Positions 1 to 38,010 of a stretch of DNA of 38,010 nucleotides are shown here, one piece after another. The notes beneath the pieces were generated by a model. That model did not search any database. It was not told the DNA's origin and saw nothing but the letters and a program-made list of their open reading frames with translations. Within the stretch, counting starts at the first letter, position 1; each line of letters opens with the position of its first letter. Made by a program: the position numbers and the translations under genes. This DNA is from Magnetococcales bacterium (GTDB lineage Bacteria; Pseudomonadota; Magnetococcia; Magnetococcales; JADGAP01): positions 1 through 38,010 of the forward strand of contig JADGAP010000012.1 in assembly GCA_015231965.1 (NCBI GenBank), in the 5' to 3' direction.

Positions 1-153
<153 letters not shown>

Positions 154-161
<8 letters not shown>

Positions 162-1866
162 GAACGGGGCCTCCCTCCCGGCTTCCGGCGGCGGCGGACG
201 GCGGGGCGGACTCGCCGGGACGTTGCGGCAGCATGAGGGCGGGAACGGGCTTGCGCCCCAGATCCAGCACGGCGTTGACCCCCCGCAAGGCGTTGCGGTC
301 GTGGGAGAGCAAAATCACCGTGGCCCCCCGGGCGCGCAACGCCGCGATCACCTCTTGCACCGCCGTTTGCCCCTCGCCGTCCAATCCCTCGAAGGGTTCG
401 TCCAGCAGCACGATCTTCCCGCCGGTCATCAATCCCCGGGCCAGGGCCAAGCGTCGCCGCACCCCGGGGGAGAGGGTGCGCCCGTTGTTTTCCACCAGGG
501 TTTCCAAACCGTTGGCGGTGGCGTCGAGAAAGGCGCTCAATCCCGCCAGTCGCACCGCCTCCTCCAGGGTCGCCTCGTCGGCCTCGGGGTTGGCCGCCTG
601 CAAATTTTCCCGGATGGAGCCGTTGAGAAAAAGAGGCTCTTGGGGAAGATGAATCAACTGTCCCCGCCACCACCCGGGGTTGAGTTGGCGCAACTCCACC
701 CCGTCCACCAAAATTTGTCCCCGCACCGGATCCACCAATCCCGCCGTCATGCGGGCGAAGGTGGTTTTGCCCGACCCATTGGGGCCGACCACCCCCAACG
801 CCGCCCCCGGCTGCAAGACGAAGGAGACCCCCTCGAACAGGGGCATCCGCGCCCCGGGGAAGCTGAAGGCCACCTCCTTGAACTCCAGCCGTCCGGCCAG
901 ATTTTTGATCACCGTACCGCCCGCCGCCTCCAGGGGGAGACGGAGAAACTGCTCCAGCTTGGCGCGGGCCGCCTCCGCCTTGCTGACGGTTTCCGACAGC
1001 CCGACGAACTGGGCCAGGGGTCCGAGGGCGCGGGCCGCCAAAATATTGGCACCGATCAACACCCCGACGGTCAACTGCCCCTGCACCACCATCACCGCCC
1101 CCAGGGTGATGACCGCCACCCCCATGAGGGCGGCGATGGTCCCGGTGAGGGTGCGGGCCGCGCCGGTTTCCTGGGTCAGTTTCAACTCGACGGTGGAGAG
1201 TTGGGCGTTGAGTTGATTCCACGCCCGTTGCAAAACGCCTCCGGCGCGGAAGAGGCGCAGGTCTTGCGCCCCGAAGACCGCCGTGGACAACAGCTCCCGC
1301 CGTTTGGCGGCCAACCCCATGGCCCGGGTGGAGAGCCCCCCCAGGCGGCGCAACTGCCACGCCCCCAACCCCAGACAGGCGGCCATGGCCAGGCAGGCGG
1401 ACAGGGCCAGCGAGGGGGAGAGAAACCACAGGGCGATGACGTAGACCAGGGCGAAGGGGAGGTCCAGCAGGGCGGTGAGATGGTGGGGCTGAAAGGGCTG
1501 ATGGGCCTCCCGGGCGCTGCCCGCCAGCTCCATGCGCAGTTCGGGGGGGATGCGGTCCAGGTGTTGGAACTGGGCTTGGGCGAGGATGGAAAAGCCGGCG
1601 GCGTTGAGTTCCAACTCCTGCCCGGCGAAGACGGCGGCCAGCTTGAACCGCGCCCCGCGAAAGGCGGCCTCCAGGGCGATGGCGATCAGCACCCCGGAGC
1701 AGAGGGTGAAGAGGGTGGCGTCCAGGCCGTGGGAGATGTAGCGTCCCAGCACCAGCATGACGTAAATCGAACTGGCCAGCCCCAGGACGTGGGTGAAAAA
1801 AGAGGCCAGCAGCAGTTCGAAGAGCAGCAGCGGGCGGGCGGCGAGTCGTTGCCAGAGCCGTTTCAT
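154..1866 (-). CDS. Type I secretion ABC exporter (fused permease/ATPase, PrtD/HlyB type)
   Basis: This 570-residue protein has the size and layout of a PrtD-type exporter. An N-terminal membrane domain occupies about residues 15-300, and there is no C39 peptidase or CLD domain. The nucleotide-binding domain has a Walker A GPNGSGKTT near residues 359-367 and a Walker B IVLLDEPFEGLD near 485. The D-loop and the switch His (LLSHDR) are present. The ABC signature reads LSPGVRRR where LSGGQ is usual. The protein would sit in the inner membrane and drive one-step export of a substrate through the adaptor and the TolC channel. It lies 34 bases after the TolC-type gene and overlaps the next gene, so the three form an operon. 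No secreted RTX-type substrate gene is visible in the window. Confidence 0.9.
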
Positions 1867-1900
1867 GGGGTTTCCCCGGGGCGGATGGCCTTGGGCGGGA

Positions 1901-4354
1901 TCAAAGGGGCGTGGCCTCCAGGCGGGCCACCATCACGTTTCGTCCGGGCTCTTTTTGCAGCAGGGCGCGGCGGGAGGATTCGGCCTGTTCCCGATTGGCA
2001 TGGCGTCCGATGCGCACCACCTGCCACGTGGATCCATCCTTCCGGGTCGTCTCCTGGACAAAGGGAGAGAATCCCTTGGCCCGCCACGCGGCGGCCTCGG
2101 CGTCCGCCTTGGGGCGTTGGCGATAGGCGGCCACTTGCACGGTGTATCCGCTGGGGAGCGGGGCGATTTGCGGCCCTTTTCCTCCGGCGGAGGCTTTCAG
2201 GGTGTTTTCATCGACGCCCCGGGCTTGCCAAAATCCGGCGGGAACCGTCGCGGCGGCGGGCGGTTTTTTCCTGGAGGCGACGGGGTCGGAAGCCGGGATC
2301 GGGTTGGCGGGTGCGGCGGCGACGGCGACGCCTCCGGTGGAGGGGGCGGCGGGGGAGAAAAGATCTCCCAACCACGCAAAAAGGGTTCCCAACCAGGAAC
2401 CGATATCCGACTCCGACGGGGCGACGGCCTTGGGCTTGGCGTCGGTGGGGGGGGGCGAGGCGGATTTTTTCTCCACCACGGCGGCGGCTTGGACCGGGGC
2501 GGCGAGGAGCGGCGAGGGGCCCTCGCTGAATTGTGGCGGGGTGATGCTGGGGGCGGCGACGACGGCGAATTCCAGATGGGCCGTGGGGGCGTCGCTGCGG
2601 CGGGCTTGGGCGTGGCCGTCACCGCCGGGACCGGGGGCGCGAAGGGAGGCCCCCTGGTCCGAGCCGAGGCCATCGCCTTTGTCGCTGCTCGGTTTGGGAG
2701 CGCCGTTATCGTCGTCTTTGCCGTCGTCGGTTGCGCCGGATTGATCGTCGTCGGATGGGTCGTCGTCGCCCTTGTCCGCGGGTTTGGCCTTGTCCGCAGG
2801 CTTGGCCCCGGGTTTATCCACGGGCTTGGATTCGGGCTTGGATTCGGGCTTGGCGGCGGGGGGAGGCGGAGCCTCCTTGGCCGCAGGGGCGGCGGCGGGT
2901 GCCTGGGCACCGTTGTTTCCGGACTCGGCGCTCTTTTGGGCGGGACGGGCGCTCTCTTTCCTGGCGGCGGCGGGACGCTGGGCGGAGGGGGGGGCCGGTT
3001 GGTCGCTTTGGATCTCCGTCACCCGGAACAGCTCGGGGGCCATCAACCCGGTGGCGTTCATCAATTCGTAAAAGCCCAACGTCCGGTCGGTTTCGGCACC
3101 CAGCAGCTTGATCTGGGCGTCGATGAGCTTGTTTTCCTCGTCCAGAATATCCAGCAGGGATTGGGTTCCCTTGTGCATCTGTTCCTTGGCCCGATCGAGA
3201 TATTCCCGGGCCACCACCGCCTGCACCCGCAAATGTTCCGCCTTGAGTTCGGCCTTTTTCAGCTTGGCCCAGGCGTTGCGGATCGATTTGCGGTTTTCGA
3301 TCACCGCTCGTTCCGCGACGAATCTCAACTCATCCATCCGCGCCTGATTGGTCTTTTCGGCGTTGTAATCCTTCAACTGATTGAAGATATTGTATTTCAA
3401 CTCCACCTTGATCTGGTACTCGTCCTTGTTTCCCGGGGTTCCGCCGTCGTCGTATTTGTTGGTGCTGGTGCCAATCAGATTGAGGGAGGGGTAGTAATAA
3501 TAGTTGGGGTCATCCATTGTTTTCACGCGCTCAACGCCCAGCTTGGCCATCAAATAGCCCGGCTCGGACTGGAGCATGACCGCGTCGGCATCCTCAAGGG
3601 TTTCGGGGCGTTGCGACCAGGGAACAAAGGGCCATTCGTACTGATCGACGCTTCCCGGATCCATGTGGAAGATGCGCTCGAACTGATTGGCGGAGGTCAT
3701 CAACTCGGTTTCCGCGTCCACCACCTGGGCCTCGGCCCCGGAGAGGGAGGACTTGGCCTTGAGGACATCGGCTCCCAGACCCGACCCCGCTTCCACCCGG
3801 GCGCTCTCCTGCTGGTGCAACTTGCGGATGTTGTCGGCGGTTTGACGCTGCAACTCCAGGGTGCGGGCGGCCTTGAGCAGCTGAACATAGGCGGTGACGC
3901 CCTGCATCAGGGCGTTCATCTCCTGCTTGCGCACCCCTTGGCGCCCCACCTCCGTCACGGTGGCCGCGACGTCGATGTTGGTATTGGTTTTTCCGAAGTC
4001 CCACAGCAGCTGCGTGATCTTGAGTTCCAACTTATCGGGGTCATAGGCGGTGCGCTGGCGGCCCGGATCCTTGTATTGGGTCTCCTGACCGGCGTAGGCG
4101 GTCATTTCCAGCTTGGGCAGCCACTCGTTTTCCGCCGTATCCTTGGCGATGAGGTTTTGTTGCAAGGCGGCCTTGCTGGAGTTCAACTCCTCGAATTTAT
4201 TCAAAAGATCGGGAATCAGCTCGTGGAACGCGGCGGCGTGTCCGGCGGAGGGGGAGGCCAGCCAGAGCCAACCGCAGAGCAGTCCGAGGGCGCGGGCGCC
4301 GAAGGAGGCCGAGGCGGGGGAGGTCGCGGCGGATGGAAGGTTCGGTTTAGCCAT
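1901..4354 (-). CDS. TolC-family outer membrane channel with a long charged linker and a C-terminal SPOR domain
   Basis: This 817-residue protein starts with a signal peptide (hydrophobic core LGLLCGWLWLASP, likely cleavage after GHA near residue 40). Residues ~40-450 look like a TolC/AggA-type outer membrane efflux protein: two similar helical halves, coiled-coil heptads, and a C-terminal segment with LLDILDEENKLIDAQIKLL. Residues ~455-735 are a low-complexity linker rich in Pro, Ala, Lys and Asp, with KPESKPESKPVDKP-type repeats. Residues ~737-817 (YTVQVAAYRQRP to the end) fit a SPOR domain, which in other proteins binds denuded septal peptidoglycan. The usual TolC is about 450-500 residues, so this is a fusion. 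It is first in the operon with the ABC exporter. The SPOR domain suggests, by inference, that the channel is anchored or placed at the division site or wall. Confidence 0.88.
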   Translation of the reverse strand: MAKPNLPSAATSPASASFGARALGLLCGWLWLASPSAGHAAAFHELIPDLLNKFEELNSSKAALQQNLIAKDTAENEWLPKLEMTAYAGQETQYKDPGRQRTAYDPDKLELKITQLLWDFGKTNTNIDVAATVTEVGRQGVRKQEMNALMQGVTAYVQLLKAARTLELQRQTADNIRKLHQQESARVEAGSGLGADVLKAKSSLSGAEAQVVDAETELMTSANQFERIFHMDPGSVDQYEWPFVPWSQRPETLEDADAVMLQSEPGYLMAKLGVERVKTMDDPNYYYYPSLNLIGTSTNKYDDGGTPGNKDEYQIKVELKYNIFNQLKDYNAEKTNQARMDELRFVAERAVIENRKSIRNAWAKLKKAELKAEHLRVQAVVAREYLDRAKEQMHKGTQSLLDILDEENKLIDAQIKLLGAETDRTLGFYELMNATGLMAPELFRVTEIQSDQPAPPSAQRPAAARKESARPAQKSAESGNNGAQAPAAAPAAKEAPPPPAAKPESKPESKPVDKPGAKPADKAKPADKGDDDPSDDDQSGATDDGKDDDNGAPKPSSDKGDGLGSDQGASLRAPGPGGDGHAQARRSDAPTAHLEFAVVAAPSITPPQFSEGPSPLLAAPVQAAAVVEKKSASPPPTDAKPKAVAPSESDIGSWLGTLFAWLGDLFSPAAPSTGGVAVAAAPANPIPASDPVASRKKPPAAATVPAGFWQARGVDENTLKASAGGKGPQIAPLPSGYTVQVAAYRQRPKADAEAAAWRAKGFSPFVQETTRKDGSTWQVVRIGRHANREQAESSRRALLQKEPGRNVMVARLEATPL

Positions 4355-4969
4355 GAGTCTTGGATCCCGATCCTTGCAGGGTCAGGGTGAAACAAAAGGA
4401 TGTATTCCGGTTTCGGCGCCAAAGAGAAAAACGCCGGACGAAGGCCCAGGGTTGATCAGCAAAAAATGCGCCAGTCATTGCGCTCCCCGGTCTCGCGGAG
4501 TCGCTTGCTCCGCAGCCATTCGGATGAAACCGGTTCACCATAGCAGAAAGCGCCGGAACTGCATAGCCCGAAGAGGAGGGGGGGCGGGCGGAGCGCCCTG
4601 TAAACATTGAATCCAATCTAAACTATAAAAATATTACGAGTTTCTGGAATCACGATGAGGGACCACTTTTCCGTTGTCAAACGCCAGCCGTCATGGCTAC
4701 ACTTTACCGGTGCAGCGGGAGGACTCTTTTGAGAATAGCCCTTCCGTTGGGGGCGCGTGGATCGTTCTTCCTGGCGGCGGATGGGGGGGCCCCCGCGTGA
4801 TTCAGGGCGGGCTGGTCCCGCGTCGGGGAGGGGCCATGGGCACCGCTCCTGATGGCCTGATCCTTGCTTGATTTGATCGCGGTCTGTCGGCTTGATGTGA
4901 CCGATTGCGCAACGTTTCGCCCCGTCGCCACCCTGGCGACTCCCTCAGCCCCGTTTTTCACGGAAGATC
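4355..4969. other. 615-base divergent intergenic region
   Basis: This stretch separates the minus-strand secretion operon from the plus-strand binding-protein/channel gene. I see no convincing coding region. It contains a perfect 6-bp hairpin (GCGGAG/CTCCGC, 4495-4513) without a T-run and an AT-rich island at about 4611-4640. A candidate plus-strand promoter is listed separately. It probably holds the control sequences of both units. Confidence 0.5.
4674..4703 (+). promoter_or_regulatory. Candidate sigma70-type promoter for the binding-protein/ion-channel gene
   Basis: TTGTCA (4674-4679) and TACACT (4698-4703) are separated by 18 bases. This would give a leader of roughly 260 bases before the ATG at 4970. 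The match is fair and the distance is long, so this is a weak prediction. Confidence 0.3.
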
Positions 4970-7132
4970 ATGACCAGAAAACTCATCATCGCGCTTCTCG
5001 TGGTCGTGGCCGTGGCGGTGGTAGCGGTCCTGACGACGAAGTCTTTTTCCGGCGGGAAAAAGGATACCTACTTCCTCGGCTTGGCCGCCCCCTTGACCGG
5101 TGAATTCAAGGATGCGGGGCTCTCCATGAAGCGGGGCGTCGCCCTGGCCGTCAAGGAGATGCAGGAGAGCGGCGAACTGGGCGACCTCAACCTGGAACTC
5201 CAGGTGGGCGACGATCAGTCGGTGGTGGGCGACGCGAAAAACGCCGTCCAGGTGGCCAAGGAGTTGACCTCCAACGAAAAGCTGCTCGGCGTGGTGGGCC
5301 ACTACTTCAGCCAGTCCACCATCGAGGCCGACAAGGTTTACATCGAGAAAAAAATTCCGGTCATCACCCCCACCTCCACCCACCCGGATGTGACGGCGGG
5401 CAGCGACTGGACCTTCAGCGTCATCTTCGACGACGCCTATCAAGGCTCCTTCCTGGCCAACTACGTGTTGTGGGGTCTGGGCCGTCAGCGCATCGCCGTC
5501 ATTCACGCCACCAATCTCTACAGCGTTTCGCTCAAGGATCAATTCGTCAAGGAATTGGCGCGCAATCGCTGGCGCCCCAGCGTGGTGATCGAAGTCCCCC
5601 TGGATGAAATGAAGGGCGGCGGCGAGGCCTTCAACCCCGCCTCTCTGCAAGGCCGTTTGCAGGAGTTGCAGCAGGCCGACATCATCTTCATCCCCTTCAA
5701 CTATAAAAACGCCGCCAAGCTGGTGCGTTTTCTGAAAAACAAGGGAATCCGCGCCGACTTCATCGGGCCGGAGAGCGTGGGCGGCGACCTGTTCGTCCGC
5801 GAGGCGGGGGTCTACGCCGACAACGTCTACGCCATCACCCCCTTCCTGCCCAACCTTTACGGCGAAGAGGCCCGCCTCTTTCAAATGCACTTTTTGAAAG
5901 AGTACCAAACCAGCCCCGACTGGATCGCCACCTACGCCTACGAGGCGGTGCGCCTTTACGCCAAGGCCATCAAGGAGGTGGGGCCGGATCGCGAGGGGAT
6001 CAAGAACGCCCTGGCCCGGATCAACTCCGAGGCCAACGCCATGCCCAGCATCGCCGGCGACCTCTACTTCAACAGCGCCGGATCCACCAAACGGGCCATC
6101 GCCATCGGTCAGGTGAAGGAGGGGACCTACCAACCCGCCCGCTTCCAGATCACCCCGGTCAAGTTTCCCGAACTGGTGCGGGCGCAAAAAGACCCCGGCA
6201 TCGTCTTTTACTGGGACGGCCGGATGATGAAACGCACCACCCTCGTCTTCACCGGTCTTCACGTCAAGGAGATCCGCGAGTTCGATCCCATCCAGGGGTC
6301 GTTCAAGGCCGACTTCCTGCTCTGGTTCCGCTGGGATCCCAACCGCAACCCCAAGCTCTCTTTCGAAATGACCCACGGTCGGGTGGAGACGGTGCGCATC
6401 CGCGACATGCACCAGGACGCGGTGAACAAAAACAATTTCATCATGTACGACGTCTCCGCCACCATGAAGGACAACTTCAACCTGGAACAGTATCCCTTCG
6501 ACAAGCAGACGTTGCGCATCCGCATCATGCCCAAGTTTTCCTCCAACGTCGAGTTCGGCAAGGAGATGCCCGAGGAGGACGTGATGCTCATCACCGACAT
6601 CTCCGACGACTCCTACTACAAGCGCAAGCTCGACTTCGGATCGTGGGAGGATATCGGCCACATCCAGTTCACCGGGGCCAAGGACTACATCTGGAGCTAC
6701 CGCAGCCCCAAGTTCAATGGCAATCTGTACAAGCTGGATCACTCCATCTACAGCTACAACGTCCACATGCAGCGCAAGGTGACGCAGTTCGTGGTGACCC
6801 TGCTGCCGTTGTTGGTGATCGTGGTCTCGGCCTATCTCACCTTCTTCATCAGCTACGAATACGTGGCCTCCCGCATCTCCCTGGGCATCACCTCCATGTT
6901 GTCCGCCATGGCCTTCCACGGCGTCAACAAGATTCAGGTGGGGTATTTGGTCAAGTCGGACGTGTTCTTCATGCTCACCTATTGGCTGATCTTTTTCTCG
7001 ATCATGGCCACGGTGGTGGGCAGCGCCTTCCACGTGCGCAAGCAGACCGCGGCGGCCAACCGGGTGGATACGGTCTTTTTGGTGGCCTATCCCTTCATGC
7101 TGCTGGGAGTGGTGCTCTACCTCTTCTCCTGA
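4970..7132 (+). CDS. Periplasmic binding protein (Leu/Ile/Val type) fused to a pentameric ligand-gated ion channel
   Basis: This 720-residue protein joins two families. Residues 5-22 are a hydrophobic signal or anchor segment. Residues ~31-400 read as a type I periplasmic binding protein of the branched-chain amino acid family (AAPLTGEFKDAG, DDQSVVGDAKNAVQVAKEL, FDDAYQGSFLANYVL). Residues ~420-600 read as a pLGIC extracellular beta-sandwich, with the Cys-loop-equivalent YPFDKQ at 508-513. Four membrane helices follow: M1 ~605-627 with its proline (LLPLLVIVVSAY), M2 ~633-651, M3 ~662-690 and M4 ~699-720. M2 reads SRISLGITSML, with Arg at 0' (residue 635) and Leu at 9' (residue 644), very like glycine-receptor M2. 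There is no acidic residue at -1' or -2'. The protein has no cysteine at all, as in other prokaryotic pLGICs that lack the disulfide. The likely role is an inner-membrane channel gated by, or modulated through, a periplasmic ligand. The ligand is unknown. Confidence 0.92.
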   Translation: MTRKLIIALLVVVAVAVVAVLTTKSFSGGKKDTYFLGLAAPLTGEFKDAGLSMKRGVALAVKEMQESGELGDLNLELQVGDDQSVVGDAKNAVQVAKELTSNEKLLGVVGHYFSQSTIEADKVYIEKKIPVITPTSTHPDVTAGSDWTFSVIFDDAYQGSFLANYVLWGLGRQRIAVIHATNLYSVSLKDQFVKELARNRWRPSVVIEVPLDEMKGGGEAFNPASLQGRLQELQQADIIFIPFNYKNAAKLVRFLKNKGIRADFIGPESVGGDLFVREAGVYADNVYAITPFLPNLYGEEARLFQMHFLKEYQTSPDWIATYAYEAVRLYAKAIKEVGPDREGIKNALARINSEANAMPSIAGDLYFNSAGSTKRAIAIGQVKEGTYQPARFQITPVKFPELVRAQKDPGIVFYWDGRMMKRTTLVFTGLHVKEIREFDPIQGSFKADFLLWFRWDPNRNPKLSFEMTHGRVETVRIRDMHQDAVNKNNFIMYDVSATMKDNFNLEQYPFDKQTLRIRIMPKFSSNVEFGKEMPEEDVMLITDISDDSYYKRKLDFGSWEDIGHIQFTGAKDYIWSYRSPKFNGNLYKLDHSIYSYNVHMQRKVTQFVVTLLPLLVIVVSAYLTFFISYEYVASRISLGITSMLSAMAFHGVNKIQVGYLVKSDVFFMLTYWLIFFSIMATVVGSAFHVRKQTAAANRVDTVFLVAYPFMLLGVVLYLFS

Positions 7133-7192
7133 ACCCGGGTTCAACGCATCAAGATCGACCATGACCCCATGGGTTGAACGAAAGGCGCCCGC

Positions 7193-8737
7193 ATGTTGAA
7201 AATTAAATTGACCACCCCCATCCTGATCCTGGCGATATTGCTGGAGTCGCTGCTGATCGTCTCGACGCTGTCAAGCTATTACAGCGTCAATGGCCTGAGC
7301 CGGATGGTCGAGCGGGCGGACAAGCAGGAGATCGATCTGGTGCGTTCCGTCTCGGCCCTGACCCACGCCCAGATGGAACAGACCATGCGCTTCTCCGAGG
7401 TGCTGCAACACTTCATCACCGAGCAGCAGGATCGGTTTCGCGCCGCCGACAACAGCTTCGTCCAGACCGGGCAGCGCTTCGCCGACCTGATCAAGAACGC
7501 CCGGCGCATCGTGCAAATCGCCCTGGACGGGGCCTCGGGAACCCGCCGCGCCGAATTGGACGCCGTGCTGACCTCCCTCAACGAAATTGAAAAAGATCAC
7601 GCCAACTTTGAACACTGGTGCAGCACCATCTCCAACGGCCTCTCCCAACTCAAGTTTCAGACCGAGGAAGAGCAGTCGCTGCAAAAGTTCGACTCGGAGG
7701 AGGACAAGCAGGCCAAGTTCAAACAGTACCTCACCCAGACCGCCTTTCGTCTGAGCGAGGAGAGCAGCCGTCTGGAAAAGCGGTTCCAAACCCTGATCCG
7801 CATGACGGAAAAAATGACCGAGAACCTCCCCGCGGACGTTCGGAACAAGGCCGACGCCTCCCTCCTCATCACCATCGGCCTGTTGGTCGTCTCCCTGGCG
7901 GGATTGGCGCTGATCGGCTGGATTCTGCGGCGGATGATCGCCGGGTCGTTGCGTCGGCCGTTGTCCGAGGTCTCCCGGGGGATGGACGCCATCCACTCCG
8001 CCGCCGCCGAAAACGCCGCAGTGTGGCGACAACTCAAGGAGGCCCACGACAGCCGCGCCGGTTTCATGGAGAGCGCCGGACTCCTCTCCAGCCGTCTGAC
8101 GGATTTGGCCCGGGAGAGCCTGGAGGGGACGGGGCGGACCCGGGATCTGCTGGAACAAAACGAAGCCGAGGTGCGCTTGGCGGGGGATTCGCTGCGCAAG
8201 TACGGCTCCGAGGTGGAGCGGGCCCGCCAGACCGGACAGGAGGTGGGCGGCTTGATGCATCGTCTGGAAGAGGCCCTGCAACAGGCCAAGATGATGGCCG
8301 CCAACGCCGGGCTGCAGGCGGGCAAGAGCGAGGCCACCCGCGGATTCGTCATCTTCGCCGACGAAATCCGCACCCAGACGCAGCACGGTGCCGACGCCCT
8401 CAACACCCTGGCGGGTCAACTGGAAAAGTTGGTGCGGCAGCTGGAGGCGGGCTATCTGGAGACCCGCGCCGTGGAGCGGGGGTTCACCAACCTGGAAAGC
8501 TTTTCGGCCCAGGCCAAGGGGGTGGTGGATGAAATTCACGGGGTGATGCGCAATCAGTCCGCCATGACCAAGGATCTGACCGAGGCGACGGGGCGTCTCA
8601 AAACCCTGCAAGAGGGCGGTGCCGGTCTCATCGACAAGGGCGGCGCGGCGGTATCGACCCTGGAGAGCGAAAGCGAGACCATCGCCGCCGTCCTCAAGGA
8701 GCTGACGCTCCACGTTCGGGCCGAGACCAAGGCTTGA
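7193..8737 (+). CDS. Chemoreceptor-like (MCP-like) membrane protein with degenerate signalling tip
   Basis: This 514-residue protein starts 60 bases after the channel gene on the same strand. TM1 is at ~9-28, a periplasmic helical region spans ~30-218, and TM2 is at ~222-244 (LLITIGLLVVSLAGLALIGW). A HAMP-like stretch (RRPLSEVSRGMDAI) and a long cytoplasmic coiled coil follow. Residues ~365-397 resemble the hairpin tip of chemoreceptors: AANAGLQAGKSEATRGF followed by VIFADEIRTQ. Compared with the family consensus NAAxEAARAGExGRGF, the Glu is Gln, the Arg is Lys and one residue is missing, so normal CheA/CheW contacts may be lost. Its placement suggests it works with the upstream channel as a sensor partner. 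No che genes are nearby. Confidence 0.75.
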   Translation: MLKIKLTTPILILAILLESLLIVSTLSSYYSVNGLSRMVERADKQEIDLVRSVSALTHAQMEQTMRFSEVLQHFITEQQDRFRAADNSFVQTGQRFADLIKNARRIVQIALDGASGTRRAELDAVLTSLNEIEKDHANFEHWCSTISNGLSQLKFQTEEEQSLQKFDSEEDKQAKFKQYLTQTAFRLSEESSRLEKRFQTLIRMTEKMTENLPADVRNKADASLLITIGLLVVSLAGLALIGWILRRMIAGSLRRPLSEVSRGMDAIHSAAAENAAVWRQLKEAHDSRAGFMESAGLLSSRLTDLARESLEGTGRTRDLLEQNEAEVRLAGDSLRKYGSEVERARQTGQEVGGLMHRLEEALQQAKMMAANAGLQAGKSEATRGFVIFADEIRTQTQHGADALNTLAGQLEKLVRQLEAGYLETRAVERGFTNLESFSAQAKGVVDEIHGVMRNQSAMTKDLTEATGRLKTLQEGGAGLIDKGGAAVSTLESESETIAAVLKELTLHVRAETKA

Positions 8738-8784
8738 CGCCGATGTGACGCCGATTCGTTCGATCGTCCGATGGTTGAAATTCC

Positions 8785-8830
8785 CCTTCCGCCGTCTCGC
8801 GACTCCTCTCGGGCGGCGGAAGGCGTTTTT
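8785..8830 (+). terminator. Rho-independent terminator closing the channel/receptor unit
   Basis: A perfect 10-bp stem, CCTTCCGCCG (8785-8794) with CGGCGGAAGG (8814-8823), is followed within three bases by five Ts (8826-8830). It lies 48 bases after the stop of the receptor-like gene, between convergent genes. Confidence 0.8.
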
Positions 8831-8856
8831 CGGGGGGAAGAGAGCGAGAAGGGGCG

Positions 8857-9342
8857 TTACCGCCCCACGTTGATGCGGGGGGTGTAGCCCACCGCCGAGC
8901 TTCCCCCGGGCAGCGCCAGCTTGACCCGGGTCAGGCTCGGACCGCTGCTGATCACCCGGAATTGCATCCCCCGCACGGTGAGAAAACAGCTTCCATGATC
9001 GATGAACCAGTCGAGGTCATCCCGCTCCACCGCCTCCATGGCACCCTCCATCGTCCCTTTTTCCAGGCAGAAGGGGTGGCCACCCACCGCCCAATACCGC
9101 CCCGCCGGACGAGGCGACAGGACCGGCTCGGGAACGTGGTCCAGGTTGCCGGGATGGACCACTGCCGGAACCGGTTCGGGTGCGGTGCGCTTGATGTAAT
9201 CCGTCAGCGTCACCCCCAACCAGGTGGCGACGAGGGGTGCCGCCACAAACAAGGTGAAGATGCGCCAACCCATGCGAGGCTTGGCAAAAACGTCATGAAT
9301 CATGGGAGCGGCGCTCATGGCTCTTCCTTCCCTTTTGATCAT
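8857..9342 (-). CDS. Small single-pass membrane protein of unknown function
   Basis: I do not recognise the family. The ATG at 9342 has a good ribosome site (GGGAGGA, about 7 bases upstream) and gives 161 residues. A second start at 9318 (MSAAPM) also has GGAAGG at good spacing and gives 153. One membrane helix is visible (IFTLFVAAPLVATWLGVTL), followed by a periplasmic-looking domain with two cysteines (HPFCLEKG and HGSCFLTVRG). The C-terminal part is beta-rich (FRVISSGPSLTRVKLALPGG). It is convergent with the receptor-like gene and divergent from parC. A longer upstream frame exists but lacks support. Confidence 0.6.
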   Translation of the reverse strand: MIKREGRAMSAAPMIHDVFAKPRMGWRIFTLFVAAPLVATWLGVTLTDYIKRTAPEPVPAVVHPGNLDHVPEPVLSPRPAGRYWAVGGHPFCLEKGTMEGAMEAVERDDLDWFIDHGSCFLTVRGMQFRVISSGPSLTRVKLALPGGSSAVGYTPRINVGR

Positions 9343-9659
9343 CACGGGTTCCTCCCGCTGGGGATCCCGCCAGGCGATGCGACGAATCCATCGCCCGCAA
9401 GGACAGCTATCTAATCCTTTGGACGTGGCGCGACCGAGGGAAAATCCATGAAGATCCATTTTATTCCCTAATGGATGCGGCGTTGCGGCAGGCATGCGTC
9501 CCCTCCGGCGCGGTGTTCGACTCGGTTTCACGCGGGCCATGTTGAGCGCCCCTTGCGACAATCAAGCAATAATTATACCTATGTAGGGGCTCTCGCCCGC
9601 GTCGGAGGGAACCGCCCGCCGCCGCCGTTTTTCTCTCCCTTGCCGTCGGACACCCTCGC
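9343..9659. other. 317-base intergenic region upstream of parC
   Basis: There is no convincing gene. The most AT-rich part, about 9560-9585, is the likeliest promoter area for parC. On the minus strand it contains a perfect TATAAT, but no matching -35 at standard spacing. I could not settle on a promoter for either direction. Confidence 0.4.
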
Positions 9660-11957
9660 ATGAGCGACGTCACCCTGCTCGAACCGCCTCCGCCCCCCGC
9701 CGACGACGAAACGCCGTTGCGCTCCGAGCTGGAAAATCGGTATCTGGCCTACGCCCTCTCCACCATCATCAGCCGCTCCCTGCCCGACGCCCGGGATGGC
9801 CTGAAGCCGGTGCATCGGCGCATTTTGTTCGCCATGCGGGCGTTGAATCTCACCCCGGGGGCGGCGTTCAAAAAGTCGGCCCGGGTGGTGGGCGATGTCA
9901 TCGGCAAGTTCCATCCCCACGGCGACCAGGCGGCCTACGACGCCATGGTCCGACTGGCCCAGGATTTCGCCATGCGCTACCGCCTGGTGGACGGCCAGGG
10001 CAACTTCGGCAACATCGACGGCGACAGCGCCGCCGCCATGCGTTACACCGAGGCCCGCCTCACCGCCGTCGCTCGGGCGTTGATGGAGGATCTGGAACAC
10101 GAAACCGTCCCCTTCCTCCCCACCTACGACGGCTCCCAGGATGAACCGTCGGTCATGCCCGCCCGTTTTCCCAATCTGTTGGCCAACGGGGCCACCGGCA
10201 TCGCCGTGGGCATGGCCACCAGCATCCCCCCGCACAACGTCGGCGAGATCCTCGACGCCTGCCTGCACCTCATCCGCAAGCCGGAGGCCACCCTCGACGA
10301 ACTGCTGGAGCGGATGCCCGGCCCGGATTTTCCCACCGGCGGCATCCTCACCGCCTCCCCCGAGGAGTTGCGGGAGTGCTACGCCACCGGCAAGGGGTCG
10401 TTGCGCCTCCGTTCCCGGTGGACCAAGGAGGATCTGGGGCGGGGGGTGTGGCGCCTCGTGGTGACGGAGATTCCGTATCATGTCCCTAAATCCCGCTTGA
10501 TCGAATCCATCGCCAAGCTGATCACCGAAAAAAAGTGCCCCTTTCTCGCCGACGTGCGGGACGAGTCGGACACCGAATTGCGCATCGTCCTGGAACCCCG
10601 GTCCCGCACCCTGGATCCGGGCATGGTGATGGCTTACCTGTTCAAGCAGACCGATCTGGAGAGCCGCTTCCCGGTCAATCTCAACGTGCTGGACCACGGA
10701 ACCCGGCCCGTGGTGATGGACCTCAAGGGGCTGCTGAACGCCTGGCTGGACCATCGTTTTCAGGTGCACACCCGGCGGGCTCGGTACGAGTTGCGCCGTA
10801 TCGGCGAGCGGCTTCATCTGTTGTCGGCCTATTTGATCGTCCATCTCAACATTGACGAGGTGGTGGCCATCATCAAGGAGCACGACGAACCGGCCCCGGT
10901 GTTGATGGCCCGCTTTCTCCTGGACAAGGAGCAGGCCGAGGCGATTCTCAACATGCGGCTGCGTTCGTTGCGTCGCCTGGAGGAGATGGAGATCCGCAAG
11001 GAGATGGGGGAGAAGGAGGCCCGGGCCAAGGAGTTGTCCGCCATGCTGGCCGACCCGGAGCTGATGTGGAAGGCGATTCGGGTGGAGCTGCGCAAAACCC
11101 GGGAGGAGTTCGCCGACGCCCGTCGCACCGAGCTGGCCGGGGCCCCGGCCCTGGAAGTGGAGATCAAGCCCGAGCATCTGGTGCAGCGGGAGCCCTTGAC
11201 CGTCATCCTCTCCCGCAAGGGGTGGGTGCGGGCGATGAAGGGCCAGGAGGTGGATGCGTCCAAGCTGCGTTTCAAGACCGGCGACGCCCTCCTCGCCACT
11301 CTTCCCGCCTTCTCCACCGACACCATCAGCTTCCTTTCCGAAAGCGGCAAGGTCTACTCGGTGCTGGCCGACCGCCTGCCCACCGGCAAGGGGGACGGGG
11401 AGTCGCTGACCGTCCTGTTCGATCGGGAGGAGGGGGATGGCATGATCTGGCTGCTGGCGGTGCAGCCGGAGGCGGAATATTTCATTACCACCCGCCAGGG
11501 GCAGGGATTCCGCATCGCCGGGGCGGACCTGCTGGCCACCCAGCGCAAGGGCAAGCAGGTGATCGTCTACGACGCGGGGGACCGACTGCTCCATCTGCGC
11601 CCGGTCTCCGGCGAACTGGTGGCCGCCATCGGCGGCGGTCGGCGGTTGCTGATCTGCCAACTCAAGGAGTTCCCCGTGCTGGGCCGGGGCAAGGGGGTGC
11701 GGGTGCTGCGCCTGCGGGAGGACGAAACCCTCATCGACCTCACCACCCTCGATCCCGCCAAGGGCGTGACCCTCACCAGCGGCAAGCGGGAGAAAATCCT
11801 CGCCGGGGCCGATCTCGACCCCTGGCGCGGCCAACGGGCCACCCGGGGGGCCATGCTCCCCCACGGCTTCCTCTCCGGGGCCGCCTTCGTCGGCACCGGC
11901 GTCGATCCCAGCCTCACCGTCAAGGGGGTCACTGGGGATCTTTTCGACGAGACGTGA
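9660..11957 (+). CDS. parC: DNA topoisomerase IV subunit A
   Basis: This 765-residue protein carries the breakage-reunion domain of type IIA topoisomerases. [19 protein letters not shown] lies near residue 40. The quinolone-region helix reads [15 protein letters not shown], and the catalytic Tyr is in [10 protein letters not shown] near residue 124. The GyrA-box motif QRRGGKG of gyrase is not seen, the C-terminal propeller is shorter than in GyrA, and the length fits ParC. The enzyme, with ParE (not in this window), decatenates daughter chromosomes. Gln stands where E. coli ParC has Ser80; as I recall this is common in alphaproteobacteria, so it need not indicate resistance. It is followed after 3 bases by dnaQ, so they are probably co-transcribed. 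The start has only a weak ribosome site. Confidence 0.95.
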
Positions 11958-11960
11958 ACC

Positions 11961-12683
11961 ATGGCCCGACTGATCATCCTGGACACCGAGACCACCGGCT
12001 TCGACCCCAACGAGGGCCATCGCATCGTCGAGATCGGCTGCGTCGAGCTGATCGATATGCGCCAGGGGGAGTCCCGCCAGTGGTACATCAATCCAGAGCG
12101 GGAGATTCCCCAGGAGGCCATCGAAATTCACGGCATCACCAACGAAAAGGTTCAGGACTCCCCGCTCTTCGCCAACATCGCCCGGGAGTTCCTCGAATTT
12201 CTCGGCGAGGGCCAACTGGCGGCGCACAACGCCTCGTTTGACCTGCGCTTTCTCAACGCCGAACTGGAGCGTTGCGGTCGCCCCGCCATCGCACCGGAGC
12301 GGGCCATCGACACCGTCACCCTGGCCCGGCGCAAATTTCCTGGCAGCCCCGCCAGCCTGGACGCCCTGTGCAAACGGTTCGGCATCGACAACAGCCAGCG
12401 CACCTACCACGGGGCGCTGCTGGACGCCCACCTGCTGGCCGAGGTCTATGTGGAGCTGGCGGGGGGGGCGCAATTTCGCCTCTCCTTCGAAACCGCCGCT
12501 CCGACGACCGCCGGGAGCGCCGCTCGCCGGGCCCAGCCCCCAATCCCCCGCCCCACCCGGCCCCGCCGCTCCTGGCCCATCCCCCCCGACGAGGAAAAAT
12601 TGCACGCCGCCTACCTGGAAAAGTTGCAAAAAGAGTCCGGCGACTGCGTTTGGCTCAGGCTGGAACCCCCTGCGGTTTCGTAA
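11961..12683 (+). CDS. dnaQ: DNA polymerase III epsilon subunit (proofreading 3'-5' exonuclease)
   Basis: This 240-residue protein is a DEDDh exonuclease. Exo I is LDTETTGFDP at residues 7-16, Exo II is AAHNASFDLRFL near 90, and Exo III is YHGALLDAHLLAEVY near 150, with the His and Asp at the expected spacing. The ~60-residue tail after the exonuclease fold is the part that in DnaQ contacts the polymerase subunit. It ends with HAAYLEKLQKESGDCVW, typical of DnaQ. The gene starts 3 bases after parC, so translation is probably coupled. The length matches the family (~230-245). Confidence 0.95.
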   Translation: MARLIILDTETTGFDPNEGHRIVEIGCVELIDMRQGESRQWYINPEREIPQEAIEIHGITNEKVQDSPLFANIAREFLEFLGEGQLAAHNASFDLRFLNAELERCGRPAIAPERAIDTVTLARRKFPGSPASLDALCKRFGIDNSQRTYHGALLDAHLLAEVYVELAGGAQFRLSFETAAPTTAGSAARRAQPPIPRPTRPRRSWPIPPDEEKLHAAYLEKLQKESGDCVWLRLEPPAVS

Positions 12684-12754
12684 CCTTATCTTTCCATTAA
12701 TCTTTTTCCTTCCTTTGTGGTCCGCGAGTCGTTCTGTGTGAAATCACGCGCCGG

Positions 12755-12768
12755 TTGACCCAAGTCAA
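12755..12768. promoter_or_regulatory. FNR/DNR/NNR-type binding site
   Basis: TTGAC-CCAA-GTCAA is a perfect palindrome matching the CRP/FNR-family consensus (TTGAN6TCAA), in the TTGAC form often seen at NO-responsive Dnr/Nnr sites. It is centred at 12761.5, 41-42 bases upstream of the start site predicted from the -10 at 12791. That is the classic class II activator position. It would drive the heme-copper enzyme operon under low oxygen or nitrogen oxides. Confidence 0.75.
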
Positions 12769-12790
12769 ACCCTTCGTCGACAGCTCCCCC

Positions 12791-12796
12791 TAAGAT
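12791..12796 (+). promoter_or_regulatory. Candidate -10 element of the heme-copper operon
   Basis: TAAGAT lies 22 bases after the FNR-type box. There is no good -35, as expected for a class II activated promoter. The predicted start is near 12803, leaving a leader of about 146 bases. Confidence 0.5.
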
Positions 12797-12948
12797 GCGA
12801 AACATCCCGGTCCATTCATGGCGGGGGATGACCTGCGAATTTTTCCATGCGGCATTGGAGAAATGCGGTTTTTCGCACCCCGGTCTCGCCCGGACGTTCC
12901 GGCCCATCGACATTCAACGCAAACCGCTCTCAACGAGGAGGAGGGATT

Positions 12949-13107
12949 ATGGGTATAAGCAGCGAAACCGGATCCGAAAGGGTCCCTGTTCTGCAGCGGG
13001 TGCTGGACAACCCGTTCCTGCTGCTGTTTATCGGGGTCGTGATGCCGACGGTGTTCTACACCCTCTGGGGCGTCATGGAAGTTGTCAGCATTCCGCTGGC
13101 CAAGTGA
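12949..13107 (+). CDS. Small single-helix subunit of the heme-copper enzyme
   Basis: This 52-residue protein has a strong ribosome site (GAGGAGGAGGG just upstream of the ATG). An N-terminal cytoplasmic stretch is followed by one membrane helix, LLLFIGVVMPTVFYTLWGVM. Its size and position right before the CuA subunit match the small subunit IIa of ba3-type enzymes and the short membrane peptides found beside related complexes. It probably stabilises subunits I and II in the inner membrane. It is separated by 20 bases from the next gene. Confidence 0.75.
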   Translation: MGISSETGSERVPVLQRVLDNPFLLLFIGVVMPTVFYTLWGVMEVVSIPLAK

Positions 13108-13127
13108 GAAAGGGGGAGACCTGACCG

Positions 13128-13658
13128 ATGGCTATTACGCCTCCTTCGGAGAAAATTTGGTGGAATAGGCCCTTGGACAAGGTGGAGGGGTTGTGGATCC
13201 TCCTGGCCTTGGCCTGGTGCTTGATTCTCTTTCTGTGGATGCCCTACTGGCACATTTACGGCAAACAAAACCTCTCCAACGAAGCCTACCGCACCAGCCC
13301 CGACGCCTACGAAGCCAAGGCTCGCGCCTGGGCCGACAAGCACAAGGTGGGTGAGGAGAACGGCATCCCCGTGGTGGCCCCCCAGGATGGCGGCGACGTC
13401 TACATGCTCGGGCGGTTGTGGGAGTGGTGGCCTATCCTGCAGTTGAAGAAGGGCGTCACCTATCGTCTGCACCTCTCGTCCCTGGACTGGCAGCATGGCT
13501 TTTCCCTGCAGCCCACCAACATCAACTTGCAGGTTCTTCCTGGCTACGAAACGGTGATGAAAATCACCCCCGACCAGTCGGGATCATTCGGCGTGGTCTG
13601 CAATGAGTTCTGCGGCGTGGGGCACCATACCATGCTGGGCAAGATCTACGTGAAGTAA
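13128..13658 (+). CDS. CuA-containing subunit II of a heme-copper oxidoreductase
   Basis: This 176-residue protein has one N-terminal membrane helix (WILLALAWCLILFLWMPYW, ~24-43) and a periplasmic cupredoxin domain. The CuA ligands are visible: the His in LDWQHGF, then C158, C162, H166 and M169 in CNEFCGVGHHTM. The spacing equals that of the ba3 subunit II. It would accept electrons from cytochrome c and pass them to subunit I. In norSY-senC clusters of ammonia oxidisers, as I recall, the CuA subunit (NorS) sits in the same place, so this may be a NorS-like protein rather than an oxidase subunit. Confidence 0.9.
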   Translation: MAITPPSEKIWWNRPLDKVEGLWILLALAWCLILFLWMPYWHIYGKQNLSNEAYRTSPDAYEAKARAWADKHKVGEENGIPVVAPQDGGDVYMLGRLWEWWPILQLKKGVTYRLHLSSLDWQHGFSLQPTNINLQVLPGYETVMKITPDQSGSFGVVCNEFCGVGHHTMLGKIYVK

Positions 13659-13693
13659 GGGCTAAGGGACCAATCAAGGGAGGAGCGTCACCC

Positions 13694-15421
13694 ATGGCGA
13701 ACATGTTTCGACAGTGCCCGGATTCGGGGCTGTACTTTCACCGGGACGCCGAAGCGCTGATGAAGGCGCATGCGGTGTTGGCGGTGGTCTTTCTTCTGCT
13801 GGGCGGTGTTGGCGGATTGCTGATCGCCTTGACCCGAGCCCCCACAGTCCATTTGCTGAGCGCCGAAAACTTCTACATGGTGCTGACGTTCCACGGCACC
13901 GCCGTTTTGCTGTTCTGGATCATCTTCTTTGAAATCGCCGTACTCTACTTCGCCTCCTCGACGCTGTTGCGGGTGCGACCGGCGACTCCCTCCATCGGTT
14001 GGCTCGGTTTCCTGCTGATGTTGGGTGGGGCGATCATGACCACGGTGGCCATCTTTGCCGGCAACTCCAGCGTCATGTTCACCTCCTACGTCCCCATGCA
14101 GGCCTCGCCCTACTTCTATCTGGGCCTGATCCTCTTTGCGGTGGGGGCGCTGCTGGGCTGCTTCATCTTTCTGGGGACGCTGGTCATCGCCAAGGAAGAG
14201 AAGACCTATGAGGGGTCCATTCCGCTGGTGACCTTTGGTGCCGTGACGGCGGCCATCATCGCCATCTTCACCATCGCCACCGGTGCCATCATCCTCATCC
14301 CCACGTTCATGTGGTCGATGGGATGGATCTCCCACATCGATCCGGCGATGTACCGGGTTCTGTGGTGGGGCATGGGTCACTCCTCGCAGCAGATCAACGT
14401 GTCGGCGCACGTGGCGGTGTGGTATGCCATCGCCGCCATCGTCTTCGGTGCCAAGCCCATGTCGGAAAAGGTGAGCCGCGGGGCCTTCCTGCTCTACATC
14501 CTCTTCCTGCAACTGGCCAGCGCCCATCACCTGCTGGCTGACCCGGGCATCAGCTCCAACTGGAAGGTCTTCAACACCTCCTACGCCATGTACCTGGCGG
14601 TGCTGGCCAGCATGATCCACGGCCTCACCGTGCCCGGCTCCATCGAAGTGGCGCAACGCAAGAAGGGCTTCAACAACGGCCTGTTCGAGTGGTTGACCAA
14701 GGCCCCCTGGGGCAATCCGGTCTTTTCCGGCATGTTCCTGTCGCTGATCATCTTCGGCTTCATCGGCGGCATCACCGGCGTGGTCATGGGGACGGAACAG
14801 ATCAACCTCATCATCCACAACACCATCTTCGTTCCCGCGCACTTCCACGCCACCGTGGCGGTGGGCACGACCCTGGCGTTCATGGCCATCACCTACTTCC
14901 TGATTCCGGTCCTCTTCCGGCGCAAGCTGGTGATGCCGGGCCTGGCCAAGTGGCAGCCCTACATCTTCTCCGCGGGCATGATGATGCTGATCATGTTCCT
15001 GCTGGGCGCTGGCACCCTGGGCGTGCCCCGTCGTCACTGGGATGTCAACTTCGCCGACGCGGTGCTGAAGTATGAGTTCGCCGGAACCGCCATCACCTTG
15101 CTGGGTCTGGCGGCGGTGGGCGCGGTGTTGGCGGCGGTGGGCGGCGCGTTGTACTGCGTCATCGCCGTCTTCTCGCTGGTCTTCGGCGAAAAGCTTGATC
15201 CCCACGCCGGTCTGCTGCAAAGCTTTGGCGTGCCTTTGTCCCAGGCGGCCTACACCGTGGATCGTCCCAGCACCTTGGGTCTGTCGGCGGTGGAAACCCA
15301 CGGCCACGGTGAGGTGAGCGCCCCGGGAACCTTCGCCCTGGCGTTGGTCTTCCTGCTCTCCTTCGTGGTCTACTTCTTCATCAACGCCAAGTATCTGGCG
15401 TCCGTATGGCCCATGGGCTGA
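13694..15421 (+). CDS. Heme-copper oxidoreductase subunit I lacking the cross-linked Tyr; candidate sNOR-type NO reductase
   Basis: This 575-residue polytopic protein has about 13 membrane helices and aligns by motif with B-type (ba3) enzymes. Low-spin heme ligands are H67 (LTFHGTAV) and H385. The active-site heme ligand is H383 (VPAHFHATV). CuB ligands are H229 (GHSSQQ) and H278/H279 (SAHHLLADPG). The 49-residue spacing between H229 and H278 equals that of Thermus ba3. In oxygen reductases of this type the residue four after the first CuB His is the cross-linked Tyr (HPxVY); here it is Q233. The enzyme therefore probably cannot do normal O2 reduction and may reduce NO. A Tyr sits ten residues before H278, so a cbb3-like Tyr from the next helix is an alternative. 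It is commonly annotated as cytochrome c oxidase subunit I. Confidence 0.92.
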   Translation: MANMFRQCPDSGLYFHRDAEALMKAHAVLAVVFLLLGGVGGLLIALTRAPTVHLLSAENFYMVLTFHGTAVLLFWIIFFEIAVLYFASSTLLRVRPATPSIGWLGFLLMLGGAIMTTVAIFAGNSSVMFTSYVPMQASPYFYLGLILFAVGALLGCFIFLGTLVIAKEEKTYEGSIPLVTFGAVTAAIIAIFTIATGAIILIPTFMWSMGWISHIDPAMYRVLWWGMGHSSQQINVSAHVAVWYAIAAIVFGAKPMSEKVSRGAFLLYILFLQLASAHHLLADPGISSNWKVFNTSYAMYLAVLASMIHGLTVPGSIEVAQRKKGFNNGLFEWLTKAPWGNPVFSGMFLSLIIFGFIGGITGVVMGTEQINLIIHNTIFVPAHFHATVAVGTTLAFMAITYFLIPVLFRRKLVMPGLAKWQPYIFSAGMMMLIMFLLGAGTLGVPRRHWDVNFADAVLKYEFAGTAITLLGLAAVGAVLAAVGGALYCVIAVFSLVFGEKLDPHAGLLQSFGVPLSQAAYTVDRPSTLGLSAVETHGHGEVSAPGTFALALVFLLSFVVYFFINAKYLASVWPMG

Positions 15422-15440
15422 ACGATTGAGGCAGTGCTGG

Positions 15441-15472
15441 GGGGCGGGCCGCGAGGTCCGCCCCTTTTTTTT
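15441..15472 (+). terminator. Strong rho-independent terminator after the heme-copper operon
   Basis: A 10-bp stem (15441-15450 with 15455-15464, one G-T pair) is closed by the stable GNRA tetraloop GCGA and followed directly by eight Ts. It lies 20 bases after the catalytic subunit stop. The downstream SCO gene therefore needs its own promoter or depends on read-through. Confidence 0.88.
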
Positions 15473-15535
15473 GCCATTTGGGGTATGATGCCCCCAGGAG
15501 CGGCGTTTTTAACTTGGACCGGAGAGGTTGCAACC

Positions 15536-16375
15536 ATGGAGTCCGGACGGCGTGGCATTCGGGGCTGGGGTTGGGTGGCGTGGTGGGTCGGGATGCTGGT
15601 GCTGCTGGCCGTCCCCGCCCGGGGGGAGTTGATCTTTGACGCTGACGCCGCCCTTGCCTTGAGTCGATCCGCCATCGGCGGCGTCGTTTCGGGGGAGCAT
15701 CGTTTGATCAACCAGAGGGGGGAGTGGGTGCGGTTGTCGCAATTTCGCGGCAAGCCGGTGGTGATCAGTATGATCTACACCAGTTGTTTCGAGATCTGCT
15801 CCTTCGCCACCCGGCATTTGGCGGGGCAGGTGGAGAAGGCGCGAAAGGCCGCGGGGGCCGAGGCGTTCCACGTCCTGTCGGTGGGCTTCGATGTGCCCAA
15901 GGACACGCCCACCTCCTTGACCCTATTCGCCAAACAGCAGGGGGTGGCCGACGATCCTCGCTGGCAATGGCTCACCGGCGACCGGGAGACCCTCTCCCAG
16001 TTGGCCCGTGAGTTGGGGTTCACTTACGTTCCGTCCCCCCGGGGCTTTGATCATCTGGTGCAGGCGACCATTCTGGACGGGGAGGGGAAGGTTTATCGTC
16101 AAGTCTATGGAGATGTGTTCGACACGCCGCTGCTGGTCCAACCGCTGCTGGATCTCTCCCTGGGGCGCCCCCAACCCGATGAGACGGTGGTGGGGGAGTT
16201 GGTGCGCCGGGTGCGGCTCTTTTGCACCGTTTACGACCCCCACCGCGACGCCTACCGCTTCGACTATTCCATCTTCATCGGCATGGCGGTGGGGGCGTCG
16301 ATCCTCTTTTTCGGTTTCCGCTTTTGGTGGCGGGAGCGGCGCCGGGGGAAAGCCGCTTCTCAGGGGACGGGGTGA
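15536..16375 (+). CDS. SCO1/SenC-family copper chaperone
   Basis: This 279-residue protein starts at the ATG at 15536, after GGAGAGG at good spacing. It has a signal or anchor segment (VAWWVGMLVLLAVPARG) and a thioredoxin-fold SCO domain. The copper-binding residues are C84 and C88 in SCFEIC and H173 in FDHLVQAT, with a FDVPKDTP stretch between. A C-terminal membrane helix (IFIGMAVGASILFFGF) follows, so the protein may be anchored at both ends. SCO proteins deliver copper to the CuA site, which fits its place after the CuA enzyme. The same partner (SenC) follows norSY. Its 3' end overlaps the convergent antitoxin gene by 16 bases. Confidence 0.9.
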   Translation: MESGRRGIRGWGWVAWWVGMLVLLAVPARGELIFDADAALALSRSAIGGVVSGEHRLINQRGEWVRLSQFRGKPVVISMIYTSCFEICSFATRHLAGQVEKARKAAGAEAFHVLSVGFDVPKDTPTSLTLFAKQQGVADDPRWQWLTGDRETLSQLARELGFTYVPSPRGFDHLVQATILDGEGKVYRQVYGDVFDTPLLVQPLLDLSLGRPQPDETVVGELVRRVRLFCTVYDPHRDAYRFDYSIFIGMAVGASILFFGFRFWWRERRRGKAASQGTG

Positions 16376-16656
16376 TCCTGGATCCACTGGCGCAGGGTTT
16401 GATCGATGCGGGTTTGCCAACCGGGACCGGAGGCGCGAAAATAGTCCACGACCTCTTGGGACAACCGGATGTTGATGGGCTTCTTGGGCACCCCCGCCAC
16501 CGGACGCCCCCGCTTGGGGCGCAACAGTTCATCCGCCAGGGTTGGACCCAGGATCTCCGGCAAAACCTCCCGGGCGGGTCTCATGCGGGCGAAATCCCGG
16601 CGAGTGAGTTCCCGAACCTCGCCGTTTTCATCCGTTAGAGGTAAGCGGTTTCCCAT
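16360..16656 (-). CDS. brnA: BrnA-family antitoxin
   Basis: This 98-residue protein starts at the ATG at 16656 after GGAAGG. The N-terminal part (LTRRDFARMRPAREVLPE) and the C-terminal ribbon-helix-helix region (KKPINIRLSQEVVDYFRA, then TRIDQTLRQWI) fit BrnA. BrnA dimers bind and neutralise the BrnT RNase and repress their own operon. The gene overlaps the end of the toxin frame by 29 bases, the usual brnTA layout. The antitoxin looks intact although the toxin frame is broken. Confidence 0.85.
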   Translation of the reverse strand: MGNRLPLTDENGEVRELTRRDFARMRPAREVLPEILGPTLADELLRPKRGRPVAGVPKKPINIRLSQEVVDYFRASGPGWQTRIDQTLRQWIQDHPVP

Positions 16657-16910
16657 GGCGTTTTCCTTCCCTGAAATTGGCCTTGCGAAAACTGATGACG
16701 CGAATTCCACCCAGAACCGGGGTGAAACAGAGGATGTGCAATCGTTCGTCAAGATAACCCGTCGCGATGAATCGGGGTTCCGGAGTATAGGCGACGAACA
16801 TCCTCGTCGATGGAGGCTCCTTCCCAATCCAATTCCGCCGCACGTTCAAACGAAAGACTTCGCTCCGTCAGATTGCGCTGGTTCTTGACCGGATCGAAGG
16901 TGATGACCAA
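16628..16910 (-). pseudogene. brnT: BrnT-family toxin, disrupted by a single-base frameshift
   Basis: Two adjacent frames together make a complete BrnT RNase of ~93 residues. The first, from a TTG at 16910 with GGAG seven bases upstream, reads VITFDPVKNQRNLTERSLSF and continues to SIDEDVRR. The second reads YTPEPRFIATGYLDERLHIL and continues to RVISFRKANFREGKRHG. They join near 16785 if one extra C is removed; the span is 94 codons plus one base. As written, the first frame stops at 16749. This may be a real inactivating mutation (antitoxin kept, toxin lost) or a sequencing error. Another candidate start, the ATG at 16950 with a better ribosome site, hits a stop after three codons. Confidence 0.75.
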
Positions 16911-16992
16911 GCGTTCGCTCCGTAAAGCCGGGAATGGGTCAGGCAATCATGGTATCCTCCACGAACCGCAGAGGATTGCGCCGATTGGGATA

Positions 16993-17010
16993 GGATTATC
17001 CAGATTATCC
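16993..17010. repeat. Tandem 9-bp direct repeat upstream of brnTA
   Basis: GGATTATCC and AGATTATCC stand head to tail about 85 bases upstream of the toxin start. Ribbon-helix-helix repressors such as BrnA often bind tandem half-sites, so this could be the operator. The evidence is position only. Confidence 0.25.
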
Positions 17011-17095
17011 TCACTTGTCCATCATTTTGTGGATACAAAATCCCCCTTCCTCCCTTCTCCTGGTTTGGAACCCTCCCTTGTCCATCTCGCTTCGC

Positions 17096-18139
17096 ATGCG
17101 CGTTTGGTTGCCGGGGGTGATGGCGGTGGTGTTGCTGGCCGTGGCGTTGTGGCGTCCGGCACCGCCCGCCGCGCCCCGGGCCCACGTCGTCACCCGGTTG
17201 ATGATGAGTACGTTGATGGAGATCACCTTGCCGGGGCTGGACGAGGCCCAAGAGTCGGAGGGAGCCCGGCGGGCCTTCGAGGCGATGGCGAAGGTGGAGC
17301 GGGAGATGTCCCCTTTCGATCCCTCCTCGCCCTTGTCCCGGGTCAACGCCGGACCGCGGGGGGCGTGGCATCGGGTTCCTCTGGACTTGGCCCGGGTGGT
17401 TCGAGCGGCTCTGGCGTTTCAGGCCCTCTCCGGGGGCAAGTTCGATCCGGGATTGCGCCCCCTGACCGAGGCGTGGGGATTTTCCGTGGACGCCCCCCCC
17501 ACGGTGCCCCCGCCAGCGGCGTTGTTGGATCGGTGGCTGGCGTTGCGCGTGCGCTCCTCTCGTCTGCCGGTGGAGCTGCGGGACGCCCCGGGGGACGAGG
17601 CGGCCTCCGAGGTGCGTTTGGCGGATGAATCGGTGGGGCTGGACTTGGGGGGCATCGCCAAGGGGTATGCGGTGGACCAGGCCATCGCGGCGTTGCGCGG
17701 GGCGGGGGTGAACCACGGCATCGTCAACGCCGGGGGCAATTTGCGGGCGATCGGCGACAAAGGGGGGGCACCTTGGCGGGTGGGGGTGCAGGATCCCCGG
17801 CGGGAGGAGACGATCGTCGCCGTGCTGCCCTTGCGGGGGGATCGCTCCATCTCCACTTCCGGCGACTACGAACGCTATTTCCTTCACGAGGGGGAGCGGT
17901 ATCACCACATTCTTGACCCGGAAACCGCCCGACCCTCCCGCAGCGGGGTGATTTCGGCCACGGTGGCGACCGCCGACGCCATGTCCGCCGACGCCCTCTC
18001 CACCATCGTCTTTATCCTGGGGGCGGAGAAGGGGCTGGCGCTCTTGTCCGGGATTCCCGGTGCTGAGGGGATGGTGATTTTGTCCGACGGCAGCCAACGG
18101 GCCACGCCGGGATGGGTCATGGAGCCGGTGAAACCGTGA
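17096..18139 (+). CDS. apbE: FAD:protein FMN transferase (ApbE family)
   Basis: This protein has 347 residues from the ATG at 17096; a longer TTG start at 17015 is in frame but adds nothing family-like. An N-terminal signal anchor (GVMAVVLLAVALW) puts it in the periplasm. Family motifs are clear: GGIAKGYAVD, VNAGGNLRAIG, ISTSGDYERYF, HHILDPETARPSR, and the metal-binding ATADAMSADALST. ApbE covalently attaches FMN to threonine in membrane flavoproteins such as NqrB/C, RnfG and NosR. No such target is in the window. The nearby heme-copper and NirN-like genes suggest a role like that of NosX in denitrification, which is inference. No convincing ribosome site is seen. Confidence 0.92.
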   Translation: MRVWLPGVMAVVLLAVALWRPAPPAAPRAHVVTRLMMSTLMEITLPGLDEAQESEGARRAFEAMAKVEREMSPFDPSSPLSRVNAGPRGAWHRVPLDLARVVRAALAFQALSGGKFDPGLRPLTEAWGFSVDAPPTVPPPAALLDRWLALRVRSSRLPVELRDAPGDEAASEVRLADESVGLDLGGIAKGYAVDQAIAALRGAGVNHGIVNAGGNLRAIGDKGGAPWRVGVQDPRREETIVAVLPLRGDRSISTSGDYERYFLHEGERYHHILDPETARPSRSGVISATVATADAMSADALSTIVFILGAEKGLALLSGIPGAEGMVILSDGSQRATPGWVMEPVKP

Positions 18140-18147
18140 CGATCTTC

Positions 18148-18168
18148 CCCGGGGCGGGGAACCCCGGG
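18148..18168 (+). terminator. Possible terminator hairpin after apbE
   Basis: CCCGGGG (18148-18154) pairs with CCCCGGG (18162-18168). The T-run is short (TTTT a few bases on), so termination would be weak. Confidence 0.35.
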
Positions 18169-18386
18169 CCATTTTCAGGGAGCGGTCCCGGTCGGCGCGG
18201 ATTTCCGCCGAGAAAATGCGCGTCAACTCTTGATTTTTTTTATGGCTAGGCCATGATTACGGAGTTCTCAATGGGGAAATGGGGAGCATGGCGTCTTCCG
18301 TTGGGGGCGAGGGGGCTGGGGCGAGGGTCCGCAAGGGTCCGTCCGCGCCGCTGCGGAGCGGTCATTCGGGGTTGCCAAGGGAGAGC

Positions 18387-19151
18387 ATGATGATCAAGGG
18401 CTTGCTGCTGGGGATTGTGGCGATTGGGGCGGGGATCTCCATCTATCAGGCCGACACGGCCATCGGATACCGCCCCGGCGGCGGTTTGATGGACGAGGTT
18501 CCCGGCTGGAAAGAGACCATGAAGGCGTTGCGTCAATTGGACAAAACCTTGGCCCATGAAATGTTGGGACCGCAAACCATCAAGGCGATGTCGGCGACCG
18601 CTCCGGCGAAACCGAAGGTCCAACCGTCCGCCCACGCCGCCAAGCCCATGACCCCCGTGAAAGCGGCGGCCCCGGCTGCGGCGACCCCGGCGGCCCCGGC
18701 GGCCCCGGCGGTGATCAAGGCCGCGGCTCCGGCGGAGCCCATGGAGAAGCAACCGGCTTACCTGGCGGGTCGTCAGACGTGCATCGACAACCCCGCCTCC
18801 TGCGGCATCCAGATCCCCGCCGCCGCCAAGCCGGTGGACCAGAACGAAGCCTATCAAGCGGGCATGCGGGCCTGCGCCGCCGATCCCAAGGCGTGCGGTA
18901 TCCAGATGCCCGCCCCGGCCCCCGCCGCCGCGACCACCCCCGCCGCCGCCTCGGCCCCCGCCGCAGGCGACCAGGCGGTTCTCTCCTGGAATCAGGGGAC
19001 GTTGATCATCCCCTCCCTGCAGGCCCCGGAGCGGGACTCCTGGGGGCGGCCCACTGGCAAGAACGGCTCGTTCAAGGCGACCCTGGCCTACAATCCAGCC
19101 ATGGGCGGAACTTGGCGGATCGTCACCCTGGAGCCCACCGCCGCTCACTGA
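18387..19151 (+). CDS. Secreted or anchored protein with two Cys-pair repeats and Ala/Pro-rich linkers; function unknown
   Basis: This 254-residue protein starts at 18387 after AGGGAGA. It opens with a hydrophobic segment (IKGLLLGIVAIGAGISIY), a signal or anchor. After an Ala/Pro/Lys linker come two copies of a ~22-residue motif with pattern AYxAGxxxCxxxPxxCGIQxPA, at residues ~124-145 and ~155-176, separated by another Ala-rich linker. The C-terminal ~60 residues (LSWNQGTLIIPSLQAPE and onward) look like a small beta domain ending TWRIVTLEP. I do not recognise the family. Similar C...P..CGI repeats occur, as I recall, in other secreted proteobacterial proteins. It is followed by its own terminator. 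Confidence 0.75.
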   Translation: MMIKGLLLGIVAIGAGISIYQADTAIGYRPGGGLMDEVPGWKETMKALRQLDKTLAHEMLGPQTIKAMSATAPAKPKVQPSAHAAKPMTPVKAAAPAAATPAAPAAPAVIKAAAPAEPMEKQPAYLAGRQTCIDNPASCGIQIPAAAKPVDQNEAYQAGMRACAADPKACGIQMPAPAPAAATTPAAASAPAAGDQAVLSWNQGTLIIPSLQAPERDSWGRPTGKNGSFKATLAYNPAMGGTWRIVTLEPTAAH

Positions 19152-19201
19152 CGGTGCCAGGGTTCGAGGTTGGGCGGCGGTATGATGCGTCGCATTGGAG
19201 G

Positions 19202-19233
19202 ACGGGGGCTCCCACGGGCCCCCGTTTTCTTTT
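19202..19233 (+). terminator. Rho-independent terminator
   Basis: ACGGGGGC (19202-19209) pairs with GCCCCCGT (19218-19225), with an ~8-base loop, and is followed by TTTTCTTTT. It lies 50 bases after the Cys-repeat gene stop. Confidence 0.8.
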
Positions 19234-19376
19234 GGGGAAGGATGGGCGCGACTCCTCCAGGGAGCCGTCTCCCGTCGGGAATCGTCCGCTCTTGATCCCC
19301 ATCAAGGCGTGATCCGGGGAGATGCGCTTTTCTGGAAACAGGATTACACGTGTCAGGGAAGAGGGGAGCGGGGCGC

Positions 19377-20921
19377 ATGATCCGATGGACGGAGTCCATG
19401 GCGTTGGCGTTGACGGGGGTCGCGGTGGGGATGTTCGCCTCATCATCCGCCGGGGCGATGGAGACCCCGCGCCTCTATCAGCAATTTTGCGCCGAATGCC
19501 ATCAGGCGGATCGTCTGGGGGGGAGCGGTCCGGCGCTGTTGCCCGAAAGCCTGGGGCGGATGAAAGCGGAACAGGCGGCGCGGGTGATTCTGGAAGGTCG
19601 TCCCGCTACCCAAATGCTTCCCTACAAGGATAAAATGACGCCGGAAGAGGCCCTGGCCCTGGCCCAGTGGCTGCTGACCCCCCTGGACAAGCCCCCGGTG
19701 TGGGGCGAGGCGGAAATTCGCGCCAGCCACGTGATCCTCCACCCGATGGAGAGCCTGCCCCCCCAGCCGGTCTTCGCGGCGGACCCCTTGAATCTGTTTG
19801 TGGTGGTGGAACAGGGGGATCACCATTTCACCCTGCTTGACGGCGATACTCTGGAGCCCATCGGACGCTTTCCCACCCGCATGGCCTTGCACGGCGGACC
19901 CAAGTTCACCCCCGACGGGCGTTTCGTCTTTTTCTCCTCCCGGGATGGCTGGATCTCCAAGTTCGACCTCCATGGCCTGAAGCTGGTGGCGGAGATTCGG
20001 GTGGGGGTGAACACCCGCAACGTGGCGGTCTCCGGCGATGGCAAGGTGGTGATGGCGGCCAACATGCTGCCCCACACCCTGGTGATCTTGGACGCCGAAA
20101 CTCTTGCCTTGCGTCAGGTCCTTCCCGTCGCCGATCCGGGGGGGGCGTCCTCCCGGGTGAGCGCGGTCTACACCGCCGCGCCGCGCCACAGCTTCGTGGC
20201 GGCGCTCAAGGATCTGCCCCAGGTGTGGGAGATTCCCTACAACGATCAAGCCCCGGCGTGGGGCGAGGCGACCGGCCCCCGGGAGGGGGGGGCGTTGCCG
20301 GTGCGCCGCCTCGCCATCCCCGAACCGCTGGATGATTTTTTCTTCACCGCCGACTATGAGCGGCTCATGGGGGCCTCCCGGGAGGGGGGCAAGGGGCGGG
20401 TGGTCCATCTGGGCGAAGGGAAGGCGGTGGCCGATATTCCCATCTCCGGCATGCCCCATCTGGGCTCCGGCATTTTGTGGGAGCGGGACGGGCGCACCGT
20501 CATGGCCACCCCCAATCTCAAGGAGAACGCCATCACGGTGCTGGACGCGGCGGACTGGTCGCTGATCCAGCGCATTGAAACCCTGGGGCCGGGCTTTTTC
20601 ATGCGGGGCCACGAGGAGAGCCCCTACGTGTGGACCGATAATATGCTGTCCCCAAAATACAAGGATACGGTCCATGTGATCGACCGCCAAACCTTGAAGA
20701 TCGTGAAAAACATCACCCCCTCGCCGGGCAAGACCGCCGCCCACGTCGAATTCACCCGGGATGGACGATACGTGCTGCTGAGCGTCAGTGAAATGGAGGG
20801 GGAACTGGTGATCTACGACGCCAAAACCCTGGACGAGGTGAAACGGCTGCCGATGAAAAAACCGTCGGGCAAGTATAATATCCACAACAAGATCACCCGC
20901 TCCTCCGGAACCAGCCACTGA
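19377..20921 (+). CDS. Cytochrome c / heme d1-type propeller protein, NirN-like
   Basis: This 514-residue protein starts at the ATG at 19377, preceded by AGGGGAG; a GTG at 19350 is an in-frame alternative. A signal peptide (ALALTGVAVGMFASSSAGA) is followed by a class I cytochrome c domain with CAECH at residues 38-42 and a likely Met ligand in TQMLPYKDKM. The rest is an eight-bladed cytochrome cd1-type propeller (PKFTPDGRFVFFSSRDGW, EFTRDGRYVLLS). The end, KPSGKYNIHNKITRSSGTSH, resembles NirN and NirF. NirN oxidises dihydro-heme d1 in the last step of heme d1 synthesis. Other cd1 relatives, including NirS, are possible, but the overall length and tail favour NirN. No other nir gene is in the window. 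Confidence 0.82.
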   Translation: MIRWTESMALALTGVAVGMFASSSAGAMETPRLYQQFCAECHQADRLGGSGPALLPESLGRMKAEQAARVILEGRPATQMLPYKDKMTPEEALALAQWLLTPLDKPPVWGEAEIRASHVILHPMESLPPQPVFAADPLNLFVVVEQGDHHFTLLDGDTLEPIGRFPTRMALHGGPKFTPDGRFVFFSSRDGWISKFDLHGLKLVAEIRVGVNTRNVAVSGDGKVVMAANMLPHTLVILDAETLALRQVLPVADPGGASSRVSAVYTAAPRHSFVAALKDLPQVWEIPYNDQAPAWGEATGPREGGALPVRRLAIPEPLDDFFFTADYERLMGASREGGKGRVVHLGEGKAVADIPISGMPHLGSGILWERDGRTVMATPNLKENAITVLDAADWSLIQRIETLGPGFFMRGHEESPYVWTDNMLSPKYKDTVHVIDRQTLKIVKNITPSPGKTAAHVEFTRDGRYVLLSVSEMEGELVIYDAKTLDEVKRLPMKKPSGKYNIHNKITRSSGTSH

Positions 20922-21067
20922 CGGCAGTCGACGTCGGGTTATCCCTTGGAGTGCGCGGGGGGGGAGGGAGGGGGCGAGGAACCGTTCCCTCCCGCAGTAT
21001 AGTCGCTCCATCTAAAATTGGCGCACCTGGAATTTTGGGGAGCGAGGAACTCCTTCCAAAAATAGAT

Positions 21068-21096
21068 CGTCATTCCCGCGAAAGCGGGAATCCAGG
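21068..21096 (+). repeat. 29-bp palindromic repeat, left copy
   Basis: The unit contains ATTCCCGC-GAAA-GCGGGAAT, an 8-bp stem with a GNRA loop. This core matches the ATTCCC-N8-GGGAAT pattern known as dRS3 in Neisseria and found widely in proteobacteria. Its exact reverse complement is at 21183-21211. Confidence 0.85.
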
Positions 21097-21182
21097 AAAG
21101 CCGATAGGTGAATGGCTCCCTTCAAACAAACGGAAAGGGGCCCAGTTCATCGTAGCGATATCCGCATTTCCCTCCCCAGCCC

Positions 21183-21211
21183 CCTGGATTCCCGCTTTCG
21201 CGGGAATGACG
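21183..21211 (-). repeat. 29-bp palindromic repeat, right inverted copy
   Basis: This is a perfect reverse complement of 21068-21096 over all 29 bases. The adjoining ACGAAAACGTC (read on the minus strand) is shared with the repeat near 37930. Confidence 0.85.
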
Positions 21212-21289
21212 TTTTCGTGGTTGGGGGGGGTGCATAACCCAGGCACCGCTTGACGATAGGTGCAATTTTCAAATGGAATTGCTATAGAA

Positions 21290-22423
21290 TTACACCCAGT
21301 CGCGGATCACCTGGGCGATGCGGGGGGCCGCCTGACCGTCCCACAGTTCGGGAATGCGTCCCGCCTTGCCGCCGGAAAGGAGGATCTCTTCCGCCGCCGC
21401 CCGCACCCGCTGCGGATCGGAACCCACCAGGGTGTTGGTCCCCTCGTCCACGGTGACGGGGCGTTCGGTGTTGGGGCGAAGGGTGAGGCAGGGGGTTCCC
21501 AGGGCGGTGGTCTCCTCCTGAACGCCTCCCGAGTCGGTGAGGGCCAGTTTGGCCCCGGCCAGCAGCCCCAGCATCTCCAGATAGCCCGCCGGACCGGTGA
21601 TCCACAGCCCGGGAACAGAGAAAAAGTGCTCCAGCCCGTGGGCTTCCATGCGCTTGCGGGTGCGGGGGTGGAGCGGGGCGATGATCGGCAGACGTTGCGC
21701 CAACTCCGCCAACACCTCCAACAACCCCCGGAGGACGGATGGGTCGTCCACGTTGGAGGGGCGGTGCAGGGTGGCCACCCCATAGCCTCGCCACGGCGTC
21801 TCCACCGCCGCCTCCGCTTGATCCGGCGTGTCGCGCAGCAGGCGGCGCAAGGCCTCGGCGGGGATGGGGGCGGAGGGGAGCAGGCGGCGCAGGGTGTCGA
21901 TCATCACATTGCCCACAAAGTGAACCTGCGTCGCGTCGATCCCCTCCCGGGCCAAATGCAACGCGGCTTGCCGTTCGGTGGTGAAGAGCAGGGCGGCGAT
22001 TTGATCGGTGAGCAGCCGATTGATCTCCTCGGGCATGGAACGGTCGAAACTGCGCAATCCCGCCTCGACATGGGCGGTGGGGATCCCCATTTTCACCGAG
22101 GTCAGGGCGCAGGCCAGGGTGGAGTTGACATCCCCCACCACCAGGGTGAGGGCGGGGCGGCGTTGGGTCAGCACCGGCTCGAACCGTTTCATGATTTCCG
22201 CCGTTTGTACGGCGTGACTGCCGGAACCCACCCCCAAATCCTCGTCGGGGAGGGGCAGGGCGAGCTGCTGGAAAAAAGATTGGTTCATGGCGAAGTCGTA
22301 GTGCTGACCCGTGTGGATCAGCGCCGTCGCCAACCCCGCCTCACGCAATGCCGGCAGGATCGCCGCCATCTTCATGAAATTGGGCCGGGCTCCGACCACG
22401 CAGAGGATCAGGGGAGAGGCCAT
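21290..22423 (-). CDS. wecB: Non-hydrolysing UDP-N-acetylglucosamine 2-epimerase
   Basis: This 377-residue protein interconverts UDP-GlcNAc and UDP-ManNAc for surface polysaccharide synthesis in the cytoplasm. Family motifs: GARPNFMKMA at the N-terminus, HTGQHYDFAMNQSFF, VVGDVNSTLACAL, HVEAGLRSFDRSMPEEINR, HFVGNVMIDTL, LTDSGGVQEE and TLRPNTERP. The length matches the family (~370-390). It is the last gene of the exopolysaccharide group and follows the autokinase gene by about 70 bases. Its stop lies right at the edge of the MITE-like element. Confidence 0.95.
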   Translation of the reverse strand: MASPLILCVVGARPNFMKMAAILPALREAGLATALIHTGQHYDFAMNQSFFQQLALPLPDEDLGVGSGSHAVQTAEIMKRFEPVLTQRRPALTLVVGDVNSTLACALTSVKMGIPTAHVEAGLRSFDRSMPEEINRLLTDQIAALLFTTERQAALHLAREGIDATQVHFVGNVMIDTLRRLLPSAPIPAEALRRLLRDTPDQAEAAVETPWRGYGVATLHRPSNVDDPSVLRGLLEVLAELAQRLPIIAPLHPRTRKRMEAHGLEHFFSVPGLWITGPAGYLEMLGLLAGAKLALTDSGGVQEETTALGTPCLTLRPNTERPVTVDEGTNTLVGSDPQRVRAAAEEILLSGGKAGRIPELWDGQAAPRIAQVIRDWV

Positions 22424-22492
22424 GCCTGTGGCTCCGCAACCTGGAGAACAGCGTGAAGGGGAGAGAATCGGCGAATTTCTGGCGTCTTGAGG

Positions 22493-23572
22493 CTACAGCC
22501 CCAGCAGGCGCTGCCAGAAACTTTTTCTGCGATGGTTGTTTGGATCCGAACCGTATCCGCCGTATCCGCCGTATCCGCCGTATCCGCCGTATCCGCCGTA
22601 TCCGCTGCCGTATCCGCCGTATCCGCCGTATCCGCCGTATCCGCCGTATCCGTAATATCCCTCCCGCGCCCGGGATTGGATTTTGTTCAGCACCAGCCCG
22701 ACAATTTCCAGATTGCCCAGTTGGGAAAGGGCGTCCTTCACCGCCGCCTGGGGGGTGCGTTCCGCCTCCACCACCATGACGATCTGCCCCATGTGACGGG
22801 CCAACTCCCGCGCCTCGGTGGTGACCAACAAGGGCGGGGAGTCGAAGACAATGATGCGGCTGGAATCGTTGGTGGCCAGTTCGTGAAGCAACATGCGCAT
22901 GTTTTCGCTGGCCAATAGTTCGGTGGCGTGATGATGTCGCCGACCGCTGGGCAGCAGCAGCAGGCGGGGGACGTTGGTGCGAATGAGCAGTTCGTTGATA
23001 TTGTTCACCTGTCCCAGCAGATGATCGATCAAGCCGAAGCGGGTTTTGAAGCCGAGGATTTGCGCGGTGGAGGGTTTGGCCACGTCGCCATCCACCAGCA
23101 GCACGTTGTGGTTGACCTCCGCCGCCAGGCTCATGGCCAGATTGATGGCGGTAAAGGTTTTTCCCTCCTTGGGGAAGGCGCTGGTGACCATGATCATATT
23201 GCCGTGGGCCGACTTTTGCGGGTTCTGACCGGAGGCGTTGAGCAACAACGGGCGCTTGATGATGCGGTATTCCTCGGCGATGGGGCTGCGTCCCACATCC
23301 GGGGTCAGAATGCCCTTGGCCTTGAGTTTCTCAAAATCCAACACCACTTTTTTACGGATGAGCGCCGGATTGATCGCCCCCGATCCGTCATTGGGCAGGG
23401 GGATGGCTTGGCTGGATTGAAAATCCTCCTCCACTTCCACCAGGTCGTTTTTCTCCTCGTCCTGGGGAAAGGTCGGATTGGGACGGGAGGAGGGCGGGGC
23501 GCGACGACCCTCTCCCCGCTGCGGGGGCGGGGTCGAGGGGCTTGCGCGATGATTGCGGTCCGTGGTGGTCAT
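22493..23572 (-). CDS. Tyrosine autokinase (BY-kinase) of the exopolysaccharide cluster, with Gly-Tyr repeat tail
   Basis: From the ATG at 23572 this is 359 residues; a TTG at 23596 would add eight. Motifs are those of CpsD/Wzc-type kinases: Walker A variant SAFPKEGKT, Walker A' VLLVDGDVAKPS, and Walker B IIVFDSPPLL. The stretch GRRHHHATELLASENMRMLL matches the XrtA-associated autokinase family as I remember it. The C-terminus is a Gly-Tyr tail with about a dozen tyrosines, the expected autophosphorylation cluster, encoded by 9-bp DNA repeats, then a basic end (HRRKSFWQRLLGL). It is a separate cytoplasmic kinase acting with the chain-length protein upstream. Tail phosphorylation likely controls polymer length and export. 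Confidence 0.9.
   Translation of the reverse strand: MTTTDRNHRASPSTPPPQRGEGRRAPPSSRPNPTFPQDEEKNDLVEVEEDFQSSQAIPLPNDGSGAINPALIRKKVVLDFEKLKAKGILTPDVGRSPIAEEYRIIKRPLLLNASGQNPQKSAHGNMIMVTSAFPKEGKTFTAINLAMSLAAEVNHNVLLVDGDVAKPSTAQILGFKTRFGLIDHLLGQVNNINELLIRTNVPRLLLLPSGRRHHHATELLASENMRMLLHELATNDSSRIIVFDSPPLLVTTEARELARHMGQIVMVVEAERTPQAAVKDALSQLGNLEIVGLVLNKIQSRAREGYYGYGGYGGYGGYGGYGSGYGGYGGYGGYGGYGGYGSDPNNHRRKSFWQRLLGL
22551..22652 (-). repeat. 9-bp tandem repeat (11 units) coding the Tyr-rich kinase tail
   Basis: Units of CCGTATCCG (plus strand) occur six times (22551-22604), then CTG, then five times (22608-22652), all identical. The unit is three codons, so copy number can change without shifting the frame. 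Each unit adds one Tyr and two Gly. Confidence 0.95.
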
Positions 23573-23666
23573 GCCTGCCGTTTCTGTGTTCGCCAACTGG
23601 ATGGAGCGTTCGATCTGGTCCCCACCTTGGGGGAAGCCGCAGCGCGGGGAGGGCGATGGATGATGA

Positions 23667-25277
23667 CTACATCAAATGGGGCGCGATGACCACGCCAAAA
23701 ACCCCCAGCAAGGCCAGCAGGGCGAAGAAAAAGGCCGCCCCCGAATCGTTCCACCTGCGACCCGACCCGTCGTCGAACATGGAAACCATGCCCAGCACCG
23801 GCAAGCCCAGCACCTTTTTCAACGATCCGGGACTGTCAAAGACCGGGCGCAGGATGGCCATCATCACAGCGGTCATGATCCCCGAAAGCAATCCCCCCAT
23901 CAAGACCATGGTCAAGAAAAGCGGGCGGTTGGGACCCAACGGCCGACTCGGGAGGACGGGCTTGGAGAGCAGCTTGAACTTGACCTTCTCGCCCATCTTG
24001 GAGGCGATGTGGCCGGAAAACTCCGCTTCGGAGCGCCGTTTCATCAACTGCTCCAATTTTTCCTTGGTATTGCCCCGATCCCGTTCCATGCGCAAAATTT
24101 CCGCTTCCACGGCGGGCAGGGCGGACTCGATGGCTTTCAGCTCGTCCACTTGTTTTTCAATGGTTTCCACCCGAGACCGGATGGAGGCCAGGGAGACCTC
24201 CACCTCACTCAAGGCGAGTTTGACCTGCTTATGCACGGGATCGTTATCCCGCTCCCATTGCAAGGGATCTTCTCGTTGCGGGGTGGCGCGGGGGAGCGGG
24301 ACGCTCTTTTTTTGCTTCAGGGCGGCGATTTTCTGCCGCAGGGCGATGACCTCCCGATGGTCGTCGGGATAGACCAACACCTTGCGTTCCCCCTTCATGT
24401 AAAATTGCGCTTGCACCTCCTCCAACTTGGCTTCCAACTCCTGAATGCGCTGCTCGTAAGAGGCGGCGTTGGCGGCCGAGGCGGCAGCCGAGGCGTTGGC
24501 ACCCGGGTCGGGGAGGGGAGCGCCGGAGAACTCCTCCATCTGGAGGCGCAAGGCCTCCCGTTTGCGTTCCAGTTCACGCATTTTATTCCGCTCGTCGGTC
24601 AACTGGCGGCCCAACTCCTTCAGTCGTTTGTAATAGCCGACGTCCTCACCCAGCAATTGGGCGTTGCGGTGCTTGAACTCCTGCAAACGGAGATCCAGAT
24701 CCTCCAACTTGCCCTGGTACTCCGTGATCTGTTCATTGAGAAACGATTCGGCGCTTTGGGGCCCTTCCGCGTTGGATTTTTGGATGGCGCCCTGCATCAG
24801 GATGTCGGTCAACCCCTTGACCACTTGATAGCTCACCTTGGGATTGGTGTAGCGGTGGGTGATGTAGTACGTGGTGGAGTTGGGGGTGGCGGGTTTGACC
24901 TGCACCTGAGCGCGCAATGATTCTAGCATGATTTCAAGATCTTGCTGGTCATTGATGCTGGCCGAAAGGTCGGAATTGCGCAAGACGCTGACCAGATTGT
25001 CCCGATTGATCAGACCGCTCAGGATACGGCGGGCCTCCACCGTCACGTCGAAGGCGACGGTCATCTCCTTGATGAAAGGGGCCACCTTGCCCTGGGGATC
25101 CTCGATGAGGATGGCGGCCTGGGAGATGTATTGATCCTGCATGGTATGCACCGCCGCCCATCCCGACAGGCAGACAAACCACGCCACTGCCATCATATTC
25201 CAGCGGTGGCGCCAGGCCCCGTGGAGATACGATAGAACGAGATAGATCAGATCTCGCGTGGTGAGAATTTCCGGCAT
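23667..25277 (-). CDS. Polysaccharide chain-length determinant / co-polymerase (Wzz/GumC type)
   Basis: This 536-residue inner-membrane protein has a first membrane helix at ~28-46 (WNMMAVAWFVCLSGWAAV). A Wzz domain follows (QDQYISQAAILIEDPQGKV, AFDVTVEARRILSGLI), then long periplasmic coiled coils (~185-270 and ~310-410). A membrane helix LFLTMVLMGGLLSGIMTAVM lies near 455 and one more at the end. The N-terminus LSYLHGAWRHRW resembles the XrtA-system chain-length family. It has no kinase domain; the partner kinase is the next gene, 70 bases downstream. It would set polymer length and link synthesis to export. Confidence 0.9.
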   Translation of the reverse strand: MPEILTTRDLIYLVLSYLHGAWRHRWNMMAVAWFVCLSGWAAVHTMQDQYISQAAILIEDPQGKVAPFIKEMTVAFDVTVEARRILSGLINRDNLVSVLRNSDLSASINDQQDLEIMLESLRAQVQVKPATPNSTTYYITHRYTNPKVSYQVVKGLTDILMQGAIQKSNAEGPQSAESFLNEQITEYQGKLEDLDLRLQEFKHRNAQLLGEDVGYYKRLKELGRQLTDERNKMRELERKREALRLQMEEFSGAPLPDPGANASAAASAANAASYEQRIQELEAKLEEVQAQFYMKGERKVLVYPDDHREVIALRQKIAALKQKKSVPLPRATPQREDPLQWERDNDPVHKQVKLALSEVEVSLASIRSRVETIEKQVDELKAIESALPAVEAEILRMERDRGNTKEKLEQLMKRRSEAEFSGHIASKMGEKVKFKLLSKPVLPSRPLGPNRPLFLTMVLMGGLLSGIMTAVMMAILRPVFDSPGSLKKVLGLPVLGMVSMFDDGSGRRWNDSGAAFFFALLALLGVFGVVIAPHLM

Positions 25278-25506
25278 GGCGGCAAGGGAAGGGGTGGGGT
25301 GGCGTCCTCCCCTTCAATCATCTCCAAGGGTGAAATCGGGTTGACTTGGCATCCGGTCCCTGGGCTTGCTCCGCCGAAGCGGCGGCGGGATGGTCAAGAC
25401 GACCCATGGACGGAAGTTCCACAGTTTAGCATAAATCCTGTCGGAAACACACGATCTTGGAGTCCGAGCCCACCATGGAAGAGGGGAAAATGCGGCGACG
25501 AACCGA

Positions 25507-26916
25507 TCAATGCCGCCGGGGTCCGGGGGCGTCGCCGCCAAACAGCACCACCTCCAGGGACTGCACCAGCACCATCAAGTCCAAAAAAAGTCCGTGGTTC
25601 TTGACGTAATAAAGGTCGTATTTGAGCTTTTCGCAAGCGTCGTTTTCCGAGGCCCCGTAGCCATAGCTGATTTGCGCCCAACCGGTGACGCCGGGTTTCA
25701 CCCGCAACCGCTCGCTGTAGTAGGGGATGCGCTGGGAGAGCATTTGCACAAATTCGGGGCGCTCGGGGCGGGGGCCGACCAGACTCATCTCCCCCCGGAG
25801 GACGTTGAACAATTGGGGCAGTTCGTCCAGGCGGGCCTTGCGGATGAACCGCCCCACCCGGGTGATGCGGGCGTCGTTTTCGGAGGCCCAGCGAGGCACG
25901 CCGTCGCCTTCGGCATCCCGCCGCATGCTGCGAAATTTCATCACCTCGAAAATGCGTCCGCCATAGCCCACCCGGGGTTGGCGGAAGATCACCGGACCGC
26001 CGTCTTCCAGTCGGATGGCGAGGGCGGTGAGGAACATCAAGGGCCACAAGGCGAACAGCAGCAGCAGGGAGACGCCGATGTCGAAAATTTTTTTCGTCAC
26101 TTCTCGCAGGACGTTGGCGTGGAGTCCCTCGGAGTAAAGCACCCACCACTCGGGGGTGATGGCTTCCATGTGGATGAGGCAGAGTTCGCGTTCGTAGAAT
26201 CCGGCCAGATCGGTGACGATAATGCCATGGGCCTTGGCGTCCAGCAGTTGGGCCATGATCCCTGGGGCGGCGGGGGGGGTGGAGGCGAGAATGATCTCGT
26301 TGATTTGGCGCTCTTCGATGAAATCGCGCAGGGGAATATCGGACTGAATCACCCGTTCGGGGGGAATCGCCAAGGCCTCGCCGGGGGCGGGCCAAAAGCC
26401 CACCACCTCCTCGTGGATTTCAGCCGCCCCGGGGCGGAGCAGCATGGCCGCGCGTTCTCCGGCGCCAAACACCAGAATCCGCCGGTGGAGCGCCTGTTGG
26501 TCCAGCAGAAAGGCGAAGAAAAACCAGCGCAGCAGAATGACCGCCAGGATGGCGCAGAGCAGGGCGTAGCCCAGGGCACCGCGTCCGAGGAACAGATCCG
26601 GCAGGGCGTAAAAGACGAAGGCCATGGCCAACAGCCCCAGGATGACGCTGGTCGCCACCCGCAACGCCTCGCCGGTGATGCCGTCTTCCATCAGCCGCTG
26701 ATACCGGCCGGTGGCGGTCATGCTGATCACCATGACCAGCATGAAGGTCAAGGCGCGGGGCAGCAGTTCGGTGAACTCGTTCATATCGCCGGGGATGGTC
26801 TGCCCGAGAAAGCGCAGCCCCACCCCGGCGTAAACCGCGCCGATGAAGGAGAGGGCTTCCAGCACCACCAGCAGCAACGACCAGCGGGGCATGTAGTGTC
26901 TGAAGATCCGGATCAT
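25507..26916 (-). CDS. Polyprenyl-phosphate sugar-1-phosphate transferase (XrtA/PEP-CTERM type initiating enzyme)
   Basis: This protein has 469 residues from the ATG at 26916, which overlaps the upstream stop as ATGA, so the start is well supported; a longer upstream frame is rejected. The N-terminus [20 protein letters not shown] matches my memory of the exosortase-associated family. Several membrane helices and a Rossmann-like CoA-binding-type domain ([15 protein letters not shown]) precede the C-terminal bacterial sugar transferase domain. That domain has [50 protein letters not shown] followed by PRPERPEF, and [14 protein letters not shown]. It would load the first sugar phosphate onto undecaprenyl phosphate at the inner membrane. 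Confidence 0.92.
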
Positions 26917-28394
26917 CCCTGGCTCTCCATGGGGAGGCGGGGCTCGGAAGGGGCGTGACGGGCCGCTCTCCGGGAGTGGGCGCGAAGGTCTTGAATGAGG
27001 TGTAGCAAAGCCACGGCCAAGGGGGAAGGAAGAAGCGTCGCCACGCCAAAAAGATACCGTTCCAGGGGCGGTTCCACCAGAATGATGAGCAAGACCCCGC
27101 CGCCGAAGTGCAGCGCCGCCAGCAGCGACAGCAGCCAAACGTCCCATGGGGCGACGGACGAGGCGGGGGAGGGGGCATTTATTGCCGCCGGGAGGGGTGG
27201 TTGACTCCCCGCCACGGGCGCGGCGGCGATGCGTTGGCCTCCCCGAACCAACAGGAGCCCGAGCAGCAGCGCCCCGGGCAGTTGAATCCAACGCTCCTGG
27301 CGCAGGGTTTGACAGACCGCGTCCACCCCGGCGGCGCCCAGCCAGGCGAGATAATCGGCGGGGCGTTGACGAATCACCGCCAGCGACAGTTGGGCGAGCA
27401 GGGTGTTGGCCGCCACCCCATCGCCGCCGGTCAGCTTCAGGGCCAGGGGATAGGCGATTTCATGCACCTGGGTGTTGTAGTGTTGCACCCAGGGGCCGTA
27501 GCGGATCCAGCCGATGGCGGAAAAGGGTTCGGGCAGGTTGCGCCGTTGTTGCTCCTGGTGGATCTCCTGGGCCAGCGTCGGCAGGGGGGCGGGGGCCTCG
27601 TGTTCCAGGGTTCGGATCACGTCGGGGGAGAGGAGGGGGGCGGCGATGCCCACCACGTTGAGTCCGCCGAAGGAGACCAGCCCGAAGTGCCCCACGACGC
27701 CGGCGCGCAAGCCGCAAAAGGCGAGATAGGGCAGGAGAATCGCCGCCATCAGCCGCCAGGCGTCGGCGCGGAAGGGGCGGGAGGGGCGGGAGGCGGCGGG
27801 CGGAAGATGGGGACGGAGCCACAACAGGGCGAGTCCGGCGACGGGGAGGGTTCCCAGGAGAAAAAGGTAGGCCGGACGCACTTGATAGGCGGCGAACAGG
27901 GCGAGGGCGAATCCCCCCCAGCGCCATCCGCCCCGGGCCAGGGCCAGGAGCAGCGCCGCCGTGGCCAGCAGCGCCAGGGAGGCCCCGGGGGCGTCGGTGA
28001 GCAGGGCGTTGGCGAAATAGTGGAGGATGTTGGCGTGAAGCAACGGCGTGGCGGCCCAGAAGGCGCTCCATACCCCCAGCCCGAAGGCGATCAGCCCACG
28101 AAAGAAGAGTAGTGTCGCGGCGAGGTGCAGGAAATATTGCGCCGTCGGCAGTCCGGCGTAACTCCCCACCACCGCTTTCCAGGCCGCCAGGAGCATGGGA
28201 TAGCCCAGGGTGCGGGGGGCGGAGAGGGCCTCGATCCAGGTTTGTTGGGGTAGCAGGGTGTAGCTGGCGGTGTCGGGATAGAGATGGGGGGCGAAGCCGT
28301 CCGCCCGGTTGGCGACGAAATAGATCCCCAGGGCGACCGCCTGGAGCAGCAGCAGTCCCATGGCCCAGCGATCGGGGCGGCGCGGCGAGGTCAT
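26913..28394 (-). CDS. Polytopic membrane protein, possible GT-C-type glycosyltransferase
   Basis: This protein has 493 residues from the ATG at 28394 (AAGGA close upstream). About ten hydrophobic helices are visible. After the first helix, a periplasmic loop reads FAPHLYPDTASYTLLP, with an acidic residue in the place where GT-C enzymes (ArnT/PMT family) have their catalytic Asp. The next segment (RTLGYPMLLAAWKAVVGSYA) also resembles that fold. I cannot assign a family with certainty. Its overlap with the sugar transferase places it in the exopolysaccharide operon. It may add a sugar from a lipid-linked donor, or be an unrelated membrane protein. The longer frame to 28574 has no supporting start signal. 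Confidence 0.7.
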   Translation of the reverse strand: MTSPRRPDRWAMGLLLLQAVALGIYFVANRADGFAPHLYPDTASYTLLPQQTWIEALSAPRTLGYPMLLAAWKAVVGSYAGLPTAQYFLHLAATLLFFRGLIAFGLGVWSAFWAATPLLHANILHYFANALLTDAPGASLALLATAALLLALARGGWRWGGFALALFAAYQVRPAYLFLLGTLPVAGLALLWLRPHLPPAASRPSRPFRADAWRLMAAILLPYLAFCGLRAGVVGHFGLVSFGGLNVVGIAAPLLSPDVIRTLEHEAPAPLPTLAQEIHQEQQRRNLPEPFSAIGWIRYGPWVQHYNTQVHEIAYPLALKLTGGDGVAANTLLAQLSLAVIRQRPADYLAWLGAAGVDAVCQTLRQERWIQLPGALLLGLLLVRGGQRIAAAPVAGSQPPLPAAINAPSPASSVAPWDVWLLSLLAALHFGGGVLLIILVEPPLERYLFGVATLLPSPLAVALLHLIQDLRAHSRRAARHAPSEPRLPMESQG

Positions 28395-28530
28395 GGCGTC
28401 CTTGGATTCCGATCCGTCGTGGCTGGGGGAGCGGGTGATCCGTCGGCTCCCATGATCCCATTTTCGTCCGAAACTCGCGAAATGTTGACCGAAAAATGAA
28501 TCCATCGCCGCCGGTGGCGGGGGCTGGGGG

Positions 28531-30789
28531 TCAATTGCCCCGGGCCGCCGCCAGATTGCGCTTGACCGTTCCAATGCGGGGGTCGTCCCCCGGCAGGGCC
28601 AGGCGATAAATTTCCACGGCCCGCTCGAAGTGGCGCACCGCTCCTTCGCGATCCCCCAACTCCCGCAGCAGCAAGCCCATGTTGTTCATGCGTAGCGCCA
28701 CCTTGGGATGATCGTCGCCGTAGTGCTGCTGGGTGATCTCCATGGCGCGTTGATAGTAGCGATAGGCCCCTTTCAAATCGCCGCCGCCGCGCAGAAAACG
28801 TCCCATGGCCGCCATCCGTTCCGCCACCTCGGGATGCTCCGGCCCCATTTCATGTTCGCAAAGGTTGAGCGCCCGGGCGTAGTGGTGGCGCGCCGACTGC
28901 CAATCCTTGAGGACGTTGAGCAGATCCCCCAGCCGGGTGTGGGCCTCCATCAGGGCCATGCCGCCCTCTTCCGGATGGTCTCGTCGGATGGAGAGAATGG
29001 CCTCCAGGAGGATTTTCGCTTCCGCCAGGTCGCCGACCTCCTGGCGCAACTCCGCCAGGGTTTCCATCACCTCAGCGGCGACGGAACTCTCCTCTTGTTG
29101 ATGCGCCGCCAGGATGGTCAAGGAGCGGCGCAGCCGGATCTCCGCTTCCCCCGGCTCCTTCAGGCCGACCAGGGTGCGTCCCAGGGCGTGGAGTCGGGAG
29201 GCCGTTTCCAGGTGATCCTCGCCCCACTGTGCTATGGTCAGGCGCAACGCCCGTTGATGCAGTCCCAGGGCTTCATCCCATCGCCCCTGCCGTACCAGAT
29301 AATCCCCCGCCCGGGCCAGCAGGCGGGGGGTCTCGTCGGAGACCACCTGGGCTTGCTCGGCATGATCCACCGCCATCAGCACGTGGGGCAGCAGCAGGCC
29401 GCTTTCCGTCCAGCTTTCGGCGTTGCGCCAGTCGAAGGGAAAGGCGGCGTCCATCATTTGCACCGCCGCCTTGGCCCAGGCGCGGCGTTCGTTTTCGTCC
29501 ATCCGCGCCCGCACCGCCTCTTGCACGGCGCTGCTCAACGAAAGGGTGTGTTCCTCCGCGTCGCCGCCCCCTTGTTCCACCAAACCGAACCGCTCCAACT
29601 CCCGCACCGCCTTGGGCCACATCGCCGCGCCGTCCAGCACCGCGAACAGCGATTTCGGCAAGGCGTCGCGAAACTGCACCGGCAGCTCCAGGGGGATCAT
29701 CTCCGGGGCCAGGAAGGCCAGCAGCTTGAACACGTCCCCTCCCGCCGGAACCACTTCGTTGACCTTGCGCAGGGTCAGGGCGCAGGTCGCCATGGCGGCG
29801 GGAGAGGCGGCGGGACTGGCGGCGGAGGAGGGGGGCAGGCGACTTTTTTCCGACTTCAACAGATTGAGGTAGTCGTGGAGGGGCATGCGGGTTTCGGTGA
29901 CGAAGGCCCGGGCCAGCTCCATGGGGCCCGGCATGCCGCCGATTTCCCGGGAGAGTTCCTGGGAGGCGGGGCCGTCGTTTTGACTGGTGCGTTGGAGAAA
30001 AAATCGCGCCGTCTCTTCTTGCGGCAGGGCGTCCACCTTGCACACCTCGGCCCACACCCCCCATTCGTTGTGCCGCGAGGTGATGAGCAGATGGCCCGGT
30101 CCGGTGGGAAAATAGGGACGGGCCTCCTTGGGCTCCCCCACGCCGTCGAAGATCACCAGCCAGTTGGGGTGATGGTTGAGCCAGGTCAGGGCGTTTTGCA
30201 TCCCCTCGGCGAGGGTGGGGGCGTTGAGCTTGAGTTGGACCGCCAGCGCCGACAAATCCCCGGCGATGGAGGAACGAGAGCGAGCCCGCACCCACCAGAT
30301 GACCTGATAGCGGGCGGCGAAACGGAAGGCGTATTCCAGGGCCATTTGGGTCTTGCCGCCGCCAGCCTGACTGGGCGAACTTTGCGACAGCACCAGGCGG
30401 CGTTCCTGACCCAGAATCCGGCCCACGTACTCCAGCAACTCCGCCCGCCCGGCGAAGAGGGGGTTGCGGGGGTAGGGCAAATTGTTGGGGGGCAGGGTCG
30501 GCGGTTGGGGAGGAAATCCCGTGGGAATGGCGGCCTTGCGACGGCGGGTCTTCTCCTCGGCCAGTCGGGCCGCCTCGGCCAGACGAAGGCGGGCCGCCGC
30601 CTTGACCAGGAGCCCCAAAACCACGGCCAGCGACACCACGCCCAGCCCGAGCAACACGGGCGTGCTGAACAGCCCCTCCCCCAGGGCGAAGCCGACGGCC
30701 CCGAGAGGGGAGGCCCAGACCGTCATCCCGCCGGAAAACAGCACCACGACCACGATCCACGGCGTGGCGAGGAATCGGAGAGGCTTCAC
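28531..30789 (-). CDS. Membrane-anchored STAND NTPase (NB-ARC-like) with C-terminal TPRs
   Basis: This protein has 752 residues from a GTG start at 30789. Two membrane helices (~9-28 and ~43-62) are followed by a short basic linker. The nucleotide-binding domain has Walker A QAGGGKTQMA near 140-149, Walker B WLVIFDGVGEP, and LLITSRHNEWG as sensor, then a winged-helix-like part (~330-450). The last ~270 residues are TPR units of the 42-residue kinesin-light-chain type (ALGLHQRALRLTIAQWGEDH, AYRYYQRAMEITQQHYGDDH). STAND proteins are switch ATPases, many used in signalling or phage defence. Here the TPRs would sense a partner, and the membrane helices could be anchor or effector. It has its own good promoter and lies beside the RloB-type pair. 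Confidence 0.85.
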   Translation of the reverse strand: MKPLRFLATPWIVVVVLFSGGMTVWASPLGAVGFALGEGLFSTPVLLGLGVVSLAVVLGLLVKAAARLRLAEAARLAEEKTRRRKAAIPTGFPPQPPTLPPNNLPYPRNPLFAGRAELLEYVGRILGQERRLVLSQSSPSQAGGGKTQMALEYAFRFAARYQVIWWVRARSRSSIAGDLSALAVQLKLNAPTLAEGMQNALTWLNHHPNWLVIFDGVGEPKEARPYFPTGPGHLLITSRHNEWGVWAEVCKVDALPQEETARFFLQRTSQNDGPASQELSREIGGMPGPMELARAFVTETRMPLHDYLNLLKSEKSRLPPSSAASPAASPAAMATCALTLRKVNEVVPAGGDVFKLLAFLAPEMIPLELPVQFRDALPKSLFAVLDGAAMWPKAVRELERFGLVEQGGGDAEEHTLSLSSAVQEAVRARMDENERRAWAKAAVQMMDAAFPFDWRNAESWTESGLLLPHVLMAVDHAEQAQVVSDETPRLLARAGDYLVRQGRWDEALGLHQRALRLTIAQWGEDHLETASRLHALGRTLVGLKEPGEAEIRLRRSLTILAAHQQEESSVAAEVMETLAELRQEVGDLAEAKILLEAILSIRRDHPEEGGMALMEAHTRLGDLLNVLKDWQSARHHYARALNLCEHEMGPEHPEVAERMAAMGRFLRGGGDLKGAYRYYQRAMEITQQHYGDDHPKVALRMNNMGLLLRELGDREGAVRHFERAVEIYRLALPGDDPRIGTVKRNLAAARGN

Positions 30790-30821
30790 GGCTGGGTTCC
30801 GGTAATGGGATTCATTCCTTG

Positions 30822-30850
30822 TTTATAGAATGTTTTCCGACGTTCTTCAA
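30822..30850 (-). promoter_or_regulatory. Sigma70-type promoter for the STAND NTPase gene
   Basis: On the minus strand TTGAAG (30850-30845) and TATAAA (30827-30822) are separated by exactly 17 bases. The -10 ends 32 bases before the GTG start. Confidence 0.7.
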
Positions 30851-30873
30851 GCGCAACGCGGGGAATGAGGCGC

Positions 30874-31479
30874 TCATTTTCGGGCCATTTGGCGCAGTTT
30901 CTCCACTAATTCGTGGACTTTGGTGGAAGGGTTGGCGAAGGAACAAGCTCCGGCATTGGCGGGGAGATGGGCTCGTTGCAAGGCATTGTCTTCCTTATCG
31001 CTCAATTGAGAGTAAAGATTTTCTGAGCCTGGGTTGTAATTCGGGAGGCACCCCAATAATTGGCTGATTACGGAAGGGCAGTATGCGCCAGAAATGTCAG
31101 GGGTTAGAGATTCCGCAGGGATATCCTGAAAATGCCATAATATCCAGACTTCAAAACATGGGGTGGAAGGAACGCCTATGTATCCATTGGTTTCTATTTC
31201 CTTTTGAGCCATCTTGATTCCATGTTGATTTCCTTGGAGCCACTTGTCGCCATCGAAGAGGCAATAAACTGGATCTGAATGGGGGGGCCTGTTGGCTTCC
31301 TTAACAACGTTAAAGGCTTCCCTGCTGGCGATATTTCTTACCCCGACTTGTCTTGGGGAGATCCCCAAGGAGTCTCGGAGGTTTTTGAAATATTCGTAAT
31401 CCTTGGTCACGATGAGTAGCCGCTGTTGGAGCAGGCGCGAACCACTTTGAGAGGGAAGGAAGGCGTTGCCATCCGTCAT
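30874..31479 (-). CDS. rloB: RloB-family protein (defence-associated, TOPRIM-like)
   Basis: This 201-residue protein has an ATG at 31479 that overlaps the stop of the ATPase gene (ATGA), so the two are coupled. RloB features: LLIVTKDYEYFKNL near the start, the acidic pair in YCLFDGDKW, the conserved TPCFEVWILWHF (usually SNPCFExWLLLHF), and a C-terminal NPSTKVHELVEKL. The usual VTEGxxTExxYF motif is shortened here, so the first acidic residue of the TOPRIM-like site seems missing or moved to the Glu of DYEYF. RloB with an AAA15 ATPase resembles RloAB and the AbiL-type abortive infection pair as I recall. Base composition is clearly more AT-rich than the neighbours, suggesting transfer. Confidence 0.8.
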   Translation of the reverse strand: MTDGNAFLPSQSGSRLLQQRLLIVTKDYEYFKNLRDSLGISPRQVGVRNIASREAFNVVKEANRPPHSDPVYCLFDGDKWLQGNQHGIKMAQKEIETNGYIGVPSTPCFEVWILWHFQDIPAESLTPDISGAYCPSVISQLLGCLPNYNPGSENLYSQLSDKEDNALQRAHLPANAGACSFANPSTKVHELVEKLRQMARK

Positions 31480-32780
31480 GGTGACTCTCCACCTCTTGTT
31501 TCGGTTTTCACCACTGACTCAAATAAGGAACGCTCTGGTATAATTGGGATGCCGCCCACCCGTGCTTCCTGATAGGCGCGATAAAAGGACATCCCTTCAG
31601 GGAGAGTAAACTCACCAAGAGAATAAAGCGTGGTTCTGTATTTTCTATCTTTCTCCAGCAGACGAATCTGGTCTTGTCGAAACCGTTCCTTATCCATTAG
31701 GGAGAGGGCGTGGGTTGTAGAGATAAGCTGCGCTTTGCTGCTCAAGTTTGGGGAGTGGTACTGATCAATCAAATACTCAACCAGAAAGCTATGCAAATCT
31801 CTCTCAAGTTCATCAACAATAACGACCCGATCATTTTCTAGGGCGTCTTTCCAGTATCCGGACATCCTGAACCATGTCATGGTTCCTCTAGATTCATTGG
31901 CGCTTGACATGATAATCTTTTTTCCATCCGACCGCAAACGAGTGAACCGAATCTGATACGACACAGCCCTGCGAGTGGAACCCCCTTCTTCTTGGGCGGA
32001 TTCTTCCTCAATCGTTTCTACCTCGATATCAGACACGGCAAGGTCAGCGGAAGCCATCCAATTTAGTAGCCATTGTTTACCATTGGGATTTTCAATAAGT
32101 CTCATGGCATCTCCAGTATTATAACCAATTCTGGCCAAGTGTAATATTGTCAGTCTGTCTCGAAACCATGACAAGACTGGATCAATTTCAGGGAGAACCT
32201 GTTTTTTTTGTCCAGCGACGGATATGAATAACTGATTTTCGAGGGTCTCTCCCAACCACTCTTGGCGAAACGATGGAATGGAAGTCTGCAATCCTTCTTC
32301 AGGCGACCAATCATAGTCCTTATTTACTTCATTCCACTTTCTGGTGAAGAGCGTGACGCAGGTGCCTGTTGAGGGATTCCACTGGTGGAGCCACTCTTGC
32401 GGAAAACGCTCTTTGCAAACCGAGAATCCATATTGGTAACGAAACCCGTTATCGGCGATGAATACAAATTCCATCCGACATTCTTGACCATTTTTTTCCG
32501 CATCGAGCAGAAAAGGGGCGACGCTCAGGGAAAATCCCTTAGTGTTACGATGCGAAAAAAGCGTCTGTCGTTTGAAAAACGACATGGCCTTGAGCAACAT
32601 GCTTTTGCCGCTGGCATTGGGGCCGAAAATCAGGGTGCTGCGCAGCAAATTGGGCGTGTCGCCGAAGCCGGACTCCATCAGATTGTCCAGATGATCGGAG
32701 AAGGCGTCCATGGCCACCATGTTCAGGGTGGTTCGGTCGGCGAACGGTCCGTAATTTTCCAGGCTGAACTGGATGAGCAT
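31476..32780 (-). CDS. AAA15-type (ABC/SMC-like) ATPase, partner of RloB
   Basis: This 434-residue protein has MLIQFSLENYGPF at the N-terminus, typical of these OLD/RecF-like ATPases. Walker A is IFGPNASGKSMLLKAM near residues 51-66, the signature-like segment is SANESRGTMTWF, Walker B is VVIVDELERDLHS and the switch His is in STTHALSLMD. Such ATPases sense a phage trigger and license a partner nuclease or effector, here the RloB-like protein encoded next. The first ~70 codons are GC-rich like the surrounding genome, while the rest is much more AT-rich, which suggests a mosaic. The stop is at 31476. Confidence 0.85.
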   Translation of the reverse strand: MLIQFSLENYGPFADRTTLNMVAMDAFSDHLDNLMESGFGDTPNLLRSTLIFGPNASGKSMLLKAMSFFKRQTLFSHRNTKGFSLSVAPFLLDAEKNGQECRMEFVFIADNGFRYQYGFSVCKERFPQEWLHQWNPSTGTCVTLFTRKWNEVNKDYDWSPEEGLQTSIPSFRQEWLGETLENQLFISVAGQKKQVLPEIDPVLSWFRDRLTILHLARIGYNTGDAMRLIENPNGKQWLLNWMASADLAVSDIEVETIEEESAQEEGGSTRRAVSYQIRFTRLRSDGKKIIMSSANESRGTMTWFRMSGYWKDALENDRVVIVDELERDLHSFLVEYLIDQYHSPNLSSKAQLISTTHALSLMDKERFRQDQIRLLEKDRKYRTTLYSLGEFTLPEGMSFYRAYQEARVGGIPIIPERSLFESVVKTETRGGESP

Positions 32781-32907
32781 GAGGGTTCAATCCATGGGCG
32801 TCGGAGAATACGCCGCACGGCGCGGCGCAAGGATTATTGAATAGGATGCTCCATCGAGTTTCAAGGGTCGCTTGAAAAAAGATGGGGACGCCCTCGGATC
32901 GAAAGGG

Positions 32908-35900
32908 TTACGCCTCGGCCTTGTCCGGTTTCTCCAACACCTTGACCTCCAGTTGGGGGAAGGGGATGACGATGCCCGCTTCCTGGAGTTTGTTCCAGAT
33001 GGCGAAGAGGGCTTCGGACTTGACGTCGTTTTCCGGAACCTTGCGCATGTCGGAGAAAAATTGCACCCGGAAGTTGATCGACGAGGCGGCGTACTCCCAC
33101 AGCAGCACCTTGAAGCCGGGGTTTTTGACCACGGATTCCACTTCCGTCAGGGCCTGCTCCATCACCTGCTTGGCCAGTCGCAGGTCGGTGTCGTAGCTGA
33201 CGCCGACCAGAAATATCGTGCGGACGTAGGGGTCGGAGTGGGTCCAGTTGACCAGGGGGCTGCTGATCACGTCGGCGATGGGGACGATGATTTCCAGATT
33301 GTCCCGGGAGCGGATGGTCAACGAGCGGACCCCGATGCGGGTGACGGTCCCCTCCTTGTCGCGGATGGTGACATAGTCGCCGGAGCGCAGGGGGCGTTCG
33401 ATGAGCAGCAGCAGGCCGCCGAAAAAGTTTTTGGCGATATCCTGCAACCCCAGGCCGATGCCCACGCCGGCGGCCCCGGCGAAGACCGCCAGACTGGTGA
33501 GGTCCATGCCGGCGGTGCGCAGGGTGAAGAGAAAGCCCAGGATGACCACCACATATTGGGCCAGCACCGCCAGGGAGTTGCGCACCCCCAGGTCGACGAC
33601 GGCGGAGAGCAGCCAGCGGTAGAAAATTTGCCTGGTCCAGTGTCCCAGCCAGACCAGCACGGCGATGATCACCACCACCATCAGGATGGATCCCAAGGAG
33701 ATGTCGCTCTTGCCCAGGCCGAAAATGGGGGTGAAGAGCAGCGACTTGAGAAAACGCATCACCGGGGACTCCTCGCCCCAGCCGTAAAGATGGAACAACA
33801 CCGCCCAGGCCCCGAAAAAGACCCCCAGGCGGGAGATGCGGTGGAGGGGGGTCAACACCCCTTGGGACCACAGCCCGCCCTGACCCAGGCGGGTGGTCCA
33901 GCGGTAGAGGAAGGAGAAGAGATCCTGCACGATGCCGTTGGCCGCCAACCAGCCGGTCAGCACCAGGAGAAACCACCCCAGGCCGCCTCCCACCGCGGCG
34001 GCCAGCCCCAGATAGCCCGCCAGCCCCAGCAGCACCGCCGAGAGAATGGAGAGGGGGGCCAGCAGACTCAACCATTGGGCCATTTTGAACCAATACGGCC
34101 CCAATCGGGGTTTGACCCGCTCCAGGGTCAGGCGGCGGATGGGCCGCATGGGGATGAGCAGCAGCAGCACGAAGAGCATGAAGAGCCGGTCGGCCACCGC
34201 CAGGACCGGCGGCGAGAAGAAGGCCAGCCGTCCCAGCAGCACCACGGCGGTCAACCCGCCGCCCAGCGCCGCCACCCGGAAAATTTGCCGATAGAGTCGG
34301 GGCTGGCGCCGTTCCGGGGCGACGAAGGGCGAGACCAACGCCAACCACGCCAGATCGATGGCCCCCTTGGCCGCCAGCAGCGGCAGCAGCGCCGTCGCCA
34401 GCAGATGCAAGGTGATGGAGGAGAGCCCCAACTGCCACGCCGCCAGCAGCGGCATGCCCGCCAGCATCACCGGCAGGATCTCCATACGCACCAGTTCCAG
34501 GGCCATGCGGGCGGCGCGCCGGGTGAAGGCCGCCTCCCCCTCCCCCTGGGAGCGTTCGGAGACGGTCCTGGCCAGGAAGCGCACCCCCAGCAGCGCCCCG
34601 ATCCAGGCCATCTGGGCCAGGAGCAGCATGGCCCACTCCTTGAGGCTGCTGCGGCGCAAGGCCAGCAACAGATCCTCGCCGATCTCCCACGAACGGCGCA
34701 GCAGCACCAGCGGGGCCTGGGCCAACTCCTGGGCCAGATTGGTCCAGGAGTCCCAGTCGACGGGCAACTGGGAGCGGGTCAGCAACCCTTCCCGCACCTC
34801 CTTTTGATGCACCGTCTCCAGCCGCGCCCGTTGGGTTTGCAGGCCGTCCAGCAGCACTTCCACGGCCTCGCTCAGCCCGGCGTAATCTTTTTCCAACTTG
34901 TCCAGCAGCGTCTTGCCCTCGGCGGGTTCGCTCCCCCCCCGGGAGACGCGGCGATAATGAAAGAGACTACGCTTCTCCTCCAACAGGGTCAGGCTCAACC
35001 CCAGGGATTGTTGCAAGGTGAGGTTGAGCCGCAAGGCCCGCTCCACCGCCTCCGGACCCGGAGCCCCCAGCGCCAGCAGCGAATCCACCGCCAGGGATTC
35101 ACTGGAGGCCTGGGCCTGCTTCAACTCCATCTGCAACAAAAACAGCCGCTCCTCGGCGTTGAGCAGCCGGGTCTCCAGCAGGCGCAACTGGGGCTGATGG
35201 GCGCCGCCGCTCCGATCCGTCTGCAACGATACCTGACCGCGCAGCTTTTCCGCCTCCTTTTGAAAATAGCGGCGCTCCTGTCCCACCCGCCGCACCAGGG
35301 TTTCCAGGTTGGCCTGCAGGCGGCGCTCCTCCTGCTTGCGGTAGATCCGCTCCAACCCCAGACGCCAACTGTGGGCCAACTCCCAACGGCGACGGTGGAT
35401 CCCTTGCCAACTGTTGAGATTTTCCTCGTTGGCCGACTCCAGGGCTTGCGCCTCCCGACCGTTTTCCACCGCGGCGCGAATGGCTCGCCCCTGTTCGGAC
35501 TGGGAGTCCCGCCCCAGCCGGCTCCATTCCTGCTCCAGCTTGCTTACCGCCAGCTTGCGCTCCAGCACCGACGAGCGGGCCCGGTCCCACTCCACCTCGG
35601 ACTCTTGCAGGCGCAAGCGGGCGATCTCCTCCGAGAGGCGGGCTTCGTCGATCTGGGCCAAGGCGATCCTGCCTTGGGCGGCGCGATCCAGGCGGGAGGG
35701 GAGATCCTTCTTGCGGGCGACCAAATCTTGCTCTTCCCGGGCCAGGCCGCTCCGCTCCGCCTGCATGTCCTCCCGCCGAATCTCCAGCAGGGTGAGGGCG
35801 GAAAGGTCGGGCGGGGGTTCGTCGTCCACGACCTGGGCGGTCTCCTCCGCAGCAGGCTCGGCGGCGGGGGATTGGGCCAAAACCGGCGACGCCGGGGCCA

Positions 35901-35952
35901 TCAGGCAGGCGGCCAGCAAGGCCGAACGCAGCAGGGACAAAAGTGGGCGCAT
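32908..35952 (-). CDS. Large MscS-family mechanosensitive channel (MscK/KefA-like)
   Basis: This protein has 1014 residues from the ATG at 35952, whose product starts with a clear signal peptide (LLRSALLAACLMAPASPVLA). Residues ~30-480 form a periplasmic region of long coiled coils with many charged heptads. About eight additional membrane helices follow (~500-780), then the MscS core. The pore helix reads AVFAGAAGVGIGLGLQDIAK followed by NFFGGLLLL near 820-845, and the beta domain starts RSGDYVTIRDKEGTVTRIG. The C-terminal vestibule (FRVQFFSDMRKVPENDVKSE) and a PFPQLEV end complete the fold. It would open under membrane tension to release solutes during osmotic downshock. It lies 129 bases after nhaD on the same strand, so a joint ion/osmotic stress unit is plausible. 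Confidence 0.93.
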   Translation of the reverse strand: MRPLLSLLRSALLAACLMAPASPVLAQSPAAEPAAEETAQVVDDEPPPDLSALTLLEIRREDMQAERSGLAREEQDLVARKKDLPSRLDRAAQGRIALAQIDEARLSEEIARLRLQESEVEWDRARSSVLERKLAVSKLEQEWSRLGRDSQSEQGRAIRAAVENGREAQALESANEENLNSWQGIHRRRWELAHSWRLGLERIYRKQEERRLQANLETLVRRVGQERRYFQKEAEKLRGQVSLQTDRSGGAHQPQLRLLETRLLNAEERLFLLQMELKQAQASSESLAVDSLLALGAPGPEAVERALRLNLTLQQSLGLSLTLLEEKRSLFHYRRVSRGGSEPAEGKTLLDKLEKDYAGLSEAVEVLLDGLQTQRARLETVHQKEVREGLLTRSQLPVDWDSWTNLAQELAQAPLVLLRRSWEIGEDLLLALRRSSLKEWAMLLLAQMAWIGALLGVRFLARTVSERSQGEGEAAFTRRAARMALELVRMEILPVMLAGMPLLAAWQLGLSSITLHLLATALLPLLAAKGAIDLAWLALVSPFVAPERRQPRLYRQIFRVAALGGGLTAVVLLGRLAFFSPPVLAVADRLFMLFVLLLLIPMRPIRRLTLERVKPRLGPYWFKMAQWLSLLAPLSILSAVLLGLAGYLGLAAAVGGGLGWFLLVLTGWLAANGIVQDLFSFLYRWTTRLGQGGLWSQGVLTPLHRISRLGVFFGAWAVLFHLYGWGEESPVMRFLKSLLFTPIFGLGKSDISLGSILMVVVIIAVLVWLGHWTRQIFYRWLLSAVVDLGVRNSLAVLAQYVVVILGFLFTLRTAGMDLTSLAVFAGAAGVGIGLGLQDIAKNFFGGLLLLIERPLRSGDYVTIRDKEGTVTRIGVRSLTIRSRDNLEIIVPIADVISSPLVNWTHSDPYVRTIFLVGVSYDTDLRLAKQVMEQALTEVESVVKNPGFKVLLWEYAASSINFRVQFFSDMRKVPENDVKSEALFAIWNKLQEAGIVIPFPQLEVKVLEKPDKAEA

Positions 35953-36081
35953 GGCGTTCCGGGGAGCAAAATTCCGTTCAACACGGGAGACGAAAAAGGG
36001 GGTGGGAGAGGCCATGAACCCCTCCCAACCCCTCATTGTGCCGAAAAGAGACGCGCCACGCCAGTTGGCGGATGCGCCCCG

Positions 36082-37500
36082 TTACTTGACCACCCCCTGG
36101 AACAGGGAGGCGTTGACCAGGAAATGGACCCAGATGCTGGCGGCGTACCCCAGGGCGATGGCCCAGGTCCACTTGAGATGGGAAAAAAAGGTGTAGACTC
36201 CCCTGGCCTGTCCCATCAGCGCCACCCCGGCGGCGGAGCCGATGGAGAGCAGGCTTCCCCCCACCCCGGCGGTCAGCGTCACCAGCAGCCATTGGCCGGT
36301 GCTCATTTCCGGATTCATGGTCAACACCGCGAACATCACGGGGATGTTATCGACGATGGCCGAAAGAAACCCCACCATGATGTTGGCGTTGGTCGCCCCC
36401 CATCCGTCGTACATGATGTGAGAGACCAGGGTCAGATAGCCGAGAAAACCCAACCCGCCAACGCAGAGAATCACCCCATAGAAGAACAGCAGGGTGTCCC
36501 ATTCGGCCCGGCTGACCTTTTTGAAAATGTCGAAGGCCTCCTGACCTTCCTCCATCATCGCCCCGTTTTCCACGTTGGCATGGCCGTTGGCGTGGGCGCG
36601 CTTCTTGAGGTAGTAACCGAAGATCATGAGGTAGGAGAGCCCCAGCATCATCCCCATCACCGGCGGCAGATGGAGGAAATTGTGAAAACTCACCGCCGTG
36701 ATGATGGTCAGGAGAAACAGTCCGATGATCCGCTTGCCCCCGGGTTTGAGGGCCACCCGCTCGTCACTGGCCGCCGGGTGGAGGTTGGGGACGGCGAAAT
36801 GCATCAGGCCCGCCGGAACCAACCAGTTGACCACGCTGGGAAGGAACAGGGCGAAGAAGGTCCAGAAATCCACGATCCCCTTCTGCCAAACCATCAACGT
36901 GGTGATGTCGCCGAAGGGGCTGAAGGCCCCCCCCGCGTTGGCCGCCACCACGATGTTGATGCACGACAGGCTGACGAAAGCCGGATTGTCCCGCCCCACC
37001 GCCAACACCACGGCGCACATCAGCAGGGCGGTGGTCAGGTTATCCGCCACCGGCGAGATGAAAAAGGCCAGCAGTCCGGTCATCCAGAACAGTTGCCGGT
37101 AGCCGAACCCCGAGCGAATCAACCACGCCCGCAGGGCGTCGAACACCCGCCGCTCCTCCAGGGCGTTGATGTAGGTCATGGCCGTCAGGAGGAAGAGAAA
37201 AAGCTCGCCGTATTCCAAAAGGTTATGCCGCGCCGCCTGCTCCACGGCGCGGGGATCGCTTCCCGTGTAAGACCAGGCGATGACCGCCCAGATCACCCCC
37301 GCCGCCAACAGCACCGGCTTGGATTTGCGCAGGTGGGTGAACTCCTCGGCCATGACCAGGGCGTAGGCGACGATGAACAGCCCCAGGCTAAAATATCCCG
37401 CCCAATGGCCGGTCATCTCCCCGCCTCCAGCGGAGGCCAGGGCCGATGCCGGATGGAGCCCGCAAAGCAGCGCCATCCACAACGTGCGTTTATGGGGCAT
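36082..37500 (-). CDS. nhaD: NhaD-family Na+/H+ antiporter
   Basis: This 472-residue polytopic protein has ~12-13 membrane helices and may start with a signal-like segment (LWMALLCGLHPASALAS). Conserved NhaD motifs are plain: FFISPVADNLTTALLMC near residue 150, NAGGAFSPFGDITTLMVW near 190, and FLSAIVDNIPVMFAVLTMNP near 380, with the Asp residues implicated in ion exchange. A strong ribosome site (GGAGGAAG) precedes the ATG. It extrudes Na+ (or Li+) in exchange for protons at the inner membrane, usually at alkaline pH, and suggests a saline or brackish habitat. Confidence 0.94.
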   Translation of the reverse strand: MPHKRTLWMALLCGLHPASALASAGGGEMTGHWAGYFSLGLFIVAYALVMAEEFTHLRKSKPVLLAAGVIWAVIAWSYTGSDPRAVEQAARHNLLEYGELFLFLLTAMTYINALEERRVFDALRAWLIRSGFGYRQLFWMTGLLAFFISPVADNLTTALLMCAVVLAVGRDNPAFVSLSCINIVVAANAGGAFSPFGDITTLMVWQKGIVDFWTFFALFLPSVVNWLVPAGLMHFAVPNLHPAASDERVALKPGGKRIIGLFLLTIITAVSFHNFLHLPPVMGMMLGLSYLMIFGYYLKKRAHANGHANVENGAMMEEGQEAFDIFKKVSRAEWDTLLFFYGVILCVGGLGFLGYLTLVSHIMYDGWGATNANIMVGFLSAIVDNIPVMFAVLTMNPEMSTGQWLLVTLTAGVGGSLLSIGSAAGVALMGQARGVYTFFSHLKWTWAIALGYAASIWVHFLVNASLFQGVVK

Positions 37501-37554
37501 GGTTCTCTTCCTCCGTGAGGGCTGAATTTCCGTGGGACGACGAAGCCACAGGCC

Positions 37555-37583
37555 ATTGTGAGAGAGCTTTCATGTAAACTCAA
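37555..37583 (-). promoter_or_regulatory. Candidate promoter for nhaD
   Basis: On the minus strand TTGAGT (37583-37578) and CACAAT (37560-37555) are 17 bases apart, about 55 bases upstream of the ATG. Confidence 0.45.
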
Positions 37584-37744
37584 CGTTCGTAAGGTAGGGT
37601 GTTCAGCCTCGATTCAGGTGCCATGTCCGGAACGCAAAAAATGGGACGGCGGACCGTCCCCTTTTTGCAAGCCCAACATCTTCCCGTGAAACAACGTCGT
37701 CACCTCACCCCTGGCCCCTCTTCAAAATCTGGTCGCCTCCGGCG

Positions 37745-37768
37745 ACGATTGTGCGGGAAAGCACAATC
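37745..37768. repeat. Perfect 9-bp hairpin
   Basis: CGATTGTGC (37745-37753) pairs with GCACAATCG (37760-37768) around a six-base loop (GGGAAA). There is no T-run, so it is probably part of an intergenic palindromic element and not a terminator. Confidence 0.7.
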
Positions 37769-37852
37769 GGACGGGTGAAACCAGCCCGCAGGGAGAGGGC
37801 CAGGGATGGTCCGAATCACGATTGGGCGTGCCGCCTGGAAGTCTGTCGGATT

Positions 37853-37885
37853 TATAGTTTTTCCATTTTAAAATTGCACATCCGG
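37853..37885 (+). repeat. Diverged copy of the MITE-like terminal repeat
   Basis: TATAGTTTTTCCATTTTAAA followed by ATTGCACATCCGG matches both ends of the element at 20998-21286 (TATAG, TCCAT, AAAATTG, CAC). Confidence 0.6.
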
Positions 37886-37933
37886 TCAGGCGGCGTCTGG
37901 GGGTGCAACCAACTTTATCACGACGAAAACGTC

Positions 37934-37953
37934 ATTCCCGCCTTCGCGGGAAT
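37934..37953 (+). repeat. dRS3-like hairpin repeat
   Basis: ATTCCCGC-CTTC-GCGGGAAT has the same stem as the repeats in the 21-kb element, with a different loop. The preceding ACGAAAACGTC is also shared, which supports a common origin. Confidence 0.75.
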
Positions 37954-38010
37954 GAGTGCGCCCACAAGGGCGCTTTATCAGCACGGTGGAAGTCCGTGTC
38001 GGAGGAAGCC

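Follow-up and report, generated by a model that had tools for sequence, protein, structure and literature searches.

The fusion gene and its product

The stretch of DNA analyzed here (the window, 38,010 nucleotides) makes up one entire contig of a draft Magnetococcales genome of 3.8 Mb in 314 contigs. At positions 4970 to 7132 (+) it carries an uninterrupted frame, from ATG to TGA, for a 720-aa protein in which a type-I periplasmic binding protein (PBP-I) is joined to a pentameric ligand-gated ion channel (pLGIC). A second gene on the same strand (7193 to 8737, 514 aa) begins 60 bp after it and encodes a partner with a degenerate methyl-accepting chemotaxis protein (MCP) signaling hairpin. A 734-aa antisense frame (4958 to 7162, −) overlaps the whole fusion gene, and its homologues differ in length, so we treated it as a shadow of the GC-rich coding sequence. 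Further along the window, a cytochrome oxidase subunit I gene is followed by a SCO1/SenC gene (13694 to 16375, +).

The fusion protein starts with a hydrophobic helix at residues 3 to 26 (4976 to 5047, +), evident from hydropathy and the AF2 model, that could be either a signal or an uncleaved membrane anchor. A LivJ/LivK-like PBP-I domain occupies residues 35 to 384 (5072 to 6121, +), where Peripla_BP_6 matched with an E value of 4e-35 (122.5 bits against the Pfam cut-off of 31.7), in agreement with Foldseek and with the alignment to 2lbp and ligand triad described below. The pLGIC extracellular (ligand-binding) beta-sandwich, delimited by NCBIfam, an ortholog profile, AF2 and Foldseek, covers residues 412 to 602 (6203 to 6775, +) and includes the Pro-loop YPFDKQ at residues 508 to 513 (6491 to 6508, +). 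The four-helix transmembrane domain, M1 to M4 (6779 to 7126, +), was recognized from AF2 and from a profile match to the transmembrane domains of GlyR and GABA-A receptors; AF2 placed its helices at residues 604 to 626, 632 to 652, 663 to 689 and 693 to 719, the second being the pore helix M2 (6863 to 6925, +). A sequence-only reading of the locus had proposed that a single frame joins a binding protein to a channel with four membrane helices, and both its domain limits and the two motifs it singled out, YPFDKQ and the M2 string SRISLGITSML (residues 634 to 644), hold in the translation and in the domain and fold searches.

In the channel half, Neur_chan_memb scored 22.5 bits on residues 610 to 707 (E = 1.5e-4), under its Pfam cut-off of 28.1, and LGIC_1 of NCBIfam matched residues 496 to 709 with an E value of 2e-11, also under its cut-off; thus, the HMM check proposed earlier succeeded for Peripla_BP_6 but gave only subthreshold matches for Neur_chan_memb. 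Homology to solved pLGICs was nevertheless clear at the profile level. A single-sequence search of the PDB linked the first half of the protein to LivJ/LivK-type proteins and its end to GABA-A and glycine receptors, and a profile built from the channel halves of 13 orthologs matched the GLIC/GlyR chimera 4x5t (E = 2.5e-16, covering M1 to M4 and the C-terminal half of the sandwich), GLIC (E = 1.3e-9), and chains of GABA-A, GlyR and GluCl. The AF2 prediction, a monomer built from the window protein and 16 homologues, showed a clamshell, a beta-sandwich and four helices with a mean pLDDT of 80. The best 50 Foldseek matches of the whole model were all PBP-I/LivJ-like, and the best 50 for the channel half, a weak query model (pLDDT 66.6), were all pLGICs. 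Across 17 sequences, Y508, P509, F510, D511 and Q513 of the Pro-loop were invariant, as was the basic pre-M1 residue R602.

We regard the identity of the product as PBP-I joined to pLGIC as near certain. The architecture itself is not new, having been known since 2005, when Tasneem et al. (PMC549065) reported PBP-I/pLGIC fusions and proposed a role in chemoreception; where the sequence-only reading mentioned surveys that noted extra N-terminal domains, this paper describes exactly the present fusion. The PBP-I/ART-LGIC proteins of M. magnetotacticum and B. japonicum in that paper have the same order of PBP-I, pLGIC extracellular domain and 4-TM pore, although they probably represent other subfamilies, given that our family-motif scan of 84,980 species genomes returned none from Magnetospirillum or Bradyrhizobium. 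We found no functional study of a PBP-I/pLGIC fusion in the literature, as the earlier reading had supposed. Its parallel with ionotropic glutamate receptors stands for the clamshell and fails for the pore: both proteins carry PBP-type clamshells outside the membrane, but in glutamate receptors an unrelated, K-channel-like pore interrupts a PBP-II domain, whereas here a single PBP-I is followed by a pLGIC pore, so the likeness is one of analogy only and the product is not a glutamate-receptor-type channel. DeCLIC, the pLGIC of Desulfofustis, is the only pLGIC with an extra N-terminal domain for which we found a structure in the literature. It likewise has an additional periplasmic module, but this consists of two jelly-roll lobes (PMC9897478) rather than a PBP-I clamshell.

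The predicted amino-acid site and the pore helix

Alignment of the clamshell to the E. coli leucine-binding protein (LBP, 2lbp) placed S114, T137 and E268 of the fusion on LBP residues S79, T102 and E226, which we take to contact the ammonium and carboxylate groups of the bound amino acid. This triad was invariant in all 20 family members compared (19 Magnetococcia copies and L091), which suggests that selection maintains ligand binding, and it was mostly lost in other PBP fusions. The difference suggests an L-alpha-amino acid as the ligand here and other ligands elsewhere, and the prediction of an L-alpha-amino acid is well supported by the residue pattern. With a Peripla_BP_6 fold and an intact alpha-amino-acid triad, residues 35 to 384 share both fold and ligand contacts with the LivJ/LivK branched-chain amino-acid binding proteins; those proteins, however, serve an ABC importer, whereas the clamshell of the fusion is covalently joined to a channel.

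The M2 helix was equally constrained. Among 18 aligned sequences, Arg 0' (R635 in the window protein), Gly 4', Met 12', His 15', Asn 18' and Lys 19' were invariant, position 9' was Leu in 17 (L644), and position −5' was Glu or Asp in every case. Position −1' was Ser or Thr, and position −2' was Ala or Ser in 16 sequences, Pro in one and Gly in one, leaving no acidic residue at either position in any of the 18. Anion-selective pLGICs combine a basic 0' residue with the absence of acid at −1' and −2', and the family shows both features; the Pro at −2' that is typical of GlyR and GABA-A receptors occurred in only 1 of the 18. In profile alignments, the M2 register matched that of these receptors, which are also the closest PDB sequence matches of the channel end and share Arg 0', Leu 9', the −5' acid and the lack of acid at −1' and −2'. 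The fusion differs from them in lacking the Cys-loop cysteines, in its short M3-M4 loop and in its extra clamshell, and it differs from DeCLIC, which has acidic rings at the cytoplasmic mouth of the pore, in having no acid at −1' or −2'. The family M2 is also similar to the A-[RK] anion motif that Tasneem et al. (PMC549065) give. The glycine-receptor-like pore noted in the sequence-only reading is borne out by these matches, its hint of anion selectivity is strengthened, and the pore of the family is likely to be anion-selective as judged from M2. By eye, the translations of three divergent PBP-pLGICs (L055, L058 and L127) showed an acidic residue near −2', which suggests that the anion-type family has cation-type relatives.

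Family distribution and the chemoreceptor-like partner

The earlier reading had raised the question of how often the fusion occurs. The family was present in 18 of 48 Magnetococcia genomes, two of which had two copies, for a total of 20 copies (one cut by a contig end), with channel-half identities of 46 to 55%. A peptide-pattern scan of the 84,980 species genomes, which used family-specific peptides that more distant PBP-pLGICs escape, found no carriers other than Magnetococcales and Candidatus Magnetocorallium paracelense (Nitrospirota), whose copy was 33% identical. Profile and BLAST searches added divergent PBP-pLGICs inside the class (L054 to L056 and L058) and outside it (L127 and L134). 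In one of these, the PBP-pLGIC gene (L056, 7598 to 9925, −) overlaps by about 22 bp a 401-aa gene (6415 to 7620, −) that matches the pLGIC extracellular profile without a PBP, and we consider the pair a candidate heteromeric bacterial pLGIC. A fold search also returned a pLGIC-like protein from a Megaviridae environmental sample (BFVD A0A5J6VL22); a PHROGs search gave no match.

The host genome encodes MamM and MamB above the NCBI curated cut-offs and, beside MamB, a MamQ-like protein under its cut-off (G000:C110, about 12.1 to 20.0 kb; L156 and L157). Given these genes and relatives in the named genome collection that are Magnetococcales MAGs, we consider the host to be a magnetotactic coccus. 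MamM was above its cut-off in 42 of the 48 Magnetococcia genomes, indicating that the class is nearly all magnetotactic. We take Candidatus Magnetocorallium to be a magnetotactic lineage as well, so both host groups of the family are magnetotactic, although MamM is too widespread in the class to set carriers of the family apart.

A homologous partner gene lay downstream of the fusion, on the same strand, in all 20 readable loci (19 from Magnetococcia and one from Nitrospirota). The partners were 500 to 575 aa long, and the gap was 0 to 96 bp in 17 loci and 287 bp in the Nitrospirota locus; in two loci the partner start is uncertain, the called frame overlapping the channel gene. In the window copy, hydropathy placed membrane helices at residues 10 to 28 and 224 to 242 on either side of a periplasmic part of approximately 190 residues, for which relatives gave weak TarH/4HB matches. 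The partner thus has the flanking helices of an MCP, but MCPsignal scored 24.6 bits against a Pfam cut-off of 34.6. Across nine partners it reached at most 36 bits, falling under the cut-off in eight and exceeding it only in L091, and no HAMP domain was matched in the nine at an E value of 0.1 or below. The window partner did match PDB 3zx6, a HAMP-MCP I fusion (E = 1.2e-7), and the hairpin core NLLAT..SAEA.R.....F.VF..E[IL]K is conserved, with the hairpin one residue short at its tip. The partners diverge fast, with about 22 to 23% identity to the window copy, and pairing is kept nonetheless. The gene was absent beside the divergent PBP-pLGICs (L054 to L058) and the MscS fusions described below, which marks it as specific to the family of the window fusion. 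We found no published report of the pairing; the operons mentioned in the consulted part of Tasneem et al. (PMC549065) contain PBP-II or Cache genes, with no mention there of a chemoreceptor-like partner or of MscS relatives. The pairing seems to be new; neither it nor the MscS variant treated below had been noticed in the sequence-only reading.

In the model that we favor, with about even confidence, the fusion forms a homopentameric, amino-acid-gated anion channel that works with its chemoreceptor-like partner. The product of 4970 to 7132 would be one subunit of an inner-membrane homopentamer, which fits the single pLGIC found in the host genome, and the LivJ-type clamshell of each subunit would face the periplasm. 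Clamshell closure around an L-alpha-amino acid would signal to the pLGIC beta-sandwich and from there, through the contact between the Pro-loop and pre-M1, to M2, opening an anion-preferring pore. The invariance of R602 (the pre-M1 Arg) and D511 (the Pro-loop Asp) was counted in favor of this clamshell-to-pore gating, and Tasneem et al. (PMC549065) link a charge pair of this kind to gating. The partner, as the membrane chemoreceptor-like protein of an operon-like pair, would most likely read the channel or its ligand into a chemotaxis response. Pentamer formation, clamshell gating, anion flux and taxis coupling are all steps that we infer, and the coupling, which draws on the gene pairing and the degenerate hairpin, is the weakest of them. 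Given the degenerate hairpin, the lack of a HAMP match and the shortened tip, the partner may not reach CheA, and we counted the approximately 25 canonical chemoreceptors already encoded in the host genome against a chemosensory partner.

Alternatively, the fusion might stand alone as an amino-acid-gated anion channel that controls osmotic state, pH or membrane potential, and the partner might be an accessory subunit or a fragment captured from a receptor, with no part in chemotaxis signaling. Loss of part of the signaling tip, the missing HAMP match and fast divergence under maintained pairing all agree with this alternative, which we nevertheless find rather unlikely, given that a purely structural helper would have no need of the hairpin core that is still conserved. 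Less likely again is a clamshell that acts as a modulator: as in GLIC or DeCLIC, protons, divalent ions or a ligand bound in the pLGIC site would work the gate, and the amino acid would do no more than tune it. In DeCLIC the extra N-terminal domain does influence gating, and the fusion may answer to a different ligand in its pLGIC site, but the amino-acid triad is invariant in all 20 members. A pore that is cation-selective or nonconducting despite Arg 0' is very improbable: selectivity is read here from sequence alone, and L055 and L127 appear by eye to have a −2' acid, yet acid is lacking at −1' and −2' in all 18 family sequences, and Arg 0' and the acidic −5' stand in the GlyR/GABA-A register. 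A draft in 314 contigs might invite the suspicion that misassembly or a frameshift error fused two genes, but this is ruled out by 18 more full-length homologues, from other assemblies and two phyla, each of which likewise has a single frame.

The sensor pair on MscS channels

The class search also returned proteins of approximately 1000 aa that matched the extracellular domain alone and not the pLGIC pore. These proteins, about 930 to 1040 aa in length, combine Peripla_BP_6, a pLGIC-like extracellular domain and the MscS beta-domain (MS_channel_2nd, E values down to 4e-21) and were found in many Magnetococcia and beyond the class, in L059 to L062, L065 to L068, L070 to L074, L094 and L126 (for example, L068, 6327 to 9434, +). 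Their middle domain aligned by hhalign with that of the PBP-I/pLGIC family (98.4%, E = 5e-15) and, over 172 columns and approximately the full domain, with that of the L054 to L058 group (98.9%, E = 4e-17), whereas every comparison that involved another domain of these proteins came out under 1%. An MscS-side profile reached L127, a PBP-pLGIC whose pore is of the pLGIC type (E = 1e-31), as well as the window extracellular domain (E = 7e-11); the pLGIC-side profile reached the MscS fusions with E values down to 3e-11, and a profile of L054 to L056 matched GLIC (E = 6e-4). The MscS-type extracellular profile alone matched no pLGIC in the PDB, so the pLGIC identity of this domain rests on profile links through the PBP-pLGICs, and the simple Magnetococcia pLGIC L069 gave no hhalign signal against it. 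In a tree of the extracellular domains, the MscS fusions formed one group (100/99), with L127 beside it at lower support (91/84). These profile comparisons show that the extracellular domains on the two pores are homologous.

Outside the class, one Thiotrichales MAG (L094) has an MscS fusion, and so does one other genus, in which L126 was read through and four more genomes had the same domain in frames of 952 to 955 aa, several on single contigs. Two longer proteins of 1138 to 1168 aa (L128, 2031 to 5534, +; L129, 4859 to 8272, −) also join PBP, pLGIC-type domain and MscS, and their C-terminal extension past MscS looks like a cyclic-nucleotide-binding domain, possibly giving one chain with ligand domains outside and inside. 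A split form was seen in L064 (−), where a PBP plus pLGIC-type gene (7363 to 9513) is followed after 13 bp by an MscS plus cyclic-nucleotide-binding gene (5920 to 7350). Downstream of the MscS fusions in L066, L068, L071, L072 and L074, at 25 to 38 bp, lies a gene of approximately 550 aa of the ABC exporter type; scans of the L068 and L072 copies matched ABC_membrane and ABC_tran. The window has an MscS-family channel of its own (32908 to 36036, −; 1042 aa), with a long N-terminal part in which no pLGIC-type domain was detected. Our full-text search, which covered open-licence papers only and is weak evidence, returned no report of MscS channels with PBP or pLGIC domains, and the fusions are apparently undescribed.

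We lean slightly toward the view that the PBP-I clamshell and the pLGIC-type extracellular domain constitute a portable ligand-sensing gate carried on unrelated pLGIC and MscS pores, which would give ligand-gated MscS channels in Magnetococcia, the Thiotrichales MAG and the further genus. The sensor pair would then gate MscS as we propose that it gates the pLGIC pore.

In summary, the invariant amino-acid site, the anion-type pore and the obligate partner of the PBP-I/pLGIC family make the old proposal of a role for bacterial pLGICs in taxis directly testable, and the family offers a tractable case in which to test the coupling of a clamshell to a Cys-loop pore. If the sensor pair does gate MscS, the sensing half of neurotransmitter receptors would be a module independent of the pore, and a tension-gated channel family would be linked to chemical sensing.

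Follow-up and report, generated by a model that had tools for sequence, protein, structure and literature searches.

The window analysed here is a stretch of 38,010 nucleotides and comprises the whole of a single contig in the draft genome of a member of the Magnetococcales. It harbours two open reading frames (ORFs) in the same orientation (Table 1), while the best-scoring ORFs flanking this pair within the window are, on both sides, located on the opposite strand. A preliminary description of this DNA had placed an MCP-like gene 60 bases after a fusion channel, and both the ORF coordinates and the domain matches reported below agree with it. The same description had the pair closed by a perfect 10-bp terminator. 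Such an inverted repeat is indeed present, 47 nt beyond the end of the region it had delimited, with a fold of -32.3 kcal/mol (z -3.8) that none of the shuffled sequences equalled; an automated terminator scan misses this element because its loop is 19 nt long. Folding of the 60-nt gap between the two genes yielded no significant hairpin (z -0.8).

Table 1. Features of the channel-chemoreceptor gene pair and its terminator (window positions).
Feature	Position	Strand	Details	Basis
PBP-I-pLGIC fusion channel (gene 1)	4970..7132	+	720 aa	
N-terminal hydrophobic helix	4970..5047	+	aa 2-26; signal peptide or membrane anchor	AF2 model
LivJ-type periplasmic binding protein domain	5072..6121	+	aa 35-384	
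pLGIC extracellular beta-sandwich	6203..6775	+	aa 412-602; Pro-loop YPFDKQ, no Cys-loop	
Four-helix channel domain	6779..7126	+	aa 604-719	
Intergenic gap	7133..7192	+	60 nt; without terminator	
Chemoreceptor-like partner (gene 2)	7193..8737	+	514 aa	
Partner periplasmic four-helix bundle	7277..7825	+	aa 29-211; conserved island	
TM2 region	7826..7942	+	aa 212-250; runs directly into hairpin, no HAMP	
Cytoplasmic antiparallel hairpin	7955..8731	+	aa 255-513; 36-heptad length	
Chemoreceptor signalling tip	8273..8386	+	aa 361-398; conserved island	
Intrinsic terminator	8785..8830	+	10-bp perfect stem 8785-8794/8814-8823; T5 8826-8830	

The product of the first gene combines a periplasmic binding protein (PBP) domain with a pentameric ligand-gated ion channel (pLGIC). 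Pfam recognises Peripla_BP_6 at residues 35-384 (4.2e-35) and Neur_chan_memb at residues 610-707 (1.5e-4), and NCBIfam assigns LGIC_1 (2.1e-11). The binding domain matches the solved structure 4gnr over 343 residues (Z 44.7, rmsd 2.0) and thus has a two-lobe type I fold. Its residues S114, T137 and E268, which are invariant or nearly so, align with S79, T102 and E226 of leucine-binding protein (LBP), which there contact the amino-acid head group. This LivJ-type cap would have a small solute as its ligand, an amino acid being the most likely candidate. In the AF2 model of the protein, a beta-sandwich ligand-binding domain (LBD) is followed by four transmembrane (TM) helices. The Foldseek and VIA lists obtained for the whole channel are both filled by binding proteins and were dropped as evidence for the pLGIC part, which was therefore judged from sequence profiles: across the LBD and the TM domain, the channel profile matches chains of GLIC, GABA-A, GlyR and GluCl at about E 1e-15 or better. 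A Pro-loop replaces the Cys-loop in all 21 aligned channels, with the motif YPFDxQ (FPFDSQ in L106). The pore helix M2 has R0' and, at -1', S or T in the copies from Magnetococcales and A in that of the Nitrospirota bacterium XS-1 (see below), with no Glu at this position; these residues resemble those of anion-type receptors and may point to an anion-type selectivity. Between M3 and M4 the model has a linker of about four residues, so that the channel is almost without a cytoplasmic part, and an output domain could therefore come from a partner protein.

The neighbouring gene had been regarded as encoding a "receptor-like coiled coil", which is correct; more precisely, the protein has a chemoreceptor hairpin of full length but neither HAMP nor methylation sites. 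MCPsignal lies under Pfam's cut-off in the window partner (2.5e-5) and is detected in 18 of the 19 members of the partner family. The family profile aligns with residues 258-512 of E. coli Tsr (E=2.7e-28, columns 258-511) in a nearly one-to-one register, and the top Foldseek match of the partner model is the E. coli core signalling unit. For the periplasmic domain, TarH was found in seven of 19 members, and a search of solved structures returned weak or chance helical matches only. HAMP is usual, though not universal, in MCPs; it is missing among the families that match the 19 partner members at E <= 0.01, and the partner model likewise has TM2 passing directly into the hairpin. The methylation consensus motif occurs in only 3 of 20 partners, once in each and close to the C terminus; two to four such motifs are present in nine of ten ordinary MCPs from related genomes.

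Conservation within the partner family is concentrated in two islands. The tip has a mean pairwise identity of 0.52 and the periplasmic domain one of 0.42, compared with 0.18 in the intervening arms, a pattern that would be expected if both ends of the protein make contacts. The partner is therefore unlike a decaying pseudogene, and selection appears to hold both ends. Equivalents of E385 and R388 are retained in nearly all partners, and the turn of the tip has one residue fewer than in canonical receptors. The window partner has the most divergent tip, with Q and K at the E385 and R388 positions and the F373 equivalent lost, and coupling to the kinase is consequently least certain in the window's own genome. 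In one other genome (G016) the partner gene (L036:10036-11773) contains a frameshift in a run of G near TM2, which may represent a sequencing error or real decay. Lack of HAMP and methylation sites, unconserved arms and the divergent window tip would all suit an auxiliary or anchoring subunit that contributes to gating or assembly of the channel and whose tip serves only to place the channel in polar arrays, without control of the kinase. An anchor, however, need not keep a full 36-heptad hairpin and E385/R388-like positions in nearly all copies, and we consider such a role unlikely.

A scan of contigs with single sequences revealed no relatives, which were recovered by an alignment-based scan. 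The fusion channel is present in 19 of the 61 genomes searched, all 19 of them from the same order. Outside the window, downstream DNA is available at 18 of 21 channel places, and all 18 have a chemoreceptor-like gene next in the same orientation, usually within 100 nt of the channel. Conservation of the gene pair across genomes had been proposed as a check on the pairing, and it is strict: in the 20 loci with downstream DNA (these 18, the window and XS-1), channel and partner are adjacent throughout, and clustering of the neighbouring genes found these two families alone in 20 of 20 loci, the next commonest neighbour reaching seven. The two genes also co-occur. Among 48 genomes of the order, the profile of the partner periplasmic domain matches strongly in 18 of 19 channel carriers and in none of the 29 others; in the exceptional genome (G044, an assembly of 730 contigs) the channel is cut at a contig end. 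In G005 the channel runs off its contig, and an intact partner begins 130 nt into another one. Two genomes (G040 and G042) possess two channels and two partners each, and paralogous pairs within single genomes keep their own kind of partner. Adjacency, co-occurrence and these matched paralogues support the two-gene unit proposed in the preliminary description; the signalling routes it offered, ion flux or direct contact and perhaps taxis, are more conjectural. Distances between partner periplasmic domains correlate more closely with those between channel LBDs (rho 0.88) than with those between TM domains (0.69), although such correlations are partly expected for any co-inherited genes.

Weaker matches of the periplasmic profile are ordinary four-helix MCPs or histidine kinases, and none of those inspected was seen to adjoin a channel. 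This kinship with ordinary sensors of the order, which extends to a His and a Glu in common, would be consistent with two independent, co-regulated sensors, the partner being a fast-evolving ordinary MCP with a periplasmic ligand of its own. Strong profile matches are nevertheless confined to channel carriers, paralogous pairs are matched, and the ordinary relatives retain HAMP-like linkers, canonical tips and methylation motifs, all of which makes independent sensors distinctly improbable. Even less can be said for mere hitch-hiking, that is, a chance adjacency inherited from one ancestor without any functional link. Most loci do come from one order and are hence non-independent, but the genes on both flanks are scrambled, and none of the other families recurs at more than 7 of 20 loci. 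Channel sequences have drifted to 38-50 % identity, and a second phylum has the pair in intact form; this explanation is strongly disfavoured.

As controls, about 21 other pLGIC loci of the order and of further Pseudomonadota were inspected, among them several distant PBP-pLGICs and some loci cut by contig ends. None has an adjacent chemoreceptor gene, and a general placement of pLGICs beside MCPs was accordingly rejected; only one of these loci has an ordinary MCP anywhere in the DNA inspected, about 2.3 kb away on the opposite strand. The pairing is therefore a trait of this channel subfamily and not of bacterial pLGICs as such.

The copy outside the order (L090) is that of Candidatus Magnetocorallium paracelense XS-1, a magnetotactic member of the Nitrospirota (PMC10278575). 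The XS-1 channel shares 38 % identity with that of the window, and the partner is located 287 nt downstream. Among the 296 Nitrospirota genomes searched, XS-1 is the only one with the fusion channel; a second match, in G634, proved on inspection to be a plain LivJ gene beside livHM-like genes. We suspected the XS-1 locus to be misbinned, and some residual chance of this persists, but it resides on a 327-kb contig and its G+C content (0.37-0.44) fits that of the genome (41.25 %; PMC10278575). The simplest reading is a transfer between magnetotactic lineages, in either direction. The one-contig genome G010 of the order, which we take to be that of the magnetotactic Magnetococcus marinus MC-1, has no fusion channel at E 1e-60, and on this assumption the channel is dispensable for magnetotaxis as such. 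Behind the XS-1 pair (L090:9962-13025) lies a NaV-type channel with a C-terminal PilZ domain, followed by a nucleotide cyclase with hydrophobic N-terminal helices.

Since a partner adjoins every complete channel copy examined, channel and partner probably form one sensor that helps to steer swimming. We regard as the best explanation, with a probability of about 0.5, that the two genes are an operon encoding a two-protein receptor, in which the capped channel and a dedicated, HAMP-less chemoreceptor would dock in the periplasm and signal through CheA/CheW. Gene 1 would supply a pentameric ligand-gated channel that captures a small solute in the periplasm with its LivJ-like cap, and gene 2 a chemoreceptor devoted to this channel and stripped of HAMP and methylation sites. 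Docking would take place between the partner's periplasmic four-helix bundle and the channel ectodomain (cap and/or beta-sandwich), and the cytoplasmic hairpin of the partner would pass the signal to CheA/CheW via the conserved tip. The partner would probably sit within arrays of ordinary chemoreceptors and so bias swimming, while ion flow through the pore could provide a second output in parallel. In the host genome, 16 matches to the CheW domain and about 25 to ordinary MCPs lie above the cut-off. Somewhat more tentatively, the pLGIC may be seen as the ligand-sensing subunit of a chemoreceptor with both ionic and kinase outputs, a LivJ-capped channel driving CheA through its HAMP-less partner.

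Alternatively, ion flux itself might be the signal: the ligand would open the channel, membrane potential or cytoplasmic ions would shift, and the partner or the array would read this change with no need for contact. Although we hold this to be rather unlikely, it remains a serious rival because NaV-type channels adjoin two relevant loci, namely the XS-1 pair, which is trailed by such a channel with PilZ and by a nucleotide cyclase, and a distant PBP-pLGIC in G029, which is preceded by two of them in a tight same-strand cluster. Moreover, control of motility by the ion flux of bacterial pLGICs was proposed in 2004 (PMC549065). However, NaV neighbours occur at just 1 of 20 pairs, and ion flux leaves unexplained why the partner periplasmic domain is conserved and follows the channel LBD. 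Direct contact, as in the two-protein receptor, is favoured over ion flux, although unproven.

The pairing had been called undescribed in the preliminary description. This holds insofar as we found no account of a channel-chemoreceptor pair in the open-access literature, where partial coverage makes for weak evidence of absence, but the fusion channel and the idea of pLGICs acting in chemotaxis are already published (PMC549065), and any novelty is therefore limited to the pairing. The component parts are of known kinds; their fixed combination appears to be new. PBP-I-pLGIC fusions were described in 2004 from Magnetospirillum magnetotacticum and Bradyrhizobium japonicum (Tasneem et al., PMC549065). 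They share the domain order (PBP-I, pLGIC ligand-binding domain, four-helix channel), and a chemosensory role was suggested for them, but the neighbours reported were PBP-II, Cache and, once, a Na+/H+ transporter gene, with no chemoreceptor among them (PMC549065). The partner resembles E. coli MCPs of the Tsr/Tar type in its periplasmic four-helix bundle, two TM helices, 36-heptad hairpin and related tip, and differs from them by the lack of HAMP and methylation motifs, the deletion of one residue in the tip turn and the fixed position of its gene beside a channel. Indirect sensing by chemoreceptors via binding proteins is familiar from MglB-Trg and MalE-Tar. There, as proposed here, a periplasmic binding domain reports its ligand to the periplasmic domain of a chemoreceptor, but these systems use a soluble binding protein, whereas here an ion channel carries that domain as its cap. 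The N-terminal domain of DeCLIC is of another type than that of the fusion channel. DeCLIC, a bacterial pLGIC of solved structure, is comparable in that it also carries an extra periplasmic domain at its N terminus, and the abstract of its report describes no chemoreceptor partner (PMC9897478).

GLIC and other bacterial pLGICs are in wide use as structural models of human nerve receptors, and the channel studied here is a relative of the GABA and glycine receptors of nerve cells. A chemotactic role for bacterial pLGICs had been put forward in 2004 from general considerations alone (PMC549065), and according to a survey from 2016 the biological roles of microbial pLGICs had not yet been studied in vivo (PMC4795631). 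With a chemoreceptor partner that is strictly conserved, the 2004 proposal takes on a concrete molecular form. If the two-protein receptor is real, it would constitute a new input to chemotaxis, in which ligand binding on an ion channel is relayed sideways to a receptor without methylation adaptation, and, to our knowledge, the first physiological role assigned to a bacterial pLGIC.

Several other loci deserve mention. Type I secretion-type genes (HlyD, M50-HlyD, OEP) occur in some neighbourhoods of the pair, with HlyD families in about 7 of 20 loci; such regions are found at 1901-4354 (minus strand) of the window, where the upstream ORF is OEP-like by eye, and at L039:3022-7848 and 12099-14564. 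A type I binding domain and a pLGIC-LBD-like region are also found on an MscS-type pore (L099:5359-8769, L100:6374-9211, L101:5649-8612, L102:6243-9308, L104:2015-4699 and L094:4785-7904), the binding domain being recognised by Pfam in all six and the LBD-like region by profile match. One copy additionally has a cNMP-binding domain. These fusions, apparently numerous across Magnetococcales and with one representative in a Thiotrichales MAG, look like the same sensor moved onto a different channel. At L152:4721-8608 (minus strand) a distant PBP-pLGIC is tightly clustered with two NaV-type channels on the same strand (gaps of about 25 and 40 nt), and at L151:3915-7425 (minus strand) a PBP-pLGIC and a shorter second pLGIC overlap in tandem downstream of a PAS histidine kinase. 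Finally, genes resembling alpha-carbonic anhydrases by eye directly precede ordinary four-helix MCPs in three loci (L139:4845-7398, L140:3716-7185 and L144:4902-7411), an arrangement that suggests sensing of CO2 or bicarbonate by these MCPs.
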